Shown here piece by piece: positions 1-64,000 of a stretch of DNA of 64,000 nucleotides (positions are counted from its first letter, which is position 1; each line of letters begins with the position of its first letter). Made by a program: the position numbers and the translations under genes. The notes beneath the pieces were generated by a model. That model was given only the letters and a program-made list of their open reading frames with translations, had not been told where the DNA came from and made no database searches. Origin of the DNA: Salipaludibacillus neizhouensis (GTDB taxonomy: Bacteria; Bacillota; Bacilli; Bacillales; Salisediminibacteriaceae); the NCBI RefSeq assembly GCF_002886185.1, contig NZ_KZ614147.1:469187-533186 (forward strand), given 5' to 3'.

Positions 1-571
1 TATCACTGACAAAGCGCTGATCATCCCACAAACTAATGATAAGGTCGTCTCGGCTGACTATTTGATTTTTATGCTCAACAAGAAGTTTTAATATAAAGAT
101 CTCATTCTTCGTTAGATCAATCGTCCCTGCATCATTCGTAACCGTGTTTTTCTGATAATCGATTAAAGCACCACACCATGTTTTAAGCTCAATGTCTTCT
201 GCATTGTAGTTATAAACACGACGAAGAATTGCTTGGATTTTGGCAATAAGCACATCAAAATAAAATGGCTTTTGAATAAAGTCATCAGCACCAAGCTGCA
301 TGGACATGACCATATCTGTTGGATGGTCTCGTGAGGACAAAAACACGATGGGGACATTTGAATGGTTTCGAATCATTCGACACCAATGAAAGCCATCATA
401 TTTAGGTAATTGAATATCAATAATGACTAAATCGGGTTTGATAGCAGTAAATTCTTGAAAAACATGATTAAAATTTGTCACTCCAGAGACATCATATGAC
501 CATTGGGTTAATCTTTCTTGGATTTCTTCAAAAAGAGTCGTGTCATCTTCAATTAACATAAGTTTAAACAA
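1..571 (-). CDS. bceR: BceR-like OmpR-family response regulator (partial, 3' end outside window)
   Basis: Response regulator of a two-component system; relatives of this type control BceAB-type ABC transporters that answer cell-envelope antibiotics. The translated sequence starts at a TTG (569-571) behind a GGTGAT-like ribosome site and reads MFKLMLIEDD. The receiver domain covers about residues 1-115 with acidic pocket E8-D9-D10 and phosphoacceptor D52 in the stretch LVIIDIQLPKYDG. A winged-helix output domain follows (about 130 onward, with LTKNEIFILKLL and LWDD) and runs off the window edge. The resemblance to BceR in the receiver (for example FHWCRMIRNHSNVP) is strong from memory. The kinase and transporter would lie to the left of the window, so the target cannot be checked here. 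Confidence 0.85.
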   Translation of the reverse strand, partial: MFKLMLIEDDTTLFEEIQERLTQWSYDVSGVTNFNHVFQEFTAIKPDLVIIDIQLPKYDGFHWCRMIRNHSNVPIVFLSSRDHPTDMVMSMQLGADDFIQKPFYFDVLIAKIQAILRRVYNYNAEDIELKTWCGALIDYQKNTVTNDAGTIDLTKNEIFILKLLVEHKNQIVSRDDLIISLWDDQRFVSD

Positions 572-807
572 CGAAATCACCACGCTTTTTAGTGTCAACT
601 CTTAACGTCATTGTATATTAAAATCTATTGGTGCGCTATATTATGTTAATTTTATCTATATATGTATCTATATGGAATGACGGTGAAGGGAGTTTTAAAA
701 GTGTATCTGACTTTCCCTACTATTCATCATTGTTAGAAGAGTATTGAAGAGCCTATTGAAAACATCAAAAACACGATAGTGTCAGTCCACTTTAATTTGT
801 GAATGTG

Positions 808-837
808 TTCACTATTTTACTAAACATGTGATATAAT
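808..837 (+). promoter_or_regulatory. Probable sigma-A promoter for the chemoreceptor-like gene
   Basis: TTCACT (808-813), an 18-base spacer and TATAAT (832-837), with TG one base before the -10 (TGATATAAT), which is an extended -10. It lies about 60 bases upstream of the coding start. The rest of the 327-base gap between the divergent genes (572-898) is AT-rich and shows nothing else I can name. Confidence 0.55.
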
Positions 838-898
838 ACCTAAATATTGTTAATAAAATTGATTAAAAGTATCCAGTTTTCAAGAGTTTATAGAAATA

Positions 899-1915
899 AT
901 GGGGGGGGACAAAGTAGTGGAAAATACTGCAAATAAAAGTTTGAATGTTTCGTTACTAATGAGTGAATTAAAGCAGGAAAATAGTGATATGCAAGGTGTC
1001 ATGAAGAATATTCAAAGTATCTCAAGAAAATCAAATATCTTAGCTCTAAATTCGGGAATTGAAGCGGCTAGAGCTGGAGAAGCTGGTAAAGGCTTTGCGG
1101 TTGTCGCAACCGAAATCAAGAAATTTGCCGAGGAAAGCCTTAGTGCTAGTAAGGAAAGTGAAAAAATTATAAGTGAAATACAAGATAAAGCAAATGAAAT
1201 AATTGCTGTAAGGACCGTAGATATTGCTTTTGACACGATTGATAAGATTGATAGGAATTTATTTGAAAGAAATTGTGACGTCCAGGCTTGGGCAACTTTT
1301 GATGCTGTTAAAAATTGTCTTATTAGCCCTACGCAAGAGAATAAGAAGATCGCACATTCCTTTTTGACGAATATTTATAAGATATATGAAGTGTATTTTG
1401 ATTTATTAGTCGTTGATATTAATGGAGAAATCATTGTAGCTTCTCAGAATGAAACCGAGGTCGGAAAAAATATGTCCGATCGAGAATGGTTTAAAGAAAC
1501 GGTTCAGACAAATAAGGTGCACGTGACTGACATGTATCATTCATCTGTTGTTGGTGGATATACAATGGGATATTCGAGCCCGATTCACAATGACTCAGGT
1601 AAGGTCGTAGGAGTACTTACTACGAGGTTTAATTGGGATTTCATTTATGATATTATCGATCGTGTGAAGGTTGCCGAAGATAGCAAACTATATGTTATTA
1701 ATTCAGAGGGATACATCATTGCCTCAAGAGATCGATCAGGTATTTTAGAGAAAAAACTTACGGACATGGCCGCAGTAAACAATGTTTTGTCAGGTAAGGA
1801 AACGCATGGATATATGATTGAAAACAAGCAAATACATGCTTATTGTTTAACGAATGGATACAACGCTTATAAAGGAAAAGGTTGGACAGTCATTGTTATT
1901 GAATCCATCGCATAA
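899..1915 (+). CDS. Soluble chemoreceptor-like protein: N-terminal MCP tip, C-terminal Cache domain
   Basis: Residues about 35-105 hold the chemoreceptor signalling hairpin ([20 protein letters not shown] and [11 protein letters not shown]), which normally contacts CheA and CheW. Residues about 110-338 form a dCache-like sensor ([48 protein letters not shown]). No membrane segment or signal peptide is seen, so both domains should be cytoplasmic. Usual receptors have the opposite order, sensor first and signalling domain last. The start is uncertain: ATG at 899 runs into eight Gs, and GTG at 917 would use that G run as its ribosome site. The frame is open from 863 without another good start. 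It may be a real soluble receptor or the remnant of a longer one. Confidence 0.7.
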
Positions 1916-1961
1916 ATGTTTTATTGAATAGATATAGGCAATACAATAGGCTTCCTCTCCA

Positions 1962-1998
1962 GCTTATTAGGATAAATGATGCTCCTAATAGGCTTTTA
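1962..1998 (+). terminator. Rho-independent terminator-like hairpin
   Basis: Arms GCTTATTAGGA and TCCTAATAGGC pair over 11 positions with one G-U wobble around a 10-base loop, followed by TTTT. It ends the chemoreceptor-like gene. Confidence 0.6.
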
Positions 1999-2217
1999 GT
2001 GCGGATGGGTTTGATCAAAAAGCATAAATTGGTTTTAAAGAAAAGGAATAATTTAGTTTAAGAGTGAATACTACTATTGATTAGAAATAGTATATTATGT
2101 GTTTAATTTTTCTACATAGAATACCGTTATGTAAATATCATCAAAATTGATAGAGGAAGTGTATCTATATGCTAGTAAGGGATAAAACAGCGAGGACCTA
2201 CTAAAATCTCCAGTATA

Positions 2218-2233
2218 TATGACATATGTCATA
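2218..2233. promoter_or_regulatory. Perfect 16-bp palindrome upstream of des; candidate DesR operator
   Basis: TATGACATATGTCATA is a perfect inverted repeat 123 bases before the des start. A TTGACG (2242-2247) and an AT-rich TATAAA (2268-2273) follow, though their 20-base spacing is not ideal for sigma-A. In Bacillus, DesR activates des from sites just upstream of the promoter, so the position suits a DesR site. That assignment is inference. The 1999-2217 part of the gap shows nothing recognisable. Confidence 0.4.
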
Positions 2234-2355
2234 CCCTTGTTTTGACGTTTATGACTTAACTAGAGCATATAAATCCTATATTCTTATAAAGTAAGACCAA
2301 TCCTGAATATACTAATTCGAGTTTCAGGAGTTTTATACGAGGAGGAAATACTATA

Positions 2356-3378
2356 ATGAGTAAATCAAATATTGCAGAATTAAAAAAAGAAATGGCTCCA
2401 TATGAAAAAAACGACACAAGAGCAAGTGTCAAACAAGTAATTAATACGCTAGTACCTTTAGTTATCCTATGGTACTCATCATATTTAAGTATATCTGTAT
2501 CTTATTGGCTGACTATTCCTTTCTTAATCGCCACAGCTGGATTTTTAGTTAGAACGTTTATTATTTTTCATGATTGTTGTCACCAATCGTTTTTCAGGAA
2601 TAAGAAGGCAAATGAAATATTGGGTACGATAACAGGGATATTAACGTTAGTTCCTTATCAACAATGGAAAAATAGTCACAATACGCACCACGCAACAAGC
2701 AGTAATCTTGATAAAAGAGGTACTGGTGACATGTGGCTCCTTACCGTTGATGAATATAAAAATGCTTCTATTGGGACAAAAATCGGTTACAGAATATACC
2801 GTAATCCTATCGTTATGCTAGGAATTGGTCCACTTGCCGTTTTCGCCTTTCAATATCGTTTTAATTCTAAAAAGGCGAGACGTAAAGAGAGAATCAATCT
2901 GTATGTCACCAATTTCTCCATTGTTGCTCTTTATGCACTTTTAAGCTTGTTAGTGGGTTGGCAGACTTTTGTTATGCTTCAGCTTCCGATGCTATTAATT
3001 TCAGGCATGATGGGTATTTGGTTATTTTATGTACAACATCAATTTGAAGATTCTTATTTTGAACATAGTGATGAGTGGAGTTATGTTCAGGCAGCAGTAG
3101 AAGGAAGCTCGTATTATAAGCTTCCGAAAGTATTACAGTGGATCACCGGAAACATCGGTTTTCATCACGTGCATCATTTAAGTCCTAGAGTTCCAAACTA
3201 CAATTTGGAGAAGGCTCATGAATCATCACAGCCACTTCAGAAGGCTACAACAATCACGTTAGCGACAAGTTTCAAATCACTACGATATCGTCTATGGGAT
3301 GAAAATGCGAAAAAGTTCGTCTCGTTTGGAGAAGCAAAACGGATAATAAAGCTTGAAGAGGAGTTAGTAAAGAATTAA
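2356..3378 (+). CDS. des: Acyl-lipid fatty acid desaturase Des
   Basis: Membrane di-iron desaturase that introduces a cis double bond into phospholipid acyl chains, raising membrane fluidity in the cold. The three histidine boxes are present: HDCCH at residues 72-76, HNTHH at 108-112 and HHVHH at 270-274. Hydrophobic segments around 28-70, 88-100 and 180-225 fit the usual four-helix topology. The length of 340 residues is close to Bacillus Des (about 350). Start ATG has a clear AGGAGG eight bases upstream. The next two genes encode the DesK/DesR thermosensor pair, the same arrangement as in Bacillus subtilis, which supports the assignment. Confidence 0.95.
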   Translation: MSKSNIAELKKEMAPYEKNDTRASVKQVINTLVPLVILWYSSYLSISVSYWLTIPFLIATAGFLVRTFIIFHDCCHQSFFRNKKANEILGTITGILTLVPYQQWKNSHNTHHATSSNLDKRGTGDMWLLTVDEYKNASIGTKIGYRIYRNPIVMLGIGPLAVFAFQYRFNSKKARRKERINLYVTNFSIVALYALLSLLVGWQTFVMLQLPMLLISGMMGIWLFYVQHQFEDSYFEHSDEWSYVQAAVEGSSYYKLPKVLQWITGNIGFHHVHHLSPRVPNYNLEKAHESSQPLQKATTITLATSFKSLRYRLWDENAKKFVSFGEAKRIIKLEEELVKN

Positions 3379-3423
3379 CGAATAGAAATATTAGAGAAAC
3401 TTTACTTGCATATAAAAGTAACA

Positions 3424-3467
3424 GTTAGCACCTGGGGAAACCCCCAGGTGCTAACATGTGGTACAAT
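3424..3467 (+). promoter_or_regulatory. Perfect 14-bp hairpin between des and desK, followed by an extended -10
   Basis: GTTAGCACCTGGGG (3424-3437) and CCCCAGGTGCTAAC (3442-3455) pair perfectly around AAAC. There is no T tract, so it is not a classical intrinsic terminator; it may protect the des mRNA 3' end or reduce read-through. Seven bases after it lies TGGTACAAT, an extended -10 (TACAAT 3462-3467) that could start a separate desKR transcript about 40 bases before desK. Confidence 0.55.
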
Positions 3468-3507
3468 ACACTTAATTCAAGAAAATCCATGGAAAAGAGG
3501 GAAGGAC

Positions 3508-4617
3508 TTGAAAAATTGGAATCAAAAGTTTCGTAAGAATACAGGGCTTAGTCCATACGTATGGGTCGTCTTTTACATCCTCCCTTTTTACTTCATCGTG
3601 CAAGATTCTTCCACACTACAAATTGTTATCGGAATTACAATGGTTGTCGGCTTTTTTATTTGCTATGTTCTGTCATTTGCGTCACATGGCTGGATTATTT
3701 ATTTAGGTGCAAGTTTACAGATTGCAATTGCAACGGCTATGACACTGCTGTTTGGCTATATATATTTTTTCCTTTTCCTAGCTTTCTTTATCGGCAATCT
3801 CAGAAATCGGGGGGCCTTTTTTACGTTATACACGATTCTTCTTATTAGCACATTTGGAACTAGTTATTATGGATTTATTGCCCATAGTGTGTTTATAACA
3901 CAACTACCTTTTGTATTTCTCAGTATAGTTGCTGTTATTCTTCTTCCGGTAAGTACTTATAACAAAAATAAAGAGGAGCGACTCCAAGGTCAATTGGAGG
4001 ATGCAAACAAGCGTATTTCCGAACTCGTCAAGCTAGAAGAACGTCAACGAATTTCCAGAGATCTTCACGATACTCTCGGTCAGAAACTTTCATTAATTGG
4101 TCTAAAGAGTGATCTGGCTGCAAAACTTATTAGTAAAAATCCGTATCAAGCCAGGACTGAGATTAAAGATGTTCAAAATACTGCAAGAATTGCTCTCAAA
4201 GAAGTAAGAGAACTAGTCACAGAGATGAGAGGTACGAGGTTAGAAGATGAGATACCTCGTGTACAGCAAATATTACAGGCAGCAAATATTGACTTCCATT
4301 TCAATGGGTCTTTGGAACTTCCGAACACTTCTCTTATTGCGGAGAATGTCGTGAGTATGTGTGTAAAAGAAGCGGTAACTAATATAGTGAAGCATAGCGG
4401 GGCCACAAATTGCTCCATCATTATCGAATCAGAAGACAGGGATCTTGCGGTGAAAATAAAAGATAATGGGATTGGAATAGACACTTCAAAAAGTCGAGCA
4501 AAAAAAAGTGGTGTAAAAGGAATGAAGGAAAGATTAGAATTTGTTAACGGTAATTTGGAAATCTATGCGGAGAACGGTACCACAGTCGTGATTAATGTAC
4601 CTGGTGACTATAAGTAA
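3508..4617 (+). CDS. desK: Membrane sensor histidine kinase DesK
   Basis: Thermosensor kinase that detects membrane order and phosphorylates or dephosphorylates DesR. Start chosen as TTG 3508: GAGGGAAGG lies just upstream, the protein becomes 369 residues (Bacillus subtilis DesK has 370), and the sequence aligns with DesK from its first residues. Earlier in-frame starts would read through the 3424-3455 hairpin. Four to five membrane segments fill residues about 12-150. A linker coiled coil (EERLQGQLEDANKRISELVK) leads to the HisKA_3 box EERQRISRDLHDTLGQ with phospho-accepting H187. The HATPase domain has CVKEAVTNIVKH (N box) and DNGIGID (G1 box). It is followed after 34 bases by desR. Confidence 0.93.
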   Translation: MKNWNQKFRKNTGLSPYVWVVFYILPFYFIVQDSSTLQIVIGITMVVGFFICYVLSFASHGWIIYLGASLQIAIATAMTLLFGYIYFFLFLAFFIGNLRNRGAFFTLYTILLISTFGTSYYGFIAHSVFITQLPFVFLSIVAVILLPVSTYNKNKEERLQGQLEDANKRISELVKLEERQRISRDLHDTLGQKLSLIGLKSDLAAKLISKNPYQARTEIKDVQNTARIALKEVRELVTEMRGTRLEDEIPRVQQILQAANIDFHFNGSLELPNTSLIAENVVSMCVKEAVTNIVKHSGATNCSIIIESEDRDLAVKIKDNGIGIDTSKSRAKKSGVKGMKERLEFVNGNLEIYAENGTTVVINVPGDYK

Positions 4618-4651
4618 AGGCTAAGCAAAAAAAGAAGAGGGTGAAAAAAGT

Positions 4652-5251
4652 ATGATACGAATTGTTATTGCGGAGGATCAAAAGATGCTGCTCGGAGCGC
4701 TGGCTGCTTTACTCGATTTAGAAGAAGACATGAGTGTAGTTGGAAGTGCAAGTAATGGGGAAGATGCTGTGAATCTCGTTTATAAACATGATCCAGACGT
4801 ATGCATCATGGATATTGAAATGCCTAAAAGGACTGGACTTGATGCAGCGGAAGAATTAAAAGAACTTGACTGCAAAGTCATTATTCTCACTACATTTGCT
4901 CGCTCTGGTTATTTTCAGCGTGCTGTGAAAGCAGGGGTAAACGGTTATATGCTAAAGGATAATCCGAGTGAGGAATTGGCTAATGCAATCCGAAGTGTGA
5001 TGGATGGGCGGCGAATTTATGCTCCGGAACTGGTGGATGAATTCTATAGTCCACAAAACCCCTTAACTGACCGGGAAAATGATGTTCTTGCACTAATGGC
5101 AGCCGGTAAAAGTACCAAAGACATAGCGGACGAGCTCCATCTTACTAATGGGACAGTTCGTAACTACATTTCTTCCATCCTTGAAAAATTAGAAGTCACG
5201 AATCGAATCGAAGCAATAACACGTTTTAAGGAGAAAGGTTGGTCTAAGTGA
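4652..5251 (+). CDS. desR: Response regulator DesR
   Basis: NarL/LuxR-type regulator, partner of DesK and activator of des. Receiver domain residues 1-120 with E8-D9 and phosphoacceptor D54 in CIMDIEMPKRTG; switch threonine in IILTTFA; K105-like lysine in YMLKDNPSEELA. C-terminal LuxR helix-turn-helix about 134-195 (LTDRENDVLALMAAGKSTKD; NGTVRNYISSILEKL). Length 199, as in Bacillus DesR. GAGGGTG precedes the ATG. It probably forms an operon with desK. Downstream 5252-5381 holds no gene. Confidence 0.93.
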   Translation: MIRIVIAEDQKMLLGALAALLDLEEDMSVVGSASNGEDAVNLVYKHDPDVCIMDIEMPKRTGLDAAEELKELDCKVIILTTFARSGYFQRAVKAGVNGYMLKDNPSEELANAIRSVMDGRRIYAPELVDEFYSPQNPLTDRENDVLALMAAGKSTKDIADELHLTNGTVRNYISSILEKLEVTNRIEAITRFKEKGWSK

Positions 5252-5381
5252 GAAGCTAGAGATAAATTTTCCCATAAGACTGTATACCATTTTACTAACT
5301 CATTTTCGAATTATATGTTAGCCTTAAAAGAAGGAAAATAATAAATAAGAACAAAAATTGTGAAAAGGTCAGGTGAAGAAG

Positions 5382-5882
5382 ATGATTAGTAAAGACTTAG
5401 TTAAAGGATTAAACGATCAAATGAATTATGAATTTTATTCTGCACATGTATATCTTGCTACGGCTGCTTATTGTTCCAACGAAAGCTTTGATGGATTTGC
5501 CAGCTTCTTTCTAACACAAGCGGAAGAGGAACGTTTTCATGCGATGAAATTCTATCATTTTATCAATGACATGGGGGAAAAGGCTGAAGTAGCTAGCTTG
5601 CCTACTCCAAACAACACCTTTTCTTCTATACTCGAAACTTTTGAAAAATCACTTGAGCATGAAAAAGAAGTAACGAAGCAGATTTATAAGCTTTCTGACT
5701 TAGCATTGGATCAACGGGAGCATGCAACAATGACATTCTTAAACTGGTTCGTTGAAGAGCAGGTTGAGGAAGAGGCGACTTTTGATAACCTCATTCAAAA
5801 GCTGAAACGTATTAACGATGATAGTAATGCATTCTTTATGCTTGAAGATGAGCTAGGAAAGCGAAAATTCACTGCAGAATAA
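5382..5882 (+). CDS. ftnA: Ferritin
   Basis: Iron-storage protein forming a 24-subunit shell that oxidises Fe(II) and stores Fe(III). The four-helix ferritin fold carries ferroxidase ligands in the expected places: E17 (MNYEFYSAH), E50 and H53 (AEEERFH), E93 (EHEKEV) and Q126 (EEQVEEE). No haem-binding methionine pattern of bacterioferritin is seen. ATG 5382 is preferred over GTG 5373 because AGGTGA sits five to six bases before it, giving 166 residues. It has its own terminator, so it appears monocistronic. No Fur or PerR box was recognised upstream. Confidence 0.92.
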   Translation: MISKDLVKGLNDQMNYEFYSAHVYLATAAYCSNESFDGFASFFLTQAEEERFHAMKFYHFINDMGEKAEVASLPTPNNTFSSILETFEKSLEHEKEVTKQIYKLSDLALDQREHATMTFLNWFVEEQVEEEATFDNLIQKLKRINDDSNAFFMLEDELGKRKFTAE

Positions 5883-5892
5883 CTAGTAAAGC

Positions 5893-5930
5893 AAACGGAA
5901 AGGTCTATTAAAAGGACCTTTCCGTTTTTT
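5893..5930 (+). terminator. Rho-independent terminator after ferritin
   Basis: AAACGGAAAGGTC and GACCTTTCCGTTT pair over 13 bp with a 9-base loop and end in TTT. Mirrored A-rich sequence on the left means it may also serve the convergent peptidase gene. Confidence 0.9.
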
Positions 5931-5975
5931 CTATGAAACTTACTATTAAAAATAAGTTTCTTAAATTTTGCTATC

Positions 5976-7622
5976 TTAGTCTACGGACCGCATCTCTATA
6001 TCGGAGTTGGTACCACTTTGTTTGCCCATCATACTCTTTAACAATTCTTTTAATATAGATGGCGTGTGAACAAACGCACTTTTCCGATGTAATCGTTCCG
6101 TTCGCTGGTGAGGATCTTTTCCGAAGGGACCTACATTCAATACAGGAGCTTGCAGTTGTTTCATTTCTTCAAAAGGAATGGAATAGGTTGTACCCCAAAC
6201 AGGTGTATTCTCCTTATAGGTTGCTAATTCTCCTCCACTATCTGTGTAACGGAGGTAGCTTAAGTCACAAATCCCATTAAAGTAATGAATATGACCAAGG
6301 TTAGCATGATGAGACGCAGCCGTAGCTTTAATGACTTTTACGGCATCTGCAATCCCAGAATCCTCGGATGAATTCACAGCCGGGTAATATGGGGGTGCAA
6401 ACAAAATTACCATTGCCGGAGCTAATTCCGGACATTGAATCATTAACTCATCTGCAATTCCAAGCGATTTTTCACGGTCATCTAAAAGTGTGTTATCTGT
6501 GAAGGCTTCGATTAATTTCTCCACAGTAGCTTCCCCGAACTTATGATTAGCGTGCTTTAAAAGTTCCTCATAACGAATTACCCTCACTTCTCCCACACCA
6601 GAAATGTTTTCTCTTCTACAAATCTCTTGATAGGAGATATTGCACTTGCTAGCAGCGTCCAGGGCAGCTTCTTCAAATAAATCAAATATTTCGTCTGCAT
6701 TACGTTTCATGAGAAAAACATTGTAAAGTGCGGAAGCTCGGTATGGAGTTTGTGTAGAATATTCAAGCTTCAAGTCTTTTTGATGAAGCGATACAGGAAG
6801 TGGTGATGTTTCACCTAGGTCATGTTCCCGAAACATCGCATTCCATTCCATTTGCTGAGTCATAAAGGAAGCAATATAATTGGCTGTCATTCCACTCAAT
6901 GGCTCACCTACATGAGTTTCTTTCCCGAAAAAAAGCGCGGCTGGCATAATCTTTCCCATCGTTCCTGTATAGATATAATGCGTTTCGTCACCGGGGTGCT
7001 GGGTGAAAGAAGGCTCACTATTTAGAAACAGCGAATACTCCAAATCATGCTCCTCTTGAAGGTGTAACAGTTCAGGAATCGCGATGCGCATACCTGCAGA
7101 GTTAACTTCTTCATCCGGGACCGTTAGAAGTAATAGGTTTATCGGCCATTCCTCAATACTCGCTTGTTCGATAAGGGTCATATGAGTGGCGAGCCCCATT
7201 TTCATATCCATTGTTCCACGACCAAACAAATAGTCTCCCGATTCAAGGTCGATCCGTGCTGATTCAGGAAGCGTATGTTTTCGATCATGAAGTTTTAATG
7301 TAAGTTCTTCCGGATGAAATGCAAATGGCTCTAATTCACCGTATTCTTCGGTTTGCACTGTATCAAAATGACTGATTAAAACGACTGTCTTTACAGCTTT
7401 TGGGTGTTTATATAATGCGGTTAAAAGCTTTCTGCCAAAATCAACATCATGAAGGGAAATTTGATGGGGATTATTTTTAAAATAAGATAACTTTTTAATT
7501 TTTTCTTGCAGCTTAATGGGAAACTCTCGTTCACCTGGTGTGAAGGTTCGACTCTCCCAGCTCACAAGCTCGCATAGCAATTTACGTAAGTCTTCGGGTG
7601 TATTCCATAACATCTTAGCCAT
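5976..7622 (-). CDS. M20-family peptidase, RocB-like
   Basis: Zinc metallohydrolase of the ArgE/DapE/M20 superfamily, closest in overall sequence to Bacillus RocB, a protein of the arginine utilisation regulon whose exact reaction is not settled. Metal-site motifs are visible: SHFDTVQ (His and first Asp), GRGTMDMKMG (bridging Asp), PDEEVNS (catalytic Glu and Glu ligand) and LNSEPSF. 548 residues against about 566 for RocB. A GAGG ribosome site stands before ATG 7622. No roc genes flank it here, so a role in arginine breakdown is inferred from similarity only. Confidence 0.85.
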   Translation of the reverse strand: MAKMLWNTPEDLRKLLCELVSWESRTFTPGEREFPIKLQEKIKKLSYFKNNPHQISLHDVDFGRKLLTALYKHPKAVKTVVLISHFDTVQTEEYGELEPFAFHPEELTLKLHDRKHTLPESARIDLESGDYLFGRGTMDMKMGLATHMTLIEQASIEEWPINLLLLTVPDEEVNSAGMRIAIPELLHLQEEHDLEYSLFLNSEPSFTQHPGDETHYIYTGTMGKIMPAALFFGKETHVGEPLSGMTANYIASFMTQQMEWNAMFREHDLGETSPLPVSLHQKDLKLEYSTQTPYRASALYNVFLMKRNADEIFDLFEEAALDAASKCNISYQEICRRENISGVGEVRVIRYEELLKHANHKFGEATVEKLIEAFTDNTLLDDREKSLGIADELMIQCPELAPAMVILFAPPYYPAVNSSEDSGIADAVKVIKATAASHHANLGHIHYFNGICDLSYLRYTDSGGELATYKENTPVWGTTYSIPFEEMKQLQAPVLNVGPFGKDPHQRTERLHRKSAFVHTPSILKELLKSMMGKQSGTNSDIEMRSVD

Positions 7623-7752
7623 TCTTTAACCTCCTCTTATTAAAATATGCATCTTCCTTATTCATGGGATAATCATAACACCTAAATCATTAAAATCGGA
7701 GAGGTAAACAGCTTAATCACTATCTCCTGTTACCGGATAAGTACCCCAAAAT

Positions 7753-8049
7753 TCAAAATACGCCCTCATTTTTATCGGTGAACTCATATGTAAAGGGGCT
7801 AATAACCAAGGCAATTAACAGTAGAAGTAACCCTAGTAAAAGAACATTCATTAAAGAGATATGAAAGATATTTAATAGCACCAGCATTAACGTTGCTAAC
7901 GCGGGGCCGATCCATACTATTTTTCGTTTTTTTCGAGAAGTATTATATTGTTTTGCTCCACAGGATGGGCATTGTTTGGTTCCAGTCATAAATAATAGTT
8001 GGATCCATTTAAACGAGTATTGACACGACCAACAGGTAGGTAAATTCAA
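7753..8049 (-). CDS. Small zinc-ribbon membrane protein (cxxc_20_cxxc type)
   Basis: 98 residues. Two CxxC pairs, CWSC near the N-terminus and CPSC about twenty residues later, match the cxxc_20_cxxc zinc-ribbon family. Two hydrophobic segments follow (about 47-63 and 67-83) with a charged tail. The start is TTG 8049, chosen because GGAGGTT lies six bases upstream. Function is unknown; family members are small membrane proteins found in Bacillales. Confidence 0.75.
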   Translation of the reverse strand: MNLPTCWSCQYSFKWIQLLFMTGTKQCPSCGAKQYNTSRKKRKIVWIGPALATLMLVLLNIFHISLMNVLLLGLLLLLIALVISPFTYEFTDKNEGVF

Positions 8050-8076
8050 AATATAACCTCCATCTTTCTGAAAATG

Positions 8077-8116
8077 AAGGTACTGAAAAAGTTAAGTTTT
8101 ACTTATTCAGTACCTT
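8077..8116 (-). terminator. 11-bp hairpin, possible terminator of the small peptide transcript
   Basis: AAGGTACTGAA and TTCAGTACCTT form a perfect stem with an 18-base loop. Read on the minus strand the stem is followed by a short T run, so it could end a transcript of the 27-codon ORF at 8183-8266 before the zinc-ribbon gene. Confidence 0.4.
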
Positions 8117-8182
8117 TGAGCGTTAGTTCGAAAGGCTTATTTGCCTCACGAAAGCGAATGGTAATTCTTCCAAACAAAAAAC

Positions 8183-8266
8183 TTATTCAGCATCATTGCA
8201 CCGGTTCGGGAAAAGAAGGGCACTTAGAATGATTGATGCTGAAACTAAAGCCATGTACTTTTTCAT
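8183..8266 (-). CDS. Possible 27-residue secreted or membrane peptide
   Basis: A short ORF reading MKKYMALVSASIILSALLFP then NRCNDAE. It has a positively charged start, a hydrophobic core of about 15 residues and a short polar end, like a minimal signal peptide or small membrane peptide. GGGGGTG lies upstream of the ATG at a suitable distance, and a hairpin follows. I do not recognise a family. Very short ORFs of this kind are often spurious, so treat it as a candidate. The remaining part of the gap, 8267-8529, shows nothing else I can name. Confidence 0.35.
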   Translation of the reverse strand: MKKYMALVSASIILSALLFPNRCNDAE

Positions 8267-8529
8267 TTCTACACCCCCATTTTTCTCTCATTAGTAATCA
8301 CAGTCAGTCTATTCATTTTAACATAAGGACTAATAACTAAGAGATATACCTCCTCCTTCTTCTATTATGACCTGTACTTACTTTATAGAGGAAAAATGAC
8401 GAAGCGTTAATTGGAATGTATCGCATATAAGACAGTGAGGGAAAAATAACTAATAGCAACGCAACATTCCTGATTTTGTTACACGTGGAACATTTCCGTT
8501 ATATGTAAATGCGAAAAGGGGGAAGATGT

Positions 8530-8781
8530 ATGACCATCCAGGAACTTTATAATGAAGCTAAAGTGGAGGAATTCAAAAGTTTAATCTATCTAATTGAGTG
8601 GCTTGTATTTGAAAAAAAGGTTGTCTCATTGGAAAGCAATGCAAATAATATTGAATACATTATTGAAAAGTATAAAGGTCAGTTGAACCCGTATCTAATC
8701 GATTACAAAACAAAGGTTGAAGGTGCGGCAAGTGGACTGCAATTTTCAGAACCTAAAATTGATGATCTATCAGTGCAATAA
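8530..8781 (+). CDS. Small hypothetical protein
   Basis: 83 residues starting at ATG 8530, chosen because AAAGGGGGA stands seven to ten bases upstream; an in-frame ATG at 8509 has no such site. The protein is predicted largely helical (MTIQELYNEAKVEEFKSLIY), mixed in charge, with no cysteines, signal peptide or membrane segment. I do not recognise a family. It stands alone before the argS leader. Confidence 0.55.
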   Translation: MTIQELYNEAKVEEFKSLIYLIEWLVFEKKVVSLESNANNIEYIIEKYKGQLNPYLIDYKTKVEGAASGLQFSEPKIDDLSVQ

Positions 8782-8904
8782 ATTAATAGCGACAGAGAAC
8801 TGAAATATAGGGATAAATCATTTAAATGGATATAGAGATCTTGATTTTTTAAATTATCGTGGTAAGATTTAAAATAATATTCGAATGAAATTAATACAGA
8901 CATA

Positions 8905-9149
8905 TCAGTGACAAAGAGAGTAGTGATTTGTAAGGGAACAGCGAGTCGGGGACGGTGTAAGCCTGATACTTAGCGAATCATGAAGCGCACTTTGGAGATG
9001 CTTTCTTGAAAACAAAAGTAGGGAAAAGCCGGGGAGGACCTCGTTATCAACGCCAAGTGGTTTCTATAGGATAGAAACAATCAGAGTGGTACCGCGGGAT
9101 AAATTTATAGCTCTCGTCTCTTTATCGTTAAAGAGGCGGGAGTTTTTTG
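8905..9149 (+). ncRNA. T-box leader controlling argS
   Basis: The tRNA-sensing leader senses uncharged tRNA-Arg and allows read-through into argS. Seen directly: the conserved T-box AGAGTGGTACCGCGGG at 9083-9098, a terminator at 9111-9147, and a stem I with GAGTCGGGGACGGTG near 8943. The specifier position before ACTTTGGAG is occupied by CGC (8986-8988), an arginine codon, which fits the downstream gene. The 5' limit is approximate. The upstream AT-rich sequence around 8840-8890 probably holds the promoter, but no clear pair of hexamers stands out. Confidence 0.93.
9111..9147 (+). terminator. Regulated terminator of the argS T-box
   Basis: CTCTCGTCTCTTTA pairs with TAAAGAGGCGGGAG (two wobble pairs) around TCGT and is followed by TTTTTT. 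The T-box sequence just upstream forms the competing antiterminator when uncharged tRNA binds. Confidence 0.9.
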
Positions 9150-9196
9150 TGTCTTTCTGCCTCGGAAAAATTTAAAATCTACGAGGAGGATTCACG

Positions 9197-10879
9197 GTGA
9201 AAATCAAAAAAGATGTTGTAGAGATAGTTTTTAATAGTTTAGAGGGTCAGCTAAGCCGCGAGCAGATTGAGCATATGCTTGAAAAGCCGCAATATGATTA
9301 TATGGGTGATCTGGCGTTCCCTTGTTTTACTCTTGCAAAGCTGTTCAGACAATCACCTCAAAGTATCGCAAGCGATATTGCCAGTAAAATCACGAATCCA
9401 TTGGTGGAGAAAGTAGAAGCGGTAAGAGGTTATGTGAATGTATTTTTGAAGAGAGATAAAGTGACTAACGAAGTGATCAATGAGGTGAATCGATCTGCTC
9501 AAGAGTATGGGAATCTAGATATAGGCCGGGGAGAGGTAGTCACCCTCGATTTTTCCTCTCCAAACATCGCAAAGCCCTTTTCAATGGGACATTTGCGCTC
9601 GACCGTGATCGGAAACTCACTGGCACTAGTCGCTGAAAAGTGCGGATACAAAACGGTAAAGATCAACCATATTGGAGACTGGGGAACGCAATTCGGAAAA
9701 TTAATAGTTGCCTACCGATTATGGGGGAAGGAAGACACCTTAAGGCAGGACCCTATTAAGGAGTTGTTAAAACTATACGTTCACTTTCATGAGAAAGCGG
9801 AGCACGATCCCTCTTTAAATGATCAAGCCCGGGAATGGTTTAAGAAGTTAGAAGAAGGCAATGAGGAAGCAAGGTCGTTGTGGACGTGGTTCAGGGAAGA
9901 ATCATTACAAGAGTTTTCGAAGATTTATAAGAAACTGGGAATCACGTTTGACTCTTATCATGGGGAAGCATTTTACAATGACAAGATGCAAAGAATTGTC
10001 GATCTTTTGGAAGAAAAAAAGATGCTTGAACAATCTGAAGGTGCGCATGTTGTTCCGTTAGAGGATTTGCCGCCGTGTCTGATCAGGAAACGAGACGGCT
10101 CAACTCTTTATGCGACAAGGGATTTAGCGGCAGCTGTCTATCGTCAGGAAAATTACCATTTTAAGAAATCTTTATATGTAGTCGGAAATGAACAGAGCCT
10201 TCATTTCCAACAGCTATTTACTGTATTGAAGAAAATGGGCTATGAATGGCAGAAAGGCATGGAACACATATCCTTTGGGATGATGCTGAAGGACGGCAAA
10301 AAAATGTCGACACGAAAAGGGAAAATTGTCTTATTAGAAGAAGTCATCCAAGAGGCAATTTCGCTTGCTATGAAAAATATTAATGATAAGAATCCTCAGC
10401 TTGAAGCGAAGGAAGAGGTGGCTCGTCATGTCGGTACAGGAGCGATTATCTTTCATGACTTGAAGCATCATCGAAGCAATGATATTGAATTTTCACTGGA
10501 GGACATGCTGAGATTCGAAGGTGAAACTGGACCCTATGTGCAATATACCCATGCGAGAGCATCCTCACTTTTAGTAAAAGGTCAATTCGAAAAAGATAGT
10601 GACCACGTAGGGATTGATGACAAGGAAGCATGGTCCGTTGTGACACAGCTAATGTATTTTCCAAATGTGATCAAACGAGCTTCGGAAAACTCGGATCCAT
10701 CACAAATTGCCAAATATGTTGTTGAACTGTCACGAGCGTTTAATCAGTACTACGGTTCTGTAAGGGTGTTAGATGACGCTAGTAAACGACAAGCCAGACT
10801 ATCCCTCGTGTATTCGGTTAAAGCTGTTTTAAAAGAAGGTTTAAGACTACTAGGACTGCAGGCACCCGAAAAAATGTAA
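9197..10879 (+). CDS. argS: Arginyl-tRNA synthetase
   Basis: Class I aminoacyl-tRNA synthetase that charges tRNA-Arg. The HIGH-type motif is in SPNIAKPFSMGHLRSTVIGN, and the second signature appears as KKMSTRKG. An N-terminal Add1-like domain precedes the Rossmann core, and a DALR anticodon-binding domain ends the protein with GLQAPEKM. 560 residues is normal for Bacillus ArgS. The start is GTG 9197 behind GAGGAGGA. Expression is governed by the T-box leader just upstream. The GNAT gene follows after 50 bases and may be cotranscribed. Confidence 0.96.
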   Translation: MKIKKDVVEIVFNSLEGQLSREQIEHMLEKPQYDYMGDLAFPCFTLAKLFRQSPQSIASDIASKITNPLVEKVEAVRGYVNVFLKRDKVTNEVINEVNRSAQEYGNLDIGRGEVVTLDFSSPNIAKPFSMGHLRSTVIGNSLALVAEKCGYKTVKINHIGDWGTQFGKLIVAYRLWGKEDTLRQDPIKELLKLYVHFHEKAEHDPSLNDQAREWFKKLEEGNEEARSLWTWFREESLQEFSKIYKKLGITFDSYHGEAFYNDKMQRIVDLLEEKKMLEQSEGAHVVPLEDLPPCLIRKRDGSTLYATRDLAAAVYRQENYHFKKSLYVVGNEQSLHFQQLFTVLKKMGYEWQKGMEHISFGMMLKDGKKMSTRKGKIVLLEEVIQEAISLAMKNINDKNPQLEAKEEVARHVGTGAIIFHDLKHHRSNDIEFSLEDMLRFEGETGPYVQYTHARASSLLVKGQFEKDSDHVGIDDKEAWSVVTQLMYFPNVIKRASENSDPSQIAKYVVELSRAFNQYYGSVRVLDDASKRQARLSLVYSVKAVLKEGLRLLGLQAPEKM

Positions 10880-10929
10880 GAAGTAAAGAACCTTAATAAA
10901 CATTTGCCTAAAGAAGAGGTGATCAGTGA

Positions 10930-11715
10930 ATGGTTACATTGATAAAGGAAGATTATCAAATGGTGAAAAGTCTTCTTGAAGAAAATTCAGCAACGGTACC
11001 AACCTTTGCTGATGCAATTGTTGATGGATTCATTGAAGGAAATATTTACACGGATGACAAGGTTGAACCACGTTCATTAGTAGTCGAAACACGTAATGGA
11101 AAATATTTTGTGTGCGGAGAGCAGAGTCATTCGTGTATACAAGTCTTTAAGAAGTTAATTGACGAAAAAAAAGAAGAAAGTCTGATGATTTTTTCTGGTA
11201 ATGCAGCTTGGGATACTTATATTGAGAACATCCTGCACAAGACTACCATAGTGAAAACCACGAGAACTTGGTTTATTTTTAATGCGGAGAGATTCTATGA
11301 AATGAAAGATACTGTTCCAGCCATACAGACAGAAGTAAAATCGATAACGAGAGACTTAATGAATATGAGTGAAAAGTATAGAGACAGTTACTATAAAAGT
11401 AATTGGGGAAATGTCGATTCCTTTTTCACTTGGGGAATTGGAGTCTGTGCGTTACACAACGATATACTAGTGGGTGAATGCATATCCATCTATCGAAGTA
11501 ATCGAAAAGCGGAAATTGATATATTTACAGAGGATGATTTCAGGGGATACGGACTGGGATTCTTATTAGCAAAACATTTTATCGCTACATGTCTCGATGA
11601 AAATATAATCCCGACTTGGGACTGCGATGTAACAAATAAAGCTTCTGTAAGACTTGCGGGAAAAGTAGGTTTTGATAGAGGCCCGGTATATAGCCATTAT
11701 GAGATAGTGAGATAG
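10930..11715 (+). CDS. GNAT-family acetyltransferase
   Basis: 261 residues. The C-terminal half has the GNAT fold with the acetyl-CoA pyrophosphate loop in FRGYGLGFLLAKHFI (Q/RxxGxG type) and the terminal ASVRLAGKVGFDRG. The N-terminal half (about 1-120) is a distinct domain, the two-part build of the GNAT_acetyltran (PF12746) family. The substrate is unknown. GAAGAGGTG precedes the ATG. It lies 50 bases after argS, without a terminator between them. Confidence 0.8.
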   Translation: MVTLIKEDYQMVKSLLEENSATVPTFADAIVDGFIEGNIYTDDKVEPRSLVVETRNGKYFVCGEQSHSCIQVFKKLIDEKKEESLMIFSGNAAWDTYIENILHKTTIVKTTRTWFIFNAERFYEMKDTVPAIQTEVKSITRDLMNMSEKYRDSYYKSNWGNVDSFFTWGIGVCALHNDILVGECISIYRSNRKAEIDIFTEDDFRGYGLGFLLAKHFIATCLDENIIPTWDCDVTNKASVRLAGKVGFDRGPVYSHYEIVR

Positions 11716-11727
11716 TTGTATTTTTTT

Positions 11728-11860
11728 ATACACCAGAATTTATAAAATTGGCAGCTACCTTCACACCGCGCGTATCAAGGGAAACCCATCCTTGATACTT
11801 AAAAGATGGCGGTGGAAGCTGACGCTGTATTTAATAAAAGACGCTACGCGTTTTTCTTAT
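11728..11860. repeat. Structured repeat, copy 1 (133 bp)
   Basis: Shares long flanks with 32851-33010. The left flank carries CAGCTACCTTCACACCGC and GTATCAAGG; the right flank carries GGCGGTGGAAGCTGACGC and TATTTAATAAAAGACG, then a T run. In this copy GTATCAAGG pairs with CCTTGATAC to make a perfect internal hairpin. CACCG...CGGTG and CAGC...GCTG can form an outer stem. No ORF fits. It could be a structured RNA or a non-autonomous mobile element such as an IS200/IS605-derived palindromic repeat. Confidence 0.75.
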
Positions 11861-11884
11861 ACTATAGAGAACAGATTAACTCGG

Positions 11885-11919
11885 TAGAAGGTATTTAGTA
11901 GTAGGCTAAATACCTTCTA
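11885..11919. repeat. Perfect 14-bp inverted repeat
   Basis: TAGAAGGTATTTAG and CTAAATACCTTCTA with a 7-base loop. No T tract follows, but it may still end the argS-GNAT transcript. The remaining gap up to 12058 shows no gene. Confidence 0.6.
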
Positions 11920-12058
11920 TTAATGTGTGTATTACTTTTCAATAGTTTTTAGTTGTTTTTAGTATTTAAAAAATTCGGACTTGTTTGTATACTGAACACA
12001 CCTCAAGAATATCATAACCTCCCCTACAACTATGAGACTTCCATAAGTAACTAAGTTA

Positions 12059-12073
12059 ATGTAAGCGCTTTAA
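12059..12073. promoter_or_regulatory. cre-like CcpA site
   Basis: ATGTAAGCGCTTTAA matches the Bacillus cre consensus WTGNAANCGNWNNCW at all but one fixed position. Its place 117 bases before the start of a polysaccharide lyase gene fits carbon catabolite repression. The promoter itself was not resolved. Confidence 0.55.
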
Positions 12074-12189
12074 ATCTAAGCGTGGCAAAGAAATTCAATC
12101 TTATTTGCCAAAGGAGGCGGGGTTTAGAAAAAGTGATCAAATATAGTAGTGTTACTTGGACACATTTTTTAAATATGAGGAGGAGTAAA

Positions 12190-15100
12190 ATGTATAGGAA
12201 GAAAAGTATATCTATTTTCATGATTTTTATGATGCTATTTTCAGTGTTATCGAGTATTAGTATTTCAGGAAGTGAAGTATCTGCAGAAGAGGCTGAGGTT
12301 GTTACAGGATTGAATGTAACTGGAGTGACAGACTCCACTGTTTCTCTTAGCTGGACCAATTACGAGGGAGCCGATGAGTATGTTATTTATTGGGCCGATA
12401 AAAACGTGGAAAACGTTCAGTACCAAAAGGTAGCAACAGTAACTGATGCGGCTTATACCTTTGAAATGTCTACTCATATTCCGCATTATTTCAAGGTAGC
12501 CGCTGTTGTTGGCGATACAGAAGAAGCTGTATCCACAACGGTAAAGTCTGAGACGAAAAAAGAGTTTACTATTCAATTAGAAGACCTTGATAGAGGATTG
12601 CTTGCAACAACAACCTCTGAAGGTGTTTTTCTTAGCTGGAGACTCTTGTCAGATGAAGTAACAGGATATTCTGATTATGGTCAAAGAGGAACAGATTTCA
12701 ATGTTTATCGAGATGGAGAACTCCTGGATACCGTGGAGACGAGCACAAACTATTTAGATACAGATGGAACAGGTGCCTCTGAATATTACGTAACTGCAGT
12801 AGTAGATGGGGAAGAAACGAGCGATGTAAGTGATACAGCAATGCCATGGGAGGATTCCTATTATGATTTAGAGTTACAAACGCCAGCAGATGGTGTGACT
12901 CCAGCTGGGGATTCTTATACTTATAGTGCTAATGATATGAGTGTGGGTGATGTGACAGGTGATGGTAAATATGAATTTATCGTAAAATGGGATCCATCAA
13001 ATTCTAAGGATGTCTCGCAAGTAGGATATACAGGTAATACGTATATTGATACGTATAAGTTTGATGGGACACTTCTGCACAGAATGGACCTTGGTGTAAA
13101 TATCCGTTCAGGTGCACATTACACGCAGTTTTTAGTTTATGATTTTGATGGTAATGGAAAAGCAGAAATTATGTTTAAGACTGCTCCTGGCACTAAAGTG
13201 ATGAACTTCGATGGAAATGGAGAGATTGAGTCAGAAGAGTATATTACTATGCCGGATGAGGACATTGATGCTGGATACAGCAACGAAGATGATTACCGGA
13301 AAAATGCGGATGATTATTATGATCATCTCGTTAATGTATTTATGAATTGGCACGAGCATGAAGAAGTTACTGCCGGTAATTGGCCTGAAACACTGGAAGA
13401 GGCTTTGGGCACAGATGTGGAGTATGACTACCCGCTTTCTAGAGAGGATGCCGAAAGTTTAGTTGATTATTTCATGGATGTTTATGCACCTAGCCGAAGT
13501 AGTAACAATGACTTACGTAATTTCGAAGGCTTTATTTTGGATGGGCCTGAATACTTAACTATTTTTAACGGTGAAACAGGTGCTGAATTGGAGACGATTA
13601 AGTACGAACCTGCTCGCGGTGATGATGGCCTAATGTGGGGAGATTATGCCTATAGTAGAATTGAACCCGGCAATCGTGTAGACCGTTTCAATGCTGGGGT
13701 AGCTTATCTCGATGGGGAGAACCCATCTGCAGTTTTCAATCGTGGCTATTATACTAGGGCGACCTTCGCTGCTTATGATTGGGATGGGGAAAATCTGCAA
13801 GAGGTATGGGTTGCCGATAGTGGGCATGTGCCGATGAACAATCCTTTCAATGATACTCCTCACGGAGCAGCTGGCTCAATTGAGGATTTTGCAAGGTTAG
13901 CAGGTCAAGGAAATCATCAAATTAGTACAGCTGATGTTGATGGAGATGGAAAGCATGAGATTATCCATGGTGGTGCAACGCTTGATCATGATGGAACATT
14001 GTTATATAGCTCAATGGCAGACCTTCCTGAAGGAAGTGGAGCACCTGGAGAGAATGTCATTTTTGGTCACGGAGATGCGCTACATGTTTCAGATATTAAT
14101 CCCGATAGACCAGGGTTAGAGATTTGGTCTGTTTTCGAAGCTTCTGCTTGGGCGCCATATGGTAAAGCGCTACGTGATGCCGCTACAGGGGAAGTAATAC
14201 ATGGAGAGTATACTGGCAATGATGAAGGGCGCGGCATGATCGGTGATGTTGTCCGGGGAGAACGAGGTTTAGAAACATGGAACCGTAATTTAAAGGCTGC
14301 TGACGGAAAAGTAATTAGCTCCAATACCCCTGGAACAAATATGAACATCAAATGGGATTCGGATATGACAACTCAACTTATCAATGGTTCAGGAAATGCG
14401 ACACCGACAATTGATGATTGGGAGAATGGTAGACTATTAACTGCTGACGGGACTAGGACCAACAACGGGACAAAGGGTAATCCTTCATTAGTAGCGGATG
14501 TGTTTGGTGATTGGAGAGAAGAGCTTCTTGTTCGTACTGAGGATAGCTCCGCAATTCGTATTTACACAAATACAGAAGTTACTGATCGTAAAATGTATAC
14601 ATTAATGCATGACATTCAATACAGAACCGGAATTGCATGGCAGAACGGCAGCTATAATCAGCCTGCGTATCCAAGCTTTTATTTTGCATCAGATATTGAT
14701 TGGGATTTCGTTCCGGTTCCTAATTACTCTGGTGAACTAGAGTATATTGAAGAAGAAGGACCGGAAATTGATGTGAGTGATATAGAAGATTTAATTGCAG
14801 CAGCAAAAGAGATATCAAATGAAAATAATTCCTACACAGAAATGTCTTATCAAACGTTGCAAGAAGCTATTACCGAAGCGGAGGAAGAACTTGAACAAAT
14901 AATCTATCAGTATCAAGTTAGTAGTGTGGTGAGAAACTTACAGGTTGCTATGGACGGGTTAGAAGAAATTGTTGATTTAGGTCCTGGTTGGAGATTTGAC
15001 TTTGGATCCTCGACGAGCCCATTAGCAAATGGGTACACAAAAATAACCGATGACACGGTTTATGACGAAGAAACAGGATATGGTTTTGCTGAAGCGGCTG

Positions 15101-16167
15101 ACGGGAACCGAGACCAAGGTGAACCTGATGATTTAAGAAGAGATTTCATCTTGGCTAATGGCAGTGAATTAATGGTCGATGTACCTGATGGAGAGTATGA
15201 CGTAAAAATTATTACGGGCGCACAAACAGATAGTAATGACACGACATTTTCTCTTGAGCATGAAGACACTCAAGGAGGTACACGAACAGAAGCCGGTGAA
15301 TTTGCAGAATATAAAGATACAATTGCAGTGTCTGATGGACAATTAAATATCGTATTTACAGGCTCATGGGCTCGTGTAAATGGAATTGAAATTGTTGCAG
15401 TAGAAGACTTCAACGTGAAATTCGACTTTGGTTCGAAGGGAAGTCCAACTGCGTATGGTTATGAGCAGGTAGCAAATAGCTTGCTTTATGATAGTGAAAA
15501 GGGCTTTGGACTGAACAAAGCTGTAGCAGAACGAGACCGAGGTGGACCTGATGATGTAAGAAGAGATTTCGTGATTGATGGTGATTACGAATTTACCGTC
15601 GACCTTCGCGATGGAGATTATCTTCTTCATATTATTGCGGGTGATAATATCGCCTCTAATACTTCGACCTTTTCTGTCGATGGGGAAAGTATTGGGAGTA
15701 TTGCCTCCGGATCCGGAGAATTTGGAGAATTAACAGAACAGGTGACAGTGACGGATGGACAGTTAACCCTTAATATTGGGGAACGAATCAATGGTCTTGA
15801 AATTTACTATGTACCTGAAGATGAAGAGAGTGTAGATGTAAAGGAGCTTGAAGGACTCATTGAAGAAGCAAAAGCTATTTCTAATGAAGAGAAAACTTTC
15901 ACAGACAGCTCATACGCATCGCTACTAGAAGCTATTGAAGCTGCAGAAGCAGCACTTGAGGCGATTACGACGGAAGAACAGTTACAGGTTGAAATTGCGT
16001 CATTACAAAAAGCGATGGACGAGTTAGAAGAGGTACCTGAACCGGAGCATCCAGGGAAAGGTCATAAGGACAATCCAGGCAAAGGACCATTAAACAGTCC
16101 TGGTAAAGGGCCAATGGATAACCCAGGTAAAGGGCCAGTAAATAATCCAGGAAAGAATAAGAATTAA
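12190..16167 (+). CDS. Secreted multidomain rhamnogalacturonan lyase (PL11)
   Basis: Extracellular lyase cutting the rhamnogalacturonan I backbone of pectin by beta-elimination. ATG 12190 follows AGGAGGAG, giving 1325 residues; earlier in-frame ATGs lack this site. Order: signal peptide 1-32 (cleavage near VSA/EE), fibronectin III domain about 37-120, PL11 beta-propeller about 126-855 with repeated calcium-type loops (DVTGDGKYE, DFDGNGKAE, DVDGDGKHE), a FIVAR-like helical module about 860-930, two related malectin/CBM35-like modules about 932-1073 and 1075-1207 (both with DFGS and PDD(L/V)RRDF), a second FIVAR-like module about 1216-1280, and a tail of PGKGP repeats. No LPXTG anchor is seen. 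A cre site lies upstream. It stands alone without other pectin genes beside it. Confidence 0.92.
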   Translation: MYRKKSISIFMIFMMLFSVLSSISISGSEVSAEEAEVVTGLNVTGVTDSTVSLSWTNYEGADEYVIYWADKNVENVQYQKVATVTDAAYTFEMSTHIPHYFKVAAVVGDTEEAVSTTVKSETKKEFTIQLEDLDRGLLATTTSEGVFLSWRLLSDEVTGYSDYGQRGTDFNVYRDGELLDTVETSTNYLDTDGTGASEYYVTAVVDGEETSDVSDTAMPWEDSYYDLELQTPADGVTPAGDSYTYSANDMSVGDVTGDGKYEFIVKWDPSNSKDVSQVGYTGNTYIDTYKFDGTLLHRMDLGVNIRSGAHYTQFLVYDFDGNGKAEIMFKTAPGTKVMNFDGNGEIESEEYITMPDEDIDAGYSNEDDYRKNADDYYDHLVNVFMNWHEHEEVTAGNWPETLEEALGTDVEYDYPLSREDAESLVDYFMDVYAPSRSSNNDLRNFEGFILDGPEYLTIFNGETGAELETIKYEPARGDDGLMWGDYAYSRIEPGNRVDRFNAGVAYLDGENPSAVFNRGYYTRATFAAYDWDGENLQEVWVADSGHVPMNNPFNDTPHGAAGSIEDFARLAGQGNHQISTADVDGDGKHEIIHGGATLDHDGTLLYSSMADLPEGSGAPGENVIFGHGDALHVSDINPDRPGLEIWSVFEASAWAPYGKALRDAATGEVIHGEYTGNDEGRGMIGDVVRGERGLETWNRNLKAADGKVISSNTPGTNMNIKWDSDMTTQLINGSGNATPTIDDWENGRLLTADGTRTNNGTKGNPSLVADVFGDWREELLVRTEDSSAIRIYTNTEVTDRKMYTLMHDIQYRTGIAWQNGSYNQPAYPSFYFASDIDWDFVPVPNYSGELEYIEEEGPEIDVSDIEDLIAAAKEISNENNSYTEMSYQTLQEAITEAEEELEQIIYQYQVSSVVRNLQVAMDGLEEIVDLGPGWRFDFGSSTSPLANGYTKITDDTVYDEETGYGFAEAADGNRDQGEPDDLRRDFILANGSELMVDVPDGEYDVKIITGAQTDSNDTTFSLEHEDTQGGTRTEAGEFAEYKDTIAVSDGQLNIVFTGSWARVNGIEIVAVEDFNVKFDFGSKGSPTAYGYEQVANSLLYDSEKGFGLNKAVAERDRGGPDDVRRDFVIDGDYEFTVDLRDGDYLLHIIAGDNIASNTSTFSVDGESIGSIASGSGEFGELTEQVTVTDGQLTLNIGERINGLEIYYVPEDEESVDVKELEGLIEEAKAISNEEKTFTDSSYASLLEAIEAAEAALEAITTEEQLQVEIASLQKAMDELEEVPEPEHPGKGHKDNPGKGPLNSPGKGPMDNPGKGPVNNPGKNKN

Positions 16168-16241
16168 AAGTAAAAAACAAAGGAACAAACGACCAGCGGT
16201 ATTGTGAACATTTACCTTGTAAATGTTATCTAATTAAGAAA

Positions 16242-16276
16242 GAAAGCCCTGTGCGAATTTCGCTCAGGGCTTTCTT
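16242..16276. terminator. Bidirectional terminator
   Basis: GAAAGCCCTG and CAGGGCTTTC pair perfectly. The hairpin lies between the lyase and the convergent HemD-like gene, with A-rich sequence on the left and T-rich on the right. Confidence 0.85.
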
Positions 16277-16318
16277 GTACTATATTACTCATATTTTACT
16301 AATATTTAGTTTCATTCA

Positions 16319-17119
16319 CTATTTCTCGTAATAGCGACTAAGTTCCTTAATCATTGCGCCCATTCTTTCTAATTCGGGTTGGACCATACGCTCGATACCT
16401 TCATCCCGTAAAGCTTCAGCAGTCACTTTTCCAACCGCAACTGCGAGTATATTATCGCCGAAAGCATCTAGTATTTCTTTAGTATAGCCTTTCTCTGTCA
16501 CGTATTTGAAGAGTGATCTAACTTGAATAGCAGCTGTGAAACAGACGGCATTGACTTTTGATTGCATCACTTCCTGGCAAAATAACTCGACCGTATCCAG
16601 GTCAGGATCAATATGTTTATAAGGGAGAATCTGCATGACTGTCGCTCCGGCTTCCTCTAAATAGGTTACAAGAGAGGGGGCATTTTCGCCGTGGAGCTGG
16701 ACCATGACTCTTTTTCCTTTGAAGTCAAATTGCTTCAAGGACTGAATTAGTCCATTAATTGTCCCGTCGTCATCTTTTGCAAGTGGACTTACTCCAATTT
16801 TTTTCAAGGCAGCAAACGTTTTGTATCCTCTTGCTCCTATATCCGTATCTTTCATCATCTGCAAAAATTGATCCCTTATTTCCATTTCTTCGGCTAAATC
16901 GAGGAGCGTATTCGCACCCATACCAGTCGTGAAAATCATCCAGTCAAATTTCTCTTGAACAGCTCTTTCAAGATCTTCCTTCACTTGTTTGTCATTTAAA
17001 AATACAGTTCCTTGAAGAGAACGAACGAGAGGAGTACCTTTTTGTTTTTCTATTAGTGTACTCATTTCTTCAGTTTTTCTTGAAGCAGCAAGCACGACTT
17101 TTTTGTTTTCTAAACTCAT
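16319..17119 (-). CDS. Uroporphyrinogen-III synthase-like protein (HemD family)
   Basis: 266 residues with the two-lobed HemD fold pattern: an N-terminal VVLAASRKTEEM, FDWMIFTTGMGA in the first lobe, and VNAVCFTAAIQVRSLFKYV and ILAVAVGKVTAEALRDEGI in the second. The family closes hydroxymethylbilane to uroporphyrinogen III in haem, sirohaem and cobalamin synthesis. No other tetrapyrrole gene is nearby, so this is a stand-alone copy, perhaps for sirohaem, or a paralog with another role. It is followed by the convergent terminator. Confidence 0.8.
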   Translation of the reverse strand: MSLENKKVVLAASRKTEEMSTLIEKQKGTPLVRSLQGTVFLNDKQVKEDLERAVQEKFDWMIFTTGMGANTLLDLAEEMEIRDQFLQMMKDTDIGARGYKTFAALKKIGVSPLAKDDDGTINGLIQSLKQFDFKGKRVMVQLHGENAPSLVTYLEEAGATVMQILPYKHIDPDLDTVELFCQEVMQSKVNAVCFTAAIQVRSLFKYVTEKGYTKEILDAFGDNILAVAVGKVTAEALRDEGIERMVQPELERMGAMIKELSRYYEK

Positions 17120-17243
17120 GTGAATCGCGTCCCTTCTATATAGTAGTCTGTGTATTATTATAACCTATATTATCAGAGTCGTCGTTTCCTTTAACAAGAG
17201 AGAGTTAGAGTACCGCCAGCATATAGGAGTAGGCATGTACTTT

Positions 17244-17612
17244 TTACATGTAGTAGATGAATAATAACCCACTCATTATAAACAACAACACGAGTATTTG
17301 AAAAAGAACAAGATTTAGAAAGCGAGAAGAAATTTTAGTAGAAAGTTTTCGTTCATCGGACCACTCACTCTCGAACTCATCATTTAATAATCGTTTTCCC
17401 ACTCTACTGAACCCATGAATAATCCCGTCTAAGAAACGTCCTTTAATAATGAAGGAAATTAACCAAACGATTAAATAAGCTAAGGCAACGTAGAATAATG
17501 CATTAATATAGTGGAGAAGATTAGACGTAGGTGCAAAGACTATAAAAAGGAGAAAACTGAAGAAAAAATTAAGCAACAAAACAATCCACTTATTATAAAT
17601 AAACGGCAGCAT
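17244..17612 (-). CDS. DUF3899-type small membrane protein
   Basis: 122 residues from ATG 17612, chosen because GGAAGG lies before it; an earlier in-frame ATG at 17714 would add an unlikely N-terminus. Three hydrophobic segments lie at about 8-25, 33-52 and 100-120, with a charged loop (RVGKRLLNDEFESEWSDERK) between the second and third. This pattern fits the DUF3899 family of Bacillales. Function unknown. Confidence 0.65.
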   Translation of the reverse strand: MLPFIYNKWIVLLLNFFFSFLLFIVFAPTSNLLHYINALFYVALAYLIVWLISFIIKGRFLDGIIHGFSRVGKRLLNDEFESEWSDERKLSTKISSRFLNLVLFQILVLLFIMSGLLFIYYM

Positions 17613-17899
17613 AAATAATGACCTTCCTTTTTTATAAAATATTGTATGAGATATTATATGACATATTATAGCATAATAATGATGAATCCTAGTCCAATTA
17701 CGGGGAAAACACAAGATAGGCTCAAGAGCAAAAAAAACACGTAAAACAATTATTACTCAGTTAATTGTAAAATTAGTTACAAATTTATAATTATTTAGTA
17801 ATATAAAATCAAATCTTCAACACTTTAAACGAACAACGCGGTGAAGTGTGCCAATCTTAATTAGGAAAAAAATTCAAATAAATTCCGAAAAAAAAAGAT

Positions 17900-17932
17900 G
17901 CACAATTGAAAAAAAACTTGTATAATATAATT
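17900..17932 (+). promoter_or_regulatory. AT-rich promoter region of the opp operon
   Basis: TATAAT at 17921-17926, with a second overlapping TATAAT at 17926-17931, about 70 bases before oppA. No strong -35 is seen at the right spacing. The rest of the 17613-17996 gap is AT-rich without a recognisable gene. Confidence 0.4.
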
Positions 17933-17996
17933 TGTAGTTGGTAGGTACACGCCTAAATATTCAGAAAATATAAATTAAGGGGAGGACAACATCTAT

Positions 17997-19721
17997 ATGA
18001 GAAAGAAAAACTGGTTTTTAGTAGTACTAGTATTAATGCTTAGTTTAGTGGTTGCTGCTTGTGGTGGCAATAACACAGGTAACGAAGGCACTAATAATGC
18101 AGAGGGTAACACTGAAGGAAACAATACTGAAGCAAATAACGCTGAGGGTAATGAAAATGCTGCAGCGTCTGATTCTGAACAAGTACTTAATATTACTGAA
18201 GCATCACAGATTCCAACAATGGATTCTTCAATGGCGACTGACGCTGTTGCATTTCAATTCCTAGGGGAATCAATGGAAGGACTTTATCGTTTAGATGAAA
18301 ACGCATTGCCTATTCCTGGTATCGCTGATGGTGAACCAGAAGTTAGCGAAGACGGTCTTACTTGGACGATTCAACTTAAAGAAGATGCAGTTTGGTCTAA
18401 CGGGGACCCTGTAACAGCGAATGACTTCGTATTTGCATGGAGACGTGCAGTTGATCCTGATACAGGTTCTGAGTATGGTCCATTCATGATGAATGATGTC
18501 ATTGCAAATGCAACTGAAATCAACAATGGTGAAGCAGAACTGGAAGAATTGGGAGTAGAGGCTCTAAGTGATACTGAACTAGAGATTACTCTTGCAAAAC
18601 CAATTCCTTATTTCCATAGTTTACTTACTTTTGGTACATTTTTACCGCTAAACGAGTCTTTTGTGACTGAACAAGGCGATGATTATGCATTAAGTACAGA
18701 AAATCTATTATTTAACGGACCATTTACACTAGAAAACTGGGATCCAACAGGAGAAGATCCTGAACAGTGGAGCCTTGTTAAAAATACGAATTACTGGGAC
18801 GCAGAGACAGTACAATTAGAAGAAGTTAACGTGAGTGTTGTAAAAGAAACAAGTACGGGCGTTAACCTGTACACAAATGGAGAAGTTGATCGTCATCCTC
18901 TAAGCGCGGAGTATGTGGAACAATATGCAGGTACTGAAGATTTCCGTTCACTACCTGAGCCAACATTGTTTTACTTGAAAATGAACCAAGGAACAGAGGC
19001 ACTAGCTAACCAAGACATTCGTAAAGCGATTGCAATGTCTGTTAATAAACAAGATCTTGTAGATGTTATTCTTGCAAATGGGTCTGTCGTGTCTAATGGT
19101 GCAGTTCCAGAAGACTTTACTATGCACCCTGAAACAGAGGAAGATTTCCGTGTTATTAATGGAGACTTACTAACTGCAGATCAAGAAGCAGCCAAAGAAC
19201 ATTGGCAAGCAGGTTTAGACGCTTTAGGTGTAGATTCACTTGAACTAGGATTACTTGGAGGAGACACTGAAGTAGCAACAGAAATGGATGCATACATCAA
19301 AAACCAATTAGAAGGTAACTTAGAAGGATTAACTGTGAATGTTTCTTCTGTACCATTTGAAGAAAGAATTGCTAGAGATGAAGCAAGTGATTACGATATT
19401 CAAAGCTCTGGTTGGGGTCCTGACTACTTAGATCCAAACACATGGTTGGAAATGTGGACTACTGAAAGTCCTTACATGACGATGAATTACAGTAATGAAG
19501 ACTTTGATGCTTTAATTAACGAAGCGAACAATGAATTACTTACCGAGCCTGTTGAACGTTATGACAATTTCTTAGAAGCTGAAAAAGTATTGATGGAAGA
19601 CGCTGCGATAGCACCGCTATACCAACGTGCTCGTGCATATCTTTGGAGACCAGATGTTCAAGGGGTAGTATTTAATCCAATGGGCGCAGACTTCTCATAC
19701 AAGTGGGCGTATATTGAATAA
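17997..19721 (+). CDS. oppA: Oligopeptide-binding lipoprotein OppA
   Basis: Extracytoplasmic solute-binding protein of family 5 for peptide import. The signal ends in a lipobox VVAAC, so the mature protein is anchored by a lipidated cysteine near residue 22. A low-complexity linker rich in Asn, Glu and Gly (about 23-60) precedes the binding domain (for example LTWTIQLKEDAVWSNGDPVT). 574 residues. The protein is strongly acidic. GGGGAGGA stands before the ATG. It is the first gene of oppABCDF, followed by a hairpin that would raise its level over the permeases. Confidence 0.92.
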   Translation: MRKKNWFLVVLVLMLSLVVAACGGNNTGNEGTNNAEGNTEGNNTEANNAEGNENAAASDSEQVLNITEASQIPTMDSSMATDAVAFQFLGESMEGLYRLDENALPIPGIADGEPEVSEDGLTWTIQLKEDAVWSNGDPVTANDFVFAWRRAVDPDTGSEYGPFMMNDVIANATEINNGEAELEELGVEALSDTELEITLAKPIPYFHSLLTFGTFLPLNESFVTEQGDDYALSTENLLFNGPFTLENWDPTGEDPEQWSLVKNTNYWDAETVQLEEVNVSVVKETSTGVNLYTNGEVDRHPLSAEYVEQYAGTEDFRSLPEPTLFYLKMNQGTEALANQDIRKAIAMSVNKQDLVDVILANGSVVSNGAVPEDFTMHPETEEDFRVINGDLLTADQEAAKEHWQAGLDALGVDSLELGLLGGDTEVATEMDAYIKNQLEGNLEGLTVNVSSVPFEERIARDEASDYDIQSSGWGPDYLDPNTWLEMWTTESPYMTMNYSNEDFDALINEANNELLTEPVERYDNFLEAEKVLMEDAAIAPLYQRARAYLWRPDVQGVVFNPMGADFSYKWAYIE

Positions 19722-19750
19722 TTAACAACATAGGAACAAAAGCTCTGGGG

Positions 19751-19788
19751 AGAGAGTAATGCCAACTCATGGCATCTACTCTCTTTTT
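19751..19788 (+). terminator. Intra-operon attenuating terminator after oppA
   Basis: AGAGAGTAATGCCA pairs with TGGCATCTACTCTCT (one bulged C) and TTTT follows. Partial termination here would give more OppA than OppBCDF. Confidence 0.75.
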
Positions 19789-19866
19789 CCATTTGAGCAT
19801 AAATTTTGAACAGTTTGAAGATTCTAATTTATAATGTAAATATATGATTAATAGGAGGGTTAAGGG

Positions 19867-20796
19867 ATGGCGAAGTATATTTTGCAGCGTCTTGGTTATA
19901 TGGTTGTCACACTGTATTTGATAGCCACATTTTCATTTTTTCTCATGAAAATGCTTCCAGGATCTCCGCTCCGGGCCAAGGAGAAACTATCTGAGGCGCA
20001 ACAACTAATTGTACTGGAAAAATACGGACTAAATGATCCCGTGCCAGTTCAGTATATTAAATATATAGGTGACCTTTTACAAGGTGACTTAGGGATATCA
20101 TTTCAAATGAAGAATCAAGCGGTTACAGATATTCTGTTAAATAGAATACCTATATCTGCGCAGTTAGGTTTATATGCTTTGTTAATAGGGACTACAGTAG
20201 GGATGCTTTTAGGTATAGCAGCAGCAATAAAAAATAATTCATGGGTTGATTATTCAGCCAATTTTGTATCAGTTATTGGAATTTCAATCCCGTCATTTAT
20301 ATTTGCAGGTTTACTGCAATATTATGTGGGGGTGGAGTTAGGATTATTACCAATTGCTTTCTGGGGAACATGGCAACAAGCGATTATGCCCACCATTGCA
20401 TTAGCGATATTCCCAATGGCTATTGCAGCACGATTTATGCGAACAGAAATGATAGAAGTACTAGGGTCAGATTTTATTGTTACTGCAAGAGCAAAGGGTT
20501 TAAATGAAACTGCAGTATTATTTAAACATGGATTAAGAAATGCTTTGATTCCGCTAGTTACAGTAATGGGACCGATGGCAGTTAGTTTAATGACAGGGAC
20601 ACTGGTTATTGAGCAAATATTTTCTATACCTGGAATAGGGGAGCAGTTCGTAACGTCGGTTATGACGGATGACTTTTCAGTCATTATGGGAACAACCTTA
20701 TTTTTCGCATTTTTCTTCGTTTTTATCATACTGATTGTCGATGTGCTGTATGGTATCATTGATCCGCGGATTCGACTAGCTGGAGGTAAAGATTAA
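19867..20796 (+). CDS. oppB: Oligopeptide ABC transporter permease OppB
   Basis: Inner-membrane permease of the peptide importer, 309 residues with six predicted helices. The start YILQRLGYMVVTLYLIATFS and the coupling loop with EMIEVLGSDFIVTARAKGLN (EAA motif) are typical for OppB/DppB. GGAGGG lies before ATG 19867. The gene overlaps oppC by one base (TAATG), indicating translational coupling. Confidence 0.93.
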   Translation: MAKYILQRLGYMVVTLYLIATFSFFLMKMLPGSPLRAKEKLSEAQQLIVLEKYGLNDPVPVQYIKYIGDLLQGDLGISFQMKNQAVTDILLNRIPISAQLGLYALLIGTTVGMLLGIAAAIKNNSWVDYSANFVSVIGISIPSFIFAGLLQYYVGVELGLLPIAFWGTWQQAIMPTIALAIFPMAIAARFMRTEMIEVLGSDFIVTARAKGLNETAVLFKHGLRNALIPLVTVMGPMAVSLMTGTLVIEQIFSIPGIGEQFVTSVMTDDFSVIMGTTLFFAFFFVFIILIVDVLYGIIDPRIRLAGGKD

Positions 20797-21956
20797 TGGA
20801 TAAAGAAAAGCTAAATAACGAAAAGTTAAATAAAGATCTGTTCGTTCCTGCTAAAAAGGATGAAGCTAAACGAGAAGAAATTCGAAGGCCGAGTCTTTCA
20901 TATTGGCAAGATGCTTGGATTCGCTTAAGAAAAAACAAAGGGGCTATATTTGGTATTGCTTTACTAATAATTGTTGGAATCTTATCTCTTGTGGGTCCAC
21001 ATCTTAACGAAAATGATGCCTATCAACAAGACTTGGGGCATTCTAGAATGCCACCACGTGTACCAGTTCTAGAGAACATTTCATGGCTGCAATTAGATGG
21101 AACAAAATCTGATGAATTCCAGGCGGCAACTGTGGAAGAAGCCGAACAAAAAGCTCTATTGCGCTTTTCTATAGATGATTTAGAATACGTAGAATTCGAA
21201 CTGGTAGATGATGGAACGGGTTCTGAACCTGCAACTGTCGTGGGTCATTTCGATGTGTATGCGGAACAGGACATGGATGAGATTTATTATTGGTTCGGCA
21301 CGGATACACTAGGGCGCGACATATTTACTCGTGTTTGGACAGGAACTCAAGTTTCCTTGCTAATTGCCTTTGTTGCCGCAGCACTTGATATGATCATTGG
21401 TGTTGCCTATGGTGGTATATCCGCTTATTATGGTGGTAGAGTCGATAATGTGATGCAACGTTTCATTGAAATATTAATAGGTATTCCAAATCTAGTAGTT
21501 GTTATTTTAATGATTATGATATTAGAACCGGGTGTTATATCAATTATAATTGCTCTGACGATCACCGGATGGACAGGTATGGCCAGAATTGTTCGAGGTC
21601 AAGTGCTTAAGTTAAAAAATCAGGAATTTATCCTGGCTTCTCGTACACTTGGTTCATCCAATACGCGAATTTTGTCGAAACACCTCATCCCTAATACACT
21701 TGGAATGATTATTATAAATACGATGTTCACAATTCCAGCTGCTATATTTTTTGAAGCATTTTTAAGCTTTATCGGGTTAGGTCTCCAATCACCGGAAGCA
21801 TCGTTAGGAACATTAATTAATGATGGGTTTAAATCATTGCAAACAAATCCGCATATTATGATTTTCCCTGCGATTGTTATCTCTCTCATTATGATTGGAT
21901 TTAACATTTTAGCTGACGGTCTTCGAGATGCTTTAGATCCGAAAATGCGTAAATAG
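20796..21956 (+). CDS. oppC: Oligopeptide ABC transporter permease OppC (with extended loop)
   Basis: Second permease. The C-terminal half has the standard fold, with FGTDTLGRDIFTRVWTGTQV and the EAA loop around LKNQEFILASRTLGSSNTR. At 386 residues it is longer than the usual 300 or so, because about 90 acidic residues (about 70-165, including TVEEAEQKALLRF and EFELVDDGTGSEPAT) sit between the first membrane helix and the LGRD motif, on the outer face. It starts inside the oppB stop codon and is followed after 15 bases by oppD. Confidence 0.9.
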   Translation: MDKEKLNNEKLNKDLFVPAKKDEAKREEIRRPSLSYWQDAWIRLRKNKGAIFGIALLIIVGILSLVGPHLNENDAYQQDLGHSRMPPRVPVLENISWLQLDGTKSDEFQAATVEEAEQKALLRFSIDDLEYVEFELVDDGTGSEPATVVGHFDVYAEQDMDEIYYWFGTDTLGRDIFTRVWTGTQVSLLIAFVAAALDMIIGVAYGGISAYYGGRVDNVMQRFIEILIGIPNLVVVILMIMILEPGVISIIIALTITGWTGMARIVRGQVLKLKNQEFILASRTLGSSNTRILSKHLIPNTLGMIIINTMFTIPAAIFFEAFLSFIGLGLQSPEASLGTLINDGFKSLQTNPHIMIFPAIVISLIMIGFNILADGLRDALDPKMRK

Positions 21957-21971
21957 GAGGTAGGTGAGAAG

Positions 21972-23036
21972 ATGGAAAATATATTAGAAGTTAAAAATTT
22001 GCACGTTTCCTTTGATACGCATGGAGGAGAAGTAACAGCTGTTCGAGGCGTTTCCTTTGATTTAAAAAAAGGGGAAACACTTGCAATTGTAGGGGAATCA
22101 GGATCTGGCAAGTCTGTAACTACAAGAGCAATAGCACGCCTGATCCCTTCACCTCCTGGAAGAATTAAAGAAGGAGAAATTCTTTTTAACGGAAAAGATT
22201 TGGCAAAGTTAAAAGAAAAGCAAATGCAGCAAATTCGTGGTAAGGATATATCGACGATCTTCCAAGACCCGATGACGTCATTAAACCCAACGATGAAAAT
22301 CGGTAAACAGATTATGGAAGGTCTCATGAAGCATCAGAAAATGGATCGTTCATTAGCTAAGAAGAAAGCGATAGAACTATTGGATTTAGTAGGCTTACCA
22401 GATGCAAAAGAAAGAGTGGATCAGTATCCGCACCAGTTTTCTGGTGGACAGCGTCAACGTGTTGTTATTGCAATCGCGTTAGCATGTAATCCGCAAATTT
22501 TAATTGCAGATGAACCTACAACGGCGTTAGACGTAACAATTCAGGCTCAAATATTAGAATTAATGAAAGATATCCAACGAAAAACAGAAAGCTCGATCAT
22601 TTTTATCACACATGATTTAGGTGTTGTTGCTAACGTGGCTGACCGTGTGGCAGTGATGTATGCGGGTAAAATTGTGGAAATTGGTACAGTGGATGAAATT
22701 TTCTATAATCCTAAACATCCATATACATGGGGACTGTTGGGGTCTATGCCGACACTGGATAATGAAGAAGAAAGTTTGGTTGCCATTCCAGGATCACCAC
22801 CGGATATGTTACAACCGCCTAAAGGAGATGCTTTTGCACCGAGAAATGAGTATGCACTTGAGATTGATAATGAGTTGGATCCTCCGATGTTTAAGGTTTC
22901 CGATACTCATTATGCAGCTACATGGTTACTACATGAATATGCACCGAAAGTGGAGCCGCCTGCAGCCGTGAAGAAACGTATGAAGGGCTTTGGTAATACA
23001 GGTGCTTCACCGATTAGTAAGAAAGGTGATGACTAA
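21972..23036 (+). CDS. oppD: Oligopeptide ABC transporter ATPase OppD
   Basis: Cytoplasmic ATP-binding subunit, 354 residues. Walker A GESGSGKS near residue 40, Q loop IFQDPMTSLNP, signature FSGGQRQR, Walker B ILIADEPTTALD and switch His in FITHDLGVV. The C-terminal oligopeptide-ABC extension (HPYTWGLLGSMPTLD) is present, which in the family may carry an Fe-S cluster; here no cysteine cluster is seen in it. It overlaps oppF by one base. Confidence 0.94.
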   Translation: MENILEVKNLHVSFDTHGGEVTAVRGVSFDLKKGETLAIVGESGSGKSVTTRAIARLIPSPPGRIKEGEILFNGKDLAKLKEKQMQQIRGKDISTIFQDPMTSLNPTMKIGKQIMEGLMKHQKMDRSLAKKKAIELLDLVGLPDAKERVDQYPHQFSGGQRQRVVIAIALACNPQILIADEPTTALDVTIQAQILELMKDIQRKTESSIIFITHDLGVVANVADRVAVMYAGKIVEIGTVDEIFYNPKHPYTWGLLGSMPTLDNEEESLVAIPGSPPDMLQPPKGDAFAPRNEYALEIDNELDPPMFKVSDTHYAATWLLHEYAPKVEPPAAVKKRMKGFGNTGASPISKKGDD

Positions 23037-23968
23037 TGAGCGGAGAAAAATTATTAGAGGTTTCGAACCTAAAGCAACACTTTAAAACTGGTAGACATAG
23101 TGTTGTTAAAGCAGTAGATGGTGTATCTTTTGATATTTACCAAGGGGAAACGTTTGGATTAGTAGGGGAGTCCGGTTGTGGAAAGTCAACAACAGGCCGA
23201 AGTATTATCCGGTTGTATAATGCAACAGATGGTGATGTGAAATTTAAAGGCGTAGATGTTCACGGCACAAAATCTCATGCTCAGCTTAAAATGTTTAATC
23301 GGAAAATGCAGATGATCTTTCAGGATCCTTATGCATCTCTCAATCCAAGAATGACTGTTTTAGATATTATTGCTGAAGGTTTAGATATTCATGGTCTAAC
23401 TTCTTCCAGTCAAGAACGCAAGGCAAGAGTGCAGGAACTGTTGGAGACAGTGGGATTAAATAAAGAACACGCCAATCGTTATCCACACGAATTTAGTGGT
23501 GGTCAACGTCAAAGAATAGGAATAGCACGAGCTTTAGCAGTAGATCCTGAATTCATCATTGCTGATGAGCCTATCTCTGCATTGGACGTATCTATTCAAG
23601 CCCAAGTGGTAAATCTTTTAAAGGATTTACAAAAGAAGCATGGTTACACATACCTGTTTATTGCACACGATCTTTCCATGGTTAAATATATCAGTGACCG
23701 AATTGGCGTTATGTACTTTGGTAAAATTGTGGAACTGGCAGATAGTGATGAACTTTATAAAAATCCATTGCATCCTTATACAAAGTCACTGTTATCGGCA
23801 ATTCCGTTACCCGATCCCGATTATGAGCGGAGCCGTACAAGAGTTCCTTATGACCCGAGCCAACTGGATTCAAGTGAAGAACCCGAGTTTAGAGAAGTTC
23901 AGCCAAAGCACTGGGTACTTTGTACAACGAAAGAATTCGAAGCATACAAACAAGAAATTAAACAGTGA
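23036..23968 (+). CDS. oppF: Oligopeptide ABC transporter ATPase OppF
   Basis: Second ATP-binding subunit, 310 residues, pairing with OppD to drive import. Walker A GESGCGKS, Q loop IFQDPYASLNP, signature FSGGQRQR, Walker B FIIADEPISALD, switch His FIAHDLSMV, then the C-terminal HPYTKSLLSAIPLPDP typical for OppF. Last gene of the operon, with a strong terminator 44 bases after it. Confidence 0.94.
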   Translation: MSGEKLLEVSNLKQHFKTGRHSVVKAVDGVSFDIYQGETFGLVGESGCGKSTTGRSIIRLYNATDGDVKFKGVDVHGTKSHAQLKMFNRKMQMIFQDPYASLNPRMTVLDIIAEGLDIHGLTSSSQERKARVQELLETVGLNKEHANRYPHEFSGGQRQRIGIARALAVDPEFIIADEPISALDVSIQAQVVNLLKDLQKKHGYTYLFIAHDLSMVKYISDRIGVMYFGKIVELADSDELYKNPLHPYTKSLLSAIPLPDPDYERSRTRVPYDPSQLDSSEEPEFREVQPKHWVLCTTKEFEAYKQEIKQ

Positions 23969-24011
23969 TCATTCTTTCCTTTTGAATGTATCAGGGTATC
24001 TATAAATAAAT

Positions 24012-24061
24012 GAAGAGGATGTCTCAAAAAAGTCTTTTGACTTTTTTGAGACATCCTCTTC
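24012..24061. terminator. Perfect 23-bp bidirectional terminator
   Basis: Arms of 23 bases (24012-24034 and 24039-24061) pair without mismatch around TTTT; the core is GAGGATGTCTC with an A6/T6 part. It serves both oppF and the convergent exporter permease. Related degenerate versions lie at 43097-43142 and around 52565-52583. Confidence 0.9.
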
Positions 24062-24074
24062 TCATTTAATAGGT

Positions 24075-25676
24075 TTAGTTTTCTATATCGCGTTTATTAA
24101 AACCGTTAAAGCCTATAAGCATTAGTACAACTGCAAGGGCACTTAGTAAGAACAAAGGCATGAATGTCAGTTTTTCAATAGGAGACTGCGGGACATGGCC
24201 AAATGGGGAAAGGTTACCAACCCATTCTGGAAACTGGAACAAACCTCCCAAATAAAGCACGATAAAGGAGTAAAAGACATAAGCCCAAATTAGGTTAGTC
24301 AGTTTTGGTAGATAACCAATTAGGAAGACCGTAATACTAATCATCACAAGCATTGCCGGAAAATAAGCAAGTGCTGCAGCATAGATCATCCCGAAACCGA
24401 GTCCATCCTCCATTACTGCCGCACCTGCGGACCATAGACCAATCGCTCCTAGGGAAAGCATGACAAAGCCATTTATAATCGATAATATTACGTATCCACC
24501 TAACAGCTCTGCACGCGATACTGCTCTGCTTAACAAATGATCAATACGTTCCTTTTTCTCCTCCAAGCGTAATTTATTCATTGTCATAATGGGAGGGACC
24601 GTTGCTAACAGGGTTATAACAAGCATCAGCATCGGAATAAACTGCTCTGTTAAAGAAACTCCTGCAGCTGGTGTAAGCATTTGTTCCATTAGTTCATTGC
24701 TTTCAAAGAAAGTTTCCAGATCTCCTAATACTGACCCATAAGAAACACCGAGCACATACATACCGATAGCCCAAGCGATCACTCCAGTGCGTTGAAGTCT
24801 AAAGGCAAGACCCAGAGGACTTTGTAAAAGGCGCGAAGCAAATCTTCTACCTGGTTTAGATGGAAGAAATCCACTTTCCAAATCACGAATGGCGTTTAAA
24901 TAAAGAGCAATGAGCAATAAAATGATCGAAACACTAACCAGTATTAAAACGGGGCCCCAATTATTTGCAGTGTATACTTCGGTTTTTGTAACCCAACCTA
25001 ACGGAGACAGCCAGGACAGTGCTGCATTGCTTACATCACCAACTGCACGAATGAGGTAGCTGATAATTAATACAGCGACAGATAACCCTAGTGTTCCCCG
25101 GGAAGTTTCAGAAAGCTGGGCAAAAACGGCTGTGACACCTGCAAAGAACAAGCCCGTTCCTCCTAAAGTTGCCCCGTAAAGCAAAGATCCTTGTAAATTC
25201 ATACTTTCTATGCCGATTACGAACAAACCGATACCTGAAATAAGTGCTAAAACCAGATTTGTACCTAATGAAATAATAATATTTGCGTTCAGATAAGCTA
25301 GTCTTCCAGTCGGTAAGGAACGTATCATTTCAATTCGTCCATCTTCTTCATCTGCTCTAGTATGGCGAGTGACGAGTATGATGCTCATTAACCCAACAAC
25401 TGCGGCGGTCATCAGCAGCATTTGATGAGCAGTCATTGCTCCAACCGTGTAGTTCGCTAAATCTCCTGGACCTACCATTGCCGTCATTGCAGGATTAGCC
25501 ATTGTTTCGGCCATCGCGTCTCTTTCTTGTTGCGATCCATATAAATCAATGAATGCGGTAGGAACGAGTAATGTGAAAAATAAGAGACCAATTAACCATA
25601 AAGATATGCGAACACGATCCAATCGAAAAATAAACCGTGATAGTTGTCCGGTATTCGACAGTGCTTCCATAACCAT
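24075..25676 (-). CDS. ABC-2 type exporter permease (polyketide-antibiotic exporter family)
   Basis: 533 residues with about twelve predicted membrane helices in two halves, matching the COG3559 group of putative antibiotic exporters. The repeated motif R-R-x-D-E-E/K (TRHTRADEEDGRIEMIRSLP in the first half, LRLEEKKERIDHLLSRAVSR in the second) marks an internal duplication. It overlaps the upstream ATPase by one base. The TetR gene is divergent. Substrate unknown; drug or toxic-compound efflux is the likely role by family. Confidence 0.85.
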   Translation of the reverse strand: MVMEALSNTGQLSRFIFRLDRVRISLWLIGLLFFTLLVPTAFIDLYGSQQERDAMAETMANPAMTAMVGPGDLANYTVGAMTAHQMLLMTAAVVGLMSIILVTRHTRADEEDGRIEMIRSLPTGRLAYLNANIIISLGTNLVLALISGIGLFVIGIESMNLQGSLLYGATLGGTGLFFAGVTAVFAQLSETSRGTLGLSVAVLIISYLIRAVGDVSNAALSWLSPLGWVTKTEVYTANNWGPVLILVSVSIILLLIALYLNAIRDLESGFLPSKPGRRFASRLLQSPLGLAFRLQRTGVIAWAIGMYVLGVSYGSVLGDLETFFESNELMEQMLTPAAGVSLTEQFIPMLMLVITLLATVPPIMTMNKLRLEEKKERIDHLLSRAVSRAELLGGYVILSIINGFVMLSLGAIGLWSAGAAVMEDGLGFGMIYAAALAYFPAMLVMISITVFLIGYLPKLTNLIWAYVFYSFIVLYLGGLFQFPEWVGNLSPFGHVPQSPIEKLTFMPLFLLSALAVVLMLIGFNGFNKRDIEN

Positions 25677-26593
25677 TAATGTTTACCTCCTGCCCCTGTA
25701 TCTCTAGCTTTATCCGTTCCATCATAATGACGCATGAATAAGTCTTCTAATGCAGGAGGGGCACTCTCCAGCTTGATAATACCATATTGACTGATGTGTC
25801 GGATAACCTGATCCAATTCTTCTGTGTCTACTTGGAAAGACAGTTCCTGATCTTGTTTAATGATTTCATGAATCCCTTTCAAGTCATGTAACTTCGGAAC
25901 TGGCTGTTTTGTTTCCACTAGTATTTGAGTACGCGTTAAGTGCCGAAGTTCCTTTAATGAACCAGTCTCGATTATCTTGCCTTTACGTATGATTCCAACT
26001 CGATCACATAATTTCTCCACTTCTGATAGAATGTGGCTCGAAAGCAGCACACTTTTTCCTTGTTTTTTCAGATCCATGATACATTCCTGAAAAACATTTT
26101 CCATTAGTGGATCAAGTCCTGAGGTTGGTTCATCTAATATATATAGATCCGCATCAGAGGAGAATGCGGCAATTAAAGCAACTTTTTGTCTATTTCCTTT
26201 AGAGTATGTGCGACATTTCTTTGTTGGATCGAAATCAAATTTATTTATTAACTCTTCCCGTCTATTTTTATGACTTGTACCCCGCAGTTTTACAAACAAG
26301 TCAATGACTTCTCCACCTGTTAAATTGGGCCATAAGTTCAAATCTCCAGGCACATAAGCAATATGTTTGTGAATATCAACTGCATCCTCCCAGGTGTCTT
26401 TCCCAAATATTTTCACATCACCATTTGTAGGCTTTAGAATACCAAGCAAGACACGAATCGTTGTTGATTTCCCGGCGCCATTAGGACCGATAAATCCAAA
26501 CACTTCTCCCTTATTTACTTCTAAATTAACACCATCTAATGCCGTAAATTTCCCGAACCTTTTAGTTAGGTTATTGATTTCTAATACGTTCAT
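25676..26593 (-). CDS. ABC exporter ATP-binding protein
   Basis: 305 residues. Walker A GPNGAGKST near residue 38, Q loop around YVPGDLNLWPNLT, signature as YSKGNRQKV (SGGQ replaced by SKGN, common in this exporter group), Walker B LYILDEPTSGLD and switch His in LSSHILSEV. The C-terminal 70 residues form the usual accessory domain. It forms a unit with the permease and is probably repressed by the divergent TetR protein. Confidence 0.9.
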   Translation of the reverse strand: MNVLEINNLTKRFGKFTALDGVNLEVNKGEVFGFIGPNGAGKSTTIRVLLGILKPTNGDVKIFGKDTWEDAVDIHKHIAYVPGDLNLWPNLTGGEVIDLFVKLRGTSHKNRREELINKFDFDPTKKCRTYSKGNRQKVALIAAFSSDADLYILDEPTSGLDPLMENVFQECIMDLKKQGKSVLLSSHILSEVEKLCDRVGIIRKGKIIETGSLKELRHLTRTQILVETKQPVPKLHDLKGIHEIIKQDQELSFQVDTEELDQVIRHISQYGIIKLESAPPALEDLFMRHYDGTDKARDTGAGGKH

Positions 26594-26745
26594 CTCTATT
26601 CCTCCTCTTTCAGGCAGAAAATATGAAATATCTCAACCTTACGAGTTCATAATATACAAAGTAGATAGGTTTTGCAATTGTTTTGAAGTAAATCATTTGT
26701 TTTATTTCATATTTTTTAATAAGCTTAAATGGAGGTGAAAGACCA

Positions 26746-27333
26746 ATGGACGGATTTCAGCGACGCAAAGCACTCAAAAAAACAAAAATATTAAAAGCTG
26801 CTCTCGATTTATTTAAAGCTCATGGGGTACAAAAAGTTTCTGTTGCGGAGATAGCCAATAAAGCTAATGTATCACAAGTGACGATTTATAATTACTTTGA
26901 AAGTAAAGATAAATTAATGGAAGAAACGATTATATATTATGTTGATCAAGCATGGTTAGAAGCAGAAGAGCTACTGAGTAGTGATGTATCATTTCCTGAG
27001 AAAATAAAACTGCTTATCTTTAATAAAAAAGAGGCGGCAAGCAATATTCATGAAGACTTTTATTTATACTTCATGAAGGAATACTCAAATGGAAGTAGTT
27101 ATATTGAAGAGTTTTACGAGAAAAAAGCAATTCCGAAGATGGTTGAATTATTTAATGAAGGAAGAAAAAAAGGATTTGTTGATCCCGAAATTTCAAACGA
27201 GGCCATTATGTTTTATATTTATATGATCAAAGAATACATGCAGCGAGAAGATGTATACGATAAAATATTACCCTATACGGAGGATATAACAAAGCTTTTA
27301 TTTTATGGGATTGCTGGGGATAGAAAAAAATAA
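26746..27333 (+). CDS. TetR/AcrR-family regulator
   Basis: 195 residues. N-terminal helix-turn-helix about 15-55 (VSVAEIANKANVSQVTIYNY), with a helical ligand-binding region after it. It is divergent from the ABC exporter with a 152-base shared region, the usual arrangement for a repressor that is released by an exported compound. No clear palindromic operator was found there. GGAGGTG precedes the ATG. Confidence 0.88.
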   Translation: MDGFQRRKALKKTKILKAALDLFKAHGVQKVSVAEIANKANVSQVTIYNYFESKDKLMEETIIYYVDQAWLEAEELLSSDVSFPEKIKLLIFNKKEAASNIHEDFYLYFMKEYSNGSSYIEEFYEKKAIPKMVELFNEGRKKGFVDPEISNEAIMFYIYMIKEYMQREDVYDKILPYTEDITKLLFYGIAGDRKK

Positions 27334-27358
27334 CCTAGAAGTATGTGTCTAATTCTAG

Positions 27359-27400
27359 TGTCTGTTATTTGTCGTTGAGACAAATAACAGACATTTTTTT
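27359..27400 (+). terminator. Rho-independent terminator after the TetR gene
   Basis: TGTCTGTTATTTGTC and GACAAATAACAGACA form a perfect 15-bp stem with a 5-base loop and a run of Ts. Confidence 0.92.
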
Positions 27401-27547
27401 GGTAATTTTACGGGATTATTAACCGTATTAGCAAATTGCGACAAATATTCTCAATATTCTGTGTCAAAAGTTTCACAATCATGATATTATAGTGATAATT
27501 GTAATAGGTATTTAGTAATCTTACGGTTTTATTTTGGGGGGATTAAA

Positions 27548-29329
27548 GTGGGAAACAAATTGAAGTGGACGGATAGGATAGCTACTCGTATTTTCGCAAT
27601 TGCAGCACTGTTTATTGTTTTATCTGTTGTAATTTTAGGCTATGCAAGTTATGAAAGCGCTAAATCGGAACTGACTGAAGCAGGACAAAATGATTTAAAG
27701 GTTAGAGTTGAATCTGCGGGAGAGCTGTTGGATGTACTTAATGACCGCGTTGAAGCAGGCGAGTTAACATTAGAAGAAGCGCAAGAAGAGGCAAGAGTTC
27801 GTTTGGCTGGTCCAATTGTGGAGACTACAGAAGAAGGCGCACCGGTAAGAGATTTTCAAGATGTGCCATATACATATGGAGACCAGGGATATTTTTACGG
27901 ATTTATGGATGATGGTATGACGGTGATTCATCCTAGTGGTAATGAAGGTAAAAATCTTTTTGATACGCAAGATGATGATGGTAACTATATGATTCGTGGA
28001 TTAATTGAAACGTCTAAGGAACCGAATCCGGAAGATCGCTATTATACTTATATGTGGATAAATGCAGGCGAAGAGGAAGCCAGAGAAAAAAATGCCTACG
28101 TATCATATTATGACGAGTGGGGCTGGATGTATGGTTTAGCAGCTTACAGTGATGAGTTTTATGAAGGAGCAGCTCATATAGGCTGGATGGCTTTCGCAAT
28201 TGGCTTGGCAACTGTGATCATTGCATCTGCGACATTATACTATTTCTTGCATAAGATGAGTAAACAAATCAATGAGGTCCGTTTTGCTGCTGAAAAAGTA
28301 GCATCTGGGCAATTAACAGGCGAAAACTTATCAGAAAAAGGAAAAACAGAAATCTCTCATTTATCAGCTTCCATTAACCAAATGAAGGAAAGGTTAGGTG
28401 AGATGATTGGAAGTATTCATGAAAAGTCTTCTCAAGTAGCAGCGTCTTCTGAAGAGTTGACAGCGAGTGCTCAAGAAAATAATGCGACTAGTGAACACAC
28501 GGCACAGGAGATTCAATCTTTAGCAGAAGTAGCAGAACAAGTGAAGGAAAGAGCAGATCAAAGTTTAGTGATGGTGAATGAACAGGATAAAGGGTTAAAG
28601 GATGTGATGACGGCTACGCATCTACTAAGAGAAAAATCCGAGGAATCTGTAAAGGTTTCCAAGGAAGGATCCTCTTCGATGGAAAGAACTTCCGGAAAGA
28701 TGTCTGGGATTTCCAATTCTGTCAATGAATCGATGAATGTTATTAGCCGATTAGAGGAACGTTCCAAGGAAATTAGCCAAATTATCAGCACGATGACAGG
28801 AATAAGCGAACAAACAAATTTATTAGCGCTGAATGCTTCGATAGAGGCGGCAAGGGCTGGAGAAAACGGCAGAGGATTCGCAATCGTAGCGGATGAAGTG
28901 AGGAAACTAGCTGAGCAATCAGGCAACTCTGCTGAACAAATCAAAGGCATGATCGGGGATATTCAAAATGATACTAGTGTATCTGTACATTCGATGAAAA
29001 AAGTAACAGAGGATGTGGAAGACGGATTAACCTCGATGCTTCATATGAAGAGTTTATTTTCACAAGTGGAAGACATTAATTCAGAGGTAGATGGACAAAT
29101 TTTAAATGTCACGAATATTGTTGAATTTTTGGATGAAAAGGGTAGTGAATTGAAGAAAGTCACAGAAGATTTCTCGACATTCGCTCAAACGATGACAGAC
29201 AGTACAAGTACTGTAGCTGCGACATCAGAGGAATCGTTGGCATCCATGACTGAAATAGCTAGAACGGCCGAAGAGCTTAGCTCCATTGCAATAGAGTTAC
29301 AGGATCAAATCAATGAATTTAAAACCTGA
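27548..29329 (+). CDS. Methyl-accepting chemotaxis protein
   Basis: Membrane chemoreceptor of 593 residues. Helix 1 about 15-35, an extracytoplasmic single-Cache domain about 40-195 ([20 protein letters not shown]), helix 2 about 210-230, HAMP about 232-285, then the coiled-coil signalling domain with tip [20 protein letters not shown] and [17 protein letters not shown]. Start GTG 27548 sits seven bases after a GGGGGG run. The signal sensed is unknown. It is monocistronic with its own terminator. Confidence 0.93.
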
Positions 29330-29337
29330 AGAAAAGG

Positions 29338-29370
29338 CTGATTACTGAGCGTTAGTAATCAGTTTTTTTT
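29338..29370 (+). terminator. Rho-independent terminator after the chemoreceptor
   Basis: CTGATTACT and AGTAATCAG with a 7-base loop and T8. Confidence 0.92.
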
Positions 29371-29468
29371 TAGAATGCGTTTCTAAATTCCGTCAAACCT
29401 AATGTTTAGCTGCTTTACTCCAGGGAATATTAATTTTATCTAATTTTAATATCTAGGAGGCGTGTGAA

Positions 29469-30254
29469 ATGGCTAAAACAATTTTTATTACCGGAGCTGG
29501 CACCGGTCTTGGTAAAGGTACTGCAATAGGGCTTGCGAAGGAAGGACATCACGTTATTGCTTCTGTTGAGATTTATCCGCAGGTCACGTCTTTACGGGAA
29601 GCAGCGGAGGCTGAAGGTGTGGAATTGGAAGTGTTCAAAATGGATATAAAAAATCCTGAGGATCGTGGACGTATATTAGAATATGATTTTGATATTTTTG
29701 TCGCAAATGCAGCGATCAACGAAGGAGGTCCTTTAGGTGAAGTTCCCATGTCTATCTTTAGGGAGATATTTGAGGTGAATGTCTTTAGTACACTGGAAAC
29801 GGCTCAAATGGCAGCGAAGAAGTTTGTTGAAAAAAGGCAAGGGAAAATTATTTTTATGTCATCCATGGCAGGCAGTATGGCGGGACCATACAGTGGTCTT
29901 TACGCGGCCTCAAAACATGCCCTTGAAGCAATTGCGAAAACATTGCAAAAAGAGATGACGTATTTTGGCGTTCAGGTGGCAACGATTAACCCAGGTCCAT
30001 TTGAGACAGGATTTAATGATCGAGCTGTGGAAGCCAAGTGGAAGTGGTTCAATGAGGATATCCACTACTCTCCCACAGTTGAGATGAGAGCAAAGGATAA
30101 AGGAATGGAAAACCAGTTTGATCCGGCGGACATGATCGCTAAAATGGTCGAAGTAATTCCAAAAGATACCCATAAATTCCGCACAGTCTATCCTCCTGAA
30201 ACAGAACAACAAATGAAGGAAGAAGAAGCAGACAACTGGAAGAAGGATATTTAA
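29469..30254 (+). CDS. Short-chain dehydrogenase/reductase
   Basis: 261 residues. Rossmann cofactor loop TGAGTGLGKG near residue 8, the NAA-type motif in VANAAINEG, catalytic serine in IIFMSSMAGSMAG and the YxxxK pair in YAASKHALEA. The C-terminal third is not diagnostic of one substrate. Residue E37-38 region after strand 2 (ASVEIY) suggests NAD rather than NADP, as inference. GGAGGCG precedes the ATG. It has its own terminator. Confidence 0.85.
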   Translation: MAKTIFITGAGTGLGKGTAIGLAKEGHHVIASVEIYPQVTSLREAAEAEGVELEVFKMDIKNPEDRGRILEYDFDIFVANAAINEGGPLGEVPMSIFREIFEVNVFSTLETAQMAAKKFVEKRQGKIIFMSSMAGSMAGPYSGLYAASKHALEAIAKTLQKEMTYFGVQVATINPGPFETGFNDRAVEAKWKWFNEDIHYSPTVEMRAKDKGMENQFDPADMIAKMVEVIPKDTHKFRTVYPPETEQQMKEEEADNWKKDI

Positions 30255-30261
30255 ACAGGAG

Positions 30262-30294
30262 GGATGTTCAGGATAGATGTCTGAACATCCTTTT
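30262..30294 (+). terminator. Rho-independent terminator after the SDR gene
   Basis: GGATGTTCAG and CTGAACATCC pair perfectly, followed by TTTT. Confidence 0.88.
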
Positions 30295-30398
30295 AAAGAG
30301 AATTTATAAATAAGAAGAAATGAGATCCATTTGACAAAGATTACTCAATCAGATATTGTGACATTAAATCAATATACACGGAAGGGTGAACCAACTAG

Positions 30399-30410
30399 AT
30401 GAAGTACTAA
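30399..30410 (+). CDS. Three-codon leader ORF (Met-Lys-Tyr-stop) of the ABC-F gene
   Basis: ATGAAGTACTAA behind GGAAGGGTG at a spacing of about ten bases. Its stop codon overlaps the first arm of the leader hairpin (30407-30417). A ribosome held there by an antibiotic would block that arm. Very short leader ORFs are known from antibiotic-responsive leaders of ABC-F genes in Listeria and Bacillus. The ORF is too small to prove from sequence alone. Confidence 0.55.
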   Translation: MKY

Positions 30411-30602
30411 TCCTATTTTACGAAAACGAACAAAGGAAGGCATTTTTTAGCAGGAGATATGACTGCTTTTTTGAGATGCTTTCGTTGAGTTTTCAGAATA
30501 GGATTAGAGTTCTATAGTTGTCTTCAAAAGGAGAAGTCTCTTTTTGGTGTACACCTGTATCTATCTCTGCCTCCTATTCTGATGTGACTAGGGGGCATTT
30601 TT
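30399..30602 (+). promoter_or_regulatory. Transcription attenuator in the leader of the Vga-type gene
   Basis: Four segments form two exclusive folds. A (CTAATCCTATT, 30407-30417) pairs perfectly with B (AATAGGATTAG, 30497-30507). B also pairs over 11 bp with C (TCAGAATAGGA 30493-30503 with TCCTATTCTGA 30572-30582). C pairs with D as the terminator (TGCCTCCTA 30568-30576 with TAGGGGGCA 30589-30597, one wobble), followed by T5. With A:B formed the terminator forms; if a stalled ribosome covers A, B can take C and open the gene. The structure is seen in the sequence; the drug response is inference from related genes. Confidence 0.8.
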
Positions 30603-30639
30603 CTGTCCTCGGAACATAACGGTAAATGGGGATGATTAT

Positions 30640-32211
30640 ATGATGTTATTAGAAGCGAATGCGTTAAAGTTATATGTTAAAGATCGTTTACTCATAGATG
30701 TTGATCGGTTAGAAATTCATAAAAAAGACTGTATCGGCTTAGTTGGCAAAAATGGAAGTGGGAAAACCTCGTTATTGAATGTCTTGGGAGGAAAGGAAAT
30801 TCCTGAAAAAGGGAAAGTTACCACAGTTGTAACCTGTGAACTTTTACCGCAGTTGTCAAGAACGGATACAACCAAAAGCGGTGGTGAAGTGACACAAGAT
30901 CACATTGTTGAAGCTCTAGCAAAGGATCCAGAGATCTTATTTGCTGACGAACCAACGACAAATCTGGATACGGATCACATAGAATGGTTGGAAAAGAAAT
31001 TGATGACATGGCAAGGAGCATTCGTAATAGTCTCTCATGATCGAGCATTCCTGGATGCACTTTGCACAACGATATGGGAGATTCATGAGGGAAGTGTGAG
31101 AATATATAAAGGAAATTATTCTGCATATGCCAAACAAAAAGAAGTGGAACTTCATGAAGAGAAAGTTGCGTATGAAAAGTATATAAGAGAGAAAAAGCAG
31201 CTGGAAGAAGCAATGAGATTAAAAGAGAAAAAGGCTGATAGAGCCACAAAAACCACGAATAAAGTAAGTAAATCAGAAGCGAAAATCACTGGAGCTAAGC
31301 CATATTTTGCTAAGAAACAAAAAAAGCTTCAACAAACTGCGAAAGCAATGGAAACCAGATTAGCAAAATTGCAGAAAGTTGAAAAGATCAAAGAGGTTCC
31401 CTCAATCAAGATGAATTTACCGAATGAAGAAACGTTTAAAGGTCGTATTATCCTTCGCGTGAACGATGTACCTGGCATAATAGGCCAGCGTGTTTTATGG
31501 AGAACAGCAACCTTTCATGTTCGTGGTGGAGATAAACTAGCCATTATAGGAGCAAATGGAAGCGGAAAAACCACATTGATTAAAAAAATAGTGGAAGAAG
31601 AGGAAGGTATTACTGTTTCACCCTCGATGAAAACCGGTTATTTTAGTCAGAACTTAACGATATTGGCGAGCGATAAAACGATCCTGGAGAATGTCAGTTG
31701 TACATCCAAACAAAATGAAACATTCATTCGAACGGTGCTTGCCAGACTTTCCTTTTTTAGAGAAGACGTGTATAAACCAATAGAAGTATTAAGTGGTGGG
31801 GAGCGAGTGAAGGTCGCATTAGCGAAGTTATTTTTGAGTGATATTAATACACTCTTATTAGATGAACCAACAAACTTTTTGGATACGGAGGCTGTAGAAG
31901 CCTTGGAATCACTTTTAAAAGAGTATGAGGGAAGCGTGATTTTTGTCTCCCATGACAGGCGCTTCATCGAAAGTGTCGCAACACGAATTTTAGCGATTAA
32001 AAATAAAGAAATAGAACTCTTTGAAGGAACATTTGATCAATATAGCCAGTATGAACCACAAGAAAACAGAAATGTGGAAGAAGACAAACAGCTTCTATTA
32101 GAAACGAAGATATCAGAAGTCCTTAGTCGATTAAGTATCGACCCCTCTGAAGAATTAGAGTTGGAATTTCAGAAACTTTTAGAGAAGAAGAGGAATAGTA
32201 CCAATACTTGA
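30640..32211 (+). CDS. ABC-F ribosome protection ATPase, Vga type
   Basis: Soluble twin ATPase that binds the ribosomal E site and dislodges pleuromutilin, lincosamide and streptogramin A drugs; 523 residues, the size of Vga(A). First nucleotide-binding domain: Walker A GKNGSGKT, unusual short signature region SGGEVTQDHIVEALAKDPEI as in Vga, Walker B LFADEPTTNLD. A long charged interdomain linker (about 170-260) carries the antibiotic-resistance tip (VSKSEAKITGAKPYF). Second domain: GANGSGKT, LSGGERVKV, LLLDEPTNFLD. No membrane segments. Similarity to Vga(A) and Lmo0919 is high from memory. Expression is probably drug-induced through the upstream attenuator. Confidence 0.92.
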   Translation: MMLLEANALKLYVKDRLLIDVDRLEIHKKDCIGLVGKNGSGKTSLLNVLGGKEIPEKGKVTTVVTCELLPQLSRTDTTKSGGEVTQDHIVEALAKDPEILFADEPTTNLDTDHIEWLEKKLMTWQGAFVIVSHDRAFLDALCTTIWEIHEGSVRIYKGNYSAYAKQKEVELHEEKVAYEKYIREKKQLEEAMRLKEKKADRATKTTNKVSKSEAKITGAKPYFAKKQKKLQQTAKAMETRLAKLQKVEKIKEVPSIKMNLPNEETFKGRIILRVNDVPGIIGQRVLWRTATFHVRGGDKLAIIGANGSGKTTLIKKIVEEEEGITVSPSMKTGYFSQNLTILASDKTILENVSCTSKQNETFIRTVLARLSFFREDVYKPIEVLSGGERVKVALAKLFLSDINTLLLDEPTNFLDTEAVEALESLLKEYEGSVIFVSHDRRFIESVATRILAIKNKEIELFEGTFDQYSQYEPQENRNVEEDKQLLLETKISEVLSRLSIDPSEELELEFQKLLEKKRNSTNT

Positions 32212-32239
32212 TAGATGTTGGATATCATTATTTATGTTG

Positions 32240-32286
32240 AAGAGCCTCTCCCCTGTCGTAATCGAAATAGGAGAGGCTCTTTAATA
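32240..32286 (+). terminator. Rho-independent terminator after the ABC-F gene
   Basis: AAGAGCCTCTCC and GGAGAGGCTCTT form a perfect 12-bp stem; a short T run follows. Confidence 0.88.
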
Positions 32287-32402
32287 TTAATTTTTCTCCA
32301 TCTTTTTTATTAATCTTTGTACTTAAATCACGGACAGGCAAATAAGTATTAAGGAAGCGATATTTAATAATGACACCGTACCTAATATATAGGGGGGATT
32401 AG

Positions 32403-32645
32403 ATGGGGAGATATACAAAATCGGAATTGACGGAAGTGAATCCAGAAACATTAATGGTAACGTTAAAAGTAAAGATAGAGGGAGAGACGGAAATACCAAC
32501 ATGGAAAGATGATTTAAAAATAAAAGCGGCGCTAGCTTTGCTGGAAACAGTCGATCGATCCCATTTTGCAGAGAAAGACTTAGTTCATAAATTTGAAGAA
32601 TCGATAATTGATCTAAAATTAATGGTAGAGACATTGGAAGATTAA
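32403..32645 (+). CDS. Small hypothetical protein
   Basis: 80 residues, beginning MGRYTKSELTEVNPETLMVT, then a beta-like stretch (LKVKIEGETEIPTW) and two predicted helices (KIKAALALLETVDRSHF and DLVHKFEESIIDLKLMVETL). No signal peptide, membrane segment or cysteine. GGGGG lies just upstream of the ATG. I recognise no family. The gene stands alone and is followed by two hairpins. Confidence 0.6.
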   Translation: MGRYTKSELTEVNPETLMVTLKVKIEGETEIPTWKDDLKIKAALALLETVDRSHFAEKDLVHKFEESIIDLKLMVETLED

Positions 32646-32772
32646 ATATTAAAACCGAACCTGGTGGTAAAAACGATTGACACTTGCTAAGGGATACTCG
32701 AATCTGCTGCAAGAGTACGATTTCTGTGGAAAAGTTGCAGCCTTTTCCTTCTCGAACATTTCTATAAAAACA

Positions 32773-32846
32773 ACAAGGTTTAACGAAAGTAACCTTGTAA
32801 TATAGAGAACTCTTCCACTCTAATCAAATGGAAGAGTTCTTTTTTA
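32773..32846 (+). terminator. Two consecutive hairpins, the second a terminator
   Basis: ACAAGGTT/AACCTTGT (32773-32798) and GAACTCTTCCA/TGGAAGAGTTC (32807-32839), the second followed by T6. They end the small gene and abut repeat copy 2. Confidence 0.8.
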
Positions 32847-32850
32847 GAAG

Positions 32851-33010
32851 ATACACCAGAATTTATAAAATCGGCAGCTACCTTCACACCGCACGTATCA
32901 AGGAAAACCCACCTCCTATCGAGTAGCACCTGCACACACTTCGTAGGTGCTATTCGGCGGCGGTGGAAGCTGACGCTGTATTTAATAAAAGACGGCTATG
33001 CATTTTTTTA
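32851..33010. repeat. Structured repeat, copy 2 (160 bp)
   Basis: Flanks nearly identical to 11728-11860, including GGCAGCTACCTTCACACCGC on the left and GGCGGTGGAAGCTGACGC on the right. The interior differs: the CCTTGATAC arm of copy 1 is missing and a new hairpin TAGCACCT/AGGTGCTA (32924-32952 area) is present. The repeat lies between the terminator of one gene and the stop codon of the frameshifted ABM gene, seven bases away. No coding capacity. Confidence 0.75.
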
Positions 33011-33017
33011 TGGATAT

Positions 33018-33309
33018 TTAGTTGAAAACTTGATCGTAAATAGTGATTGAATAAGGTTTTTCGAGTAAATCTGGTACAGCTTCTTTGAAGCGGGCAAAGT
33101 GGGAAGTTTCACGGTGTTTTAGTTGATCCTCTTGTGTTTGATATACTTCGATAAGTAAAGAAGTGATTTTTTTGCTTTGTATCTTGAAAGACATCGAATT
33201 GCAGAACACCTTCCTCTTTCAAACTGTTTTTTCGATTATCTTCGACTACGTCGACAAATGTATCGATCTTATTTTCCTTTACTTGAACTGCTACATGAAC
33301 AATATACAT
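33018..33309 (-). pseudogene. Antibiotic biosynthesis monooxygenase-domain protein, frameshifted
   Basis: Reading from ATG 33309 (GGAGGAGGG upstream) gives MYIVHVAVQVKENKIDTFVD through NHFF, then the frame breaks. One base later the next frame continues LIEVYQTQEDQLKHRETSHF and ends at 33018. Joined, the two parts make a normal ABM protein of about 96 residues, a dimeric ferredoxin-like fold that includes quinol monooxygenases and haem-degrading enzymes. The break is one extra base near 33154-33160. It may be a real inactivation or a sequencing error. Confidence 0.8.
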
Positions 33310-33417
33310 GGAAGCCCTCCTCCTTGTTTTTCTGAAGTTTAGCATACGGTTACTAAATATTCCAAGAATGCCTCTAAGTCTATCTAAAATTAGGAGCATT
33401 CTGTTTGTGATGAAATA

Positions 33418-33436
33418 GGGGACGGTTCTCTGCTTC
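33418..33436. repeat. Half copy of the 36508-36550 inverted repeat
   Basis: GGGGACGGTTCTCTGCTTC is identical to the left arm of the hairpin after tatC, here without its partner arm. Confidence 0.6.
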
Positions 33437-33525
33437 TTTTCATGGTGAGCTTGGAAGCGGATACCCGTTCCAGCGATAGTCATTGAATGGGTGTACTATA
33501 TTATATTTTTAGGAATATAGAATAA

Positions 33526-33563
33526 AAAACAAGTCTCTTTTTAGCACAAGAGGCTTGTTTTTT
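33526..33563. terminator. Orphan terminator hairpin
   Basis: AAAACAAGTCTCTT and AAGAGGCTTGTTTT pair with one wobble. Poly-A and poly-T on the sides make it usable in both directions, but no gene lies immediately upstream on the plus strand, so the gene it served may be lost. Confidence 0.6.
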
Positions 33564-33650
33564 GTCGACTTGTATTTTAAACATATGCTAACAAATGGTT
33601 TAAAGGTGATTTGGTGACTTTAATTAAATCAACAAAAAAATCCTTTTTAT

Positions 33651-33687
33651 TTCATAAAATTCATAAAGTATTAATAAATTTTTCATA
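33651..33687 (+). promoter_or_regulatory. PhoP-type direct repeats (Pho box) upstream of phoX
   Basis: TTCATA at 33660, TTAATA at 33671 and TTCATA at 33682 are spaced exactly 11 bases apart, and another TTCATA lies at 33651. Each fits the Bacillus PhoP hexamer TT(A/C/T)A(C/T)A with five-base spacers. The promoter would lie 20-30 bases downstream, leaving a leader of about 270 bases before phoX that shows no other feature. Confidence 0.6.
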
Positions 33688-33976
33688 AAACATAAAATGT
33701 GCATCTCAATTTTGTCCATTATGTGGGTGGAAAGTCACGAACCTTTGGATAATAGAATAACGAATTGCAACATCAGAAATGAATTGATGTACGTATACAT
33801 AAAATAGTAACGGATTTTCCCCCTTTTATTTAATTGAAATCCCTCCTTCTTAACTAGTTGCATCATGTTTACACGATAAAGATATTACTAGCATTAGAAA
33901 TTAATATTTTTTTGGTAGATTACTAGTAGAGCGACACTCTAGAAGTGCAGCCAACTAAAAAAAGGAGGCAGAGATA

Positions 33977-35428
33977 ATGGAGAAAAAGAATTTGAACAGA
34001 AGAGATTTCATCAAAATTGGGGGCATGAGTACGCTCGCAGTTACATTGGGATCTACCGGTTTATTTTCTCTTGCAGGACAAGAGACCACCTTTGCAGCTT
34101 CTAAAAATAATCCAACGAGTGGATTTGGAGGGTATGGGCCATTAGTAAAAGATCCTAAAGGTATTTTTGATTTGCCAAAAGGCTTCCAGTACAAGATTAT
34201 TTCAGAAACAGGCGACCAGATGTCAAATGGGGATCTCGTCCCAGGATTACCTGATGGAATGGCTGCATTTCAAGGCTCAAAAAACTCGACGGTTCTAGTT
34301 CGAAATCACGAGTGTGGTACGAACCATGATTACCCTGTAAATGGAAAAAACCCTTGGAGTAAAGGTGCAGCTGGCGGAACAACGGCTTTAGTAGTGGGAC
34401 CTAACCGAGAAGTAGTTTCAGAGTATGTCACTAACTCAGGGAATATTCGTAACTGTGCAGGAGGAGCTTCTACTTGGGGAACTTGGTTAACATGTGAAGA
34501 AACTCGAGATATGGGACATGGATTCGTATTTGAAGTAGACCCTGATGATCCTGAAAATGAGATGTCCAAAACACCGATTCGTGATATGGGATATTTCTCT
34601 CACGAGGCGTGTAGCATTGATCCTTCTACTGGAATTTGGTATTTAACAGAAGATAACAGTCCAAGTTACTTATATAGGTTCACCCCTTATGATCGAAGTC
34701 AAAAGCTAGGTTCTTTACAAAAAGGTGGCACTTTAGAAGCGGCAGCCATTGATGAAATTCCAAATAAATCAGCAAAAAACTTTACACCTGGTCAACAAAT
34801 CGGGGTTGTTTGGAAGGAAGTTAAACCTGAACGTGCAAAAGAAGATGCCAAGGATTTAGCCTGTATTCAGTTTACACGTCTAGAAGGATCCTGGTTTGAA
34901 GGTGGCGCTTTTTGGTTTGATGATACAGCTGCAGAGACCACTACGGCTTCAGGTAAATTTGGTAGAATATATCGTTATTTTCCAGCTACAAATACATTAG
35001 AACTTTTCTTTGAATCGTCAGCTTCTAACGAGTTACATGCTCCAGACAATATTACTATTACGCCATGGGGAGACTTATGGATTGCAGAAGATGGAAATCC
35101 TAGGGGTGATCGTATCATTGGTCTAACTCCAGAAGGTAATGTGTACCCATTCGCGCAAAACGTCTTTAATAGTTCTGAGCTCACAGGACCAGTATTCTCT
35201 CCAAAAGGAAATACACTGTTTGTAAATATTCAAAGCCCAGGGATAACCATAGCCATTTGGGGACCATTTGCTCGAAGAAACTCGGCAAAGCAAGTAGCGA
35301 TGAGTCATGCTTCTCCTCCAGCAGGTTTTGCTCCGGAAACTTCTCACAAGGTTGAGGAATATGCAGAAAGAAATGGAATGTCTTTATTAGCGGCGGCTGC
35401 ATTAAATCGTCATGGGGTTTCCGTTTAA
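33977..35428 (+). CDS. phoX: PhoX-family (DUF839) phosphatase with Tat signal
   Basis: Secreted alkaline phosphatase-like protein of 483 residues. The N-terminus has a twin-arginine signal (NRRDFIKIGG, residues 7-16) with a hydrophobic stretch and likely cleavage near TFA-AS. The body matches the DUF839/PhoX beta-propeller (NHECGTNHDYPVN, GGASTWGTWLTCEETRDMGH, DNITITPWGDLWIAEDG). Characterised PhoX enzymes bind iron and calcium and release phosphate from esters. The length is on the short side for the family. It is followed by tatA and tatC, which provide its export route, and preceded by Pho-type repeats, so phosphate starvation control is likely. AAAGGAGG stands before the ATG. Confidence 0.88.
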   Translation: MEKKNLNRRDFIKIGGMSTLAVTLGSTGLFSLAGQETTFAASKNNPTSGFGGYGPLVKDPKGIFDLPKGFQYKIISETGDQMSNGDLVPGLPDGMAAFQGSKNSTVLVRNHECGTNHDYPVNGKNPWSKGAAGGTTALVVGPNREVVSEYVTNSGNIRNCAGGASTWGTWLTCEETRDMGHGFVFEVDPDDPENEMSKTPIRDMGYFSHEACSIDPSTGIWYLTEDNSPSYLYRFTPYDRSQKLGSLQKGGTLEAAAIDEIPNKSAKNFTPGQQIGVVWKEVKPERAKEDAKDLACIQFTRLEGSWFEGGAFWFDDTAAETTTASGKFGRIYRYFPATNTLELFFESSASNELHAPDNITITPWGDLWIAEDGNPRGDRIIGLTPEGNVYPFAQNVFNSSELTGPVFSPKGNTLFVNIQSPGITIAIWGPFARRNSAKQVAMSHASPPAGFAPETSHKVEEYAERNGMSLLAAAALNRHGVSV

Positions 35429-35486
35429 TTAGATATTATTTAGTTATAAAATACGATAGTTTTCTAGCACAAAGGAGGATTCCAGC

Positions 35487-35711
35487 ATGTTTCAAAATAT
35501 TGGAATACCAGGTATTATTCTAATCTTGGTTCTTGCTTTAATTATTTTCGGGCCTTCAAAGCTACCGGAAATTGGCCGTGCATTCGGAACGACTTTAAAG
35601 GAATTTAAAAAAGCAACAAATGAGTTAGTGAATGGTGAGCAATCAACAAATTCAAACTCGGAAGATAAAACAGGCGAGCAAGTAAATGAAGAAAAACAGG
35701 AAATTAAATAA
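35487..35711 (+). CDS. tatA: Twin-arginine translocase subunit TatA
   Basis: 74 residues. A single N-terminal membrane helix (about 5-22), the FGP hinge in [16 protein letters not shown], an amphipathic helix and a charged tail. In Bacillus, TatA also covers the TatB role. It sits between phoX and tatC, matching the phoD-tatAd-tatCd arrangement of Bacillus subtilis. AAAGGAGG precedes the ATG. Confidence 0.95.
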
Positions 35712-35714
35712 AGG

Positions 35715-35757
35715 AAAGATGTGGGTCGGTCGGTTAAACCGCCTACATCTTTCGCCT
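35715..35757 (+). terminator. Hairpin between tatA and tatC
   Basis: AAAGATGTGGG and CCTACATCTTT pair with one wobble and a CGCCTTTTCTTT tail. It could lower tatC expression relative to tatA. Confidence 0.6.
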
Positions 35758-35780
35758 TTTCTTTGAAAGGAAGTTTGTAA

Positions 35781-36497
35781 TTGGAAAAAGACGGAATGCA
35801 ACTCATTGATCATCTATCAGAATTACGGAAACGAATAATCATCACAGCAATTATTTTCGTGAGTTTCTTTATGGGAGCTTTTTTTTATGTGAAAGATATT
35901 TACCGTTTTTTAGTTAAGGACTTAGATGGGAATTTAGCTCTACTAGGACCAGGTGACGTTCTTTCAATATATATGATACTGGCAGCTGTAGTTGCGGTTG
36001 CTTTAACTATACCTGTTGCAGCCTATCAACTTTGGAAGTTTATAAAACCCGCTCTCACAAAGGATGAACAGAAATCTTCGCTATTATTTATCCCTGGTTT
36101 GTGTATCTTATTTCTCTGTGGGGTATCCTTTGGATACTTTGTTCTATTTCCGCTAGTCCTATCCTTTGTTTTATCTCTCGCAGGAGACCAGTTTGAAACA
36201 TTTTTCACTGCAGAAAAGTACTTTCGATTCATGCTTCATCTCACATTGCCATTTGGATTTCTGTTTGAAATACCTGCAGTAGCTATGTTTCTAACAAAAC
36301 TGGGGGTAGTGACTCCGGAAAAATTAATAAAAGGTAGAAAGTTTGCTTATTTGTTACTTGTAATCATTGCTGTACTAATTACACCACCTGATTTAATTTC
36401 AGATGTATTAGTTATCATTCCTCTATTTATTTTGTATGAGGTTAGCATAACTCTGAGTAAGATCATTTTCCGAAAAAATTCTACAATAGCAGGTTGA
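35781..36497 (+). CDS. tatC: Twin-arginine translocase subunit TatC
   Basis: 238 residues with six membrane helices; receptor for twin-arginine signals. The N-terminal motif LIDHLSELRKRII, the FFY start of loop 1, and KPALTKDEQK with FGYFVLFPLVLSF fit TatC and look close to TatCd. The start is TTG 35781 with GAAAGGAAG upstream. With TatA it forms a dedicated pair for the adjacent PhoX. Confidence 0.94.
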   Translation: MEKDGMQLIDHLSELRKRIIITAIIFVSFFMGAFFYVKDIYRFLVKDLDGNLALLGPGDVLSIYMILAAVVAVALTIPVAAYQLWKFIKPALTKDEQKSSLLFIPGLCILFLCGVSFGYFVLFPLVLSFVLSLAGDQFETFFTAEKYFRFMLHLTLPFGFLFEIPAVAMFLTKLGVVTPEKLIKGRKFAYLLLVIIAVLITPPDLISDVLVIIPLFILYEVSITLSKIIFRKNSTIAG

Positions 36498-36507
36498 AAG
36501 TAAAATG

Positions 36508-36550
36508 GGGGACGGTTCTCTGCTTCATCATGAAGCAGAGAACCGTCCCC
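36508..36550. repeat. 21-bp inverted repeat after tatC
   Basis: Arms of 21 bases (36508-36528 and 36530-36550) containing GGGGACGGTTCTCTGCTTC are perfect. No T tract follows, so it is not a standard terminator. It stands exactly between the convergent tatC and narK genes. Confidence 0.8.
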
Positions 36551-36559
36551 TTGACACAC

Positions 36560-38089
36560 TTATCGTCCGCCTGAAGCGGTTTTCTTTAATTCTAATGCTT
36601 CCTTCGCTAGACTATCTGTATCAATGGCATTCTGTTTGTCTACAGAAGACTGGTAATAGTCACCTGCAAACGAGTTATCAGGTTCTTCAAGCCAGAAGTA
36701 ACATATAACGAAACTTGCGAAGGCCCCTCCTGCTAGAACAAAGAAAAACTGTTGTGGTGTGACAAACGTATAAAGTGTTAAATACAAGGTTGCACCAACA
36801 TTACCATACGCACCAGCCATACCGGCAACTTGCCCTGTCAATCGTTTCTTGATCATTGGAATAATTGCAAATGTTGCTCCTTCAGCTCCTTGAACAAAAA
36901 CAGAGGTGAGAATAGTAACTACAATAGCTAGGATTAAAGGCCAACCCGATTCAATGAACCCCATCACAACTAGCCCAATACTGATACCTATTAAATAGGT
37001 AAGCATGACTCGCTTACGGTTTCCTAAGCGATCGGATAAAACTCCTCCAAGTGGTCTAGCTACCAAGTTTATAAAAGCAAACGAGGCAGCAATCATTCCA
37101 GCTGTGGCAGGAGTGAGTGTGAACGTTAACTGAAAAAACATTGGAAGCATTGATATAATTGCTAATTCGGCACCGAAGTTTGCAAAGTATGTGCTATTCA
37201 AGGCAGCAACATTTTTAAAATTATAGTGATCGTCTTTCGGTACTCCTTTTTTTAGAATTGGAACATTCACTTGTAATATCTTTAACACTTGATAAATCAT
37301 CGTTATTCCAATAACGGTATAGGTGATATAAAGGACATTAGAAGAAATAAAGCCCATACCCTCAATTCTCCAGGCAAGTACTGCTAAAGCACCGCCTAAT
37401 GGAAGGGTCCATAAGATGAGCTGGATCATGTCTTTCCATGTACTAACTTCCATCGCCCCTGATTTTTTAGGCTTGATGAAAGCTTTTCCTTCCGGAGTAT
37501 CTCTCACACAAATAAAGTAAATAATTCCGTAGATAATACAAATAACGCCTGTTAAAGCAACTGCATATCTCCAACCGTTATCTCCTCCCAGCATGGTTAA
37601 AGCGAACCATGGAAGTAACATGGCGGCAGCAGCTGAACCGAAATTACCCCAACCACCATAAATACCTTCCGCAAAACCAACATCTTTAGGTGGAAACCAC
37701 TCAGAAACCATCCGAATCCCAATAACGAAACTGGCACCGATACTACTTAATAATAATCTTGAAATCATCAATTGAGTCCAAGTGTCACCGAACGCAAACA
37801 TAAAAGTAGGTATGGACATTAAAATTAAAAGTGCTGAGTAGACTACTCGTGGTCCGAATCGATCGAGAAACATCCCTACGACTATTCTTGCAGGAATCGT
37901 TAAGGCTACGTTTAGTATTCCAAGTGCAGCTAAATGTTCCGTGGTCATCCAATCCATTGTATCCAACATCGTTGTAGCGAGTGGAGCCATATTGAACCAA
38001 GTGAAAAAAGAGATGAAGAAAGCAATCCAAGTTAAGTGTAAAACTTTCATACGTTGACTTTTAAATTTAAAAATATCTGCCGTTTTCAA
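36560..38089 (-). CDS. Nitrate/nitrite transporter, NarK/NasA type (MFS)
   Basis: 509 residues, about twelve to fourteen membrane helices. The nitrate signature glycine motif appears as YGGWGNFGSAAA and a second GMAGAYGNVGA in the other half; arginines in helices 2 and 8 regions (IPARIVVGMFLDRFGPR, NLVARPLGGVLSDRLGNRKR) fit nitrate or nitrite binding. A central cytoplasmic stretch includes RDTPEGKAFIKPKKSG. No nitrate reductase genes are in the window, so direction of transport cannot be told. Confidence 0.88.
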   Translation of the reverse strand: MKTADIFKFKSQRMKVLHLTWIAFFISFFTWFNMAPLATTMLDTMDWMTTEHLAALGILNVALTIPARIVVGMFLDRFGPRVVYSALLILMSIPTFMFAFGDTWTQLMISRLLLSSIGASFVIGIRMVSEWFPPKDVGFAEGIYGGWGNFGSAAAAMLLPWFALTMLGGDNGWRYAVALTGVICIIYGIIYFICVRDTPEGKAFIKPKKSGAMEVSTWKDMIQLILWTLPLGGALAVLAWRIEGMGFISSNVLYITYTVIGITMIYQVLKILQVNVPILKKGVPKDDHYNFKNVAALNSTYFANFGAELAIISMLPMFFQLTFTLTPATAGMIAASFAFINLVARPLGGVLSDRLGNRKRVMLTYLIGISIGLVVMGFIESGWPLILAIVVTILTSVFVQGAEGATFAIIPMIKKRLTGQVAGMAGAYGNVGATLYLTLYTFVTPQQFFFVLAGGAFASFVICYFWLEEPDNSFAGDYYQSSVDKQNAIDTDSLAKEALELKKTASGGR

Positions 38090-38173
38090 TTAAAGCCCCT
38101 CCTATAGGTATCATAGATTTTTTGTACTCCAATAATTATTTGTAAATTCTGATTTTTCTTGATGTGAAAAGTT

Positions 38174-38194
38174 ATTGAATTTTTGATATTCAAT
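38174..38194. promoter_or_regulatory. Inverted repeat upstream of the NarK-type gene
   Basis: ATTGAAT and ATTCAAT, separated by seven bases, form a 21-base dyad about 85-105 bases before the transporter start. It may be an operator; it does not match the Fnr consensus. Confidence 0.3.
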
Positions 38195-38845
38195 CGTTTT
38201 ACTAGTAATTGTTTTTTATTATGGCACATGCTCTGTTAGGAAATCGGATAGTTGTTACAATATCTAACGCGAAAATATTCTCGTCCTTTCCAGTGCTAAT
38301 TGGTTTAAGTATTGCTGGATCAACAATGAAAACGGTATTTTAAAGTAGGATATTTATTATAAAAAATTGAAATTAAAATGCTCTAATAGAGCTTTGTATA
38401 CATGACATAATGGTAATTAAGAATGTATTAATTGTTTTTTTATTTAATTTAGTTAGTGGAAAAAACGCTGCTTTCTACTAAACAGGGAGTCGGTCATACC
38501 GATAACAAAAATGAGTTCATACTTATAGAATAGAAGCATAAGAATGATGAGACCGTCAGATTAAATAGGTAGGATATTTATTTGAGAGAGAAGCGGGAAA
38601 ATTCTATTGTCTCTATCAAGCGAGTGAAACTGGAGATTTACAACAAGGGGGAGAGAATACTGTCTTAAATAAAAGATCAAAATAATACATGCTAAGATGT
38701 ATCCGAGACTGAAAAAGTGACGCAAAACAGGTAATTTAGATGATAAAAACTTCCTTCTTTTTTTACCTTGATAGAGTGGAGTTATCGTGAGTATTACTAT
38801 ATAATTAGTTTTGTAAATGATAGTTTGTATACGTGGAGGGTTATC
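38195..38845. other. Long AT-rich intergenic region without a recognised gene
   Basis: About 650 bases between the transporter and the DUF3817 gene. A 40-codon ORF (38221-38343) has no ribosome site. Scattered short dyads are seen but no clear promoter, RNA gene or gene remnant. Confidence 0.5.
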
Positions 38846-39151
38846 ATGTTAAAAACAGATCTTGGTCGTTTTAGAGTAATGGGATTTTTTGAGGGAGCAT
38901 CATTATTGATTTTGCTTTTTATAGCAATGCCGGTCAAATACGTTTTAGGAATTCCTGAAATGGTAACAGTCGTTGGATCCATTCATGGTTTCCTTTTTGT
39001 TGGATATATTCTTTTAACACTTTACACCACATACAGAATCCGCTGGTCTTTTAAATGGCTATTTAGTGCAGTTGTTGTAGCCTTTATCCCGTTTGGAAAT
39101 CTTATATTGGATGGACGATTAAAGCAGGCAACATTTAGTGTTGCGAAGTAA
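38846..39151 (+). CDS. DUF3817-family membrane protein
   Basis: 101 residues from ATG 38846, chosen because GGAGGG lies six bases upstream; an in-frame ATG at 38768 lacks a site. Three hydrophobic segments (about 10-30, 38-60, 70-90). The N-terminus GRFRVMGFFEGASLLILLFI and the end FIPFGNLILDGRLKQ are typical for DUF3817, found in many Bacillales and actinobacteria, function unknown. Confidence 0.8.
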   Translation: MLKTDLGRFRVMGFFEGASLLILLFIAMPVKYVLGIPEMVTVVGSIHGFLFVGYILLTLYTTYRIRWSFKWLFSAVVVAFIPFGNLILDGRLKQATFSVAK

Positions 39152-39157
39152 AATACA

Positions 39158-39210
39158 AGGGGTCCCTATTATCTTGTCGAATTCGATAAGGTTGTAGAGA
39201 CCTCCTTTTT
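39158..39210 (+). terminator. Terminator after the DUF3817 gene
   Basis: A long imperfect hairpin: AGGGGTC/GACCTCCT at its base with inner CTTGTCG/CGATAAG, followed by T5. Confidence 0.65.
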
Positions 39211-39280
39211 CTTGTATTGTTTTTTACTCAACTAAACTTAAGACTCCAAGTTATAAAGGATTATGTATACATTGAAATTA

Positions 39281-39311
39281 GAGGGGTAATTCCGCGCAGG
39301 AATTACCCCTC
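39281..39311. terminator. 13-bp perfect hairpin
   Basis: GAGGGGTAATTCC and GGAATTACCCCTC with loop GCGCA. On the minus strand it lies about 210 bases after the SDR stop, and may mark the end of that transcript. Confidence 0.55.
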
Positions 39312-39520
39312 ATTGATGAGTTGTGTATTGTATTGACTATAGCTTACCAACCTTCTCTTTATAAGAGGATGAACTTTCACGACAACCGAATCGGAAGGCG
39401 TTTCTTAACAAGGTCGGTCGAAATGTTGCGTGAAATCGATTAATTAAGCTACAGAGATTTACGCTGAAATTTAAAACAAGATATTTGGGATTTCTTCCGC
39501 CTTTCAAAAATAAAAATCTT

Positions 39521-40240
39521 TTAAAACGGGTTCGTACCCCACTGTGCAGCGGTCTTAATGAATGTCCGCTGTTCAAGTTTGAGCTGACTAACCATATATT
39601 CTGCAAGGTCTTCTGCTTGCGTGTATTTATCCGGGTTTCGTTCGTTGGAATCCTTACCTCTAGTTAAATCGGTTTCTACAAGACTAGGCGTCAGAACGCT
39701 GACCCGGATATTGTTGCGACGGACTTCTTGCATCAGAGATTCACTCATACCAATTACAGCAAATTTCGATGCACTATAAGCACTGGAACCTTCTGTACCT
39801 TTAAGTCCAGACATCGAGGAAATGTTAATTATATCTCCCTGATTTTGCTCAATCATGTTAGGCAATACAGCTTTTGTTACAAGTACAATCCCCATGACAT
39901 TTGTATCCAGTACTTTTTTCCACTCCTCGGTGGATAAATCTTGAAATTTACCATAAACTCCAACTCCAGCATTGTTGATCAAAATATCGATAGAGCCAAG
40001 GTTCTCTTGGATTTCTTTTACAGCACACTGAACTTCTGTTTCATGTGAAACATCTGCAACAGCCGTAACAAACGTTGCTCCCATCTCAGTTAGTTCTTCG
40101 TGGATAACTTCAAAACTTTGTTCTGAGCGAGCAATAAGTCCGAGTTCAACACCTTCTTTTGCAAGGGCAATTGCGGTAGCTCGCCCAATCCCTCTGCTTC
40201 CTCCTGTTATAAGTGCTCGTTTCCCTTGTAATGATTGCAC
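39521..40240 (-). CDS. Short-chain dehydrogenase/reductase, FabG-like
   Basis: 239 residues. Cofactor loop TGGSRGIGRA, structural NNAG motif, catalytic serine in INISSMSGLKG and YSASK. Residue R38 in IARSEQ after strand 2 suggests NADPH use. The closest general match is 3-ketoacyl reductase-like proteins of Bacillus, but no fatty-acid genes are nearby, so the substrate is open. AAAGGATGG lies before the ATG at 40240. Confidence 0.85.
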   Translation of the reverse strand: MQSLQGKRALITGGSRGIGRATAIALAKEGVELGLIARSEQSFEVIHEELTEMGATFVTAVADVSHETEVQCAVKEIQENLGSIDILINNAGVGVYGKFQDLSTEEWKKVLDTNVMGIVLVTKAVLPNMIEQNQGDIINISSMSGLKGTEGSSAYSASKFAVIGMSESLMQEVRRNNIRVSVLTPSLVETDLTRGKDSNERNPDKYTQAEDLAEYMVSQLKLEQRTFIKTAAQWGTNPF

Positions 40241-40426
40241 GCTTTAAACCATCCTTTCTATTTATATCTCTATCCGATATATTCACTAAATGATGACGTT
40301 ATAACCACGTCCAGTGATAGTTAGCTAAAAGTTGGAGAAAAAGTTTAAGAAAAGAACCAGGCACTTGTTAGAGAGAATAAGTGGCTGGCATTTTATCATA
40401 ATAAATGAAGCGTATTCGACCTAATC

Positions 40427-41362
40427 TTACTTCATTTTAATTACAATTTTTCCTTTGGCATGATGTGTTTCACTGAGTCCGTGAGCTTCTTGAAGTTGTT
40501 CAGCAGTAAAGTCGAAAACATGACCAACTTGCGGTTTTACGATTCCTTTTTCTAAAAGGTCTCCAAGTTGAGCTAACTGTTTGCCATTCTCTGTAAGCCA
40601 ATAGGAATTCGCTTCAACCTCGTATTTTTCAGCAAGTTTTTGATCCGGAGAACCTGCGATTGTGACGAGTTTTCCACCGGGTTTTAGCACAGTAAAGCTT
40701 CTCTCAAGAATCTCTCCGCCCATCGTATCAACGACAATATCAAAGTTTTCTATTTCTTCTTCAAATTTTTGTGTGCGATAATTAATGACTTGATCTGCGC
40801 CAAGTTCCTTTACGTAGGATTCATTTTTCTCACTGGCAGTTGTAGCGACATATGCGCCGAAATGTTTAGCAATTTGTATGGCTAAACTCCCAACACCACC
40901 GGCGCCAGCGTGGATAAGCACTTTTGAGTCCTCTTTTACGCCTGTTTCATCTAAGAGACATTGCCATGCGGTTAGCCCAGCAAGAGGTATCGAGGCAGCT
41001 TCTTCAAAAGAAAGATTTTCTGGTTTTTTCGCTAATCTGCTTTCATCGACAGTCGTATATTCTGCATACGTTCCGTTGTGAGTAGTAGCTGGTCTAGCAA
41101 AAACTTCGTCACCAACCCCGAAATTTTTCACGTTCGTTCCAACTTCCACAATCTTACCAGCTACATCCCATCCCAAAATAATAGGGAAGGGAAAGTCGAG
41201 CATTTCTTTCAAATAACCTTCTCTTAACTTCCAATCAATTGGATTTATAGAAGTTGCGTGGACTTCCACTAATACTTGATCCTCGGTAATTTCCGGTTTT
41301 GAAACCTCTTGTTCATGTAACAGTTCCTTACCACCATATTCATTGATAACAATTGCTTTCAT
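40427..41362 (-). CDS. Zinc-free NADP-dependent oxidoreductase (quinone reductase-like)
   Basis: 311 residues of the MDR superfamily. GroES-like N-terminal domain (VLVEVHATSINPIDWKLREG) and a Rossmann domain with HAGAGGVGSLAIQIAKHFG. No zinc-binding cysteines are present at the catalytic or structural site. Such enzymes reduce quinones or enones. The start at ATG 41362 has an AAAGGAGTAT-like site. Confidence 0.88.
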   Translation of the reverse strand: MKAIVINEYGGKELLHEQEVSKPEITEDQVLVEVHATSINPIDWKLREGYLKEMLDFPFPIILGWDVAGKIVEVGTNVKNFGVGDEVFARPATTHNGTYAEYTTVDESRLAKKPENLSFEEAASIPLAGLTAWQCLLDETGVKEDSKVLIHAGAGGVGSLAIQIAKHFGAYVATTASEKNESYVKELGADQVINYRTQKFEEEIENFDIVVDTMGGEILERSFTVLKPGGKLVTIAGSPDQKLAEKYEVEANSYWLTENGKQLAQLGDLLEKGIVKPQVGHVFDFTAEQLQEAHGLSETHHAKGKIVIKMK

Positions 41363-41564
41363 ATGTTTGATACTCCTTTTTTAAAAATATAATCTTATTG
41401 TTTTAGAAAAATCGATCCACTTAATAATGTTTTAAATCTTTCATTTAACAAATTACTACTTGTAGGGCATTCTCTTACTTAGTATTGTCTAGTGTAAAAA
41501 AGACAATAGATAAAATCAAAAAATTAGCTTATGAGGAATCTATTGGTACTAGTAACCTTTGTAG

Positions 41565-42921
41565 TTAAGGAGTACATGTATTGTTATCATTTACTTCCAT
41601 ATAAGTTTTTACACTGTTACGCCCATCTTCTTTTGCTGCATATAAAGCTTTATCTGCATTCTCAATTAATTCGCTGGATTTGTTTTCCTGGTTCGGTAAA
41701 ATGGTGGATATTCCGAAACTAACCGTTACTTCATCACATAAAGGAGAAGAAGTATGAGGAATGCTTAATTTCTGTATGCTTTGATGTAGCTTCTGTGCCA
41801 GGTTTAAGGCTTCCTCAGCAGAGTAATCAGGCAATATAATAGCAAATTCCTCCCCACCATAACGAGCAAAAACCGTATCCGTATCCGTTAATTTTTGATC
41901 AATTACTTTTGTAATCGACTTTAAGCAGTCATCTCCAGCTTGGTGACCGTATTCGTCGTTGTAAAGCTTGAAATAATCTATATCGAGCATGATTAAAGAT
42001 AAAGGAGTATTGTTGTTTAAGGAGCTTTCCCAATAGTTTTGAAGCTCATTATCAAAGTGCCGACGATTTGACACACCAGTTAGCCCATCCTGTTCCGCCA
42101 GTCTTTTAAGAAGTTTATTTGCCTGGATAAGCTCAGACTCTGTTTGCTTTTTCACAGTAATATCGACGATGGAAAGTAACGCAGCGATTAACTTTCCAGT
42201 ATGATCATAAAGCGGTGTACCATTAACAGACAAAACTTTTCTTTGGTTTGAACCTGAAACAACAGTATGAACATAATCTTTCACATACCGCTCGGTCTTC
42301 ATGACAATGGATACAGGAAGATTCTCTCGTGCAATCGGATTTCCTTCAATTGTTGTAATCACCCATTCATGTGCATCATATTGCCTAGAAATAATGTCTT
42401 TCTGTTTAGTATCTAATATTTCCTCTGCCATATTATTTGCATACTGAAGAGAGCCTTTCAAATCGAAAGTAAGCACACCATTAGGAAAGGTCTCTAGGAT
42501 ATCTTTTAATTTCTGCTCATTTTCTTTTAACTGATGCTCGTATAACTTGCGTTCCGTAATATCCTGAAACTGGGAAATGGCATACATAGGATTACCTTCG
42601 TCATCTTTAACTGCAGAAACGTTAAGTAAGCACCATACCAATTGACCTTCCCTGTGAATATACCGTTTCTCCACTTGGTAATAACTAATTTCATTGCTAA
42701 GAAGTTGGTGAAAAGCACTCAAACTAGCTTGAAGATCCTCTGGATAAGTCAAGTCCCTGAGAGATTTACCCTTTAATTCGGTCTCACTATAACCTAGTAT
42801 CTCGGACTTACATTGGATTAGTTAAAAGGAATTTCCCATTAGTAGATACGAGAGCAATTCCCATCGAGGAAAATTGAAAAACTTGCTCAAATAATATCGA
42901 ACGATCTATCTTCGTGATCAT
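41565..42921 (-). pseudogene. PAS-PAS-GGDEF diguanylate cyclase, frameshifted
   Basis: From ATG 42921 (GGAGGAGAG upstream) the frame reads MITKIDRSILFEQVFQFSSM to LLTNPM and then meets a stop. Shifted by one base it continues SEILGYSETELKGKSLRDLT and runs to 41565. The join near 42804-42811 restores a protein collinear with the paralog at 43161-44540. The second part alone has a full PAS pair and a GGDEF domain (ARYGGEEF, MLDIDYFKLYND) and could be expressed from a later start as a 395-residue protein. The I-site arginine before GGEEF is missing (TDTD). Real inactivation or a sequencing error cannot be told apart here. Confidence 0.8.
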
Positions 42922-43096
42922 ACAGCTCTCCTCCACCAGTTACAAAATATATAACTCAAGGTATAATCATATTTAATTTAGGTATAATTAATCGATAATA
43001 AAGACCTATACCCTAAATATGTGTCTAAAACTCTTTTTTTTTAAATACTATATGTTGTTGGAGAAGTTTCAGATTTGTGAGTATTTGACATAAAAA

Positions 43097-43142
43097 AAGG
43101 ATGCCTTAAAAGGTCTTTTTTGACCTTTCGAGACATCTTCTT
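43097..43142 (-). terminator. Terminator after the second GGDEF gene (minus strand)
   Basis: Read on the minus strand: GATGTCTCGAAAGGTC pairs imperfectly with GACCTTTTAAGGCATC and T7 follows. It resembles the 24012-24061 hairpin. Confidence 0.7.
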
Positions 43143-43160
43143 AGGAATTGACACACGTAG

Positions 43161-44540
43161 TCAGTTCAGTGTACTGAATTTACCTTCTACTGTTATTATG
43201 TCATGATAGGCTATCGTGTTCCTACCATTTTGTTTGGCAGAGTACATAGCTAAATCAGCCTGTTTTATGAGATCACTGGGACTGTTGGATGAATCCGGAT
43301 TAATCGTGGAAAAGCCAAAACTCAATGTTACATGGCTACAGACAGGTGATTTTGCGTGGACAATTTTTAACTGCTGCATCTTTCCATGAATTTTCTTCGT
43401 CAGGTCACTAGCCATATCATGTGAATAACCAGGTAAAATGACTGAAAATTCCTCTCCACCATAACGAGCAAAGACGGCATCAAGCCCGACTAATTCTTTT
43501 CCGATAATTTTTGTAATTGTCTTCAAGCAATCGTCCCCAGCTTGGTGGCCGTATTCATCATTGTAAAGTTTGAAATAATCTAGGTCGAGCATAATAAGCG
43601 ATACAGGAATGTTGCGATTTGAGTATTCCACCCAGTAGTTTTTTAACTGTTCATCGAAATATCGGCGGTTTGCGACGCCAGTTAATCCGTCATGTTCTGA
43701 CAGCTTTTTAAGAAGTTTGTTTGCTTCAATAAGTTCATATTCTGTTTGTTTTTTTTCTGTTATATTCACAAGAGAGCATAAAACAGCTGTCATCGTTCCT
43801 GTATGGTCAAAAAGAGGGGAATTATTTATCGATAATACTTTTCGAGTACCCGACCCTGATTCGATTGCATGGACGAAGTCCTTCACTGGCTCCTTCGTTT
43901 TCATGACTATCGAGAAAGGAAGTTCTTCTCTCGGAATGGCCTTGCCTTCAACTGTACGGAGTTTCCATTCGGGTGTATCCATTTTTCTGGATACAATTTC
44001 TGCCCTATTAATCTCCAAAATTTCCTCTGCCATCTTATTTGCATAAGAGATATTTCCTTGTAAATCAAACATAAGAACGCCATTTGGCATGGTCTCGAGT
44101 ATTTCGGTTAATTGCTCCTCGCTTTCTTTTAACTGGTGCTCATATAATTTTTGATCGGAGATGTCCTGGAATTGAGAAATAAAATATAACGGTTTGCCTG
44201 CATCGTCTCTAACTGCAGATACATTAAGCAGGCAATTAATTAACATACTGTTTTTATGAATATATCTTTTTTCCACTTGGTAATAACTCACTTCATCGTT
44301 TACGAGTTGACGAAATCTATCGATACTATTGTGAAGATCCTCCACGTAGGTTAAGTCTATAAATGTTTTCTCTTTTAATTCAGTTTCACTGTAACCGAGC
44401 ATTTCGGTTAACATAGGATTAGTTAAAAGGAAATACCCTTCGTTAGATATGAGAGCAATCCCCATGGATGAAAATTGAAAAACTTGTTCGAATAATATCG
44501 AACGATCTACCTTCTCGTTCATCTGTTTCTCCACCACCAA
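43161..44540 (-). CDS. PAS-PAS-GGDEF diguanylate cyclase
   Basis: 459 residues, no membrane segments. PAS 1 about 15-130 (FSSMGIALISNEGYFLLTNP, then a PAC motif SQFQDISDQKLYEHQLKE), PAS 2 about 145-260, and a GGDEF domain about 290-445 with MLDLDYFKLYND, ARYGGEEF and HDGLTGVANRRYF. The active-site GGEEF is intact, so c-di-GMP synthesis from two GTP is expected. The inhibitory I-site is absent (VGLD in place of RxxD). It is the intact member of a tandem pair; the two are similar over their whole length. Confidence 0.9.
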   Translation of the reverse strand: MVVEKQMNEKVDRSILFEQVFQFSSMGIALISNEGYFLLTNPMLTEMLGYSETELKEKTFIDLTYVEDLHNSIDRFRQLVNDEVSYYQVEKRYIHKNSMLINCLLNVSAVRDDAGKPLYFISQFQDISDQKLYEHQLKESEEQLTEILETMPNGVLMFDLQGNISYANKMAEEILEINRAEIVSRKMDTPEWKLRTVEGKAIPREELPFSIVMKTKEPVKDFVHAIESGSGTRKVLSINNSPLFDHTGTMTAVLCSLVNITEKKQTEYELIEANKLLKKLSEHDGLTGVANRRYFDEQLKNYWVEYSNRNIPVSLIMLDLDYFKLYNDEYGHQAGDDCLKTITKIIGKELVGLDAVFARYGGEEFSVILPGYSHDMASDLTKKIHGKMQQLKIVHAKSPVCSHVTLSFGFSTINPDSSNSPSDLIKQADLAMYSAKQNGRNTIAYHDIITVEGKFSTLN

Positions 44541-44802
44541 TCAGAATTATATTTATATCGCTTATAATTCCAGTTAAAATTATGAGAAAATAATCAATTT
44601 AGACATTATTTCTTAATTATATCTCATTTAATTATGTATTCGTAAAAATTATAATAAATAGGGTTAGAAATGTATAAAAAAGTTACATTTATCTGTCATC
44701 AATTAATTATATTTTTTTAATTTTAAGATTTATAAATTGGAGAGAACCAGTACAATCACAGAACCAGAACCGTATCGACCTATTATAAAATCAAAAAAGG
44801 GT

Positions 44803-44817
44803 TGTAAAACGCTTTCA
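44803..44817. promoter_or_regulatory. cre-like CcpA site upstream of the LacI gene
   Basis: TGTAAAACGCTTTCA contains AAAACGCTTTCA, matching the right 12 positions of the cre consensus. It sits about 130 bases before the sugar operon regulator. The 44541-44802 part of this gap is very AT-rich and shows no gene. Confidence 0.5.
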
Positions 44818-44835
44818 TCTATTTTATACTCTAAC

Positions 44836-44860
44836 TAAATCGTTTTACTAAATCGATTTA
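44836..44860. promoter_or_regulatory. Two tandem LacI-type operators
   Basis: TAAATCGTTTTA (44836-44847) and the perfect palindrome TAAATCGATTTA (44849-44860) lie 13 bases apart, 80-100 bases before the LacI-family gene. A central CG in a 12-base dyad is typical of LacI-family sites, so autoregulation and operon control by the adjacent regulator is likely. Confidence 0.6.
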
Positions 44861-44939
44861 TCAAATAGTTTAGATGTTTAAAAGAGATATATTATATCCA
44901 AACTACCTTAGTTTTTAACTGATAATGGAGTAGATGCTT

Positions 44940-45944
44940 ATGAGGACTATTACAATTGCAGATGTTGCAAAACACTCGAATGTTTCTAAGAGTACTGTTT
45001 CTCAGTACTTAAATAAAAGATATGAGTATATGGGTGAAGGGACAAAGACTCGTATAGAAGAAGCGATTAAACTGCTAGGATATCGACCAAACATTGTGGC
45101 ACGAAGCTTAAAGCAAAAATCAACGACAACCATTGGGGTGATTGTGGCAAACATATTGCATACCTTTTCTACTCAAGTGATAAGAGCAATTGAAGACATT
45201 TGCCATGACTATGATTTTCATACAATTGTTTGTAATGCGGATGATGATCCCGAAAAAGAAAAAAAATACATTGAGATGCTTCAGGCGAAACAAGTAGATG
45301 GTATCATTATTTTCCCAACAGGAGGGAATGTGGAACTTTTTCTTAGCTTAAAAGAAAATGACTTTCCACTAGTATTTATGGACCGTTATATGTCAGAAGT
45401 TCAAGTTCCATCCGTTGTATTGGATAATGAGAAGGCTTCCAAGCTAGCTGTTGATTATTTTGTAGATCGTGGGTATCAAAGGATTGGCATTATGACGACA
45501 TCGATTCTTGAAAATTTAACTACAAGAATTAAACGGGTCGGTGGGTATAGACAAGCTTTACAAGAACAAAATATACCTATTAATGAAAACTACATTAAAA
45601 GCTTGGAGTTGCATCAATTTGAAGACGCAATGACAAATATGCTCTCATTAAAAAATCCGCCGCAGGCAATCTTAGCAGGTAATGATTTAGCCTTAATGGA
45701 GATACTAAAGTTTACTAAAAAGAAAAAGATAAGCATTCCTAAAGATTTAGCGTTGATTGGGATAGATGATGTATCGTTTGCCAGTTTTTATAATCCGGGA
45801 TTAACTACCGTTGCTCAGCCAGCATTTGAAATGGGGAAAAAGGCTGCGGAGTTGCTCCTTAATAAAATCCAAAAGAAAGAAGAAGATGTTCATCATCATA
45901 TATATAGCTTTGAGCCACAACTGATTAAGCGAGAATCTTGCTAA
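44940..45944 (+). CDS. LacI-family regulator, KdgR-like
   Basis: Transcription factor of about 334 residues. N-terminal helix-turn-helix about 4-24 (TIADVAKHSNVSKSTVSQYL) and hinge helix (NIVARSLKQKST), then a periplasmic-binding-protein-like sugar domain ending with LALIGIDDVSF and LTTVAQPAFEMG. ATG 44940 is preferred over 44934 since GGAG then has nine bases of spacing. It probably controls the downstream kinase-hxlAB-TRAP-kdgF-rpiA genes through the tandem operators. The effector is not evident; KDG is the ligand of the KdgR relatives. Confidence 0.88.
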   Translation: MRTITIADVAKHSNVSKSTVSQYLNKRYEYMGEGTKTRIEEAIKLLGYRPNIVARSLKQKSTTTIGVIVANILHTFSTQVIRAIEDICHDYDFHTIVCNADDDPEKEKKYIEMLQAKQVDGIIIFPTGGNVELFLSLKENDFPLVFMDRYMSEVQVPSVVLDNEKASKLAVDYFVDRGYQRIGIMTTSILENLTTRIKRVGGYRQALQEQNIPINENYIKSLELHQFEDAMTNMLSLKNPPQAILAGNDLALMEILKFTKKKKISIPKDLALIGIDDVSFASFYNPGLTTVAQPAFEMGKKAAELLLNKIQKKEEDVHHHIYSFEPQLIKRESC

Positions 45945-45982
45945 CGAACTAGCACAAGGAGAAGCAAAGAGGAGGAATAGCT

Positions 45983-46936
45983 ATGAAAGATGTGATTACT
46001 ATAGGTGATGCAATGATCACATTCAATCCTAGTATGAAAGGACCAATGAAATATGTTCAGTCCTTTGATAGAAAAGTTGGTGGAGCGGAATTAAACTTTG
46101 CCATCGGATGTGCACGTCTAGGTTTAAATACGGGGTGGATAAGTCGATTAGGAAATGACGAATTCGGAAAATATATCTTGAATTTTGTTCGAGGGGAAGG
46201 AATCGATGTCTCTGAAGTAGGACTTGAAGTTGGGTATCCGACTTCGTTAAATTTCAAAGAGATTATGGAGGACGGAAGTGGTAGAACATTCTATTATCGA
46301 AACCAATCTCCGACTACTACTTTGACTGAAGATGCTCTGGAGGAAACTTATTTTAAAGATTCCAAAGTACTTCATATCACAGGTGTTTTTCCGGCAATAG
46401 ATAGTGATAAAAATATTGGTGTTATAAAAAGAGCTATCGCAATCGCAAAAAAACAAGGATTATTGATTTCTTTTGATCCAAATATTCGTTTGAAATTATG
46501 GAGCAAGGCTGATGCAAAAAAGGCGATTGCTGAATTTTTACCGGATGTTGATATTTTGTTGACTGGAGTTGATGAGGCTGAAATATTACTAGGCGTTAGT
46601 GAACCTAAAGAAATTATTGAGAAAAGTAAAGCATTAGGAATCCGATATATTGCCATAAAACAAGGTGACAAAGGGTCGATTGGTTACTTTGATGGTGAAT
46701 TTATAGAAGCACCTTCAGTGAAACCAAAAAAAGTCGTAGATACTGTTGGGGCAGGAGATGGATTTGATGCAGGATTTATATATGGTGTACTGCATCAATG
46801 GTCACTAAGAAAGACATTAGAATTTGCCAATACGATTGGATCCATGGTTGTCAGCGTTTCAGGAGACAACGAGGGTTTACCTTATTTAGAAGATGTTTTG
46901 GTTCAGTTAGGTGAAAAGGATTCTATTGAAAGGTAA
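45983..46936 (+). CDS. PfkB-family sugar kinase, 2-keto-3-deoxygluconate kinase-like
   Basis: 317 residues of the ribokinase fold. N-terminal VGGAELNFAIGCARLGLNTG and C-terminal PfkB signature DTVGAGDGFDAGFI with the catalytic Asp. It resembles KdgK, which phosphorylates KDG to KDPG. Since the matching aldolase downstream is decayed, the present substrate may be another hexulose or keto-acid. GGAGGAATAG is before the ATG. The next gene follows after nine bases. Confidence 0.85.
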   Translation: MKDVITIGDAMITFNPSMKGPMKYVQSFDRKVGGAELNFAIGCARLGLNTGWISRLGNDEFGKYILNFVRGEGIDVSEVGLEVGYPTSLNFKEIMEDGSGRTFYYRNQSPTTTLTEDALEETYFKDSKVLHITGVFPAIDSDKNIGVIKRAIAIAKKQGLLISFDPNIRLKLWSKADAKKAIAEFLPDVDILLTGVDEAEILLGVSEPKEIIEKSKALGIRYIAIKQGDKGSIGYFDGEFIEAPSVKPKKVVDTVGAGDGFDAGFIYGVLHQWSLRKTLEFANTIGSMVVSVSGDNEGLPYLEDVLVQLGEKDSIER

Positions 46937-46945
46937 GGTGAAGTA

Positions 46946-47566
46946 ATGAAACTTCAAGTAGCTCTTGATCGATTAGAAAGAGATGAGTGTTTTGAATTAT
47001 TAGAAGAAACAAAAGCGAGTGTTGATTGGATTGAAGTTGGAACCGGGGTCATTAAGGAATTCGGAATGGCAATCGTTCGTGAAATAAAAGTTTCCTACCC
47101 AAGTCATACGATTGTAGCTGATATGAAAACATGTGATGCAGGTAAACATGAAGCAAAACAAGCGTTTGAAGCAGGAGCAGACATTGTGACAGTAATGGCA
47201 TTTTCCGCAGATCAAACGATAAAAGATACGCTGAACGTCGCCCAACAGTATAACAAAAGAATTATGATCGATTTACTTGGTGTTACGGACAAAAAACGAA
47301 TAGTAGAACTTGAAAACCTAGGTGTAGATTTAGTTAGTCTTCATTTTGGAAAAGACATGCAACAAGAAAAAGAGATGTCGACTAATTTATTTGATTTAGT
47401 CAACGAAGCTTCGAATTTTGAAGTAGCTGTTGCAGGTGGAATAAACGAGCATTCATTACCGGATATAGTAAAACATAACCCTAATATTGTCATCGTTGGA
47501 AGTGCTATTACTAGTGCGGACAATCCAAAAGATGTGAGTTTGAAATTGAAAGGAATGATCAATTAA
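46946..47566 (+). CDS. hxlA: Hexulose-6-phosphate synthase / keto-gulonate-phosphate decarboxylase family protein
   Basis: 206 residues, a compact TIM barrel of the orotidine-decarboxylase suprafamily. Active-site residues D8, E30 and the D59-M-K61-T-C-D64 triad are present, and the phosphate site lies in VAVAGGINEHS and IVIVGSAITSADNP. The family includes HxlA (ribulose 5-phosphate plus formaldehyde to hexulose 6-phosphate, reversible) and UlaD (decarboxylation of 3-keto-L-gulonate 6-phosphate). The HxlB-like neighbour one base later favours HxlA, but the sugar-operon context leaves a decarboxylase open. Confidence 0.82.
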   Translation: MKLQVALDRLERDECFELLEETKASVDWIEVGTGVIKEFGMAIVREIKVSYPSHTIVADMKTCDAGKHEAKQAFEAGADIVTVMAFSADQTIKDTLNVAQQYNKRIMIDLLGVTDKKRIVELENLGVDLVSLHFGKDMQQEKEMSTNLFDLVNEASNFEVAVAGGINEHSLPDIVKHNPNIVIVGSAITSADNPKDVSLKLKGMIN

Positions 47567-47567
47567 A

Positions 47568-48125
47568 ATGAAAAAAGTTGTGGAGACGGTTGCTAAAGAA
47601 ATATCAACAGTTTTAGCTAAGGTAGATGAAAAGGAATCAAAATTATTAGGTGATGAAATTATAAACGCGAAGCGAATCTTTATAAGTGGAGAAGGACGCT
47701 CAGGACTTATGGGGAAGGCAATTGCAATGCGTCTCATGCATGGAGGATTCCATGTTTATGTAACAGGTGAAACAATCACTCCGAGTATTGAAAAAGATGA
47801 TTTATTAATCATAATCTCTGGTTCAGGATCTACAAACTCAAGTTTACAACTAGGAACGACTGCTAAGAAAGCGGGGGCAAGAATTTTCTTAGTGACGACG
47901 AATCGGGAGTCTAAGATTGCTGTAATAAGCGATGGTGTACTAATCATTCCTGCTGCTACTAAACATAGAAGACCTGAAGAACCAGAAACGATTCAACCGC
48001 TGGGGAATCAATTCGATCAATCGGTTCATCTTCTTCTTGATGCCATCGTGATCTTCATTACACAAACGGATGATAAAGAATCAATAAATGAAAAAATGAC
48101 TAATCGGCACGCAAACTTGGAGTAA
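47568..48125 (+). CDS. hxlB: 6-phospho-3-hexuloisomerase (HxlB-like SIS protein)
   Basis: 185 residues with a single SIS domain: SGEGRSGLMGKAIAMRLMHG, then VTGETITPSIEKDDLLIIIS with the SGSGSTNSS phosphate loop. It isomerises hexulose 6-phosphate and fructose 6-phosphate. The histidine of RLMHGGF is kept, while the C-terminal motif usually seen as FEQ reads FDQS here. It is translationally coupled to hxlA. With hxlA it can run as a formaldehyde-fixing pair or, in reverse, to supply ribulose 5-phosphate. Confidence 0.85.
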   Translation: MKKVVETVAKEISTVLAKVDEKESKLLGDEIINAKRIFISGEGRSGLMGKAIAMRLMHGGFHVYVTGETITPSIEKDDLLIIISGSGSTNSSLQLGTTAKKAGARIFLVTTNRESKIAVISDGVLIIPAATKHRRPEEPETIQPLGNQFDQSVHLLLDAIVIFITQTDDKESINEKMTNRHANLE

Positions 48126-48146
48126 TAAAAAAGTAGGTGAATTTTT

Positions 48147-48442
48147 GTGGAAGTTATCAATAAACTGCAAAAGTCTACTCTAGTAGTAGTTATACGGTAG
48201 CGAATTCGGTAAACACTTTACAAATTGAAAGCGCTCTATTAGAAGGTGGGAATTCGGTGATTAGAAAATTACAGCAGAGACGCCTAAAATAATGGTACAG
48301 AATATGCATTAAAGGTGGTGAGGCTATATCGGTATAGAGAGTAATTTAGTCAATCCAAAAAAGTTGCTATGCTAAGCAAGCTAATTATAAATCCTTAACA
48401 AAGGATGAAACACACTATGTAGAAAAGGTAAATGAAATTTGA
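48147..48442 (+). pseudogene. Decayed KDPG aldolase (eda/kdgA) remnant
   Basis: From GTG 48147, behind AGGTG, the reading is VEVINKLQKSTLVVVIR, then a stop. One frame over it continues ANSVNTLQIESALLEGG, and then ITAETPKIMVQNM in another frame. After a large internal deletion the C-terminus appears as GIESNLVNPKK and QANYKSLTKDETHYVEKVNE. These pieces align in order with the start and end of KDPG/KHG aldolases; the central part with the Schiff-base lysine is gone. Only about 296 bases remain of the expected 630 or so. It lies at the spot in the operon where a KdgK partner would be expected. Confidence 0.82.
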
Positions 48443-48493
48443 ATTAGAACTTTGAGTGATTTTAAAAAAAGAATGAAGAGGGGCGTATTAATC

Positions 48494-49555
48494 ATGAAAA
48501 AACATTTTACACTATGGTCATTTGTACTTCTAATATCAGTATTTATGTTAGCGGCTTGTGGTAACGAGGAAAGTGGAGAAGAATCAAACTCAGAAGATGG
48601 TAATCAAGGTACTTCTGCGAATGAAGAAGAATCTATTAAGATCGTTGCTGCGCACAATCAGACTTCACCTGAAAATCCATATCAAGATGGTTTACTAGAA
48701 TTTAAAGAAGTGGCAGAGAGTAAATCTAACGGAAGCATTGAGGTTGAAGTTCACGCAGGTACACTAGGAACAAGTGAGTCGGAACTAGTTGAAAGTTTGC
48801 AGTTAGGTGGGGCTGATGTTGTGTTGGTTTCTCCAGGATTTATGAGCAGTACAGGAATAAGAGAAATTGATTTGTTTGCACTTCCATATTTATTTGAAAG
48901 TTATGAACACTGGGAAGAAGCGGTTGATGGAGAAGTTGGCGATGAAATTGCAAATATTATCCTAGAGGAGTCCGATAACAAATTTAAATTAATGGGTTAC
49001 TGGTCAGCCGGTGTACGTCACTATTATGGTAAAGAACCTATCCAGTCCATTGACGATTTACAGGGAATGACAATTCGTACTCAAACATCAGGTGTCGTTG
49101 CAGATTTTTGGCAGCAAGTTGGGGCAGTGCCTACAGATGTTGCTTGGGGAGAGTTGTACCAGGCTTTACAACAGAATGTTGTTGACAGTGCAGAAAATGC
49201 GTACCCTTATTTCGTTCAGGAGAATCATCATCAAACGGACAATGGAAAATACACATCTGAAACTGCACATGATTTCACTACAAGATTTTTATTAATTAAT
49301 AATGAAAAGTTTGAATCATACTCTGAAGAACAACAAAATATTGTTCTAGAAGCAGCTGCAGCTTCTGTTGAGGCTGAGAGACAAGCCCTATATGACCAAG
49401 AAGAGGAATCTAAACAAACACTATTGGATGATGGCGCAGAGGTGAATGAAATAGATACAGCACCATTTATTGATATAGCAGTACCTTTACAAGATGAAGT
49501 AGCAGAAGAGATCGGTGTAGCGCATCTTTTAGAGCAGATAAGAGAGCAACGGTAA
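48494..49555 (+). CDS. dctP: TRAP transporter solute-binding protein DctP
   Basis: 353 residues from ATG 48494 (GAGGGG upstream; an earlier in-frame ATG gives no signal peptide at the start). Lipoprotein signal with lipobox MLAAC, an acidic linker, then a DctP domain (ALPYLFESYEHWEEAVDG, GYWSAGVRHYYGKEPIQSID, GMTIRTQTSGVVADFWQQVG). The arginine in MTIRTQ is the conserved carboxylate-binding residue of TRAP proteins, so the ligand is probably a sugar acid or other organic acid. Confidence 0.92.
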   Translation: MKKHFTLWSFVLLISVFMLAACGNEESGEESNSEDGNQGTSANEEESIKIVAAHNQTSPENPYQDGLLEFKEVAESKSNGSIEVEVHAGTLGTSESELVESLQLGGADVVLVSPGFMSSTGIREIDLFALPYLFESYEHWEEAVDGEVGDEIANIILEESDNKFKLMGYWSAGVRHYYGKEPIQSIDDLQGMTIRTQTSGVVADFWQQVGAVPTDVAWGELYQALQQNVVDSAENAYPYFVQENHHQTDNGKYTSETAHDFTTRFLLINNEKFESYSEEQQNIVLEAAAASVEAERQALYDQEEESKQTLLDDGAEVNEIDTAPFIDIAVPLQDEVAEEIGVAHLLEQIREQR

Positions 49556-49584
49556 AAAAGCTAATTGAAGAATTAGAGTATAAA

Positions 49585-49632
49585 ATAGGGGGAATAAAAA
49601 GTTAAATATTTATCTTTTCCCCCTATATATTT
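49585..49632 (+). terminator. Attenuating hairpin after dctP
   Basis: ATAGGGGGAA and TTCCCCCTAT pair perfectly with a 22-base loop; ATATATTTT follows. Partial termination would favour the binding protein over the membrane subunits. Confidence 0.7.
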
Positions 49633-49736
49633 TAAAATTGCAGATTAGATTTCAGTTATATTAAATCATCTTTTGGTACTCAATTAAGTAAGCTTTAAAT
49701 TTAGAGTCTATTTGCAGAAGGGAAGAGGGAAGTGAA

Positions 49737-50222
49737 ATGAAAAAGATCGTAAAACTACTCGAAAAAGTTCAGCTTTCGATAGGTGTCATTATGCTCAGTA
49801 TCTTTTTCTTAGCAGTGATTATTCAAGTGGCCACAAGATATTTAGGAGTCTCTGTAATTTGGACAGGAGAAGTGGCGAACTATTCGTTTATCTGGTCGAT
49901 CTTCATGGGGACGGCAGTGATGATTAATCGGAAAGAGCATTTTAAATTTGATTTACTCTATAAAAAATTAACAGGAAAAATGAGATCGTCGTTAAGTATT
50001 TTCAATGATAGTATCCTCTTTCTATTCAGCTTAGCGATTCTATTTTACGGGGTTGCTGCTACAGATAACTTTTGGAATTACAATTGGGTATCCTTACCAT
50101 TTATGAAAATGGGATACGTATGGTTATCTGTTCCAGTTATGGGGTTAACAATGATGATTTATTTAGCTTCGCACATTATTTACGATATGAAAGGCTTTAA
50201 TAGAGAGGAGGCAAACAAATGA
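49737..50222 (+). CDS. dctQ: TRAP transporter small membrane subunit DctQ
   Basis: 161 residues with four membrane helices and the family motif IQVATRYLGVSVIWTGEVAN. It works with DctM and DctP for Na+-coupled uptake. The stop overlaps the dctM start (ATGA). GGGAAG precedes the ATG. Confidence 0.92.
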   Translation: MKKIVKLLEKVQLSIGVIMLSIFFLAVIIQVATRYLGVSVIWTGEVANYSFIWSIFMGTAVMINRKEHFKFDLLYKKLTGKMRSSLSIFNDSILFLFSLAILFYGVAATDNFWNYNWVSLPFMKMGYVWLSVPVMGLTMMIYLASHIIYDMKGFNREEANK

Positions 50223-51484
50223 TTGGTGGAATATTAATTGCAACTTTTATAATTCTTATGTTCATCGGTGTACCTATTGCGTTTGTAATCGGGATTGTAT
50301 CATTTATTGGTATATTTAATATTCCTTATATACCAGAAGTTACTGTTCCGGTAAGTATGCTTAATGGGTTAAATTCATTTGTTCTCCTCGCTGTTCCATT
50401 GTTTATTCTAACAGCAAATATAATGAATTCAGGTGAGATTTCTCAGAAATTGATTGATTTTGCCCTTTCCATTGTTGGACATATTCGAGGTGGATTAGCG
50501 CATGCGAATATCCTTGTATCAATGATGTTTGCTGGGGTATCAGGTGCTTCTCAGGCAGATACTGCTGGTGTAGGTAAAGTGCTTATTCCAAATATGAAAA
50601 AACAAGGGTATGATACGAAAACAGCTGTTGCCCTTACAGCAGCATCTTCAACGATAGGTGTTATTATTCCACCAAGTATTCCTATGATTATATTTGCAGG
50701 CTTAACGAATGTTTCTGTCGGAGCATTATTCCTTGCAGGACTTATACCGGGTGTAGCAATTGGTCTAGGAATGATGATCTTTGTTTTTATCCTTTCGATT
50801 AAAAGAGGGTATCCTAAAAACCAAAGAGCATCCTTGAAAAAATTCTTAAAACTGTTTTTGGAGTCTATACCTGCTCTTCTAACCCCAGTAATTTTAATAG
50901 GTGGAATTATAACAGGAATCTTTACGGCAACAGAAGCAGCAGCATTCGCTTCAATTTATACACTACTTATTTGTATGTTCATCTATAAAACACTGAAGAT
51001 CCGAGATTTATATGGAATTTTAGTGGACACATTAACATTAAGTTCATTGTCACTTTTTGCTTTAGCCGCGGCTAGTGCATTAGGAGAATTGATGAGTTAT
51101 TACCAACTATCCCTAATAGCAGGCGAATTTTTCACTAATAATATATCAAGTAAATGGATTTTTATTATCATCGTTATCCTTTTCTTCTTGTTTATTGGTA
51201 CATTTATGGATGCTATTCCAGCGATGATCTTATTTATTCCAGTTATTTTACCAATCGCTTTGCAATTTGGTATTGATCCAGTTCTTCTAGGAATGGTTAC
51301 GATCATCTCTTTAGCAATAGGATTAGTAACACCGCCATATGGATTGTGTCTGTTATTAGCAGCAAAAATAGGAAATTTATCAATAGAAAAGTCATTTACC
51401 GCTGTTGTTCCGTATATACTCATTGTTCTCATTGTACTAACTTTGGTAGTACTATTTCCCGATGTTATGCTATTTGCAAAATAA
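50219..51484 (+). CDS. dctM: TRAP transporter large membrane subunit DctM
   Basis: 421 residues with about twelve membrane helices. Family hallmarks include IPYIPEVTVP near the start, SMMFAGVSGASQADTAGVGK, TAASSTIGVIIPPSIPMI and LGMVTIISLAIGLVTPPYGL. Sodium-driven symporter channel of the TRAP system. Followed after 30 bases by the cupin gene in the same operon. Confidence 0.94.
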   Translation: MIGGILIATFIILMFIGVPIAFVIGIVSFIGIFNIPYIPEVTVPVSMLNGLNSFVLLAVPLFILTANIMNSGEISQKLIDFALSIVGHIRGGLAHANILVSMMFAGVSGASQADTAGVGKVLIPNMKKQGYDTKTAVALTAASSTIGVIIPPSIPMIIFAGLTNVSVGALFLAGLIPGVAIGLGMMIFVFILSIKRGYPKNQRASLKKFLKLFLESIPALLTPVILIGGIITGIFTATEAAAFASIYTLLICMFIYKTLKIRDLYGILVDTLTLSSLSLFALAAASALGELMSYYQLSLIAGEFFTNNISSKWIFIIIVILFFLFIGTFMDAIPAMILFIPVILPIALQFGIDPVLLGMVTIISLAIGLVTPPYGLCLLLAAKIGNLSIEKSFTAVVPYILIVLIVLTLVVLFPDVMLFAK

Positions 51485-51514
51485 AAAATCTCAGTTGGAA
51501 AGGAATTAATCGTT

Positions 51515-51793
51515 ATGGTAAAAAGAGAAGTATTAAGTTCAGAAGGATCTTTAATGGTTGTTAAAGTTCAAATAAAAAAAGGCTTTGAAGGAGATACGGA
51601 TCAACATCCAGAAGAGCAACTAAGCTATATAGAAAAAGGTCAAGTTGAGTTTGAGGTAAGTGGGAAAAAAAACATCTTAAGTGCAAGTGAGACTCAGTAT
51701 ATTCCTTCCAATGAGAAGCATCGTGTAAGAGTAATAGAGGATTGTGTAATTATAGATATCTTTACACCAATTCGTCAGGATCTCTTAAAATAG
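51515..51793 (+). CDS. kdgF: KdgF-like cupin
   Basis: 92 residues forming one cupin barrel. The metal-site region DQHPEEQLSYIEKGQVEFEV and the late SNEKHRVRVIEDCVIIDIFT fit KdgF, a protein that opens 4,5-unsaturated monouronates from pectin and alginate to their linear keto forms. The likely metal ligands are H30-like His, the Gln/Glu pair and the second-motif His. Its presence is the best hint that the imported compound is an unsaturated uronate. GGAAAGGA is upstream. Confidence 0.78.
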   Translation: MVKREVLSSEGSLMVVKVQIKKGFEGDTDQHPEEQLSYIEKGQVEFEVSGKKNILSASETQYIPSNEKHRVRVIEDCVIIDIFTPIRQDLLK

Positions 51794-51810
51794 AATCCGA
51801 GGTGAACATG

Positions 51811-52491
51811 ATGTTAGAACCAGTCGAGGAAATGAAAAAGAAAGCAGGAGAGAAAGCTGTTGAGTATATTGAGGATGGAATGACTTTAGGACTGGGGTCA
51901 GGATCCACCGTTTACTGGACGATAAAAAAAATTGGCAATCTTGTTCAGCAAGGGATGAATGTCAAAGGAATTCCGACCTCTTTACGAACGCAACGTTGGG
52001 CAAAAGAGTTTGGTATCCCTTTGACTAATTTCTCAGATGTCGAATTGCTGGATGTAACAATTGATGGAGCTGATGAGTTCACCTCTCAACTAGATTTATT
52101 AAAGGGAGGAGGAGGATCACTTGTCAGAGAAAAAATGGTCGCCGAAGCTTCCTCTAAAGTCATTATTGTAGTAGATAAAGCGAAGAAAGTCGAAACCTTA
52201 GGTAAGCGCCCAGTACCTGTTGAAGTGATTCCTTTTGGTTGGGAAAGGACTGCAAAGAAAATTAGGCGCATTCATGGGATTCCTCAATTAAGAAAAATAA
52301 GTGAGAGTGATATCTTCATTTCCGATAATGGGAATTATATATTTGACTGTGAGTTCAATTCTATAACTAATCCAGAGTATCTGCACAAGCAATTAAAAAG
52401 TATGTGTGGTGTTGTGGAAACTGGATTATTTATTAATATGGCTGATATCATATTGATAGGTGAAGAAGCTCACGTATCCCACATTCGATAA
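51811..52491 (+). CDS. rpiA: Ribose-5-phosphate isomerase A
   Basis: 226 residues from ATG 51811; GAGGTGA is six bases before it (ATG 51808 is also possible). Conserved RpiA loops: LGSGSTVYWTI, TIDGADEF with catalytic Asp residues, and KGGGGSLVREKMVA with the catalytic Glu and Lys. It interconverts ribose 5-phosphate and ribulose 5-phosphate. As the last gene of a sugar operon with hxlAB, it suggests that the pathway feeds the pentose phosphate pool. Confidence 0.92.
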   Translation: MLEPVEEMKKKAGEKAVEYIEDGMTLGLGSGSTVYWTIKKIGNLVQQGMNVKGIPTSLRTQRWAKEFGIPLTNFSDVELLDVTIDGADEFTSQLDLLKGGGGSLVREKMVAEASSKVIIVVDKAKKVETLGKRPVPVEVIPFGWERTAKKIRRIHGIPQLRKISESDIFISDNGNYIFDCEFNSITNPEYLHKQLKSMCGVVETGLFINMADIILIGEEAHVSHIR

Positions 52492-52525
52492 TATCTAGAG
52501 ACGTTGTACCACGTAATTAGACAAG

Positions 52526-52563
52526 ACAGATCATGGACCTATTTGGTTATGATCTGTTTTTTT
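52526..52563 (+). terminator. Operon terminator after rpiA
   Basis: ACAGATCAT and ATGATCTGT form a perfect stem with a 14-base loop and a T7 tail. Confidence 0.9.
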
Positions 52564-52732
52564 ACCTTTTTGGACATCCTCTTATAGGGGAAATAGCTAT
52601 TATTTACCTACCAAGGGTCGATATGTTTGGATTTTAAGATATAATGGAATTAGTCGGATTTTTTGAATATGATATTTCTTTGAGAGAATCCTATATAGAA
52701 GTCGGATAATATATTATAAATGAGGTTAATAC

Positions 52733-54169
52733 ATGAGTTTTACGAATTATAATGTAAGCGAAGAAATAACAAGGGCACTGAACGTGTTAAAATATAAAAC
52801 CCCAACCGAGGTTCAAAAGGAAGTTATCCCGAGAGCGATGGAGAATCAAGATCTTGTTGTGAAGTCTCAGACAGGAACCGGGAAAACAGCAGCCTTTGGA
52901 ATTCCAATTACTGAAATGATCGCATGGGAAGAGAAAAAGCCACAAGCGTTAATTCTTACACCTACTAGGGAGCTTGCTGTCCAAGTCCGTGACGACATTA
53001 CGAATATTGGCAGATTTAAACGTATTAAAGCGATGGCGGTTTATGGAAAAGAACCTTTTGCGAAACAAAAAGAGGAATTACAGCAAAAAACGCATGTCGT
53101 TGTTGGAACACCAGGACGAGTGATGGATCATATCGAGCGTGGGACATTGGAGTTAGACCAAGTAAAGTATCTCGTAATTGATGAAGCAGACGAAATGCTC
53201 AATATGGGTTTTATTGAGAAGGTTGAGACGATCCTGCAAGCACTCCCGGAAAACAGAGTTACGATGGTTTTTTCAGCAACGTTGCCGAGAGATGTCGAAG
53301 CGCTTTGTTTTAAATATATGGATAATCCTCATCAAATTGAGGTGGCCTCAACCGGAATCACAACCGACACCATTGAACACCGTTTACTCGAGGTGAGGGA
53401 AGAAGGAAAGATCGCTACACTCAAGGACCTTACTGTCGTTGAGAATCCGGATAGCTGTATGATCTTTTGTCGGACGAAAGAACACGTCGATACGTTATTT
53501 ACCGAATTGGATGAAGCCAATTATTCTTGCGAAAAACTACACGGAGGATTAGAACAAGAAGACCGATTTGCGGTAATGGAAGGTTTTAAAACAGGAAACT
53601 TCCGTTATCTCATTGCAACAGATGTAGCGGCTAGAGGAATCGACATTGATAATGTGACGTTGATTATTAATTATGATGTTCCAATGGAAAAAGAAGGGTA
53701 TGTCCACCGAACAGGAAGAACAGGCCGTGCCGGGAATAAGGGGAAAGCTATCATGTTTGCAACAAGTCGCGAAGCGAAATATGTGAAAGCTATTGAAAAG
53801 TATATTGGCTTTGAGATTCCGAAAATGGAGGCCCCTAGATACCAGGACGTCGCAAGAGGACAAGCTGCTTTTGATGAAAAAATAAGTGGCCGCCGTGTCG
53901 TAAGAAATAATAAAACAGAACGGATTAATCATGATATTACAAAGATCCACTTCGGTGGCGGTAAAAAGAAAAAAATTCGAGCTGTAGACTTTGTAGGTAC
54001 TATTGCAAAAATACCGGGTGTTTCTGCGGATGACATCGGAATCATAACCATCCAGGACACGTTTTCCTATGTGGATATTCTCAACGGAAAAGGTTCATTG
54101 GTTTTAGAAGCCATGGAAACGAGCACGATTAAAGGAAAGAAGCTGAAAGTCAGTACAGCGAAGAAGTAA
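52733..54169 (+). CDS. dbpA: DEAD-box RNA helicase DbpA (YxiN type)
   Basis: 478 residues, the size of Bacillus YxiN. Motif Q region [13 protein letters not shown], motif [36 protein letters not shown]. The C-terminal RNA-binding domain (about 400-478, [20 protein letters not shown]) is the DbpA type that targets the helicase to hairpin 92 of 23S rRNA, so the role is large-subunit assembly. The ribosome site is modest (GAGGTT). Confidence 0.93.
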
Positions 54170-54292
54170 TGAAATCGTAACGGGAGGATTATGGTTTACA
54201 TCATAATTTTCCTGTTTTTTAGTTGACGACTAAAAGTTTTCTGATAAGCTAAATACTATCTATATAAGAGTTTAAACGGGAGGTTCTTTAAA

Positions 54293-54859
54293 ATGAGTGG
54301 AAATATCATTATTTTATCTGGGTACTCGGCTTCTGGGAAAAATACGATTATAAATGCGATGGATAAAAAGCATTTTGATCTTGTCTATCTTCCGTCGGTC
54401 ACAACCAGAAAGGTAAGAAAAGGCGAATCACAAGGGAATCCTTATACATTTGTAACCGAGGAAGAATTCTTGCAGAAGGTCAAGGAAGAAGAATTTATCG
54501 AATATGAAGAAGTACATGGTAATTTTTACGGAACACCAAAGGATACATACAGACAGGAACTAAAAGCAGGGAAAACGATTATCAAGGATATTGATGTGAA
54601 TGGAGCCATTCACTTTAAAGAAGTGTTTGGTGATGCGGTAACGTTAGTTTTTGTTCAACCATCCGATGAAGATGCGTTAAAGGAGAGACTCTTAAAACGC
54701 GGAGACGATGAAAAAGATATCTTGCTTCGTTTAAAACGAGTGGAGTACGAAAAATCGTTGAAAAGTCAGTTTGATTACGTTGTTGTGAATGATGTGATCG
54801 CTGAAGCAGTAAGGGACGTTGAAAATGTTGTGAAAGAAGTGAAAGAGAGAAACGAATAG
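54293..54859 (+). CDS. Guanylate-kinase-like protein
   Basis: 188 residues. P-loop reads GYSASGKNT (residues 10-18) where guanylate kinases have GPSGxGKGT. GMP-site features remain: SVTTRKVRKGES (TTR-x-x-R), EYEEVHGNFYGTPKD and KDIDVNGAIHFKE. The lid region KRGDDEKDILLRLKR is also guanylate-kinase-like. It is probably a second copy, since the housekeeping gmk usually sits beside rpoZ. GGGAGG precedes the ATG. Substrate specificity is uncertain. Confidence 0.82.
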   Translation: MSGNIIILSGYSASGKNTIINAMDKKHFDLVYLPSVTTRKVRKGESQGNPYTFVTEEEFLQKVKEEEFIEYEEVHGNFYGTPKDTYRQELKAGKTIIKDIDVNGAIHFKEVFGDAVTLVFVQPSDEDALKERLLKRGDDEKDILLRLKRVEYEKSLKSQFDYVVVNDVIAEAVRDVENVVKEVKERNE

Positions 54860-54895
54860 AATCAGCTCCATGCAGAAAAGCGAACCCATTAAAGG

Positions 54896-55846
54896 ATGAC
54901 GACAGTGAATGAAGTAAAACAATCAATTTATACCTATTCTTACACAAAAGAAGAACGATTCATATGTAAGTTAGAAATGCGCGCTTTTTTTGGTTTTGAT
55001 TCGGAGTCGAATATTTTGGAAACTTCCGTACAGGTGGATCCAAGCCGAAGCCCTTTTATGAAGGAACGCTTGGACGTTCTCGCGGAAGGCTCATCAATTG
55101 AGGAAATCATTAAAAAAACGGAACATATAATCTTTAAAGAAAAGACGATAAAGGTAGTTTTTATAAAGAATCCTTCCGGCGAATCCCGCTCTTTTTCAGA
55201 CAGACGGGACATTGAACGAGAAGTTGGCTTCTACCTTCAAGGGGACGTTGACTTGAAAGAACCGGAACAATTACTGGGTATCATGAATCTTAACGGAAAA
55301 TGGCTTTTCGGAGCGTTATTTCTAAGTGAATCCGTTTGGTTTAAACACCAGCAAAAACCGTATGAATACTCTACAGCATTGAGTACGAGGATGGCGAGAA
55401 GCGTAGTTAATATTGCTGTTCCTGATCCTGTTGGTTTAAAAGTTATTGATCCGTGTTGCGGTATTGGTACGGTTCTTATAGAAGCGAGTTCGATGGGAAT
55501 AGATATTGTGGGAAGTGACATGAATCCAAAGGTAATGTACGGATCACAAAAAAATTTGGCTCACTTTGGCTATGAGACGACCCCAGTAAATTTAGCGGAT
55601 ATGAGAAAAATTTCAGGTGATTATGATGTTGCGATCATCGATATGCCCTATAATTTATGCTCAGTCATTACAGAGGAAGAGCAATTGGAAATGTTCGAAA
55701 GTGCTCGCAGTTTCGCAAAAAAGGTATTGGTGGTAACGATTGATCCCGTCGATAAATTTATTAGTCAAGCAGGATTTACTATTGTTGACAGATGTATCGC
55801 TACTAAGAATAAAACATTTTTCCGTGAAGTGCTAGTTTGTGAGTAA
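54896..55846 (+). CDS. Trm11-like RNA methyltransferase
   Basis: 316 residues. The C-terminal half is a Rossmann methyltransferase with SAM motif VIDPCCGIGTVLIEA and catalytic motif IDMPYN in place of (D/N)PPY. The N-terminal half (about 1-160) resembles the THUMP/NFLD-type part of UPF0020 and Trm11 proteins. Probable N2-guanine methylation of RNA. Start uncertain: ATG 54896 has AAAGG directly next to it, whereas GTG 54905 has AAAGGATG at a normal distance. Confidence 0.78.
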   Translation: MTTVNEVKQSIYTYSYTKEERFICKLEMRAFFGFDSESNILETSVQVDPSRSPFMKERLDVLAEGSSIEEIIKKTEHIIFKEKTIKVVFIKNPSGESRSFSDRRDIEREVGFYLQGDVDLKEPEQLLGIMNLNGKWLFGALFLSESVWFKHQQKPYEYSTALSTRMARSVVNIAVPDPVGLKVIDPCCGIGTVLIEASSMGIDIVGSDMNPKVMYGSQKNLAHFGYETTPVNLADMRKISGDYDVAIIDMPYNLCSVITEEEQLEMFESARSFAKKVLVVTIDPVDKFISQAGFTIVDRCIATKNKTFFREVLVCE

Positions 55847-55857
55847 TATGGGATTAG

Positions 55858-55897
55858 AGGTATCAAAAAGTCGGTGCGACTCCTTTGATACCTTATT
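55858..55897 (+). terminator. Terminator after the methyltransferase gene
   Basis: AGGTATCAAA and TTTGATACCT with an inner GTC/GAC stem; a short T-rich tail follows. Confidence 0.75.
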
Positions 55898-55951
55898 TCA
55901 CGTTGAAACAACTGCTTTTTCATATATAGTGATCTTATAAATTATTAAAAA

Positions 55952-56857
55952 TTACTCTTTGAAATGACTTAACCTAGAAAAGAAGTCCTGCAGGAATTCA
56001 TAGAAGAGTTGTTCCGTTGGAAGTAGCACTCGTTCTTTTGAAGTAATGACTCCTACTGTCCGTGTAACGTTCGGTTCGACTAACGGTATTTTTACGGTGG
56101 AACGGGATAGACTATCAACCAAAGTAACTTCTGGCATGAGTGTGACACCAAGACCGGCAGAAACAAGCCCCTTTAAAGCGTCAATATCGTCCCCCTCAAA
56201 AGCAACATTTGGATGGAATCCCAAATCTGTACAAGCTTTTATAACTATATCACGGAAAACAAAACCTTCTGGTAGTAGGACAAACGGTTCGTCTTTTAGC
56301 TCTCGTAATCGTATGGTTGATCGATCCGCAAGCGAGTGATGAATCGGCAACAGTGCCACCACATTTTCTGTAAATAGTATTTTTCGCTGGATTCTCTTTG
56401 TATCCGGTGGCACCGGACCAATTAACGCCATATTAAAATCTCCTTTGGCAACCCCGCCAATCAAGTCATCGTAGAGAGCTTGCTTTAGTTGAAATTTGGC
56501 TTCGGGATATTGCATTCGAAAGGAGGAGATGGCAGTAGGTAACGTGTAGGCTGCTAGGCTAATAGGAAATGCAATCCGAATTGTCCCTTTTTCAGGATCC
56601 AAGTATTCCGAGACCTCTCGTTTTGCGTCATCCATTACATTCATCCCATGGGAGATACGGTCCAAAAATATTTTACCTATTGGTGTTAACCTCACCCGAC
56701 GACCCTCACGTATAAAAAGATCGACTCCCAATTCATTTTCTAAACTAAATATTTGACGGCTAACTGCTGATTGTGCGACGTGCAGGGCGTTTGCGGCCTC
56801 CGTCACGTGCTCTCGAGTAGCAACTTCCATAAAGTATCTAATTTGTCTTATTTCCAC
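55952..56857 (-). CDS. gltC: LysR-family regulator, GltC-like
   Basis: 301 residues from GTG 56857, chosen since AAAGGGGGTG lies upstream and the protein then begins VEIRQIRYFMEVATREHVTE like GltC (MELRQLRYFMEVAEREHVSE). An in-frame ATG at 56884 would add nine residues. Helix-turn-helix about 1-60, then a two-lobed effector domain. GltC controls glutamate synthesis in Bacillus. Here the divergent neighbour is gdhA, so it probably regulates glutamate dehydrogenase instead of gltAB. Confidence 0.85.
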   Translation of the reverse strand: MEIRQIRYFMEVATREHVTEAANALHVAQSAVSRQIFSLENELGVDLFIREGRRVRLTPIGKIFLDRISHGMNVMDDAKREVSEYLDPEKGTIRIAFPISLAAYTLPTAISSFRMQYPEAKFQLKQALYDDLIGGVAKGDFNMALIGPVPPDTKRIQRKILFTENVVALLPIHHSLADRSTIRLRELKDEPFVLLPEGFVFRDIVIKACTDLGFHPNVAFEGDDIDALKGLVSAGLGVTLMPEVTLVDSLSRSTVKIPLVEPNVTRTVGVITSKERVLLPTEQLFYEFLQDFFSRLSHFKE

Positions 56858-56980
56858 GTTTTCACCCCCTTTAATTTCATTCATCTCAAAAAGGCATTAA
56901 TCCTATCGATTATTGATATTGATTAGATGATTCTTTTAATTATAAAATAAAAAATAGTAGGAAATCTAGAGATAGCTTAA

Positions 56981-58402
<1,422 letters not shown>

Positions 58403-58450
58403 GTGACACCCCTGTTTTAATAAAAGCAAATATCTAATAGATTCGTTGAA

Positions 58451-58482
58451 AACATTCAGATTTTTCTGGATGTTTTTTTTGC
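58451..58482 (+). terminator. Terminator after gdhA
   Basis: AACATTCAG and CTGGATGTT (one wobble) with T8. Confidence 0.85.
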
Positions 58483-58600
58483 TTTTTCCAATGAATTTAT
58501 GTCAATCCACATGGGGAATGAATAAAAGTATCAAATTTACCTGTTATTTCGTTATAATATAATAAGAATAATCATCAGAAGAATTGTAAAGGGGGTTTCT

Positions 58601-59845
58601 ATGAAAGACAGTAACTTAAATAAAAGTCCTTTCGCAGGTTCTTTCGAAAGTTTAGAAAGCCTCGTGGATAAAATAAGTGACGTCTTACAATGCCCAGCAA
58701 CGATTGAGGACACTAACCACCGATTGCTTGCTTATAGTTCTCATGATGAACGTACGGATGCTGCTCGAATTGCCACAATTATGGGGAGAAGAGTTCCTGA
58801 AAAGGTCATCAATAGTTTATGGAGAGACGGGGTGATGCCTAAGCTTGTGCAGAGCGAAGACCCGGTGCGGATCTCTGAAATAACGGAAGTAGGTCTTGGT
58901 GATCGAATTGCGATTACCATTCGAACAAAAAATGAGATCTTGGGTTATATCTGGGTACTCGAAATTGATAATCACCTTTCAGAGGAAGAGTTAAGGTTAC
59001 TGAAAGAAGCAGCCAAAGTAGCCAAAAATCATTTATTAAAATTACAAGGTAACAATCGAAGAAGAGAGAAAAATTATCAAGAGTTTTTTTGGCAACTTCT
59101 CACGGGGCATCTGAAATCTCAAGAAGAAATAAAAAGTGGTTTTGAAGAGTTAAATATCTATGCACACTTTCCCATTTCCGTGATGGTTTTTCAGTTTTCC
59201 ACTGAAATTAGCACCAACATAGAACGATACATTTTATATATGATCACAACAACGGAAAAAATAAGAGTGACATTCCACGTCATTAATCACAACGAGTTGA
59301 TTTTACTATGTTCCCCTGCAAAAGGGGATTTAGAGGCATCTAAGTTTATCGAAGAGTTTATTGCTCATATGAACCAACGTTTTACTAGCAGTCACATTCA
59401 AGGTAGTTGTGGTAACATCTATGAAACCTATGAAAAAGTAGAAGCAAGTTACCAAGAGGCTTTAACGGTTTTACGCTTAAAGAAGCAGTTTTCAGAGGAA
59501 TTGAAGCAGGCAGACTGTTACCAAAATCTAGGGGTATATCGTTATTTAGACCTTCTGATTAAAAAAAACGAGAAAGACGGTTATGAAAATAATTCGTTAC
59601 AAAAACTAACAGACTATGATGAAATAAATAACACTAATCTGTTAGGGACGCTAGAGGTGTTCATAAACAAAGACAGTCATGTGAATGAGGCTGCTAAGGA
59701 ATTGCACATACATACGAATACATTGGCGTACCGCCTAAAACGGATCGCAGCTGTAGGCAAAATTAATTTAAGAAGTCCAAATGAAAAGATGACGTTGTAT
59801 GTAGATATGAAGCTTAATAAAATGAAAAAGAGAGGCCGTTTGTAG
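58601..59845 (+). CDS. adeR: PucR-family activator, AdeR-like
   Basis: 414 residues. N-terminal GAF-like sensory part (about 20-150), a GGDEF-like regulatory fold in the middle, and the C-terminal PucR helix-turn-helix (HVNEAAKELHIHTNTLAYRL). In Bacillus subtilis the related AdeR sits next to ald and activates it in response to alanine. The same neighbour here supports that role. AAAGGGGG is before the ATG. Confidence 0.85.
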   Translation: MKDSNLNKSPFAGSFESLESLVDKISDVLQCPATIEDTNHRLLAYSSHDERTDAARIATIMGRRVPEKVINSLWRDGVMPKLVQSEDPVRISEITEVGLGDRIAITIRTKNEILGYIWVLEIDNHLSEEELRLLKEAAKVAKNHLLKLQGNNRRREKNYQEFFWQLLTGHLKSQEEIKSGFEELNIYAHFPISVMVFQFSTEISTNIERYILYMITTTEKIRVTFHVINHNELILLCSPAKGDLEASKFIEEFIAHMNQRFTSSHIQGSCGNIYETYEKVEASYQEALTVLRLKKQFSEELKQADCYQNLGVYRYLDLLIKKNEKDGYENNSLQKLTDYDEINNTNLLGTLEVFINKDSHVNEAAKELHIHTNTLAYRLKRIAAVGKINLRSPNEKMTLYVDMKLNKMKKRGRL

Positions 59846-59874
59846 AATTCCACAAACAGTCTCTCTTTTTTTCT
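59830..59874 (+). terminator. Terminator after adeR
   Basis: AGAG plus GTTTGT pair with ACAAAC plus CTCT across an internal loop; T7 follows. It overlaps the end of the coding region. Confidence 0.7.
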
Positions 59875-59954
59875 CTTTTCTCACCAAAGCGAAAAACACT
59901 CTTAATGATTATACTCACATTAAGAGAACTAAATCATAAAGGAGGAAGTTATTC

Positions 59955-61085
59955 ATGATTATTGGGGTGCCGAAAGAAATTAAAAATAATGAAAATCGTG
60001 TAGCACTTACACCGGCAGGAGTTGTTTCATTGCTGAAAGCAGGACATTCGGTTCAAGTAGAAACCGAGGCAGGAGTCGGAAGTGGTTTTACGGATGAGTC
60101 ATTTAGTGAGGCTGGCGCAAAAATCGCTTATACAGCATCGGAAGTCTGGAATGCCGAGATGGTTATGAAAGTTAAAGAACCTCTTCCGGAAGAATATACG
60201 CATTTCCGCAAAGGGCTGATTTTATTTACGTATTTACATTTAGCCGCTGAACCGGGTCTTGCAAAAGCTTTAACAGAAAAGGGAGTTACAGCTATCGCCT
60301 ATGAGACTGTTGAAATGAACCGTACACTACCACTTCTGACGCCAATGAGTGAAGTTGCAGGGCGCATGTCTACACAATTAGGAGCTCAGTTTTTGCAAAA
60401 GTTCAATGGTGGCAAAGGAATTCTATTAGCAGGAGTCCCTGGTGTTCAGCGCGGCAAGGTGACCATCATTGGTGGTGGAGTGGTCGGTACGAATGCTGCC
60501 AAAATAGCAATAGGACTTGGCGCTAAAGTAACTATTATTGACCTCAGCCCAGATCGTCTTCGCGAAATTGACGATATTTTTGGGAATGAAATTCAAACGC
60601 TCATGTCTAATCCATTAAATATTGCTCAAGCTGTAGCAGAATCAGACTTGGTCATTGGCGCTGTTTTGATTCCTGGAGCAAAAGCACCAAAACTTGTCAC
60701 AGAAGAAATGATTAAAGCAATGACTCCAGGCTCGGTAATTGTAGATGTAGCAATCGACCAAGGAGGGATTTTTGAAACAGTAGACCGTATTACTACTCAT
60801 GATAACCCGACATATGATAAGCACGAAATTGTTCACTATGCTGTAGCAAACATGCCTGGTGCCGTACCAAGAACATCAACGATTGCCCTTACAAACGTGA
60901 CCGTACCTTATGCAGTGCAAATCGCTAATAAGGGTGTTCACCAAGCAGTATCCGAGAATGCTTCTCTTAAATTAGGTGTAAACACGGTTGCTGGTTATGT
61001 AACATATAAAGCAGTAGCCGATGATCTTGGATATGATTATGTTTCTGTAGATCAGGCGCTTGAAAAAGCTAGGCAGACTGTATAA
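59955..61085 (+). CDS. ald: Alanine dehydrogenase
   Basis: 376 residues. Pyruvate site R15, K74 (MKVKEP) and H95 (YLHLAAEPG) are present, and the NAD site lies in [20 protein letters not shown]. The enzyme reversibly deaminates L-alanine to pyruvate with NAD, mainly for alanine use and sporulation in Bacillus. The AdeR-like gene is just upstream. AAAGGAGG lies before the ATG. Confidence 0.96.
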
Positions 61086-61097
61086 ATAAATTTTACG

Positions 61098-61128
61098 CCC
61101 CCATGAATGAGTTCATGGGGGTTTGTTT
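61098..61128 (+). terminator. Terminator after ald
   Basis: CCCCCATGAA and TTCATGGGGG with loop TGAG and TTTGTTT. Confidence 0.92.
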
Positions 61129-61365
61129 ATGAGGGATAAGGCAGTAAGATGCTTATCTAGGTACAAGATAGATTTAGAGTGTGCGGTTCTATTCCACAGT
61201 ATTTTGTCCGTCAGCTTGAGTTAAGCGTGAAAGGGAAATTCTGCAGAAAAAATAATACAGTAGTAAAGTGATATCTAAATGGAAAGAATGCTTGGTGCCA
61301 AAGCATTCGATCTGTTATACAATAGGAGTAAATTATTAATATAAAAGAGATTGTTATTATAACAG

Positions 61366-61394
61366 TTGACGGATAGTTTTACATACGGCATAAT
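61366..61394 (+). promoter_or_regulatory. Sigma-A promoter of the symporter operon
   Basis: TTGACG (61366-61371), 17-base spacer, CATAAT (61389-61394). A hairpin with 8-bp arms GAATGCTT/AAGCATTC lies further upstream (61286-61308). Nothing else is recognised in 61129-61365. Confidence 0.75.
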
Positions 61395-61476
61395 ACTTAT
61401 TAGTGGAATAGTCTAAAAATTCAGTTTTAAAACAGGACTATAGTGACAAGGGAGGAGTGTGAAGCGAACTTTGTAA

Positions 61477-61490
61477 TTTAAGCGCTTACA
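61477..61490. promoter_or_regulatory. cre-like CcpA site downstream of the promoter
   Basis: TTTAAGCGCTTACA, which read on the other strand is TGTAAGCGCTTAAA, differs from the cre consensus at one position. Lying about 80 bases after the transcription start, it could act as a roadblock for carbon repression of the symporter. Confidence 0.6.
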
Positions 61491-61509
61491 TTATTACCGT
61501 GGAAGGTGG

Positions 61510-61698
61510 ATGGTTGATCTGATTATAGTGATATTTTTACTCATTGTAGCAATAAGTATTTTCTTAACGATAAAGAAAAAAAAAGCGGTATTTTTATCTC
61601 TGCCGGTCTTTGTTATCGTTAGTTTCGTTTTTGTGAAGATCGCGTTAGTTCCGGCGCCACTTCTTGAAACGGTAAAGTTTATTTTTAGCTTACAGTGA
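61510..61698 (+). CDS. Small two-helix membrane protein
   Basis: 62 residues with two hydrophobic segments (about 3-20 and 29-47) separated by a lysine-rich turn (TIKKKKAVF). GGAAGGTGG lies directly before the ATG. No family recognised. It is the first gene after the symporter promoter and may be part of that operon. Confidence 0.6.
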   Translation: MVDLIIVIFLLIVAISIFLTIKKKKAVFLSLPVFVIVSFVFVKIALVPAPLLETVKFIFSLQ

Positions 61699-61774
61699 TT
61701 GGATGTAAAGTCTCAAATAAGTGTAAAATGATGGGCTGGAAAAGCTTAAACTACATTAAAAGAGGAGATTTTAG

Positions 61775-62080
61775 ATGAAAAAAATTGATAAGGCTGTAGC
61801 GGATGCCTATTCACGTGAAAAGAACAAATATACGATTATCTATTTGTGCATTTGGTTTAGTGTTTCTTTTGGTGTCGTATTATTTGCAGATTCTCTCCAA
61901 TTTGAAATGCCGATCCTTGGCTTTCCATTTCACTATTTCATGGGAGCACAAGGAGCGGTTGTCACATTCATTATTTTGTTGTTCGTTAATGCGAAGGTCA
62001 GTGATCATATAGATGTGAAATATGGGATTGATGAAGGAGCAAACGAACAAATTAGTTCAGGCAAAACATTGGACCATTAA
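61775..62080 (+). CDS. Na+:solute symporter small subunit (DUF4212)
   Basis: 101 residues with two membrane helices (about 22-42 and 54-76). The motif FPFHYFMGAQGAVVTFIILL and the following DVKYGID fit the DUF4212 small subunit that accompanies certain SSS-family transporters. AGAGGAG precedes the ATG. The large subunit follows after about 100 bases. Confidence 0.85.
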   Translation: MKKIDKAVADAYSREKNKYTIIYLCIWFSVSFGVVLFADSLQFEMPILGFPFHYFMGAQGAVVTFIILLFVNAKVSDHIDVKYGIDEGANEQISSGKTLDH

Positions 62081-62183
62081 AATGAAAAAAATACACTCCA
62101 AACCATCACGAGAAGCTTCTACATAATCTACAAATAGCTTTTAAGTGGTTTAAGACAAACAGAAGGTATGAGGGGGATGAAGA

Positions 62184-63836
62184 TTGGAGAACTCACAGTT
62201 TTTTGTTTCGTTAACGTTAATCCTTATTACATTTGGAATTTATATAGGTATTGCTATTTATAATAAAGCTCGTCAAACCTCAGATTTTTACGTAGCAAGC
62301 CGAGGTGTACCACCCGTCTTTAATGGTATGGCTATTGGAGCAGACTGGATGAGTGCAGCTTCCTTTATTGGTATGGCTGGAACCGTGATGCTTTTGGGAT
62401 ATGATGGGCTAGCGTATATCATGGGGTGGACTGGGGGATACTTACTTCTCACATTTTTATTAGCACCTCAGCTTCGAAAATACGGAAGGTATACTGTTCC
62501 AGAGTTTATTGGTGACCGTTACAACAGCCACACAGCGAGAGTAATAGCTGCCATATGTACAATAATTATCAGCTTTACATACTCAGTTGGGCAACTATCG
62601 GGCTCAGGTGTAGTTATTGGTCGATTATTGGAAGTTGATGCACGAATAGGTACAATGATAGGAGTTGTACTAATCGCATTCTACGCTGCTTTCGGCGGGA
62701 TGAAAGGAATTACTTGGACTCAAGTAGCTCAATATATTATTTTAATTATTGCTTATTTGATACCGGTTATTTTCATGTCCTTGCAAATTACAAATAGCCC
62801 TCTTCCATGGCTATCATACGGTCATGTTGTTTCCGAGTTAGGGGAGTTAGACAGGCAGTTAGGTCTATCTGAGTATTTCGCTCCATTTGAAAATGGCTCT
62901 AGGTGGCAGTTTATAGCTCTCATGTTCACCTTGATGGCAGGTACAGCGGGATTACCCCACGTAATTGTTCGTTTTTATACCGTTTCTACAATGAAAGCTG
63001 CTCGCTGGTCGGGTGCTTGGGCATTATTATTCATTGGGATTCTTTACCTTTCAGCTCCGGCGTATGCAGCATTTTCACGCTTTATTCTTATGACGAACGT
63101 TGCTGGCCAGCCAATTGATACGCTTCCGGCGTGGACGGAAACGTGGATTAATACGAACTTATTGCAAATTGCAGACGAGAATGGCGATGGGATATTACAA
63201 TGGACAGAAATTATGATCGCCAATGATATCGTAGTAATGGCAACACCGGAAATTGCGAATTTAGGAGTCTTCGTAATTGGTTTAATGGCTGCCGGGGCAA
63301 TGGCTGCGGCGCTTTCAACTGCGGGAGGATTAATGATCTCAATATCTTCTTCTTTTGCACATGATATTTATTATCGTGTTCTTCGTCCAAATGCAACAGA
63401 TGCTAGAAGATTATATGTGGGAAGAATTACGATTGTATCAGCGACAATCCTAGCAGGTCTTGTGGCATTGAATCCGCCAGGAGCGATTACACAAATTGTA
63501 GCTTGGGCATTTGCTTTGGCCTCTGGAACATTCTTCCCAGCCTTGTTACTCGGGGTGTGGTGGAAGAGAGCTAACGGGCCAGGTGTTATATCAGGTATGG
63601 TTGTAGGTCTATTCGTCACATTAACTTATATATTTGCAGCCCAATATGGTGGGTTTACGATTGCCGGAATTATTGATACAGGTGCCGGAATATTTGGTGC
63701 AACAGCAGCAATCATTACGAACATCGTTGTCTCGTTAAACACAAAAGCACCGTCGCAAAAAACCCAGGATGAAGTCAAAGATTTACGATATCCTGAACAA
63801 ATGACATATCAAGATGGAGACGTATGGATGAAGTAG
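62184..63836 (+). CDS. Na+:solute symporter large subunit (VC_2705-type SSS family, acetate-symporter-like)
   Basis: 550 residues with about thirteen membrane helices. SSS features: DFYVASRGVPPVFNGMAIGA, the sodium-site region around DWMSAASFIGMAG, and AAALSTAGGLMISISSSFAHD. The class pairs with a DUF4212 subunit and is related to ActP acetate permease; the real substrate is unknown. The start is TTG 62184 with AGGGGG upstream. An outer loop at residues 331-342 (DENGDGILQWTE) fits a canonical EF-hand calcium loop. The cre site upstream suggests a carbon source as substrate. Confidence 0.88.
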   Translation: MENSQFFVSLTLILITFGIYIGIAIYNKARQTSDFYVASRGVPPVFNGMAIGADWMSAASFIGMAGTVMLLGYDGLAYIMGWTGGYLLLTFLLAPQLRKYGRYTVPEFIGDRYNSHTARVIAAICTIIISFTYSVGQLSGSGVVIGRLLEVDARIGTMIGVVLIAFYAAFGGMKGITWTQVAQYIILIIAYLIPVIFMSLQITNSPLPWLSYGHVVSELGELDRQLGLSEYFAPFENGSRWQFIALMFTLMAGTAGLPHVIVRFYTVSTMKAARWSGAWALLFIGILYLSAPAYAAFSRFILMTNVAGQPIDTLPAWTETWINTNLLQIADENGDGILQWTEIMIANDIVVMATPEIANLGVFVIGLMAAGAMAAALSTAGGLMISISSSFAHDIYYRVLRPNATDARRLYVGRITIVSATILAGLVALNPPGAITQIVAWAFALASGTFFPALLLGVWWKRANGPGVISGMVVGLFVTLTYIFAAQYGGFTIAGIIDTGAGIFGATAAIITNIVVSLNTKAPSQKTQDEVKDLRYPEQMTYQDGDVWMK

Positions 63837-64000
63837 AAATAGGGAAAAATTGCTATTAAGTTATGCATGAAGTGTGAACTTCCCATATAGGTTAAGAGCT
63901 TTTTTGGTGATGTCTTAAGCATATGAGGGGTTTTATTATAGTTTTCCTAGAGCGAACAATGTTGTTGCCTGCGAATTCATACGTTTCAGTAGCTTCCTTT
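63837..64000. other. Window end without a recognised gene
   Basis: Two minus-strand frames are open from 64000 to about 63940 and 63892 and could be the end of a gene to the right, but neither translation is recognisable. Confidence 0.4.

Follow-up and report, generated by a model that had tools for sequence, protein, structure and literature searches.

How is the Vga-family gene in the window (the whole stretch of 64,000 nucleotides of Salipaludibacillus neizhouensis DNA that was analysed) controlled, and what does the structured leader in front of it sense? The gene (30640-32211; like all features below on the plus strand) codes for an ABC-F ribosomal protection protein of 523 amino acids, which scored 798.9 bits against NCBIfam NF000170.2 compared to the curated Vga-family cut-off of 725, so that the leader precedes a resistance-type ABC-F gene. 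In a PDB sequence search, the best match of the protein was 7nhl, a lincosamide-streptogramin A resistance protein, followed by 7nhn, Lmo0919. All 60 genomes of relatives contained a match to the gene, with at least 64% identity in 10 of the 59 others and 74% at best. Since the best matches in seven genomes of the same genus, none with a close relative of the gene, showed 33-44% identity compared to 73-74% in two genomes from other families of the order, the gene was probably acquired by transfer or lost from the other genomes of the genus. Terminator-like inverted repeats, which were not reported by a simple consensus terminator scan, are located on both sides of leader plus gene (30262-30290 and approximately 32234-32287), and the gene is therefore probably transcribed by itself. 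A promoter-like site (TTGACA-17-TATTGT, 30331-30359) has 10 of 12 consensus matches; since the promoter scan found 5 sites and shuffles lead one to expect 6.1, the site is weak evidence by itself. Elsewhere, the window carries a T-box leader (8899-9124, 123 bits).

We consider it highly probable (roughly 0.88) that the leader is a ribosome-sensing attenuator of this gene which is relieved by a drug-stalled ribosome. Its 5' part, read directly from the sequence, consists of a Shine-Dalgarno sequence (SD; GGAAGGGTGA, 30380-30389), nearly invariant in relatives, and an upstream open reading frame (uORF), ATG-AAG-TAC-TAA (30399-30410), for Met-Lys-Tyr. The spacer between the two contains the element S (CAACTA, 30392-30397), whose partner S' (TAGTTG, 30515-30520) was identified by covariation and a partner-swap test. 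Arm A (30407-30417) overlaps codon 3 and the stop codon of the uORF (TAA, 30408-30410). Both the inverted-repeat search and the leader alignment gave arms A, B (30493-30507) and C (30572-30582): in the mechanical search, A and 30497-30507 are perfect inverted repeats of 11 nt (100%), and so are 30493-30503 and C. A middle hairpin (30524-30547) in the predicted fold occupies a position equivalent to the SL-2 pause hairpin of vmlR and has a putative role in pausing. The terminator consists of a 9-bp stem between 30568-30576, which overlaps C, and arm D (30589-30597), followed by TTTTT (30598-30602); the stem is based on fold and alignment, in the case of D also on constraint folding. The anti-SD arm E (TGTCCTC, 30604-30610), derived from alignment and constraint folding, can pair either with 30591-30597 of D or with 30628-30633 of F, the SD of the main gene (GGGGATGA, 30628-30635), which was read directly and also found by the latter two approaches. 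Sequence and prediction thus yield a mutually exclusive anti-antiterminator, antiterminator and intrinsic terminator, and a short uORF with its SD lies inside the first hairpin, as in leaders of the vmlR, lmo0919 and cplR kind.

The initial annotation had already named the Met-Lys-Tyr leader ORF with its stop in arm A, the 11-bp A:B hairpin, the 11-bp B:C antiterminator, the C:D terminator with five T and the Vga-type gene. All these parts were confirmed, those of the leader are kept in relatives, and the attenuator reading agrees with the switch that constraint folding predicts. The attribute "complete" was justified for the named parts, but not for the pairing S:S' and a possible SD-sequestering tier, which had been missed; the annotation also lacked the precedents in the literature and the occurrence of the leader in front of other kinds of genes.

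Such a layout is rare by chance. The fold of 30370-30610 has a predicted energy of -83.9 kcal/mol (z -5.8), and none of 200 shuffles was equally stable. Among 3000 dinucleotide shuffles of 30366-30639, 21 contained an 11-bp perfect stem of any kind and none contained two such stems with a common middle arm; shorter stems sharing a middle arm occurred in 1, 16 and 201 shuffles for 9, 8 and 7 bp, respectively. The terminator (30568-30602) was absent from the output of the simple consensus scan, the loop range of which is 3-8 nt.

For the working of the leader, we infer the following course of stalling, termination and read-through, including the inducing drugs and the roles of D:E and E:F. Without drug, a ribosome would start on the three-codon uORF and depart at once; A:B would form, with the SD spacer also paired with S', and C would be left for D. 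RNA polymerase would then halt near 30602, and any read-through RNA would keep the SD of the gene paired to E. A pleuromutilin, lincosamide or streptogramin A, which block the first peptide bonds, would hold the ribosome at the start of the uORF, with its footprint covering the spacer S and A. B would pair with C before D is transcribed and the terminator would fail, after which D would pair with E and the SD of the gene would at least partly be freed. By analogy, the gene is probably switched on only upon stalling of the ribosome by drug; the drug-induced read-through is assumed from vmlR and cplR, for which others have demonstrated it.

Constraint folding predicts the proposed A:B/B:C/C:D switch. 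For free RNA up to 30660, the pairing probabilities were 0.998 for A:B, 0.968 for C:D and 0.878 for E:F. With 30386-30415 masked as ribosome footprint, the respective values were 0.80 for B:C, 0.13 for C:D, 0.78 for D:E and 0.17 for E:F. When the masked RNA was ended at 30583-30594, B:C reached 0.95-0.96; at ends 30598-30606 the equilibrium again favoured C:D, and B:C was back at 30612, once D:E can form. Since C:D is favoured at ends 30598-30606, read-through would depend on B:C forming first and holding for about ten bases.

The conservation of these elements was assessed in 86 aligned leaders, comprising the window, 80 named relatives (the best 80 of 231; mostly Bacillus-like genera, Sporolactobacillus and Paenibacillus) and five plasmid records. 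A narrower first pattern (400 nt) recovered the three-codon uORF in 79 of 81 leaders, the two missed having a TGA stop and a longer leader, respectively; with both allowed, the pattern was present in all 86 Vga-type leaders. The 79 peptides were MKY (32), MKF (16), MKN (10), MWN (7) and eleven others (14). In 75 of 81 leaders, the uORF stop is preceded by a C that can pair with a G of B. Standard pairs, counted over alignment cells with letters, amounted to 980/1052 for A:B, 873/891 for B:C, 659/728 for C:D, 488/548 for D:E and 464/490 for E:F compared to 176/891 for the control A:C. Since A and B barely vary, as reflected by the column-shuffle comparison (0.932 vs 0.930 for A:B and 0.980 vs 0.974 for B:C), the counts for A:B and B:C tell little beyond conservation. 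In the leader of Paenibacillus sp. D2_2 (L075), additional sequence separates the E region from the SD of the gene, and the uORF lies 432 nt upstream of the gene. More distant ABC-F genes of the same genus and relatives (L017-L024) have leader uORFs for MKQ, MKL or MKY and a terminator stem that seems to contain the SD.

The first hairpin as a whole covaries in 32 leaders. The structure used was the window's own fold and the measures hence lean to it, a bias on which slid and shuffled controls bear. Of 1202 cells, 89.0% were paired (slid controls 33-53%), 46 cells were altered on both sides (slid controls 18-31) and the covariation score was 0.189 (slid controls 0.054-0.087), in each case with 0 of 500 shuffles as high; over five measures, 0-1 of 500 shuffles were as high on each. 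The number of pairs with two-sided changes, 15, was not above that of the slid controls (11-16). In helix 1 (S:S'), 78.9% of the cells were paired, with two-sided changes in five of six pairs. The swap test on S:S' (184 leaders, 160 of them unique; 8 of the 86 aligned leaders and 12 of the 118 pattern-search loci had dropped out with an SD, uORF or B that did not fit the pattern) gave a mean best run of 5.64 for own partners compared to 4.57 for swapped (4.77 at the top of 20 swaps) and 4.39 for shuffled ones, based on the unique leaders. Since S pairs with a stretch 3' of B, the uORF is placed inside the first hairpin. RNAalifold did not return A:B on the 32-leader alignment, but just a 5-pair SD:A helix; a model built on this structure (R1), from which A:B is missing, was set aside and used in no search.

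In the 3' part of the leader, positions 30593 (D), 30608 (E) and 30630 (F) change in concert among the aligned leaders. The combinations at 30593/30608 were A-T (36), G-C (31), G-T (8) and A-C (4), and those at 30608/30630 were C-G (36), T-A (31), T-G (12) and C-A (4). On the protein tree, from which L075 and the Listeria record L115 were left out, the three positions changed 13, 11 and 10 times, respectively. A tree-aware test, with few supported pairs, gave 2.3 same and 0.1 opposite of 7 for D-E, 1.4 and 0.4 of 4 for E-F, and 1.0 and 0.6 of 7 for D-F, and unrelated columns among those listed gave values of similar size. These data suggest a second tier in which E pairs either with the SD of the gene or with D; we regard this tier as just likely, since too few independent pairs are supported on the tree.

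If this tier were dominant, the leader would act by translation attenuation, with E:F versus D:E hiding or freeing the SD of the gene, and the terminator would matter little. The predicted fall of E:F from 0.88 in free RNA to 0.12-0.17 under masked footprints and its frequent pairing among the aligned leaders speak for such a control, as does cplR, whose reporter stayed tightly regulated by SD control alone according to the available part of PMC10201436. We nevertheless consider it improbable as the main control: stem and T tract are kept in the aligned leaders, the tree-aware test does not confirm E:F covariation, and the mean unpaired probability of the SD, 0.15 in free RNA, climbs just to 0.19, 0.43 and 0.42 under three masks. 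In addition, loss of the terminator made vmlR expression constitutive, whereas changes in SL-4 had a moderate effect, as far as the accessible text of PMC9226507 goes. Two other explanations are far less probable still. Being long and structured, with terminator and antiterminator, the leader could also be a riboswitch that binds a drug or metabolite directly, the uORF being incidental. However, all 86 leaders retain an SD, a start codon, three codons and a stop codon, the first hairpin encloses the uORF as it does in vmlR, and no riboswitch is among the leader's Rfam matches, which all stay below threshold.

Attenuators of biosynthesis genes use codons of the amino acid concerned, and MKY contains one Lys and one Tyr codon, so that the uORF might sense the supply of either amino acid. 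Such a starvation attenuator appears as remote as the riboswitch, given that codons 2 and 3 vary among the peptides listed above and that the gene encodes a resistance factor and not a biosynthetic enzyme. A reading as an arrest peptide of the erm/msr/hflXr type, in which a longer leader peptide causes arrest through a sequence-specific motif such as RLR, was rejected, as the uORF has three codons, no RLR and variable codons 2-3. Ribosome-sensing attenuation relieved by drug-induced stalling thus remains the preferred reading.

Is this leader confined to Vga-family genes? We searched for the leader pattern AGGGTGA-N5..12-ATG-6nt-TAATYCTRT with the reversed pattern as control. In three overlapping genome samples, the pattern matched 89 of 397 genomes from the order, 41 of 398 from the class and 5 of 398 from the phylum, and one of the last five lies outside the class; the reversed control gave 0. 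The source genome contains one match. The downstream gene was defined as the first ORF that starts within 900 nt and codes for 120 aa or more. Among 116 distinct places, this gene was an ABC-F gene in 74 and a member of an MFS family of approximately 410 aa in 28 (L139, L141-L143, L152-L160, L162-L166, L174, L178, L179, L217-L220, L231, L232, L251), the rest including four Vat, two Tet-like MFS, one Cfr and one Vgb-like lyase; L252, unassigned in this count, reads by eye as a 75th ABC-F gene. Some ABC-F cases have a short first ORF (L144, L192, L243, L246). The window's own leader and the known ABC-F leaders L002 and L006 were left out of the 91 places of the order, and G127, G156, G231 and G376 lie outside the classification. 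Single cases were nucleotidyltransferase-like, RibD-like, SDR, DinB-like and an IS200 ORF; because of the first-ORF rule, these may not be the controlled genes.

The one member of the MFS family scanned matched Pfam MFS_1 and MFS_3, and from its leader we predict that this uncharacterised family is drug-inducible. Three of the four Vat proteins (L167, L233, L234, L238) scored 345, 338 and 320 bits compared to a cut-off of 300, and L234 was assigned via 64% identity to L167. The Cfr rRNA methyltransferase (L237) reached 604 bits compared to a cut-off of 468, and the Vgb-like lyase (L236) 389 bits, short of the 600 required for the Vgb(B) allele. Over 248 nt, the Vga leader L077 shares 81% identity with the leader of the Vat gene L167. 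A covariance model built from Vga leaders alone (R2) matched all 30 non-ABC-F leaders supplied (30 of 41 such places) with E-values of at most 1.6e-4, figures that are flattered by the choice of leaders through a pattern contained in the model and by rough E-values; 6 of 7 distant ABC-F leaders among L017-L024 were matched weakly. R2 also matched the opposite strand of several leaders, including that of the window (E 1.5e-6), since the hairpin is nearly symmetrical. Three pattern matches in viral contigs were dismissed as chance, with no fitting leader by eye; R2 did not match L147 and L148, and gave E 0.52 for L149. In L150, a leader (approximately 2637-2735, minus strand) lies upstream of a 370-aa nucleotidyltransferase-like ORF that stayed below all curated cut-offs of NCBIfam and Pfam; this ORF is a candidate for an unrecognised resistance gene. 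In L146, a leader with two B-like elements (approximately 1501-1850) adjoins the IS200-type ORF and is perhaps orphan or doubled.

We think it likely that one homologous three-codon-uORF RNA switch serves as a portable cassette in Bacilli in front of at least five unrelated kinds of resistance genes, namely ABC-F (Vga and VmlR types), MFS, Vat, Cfr and Vgb-like lyase, with rli53 and ncr1575 as branches. In the titles and abstract beginnings of a literature set with few subscription papers, we recognised no description of a single leader common to these families. The locus itself is a well-conserved, complete new case among the ABC-F attenuators, with a possible two-tier control of termination and SD access; the portability across gene families is the more interesting part. 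If genes for target protection, drug acetylation, rRNA methylation, lyase and efflux indeed share one leader, the ribosome would be a general drug sensor for unrelated defences. The leader could then serve as a marker for resistance genes that have gone unrecognised, such as the MFS family at 28 of the 116 places: an uncharacterised gene preceded by it would be predicted to confer resistance and to be induced by drugs that act at the peptidyl-transferase centre.

How does the leader compare to known systems? In Rfam, no family reached its threshold with the window leader: RF01481 (rli53) gave 19.1 of 70 bits (model 1-173 of 173, E 0.14) and RF02452 (ncr1575), listed as a Bacillus sRNA, 23.5 of 60 bits (model 1-212 of 212, E 0.25); ncr1575 had no match in the source genome at E 0.001. 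Other leaders matched ncr1575 below threshold, i.e. those of Vat L233 (48.4 bits), MFS L152 (40.1) and the Vgb-like L236 (33.9). The family had a match in 88 of 249 genomes of the order, in 51 above threshold, and among 14 control genomes in B. subtilis alone. All of its best 30 loci (L255-L284) are followed by an ABC-F-like ORF, 28 of which are approximately 30-33% and two (L267, L279) 23-24% identical to that of the window, and the Vga-leader model matched 23 of the 30 at the leader (E up to 0.012). In the four loci printed, uORFs read by eye were ATGATTAAC-TAA in two, like the vmlR uORF, ATGAAGTAC-TAA in one and ATGATTGAC-TAA in one; the automatic uORF pattern fitted one of the 30. The vmlR-type leaders among the four resemble that of the window in the letters around the uORF, and ncr1575 may well be the vmlR-type leader, judging from these results.

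According to the available portions of PMC9226507, B. subtilis vmlR has a three-codon uORF (MIN) in a bulge of the first hairpin, an antiterminator, an intrinsic terminator and an SD-sequestering hairpin; the uORF is described as lying inside the first hairpin, and mutation of its SD or start codon virtually eliminated expression. The window differs in its gene, Vga-family instead of VmlR, and its uORF, MKY instead of MIN. Listeria rli53 is the leader of lmo0919 (PMC11550727, in the part available) and, like that of the window, precedes a Vga-type ABC-F gene with a three-codon uORF, MKF in L115. This record scores 214.6 bits as rli53, unlike the window leader, which stays far below the gathering score of 70, and is itself matched weakly by the Vga-leader model (25.3 bits, E 0.0045). 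The leaders of staphylococcal vga(A) and vga(C), matched by this model with 105 and 96 bits, have the layout of the window with a uORF MIN in vga(A) and MKY in vga(C), but are plasmid-borne. Published uORFs further include MK[L/Q] for VmlR2 and MAGN for LsaA, and the ABC-F genes vgaA, vgaL/lmo0919, msrD, vmlR and lmrC are described as attenuation-controlled, both as given in the accessible parts of the literature. In C. difficile cplR, a tripeptide uORF (MRI) is likewise combined with terminator and SD control; its terminator stem itself contains the SD (PMC10201436, available text), whereas in the window a separate E arm would hold it. The locus, itself new, thus joins the leaders of B. subtilis vmlR, Listeria lmo0919 and C. 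difficile cplR as a member of a kind already published.
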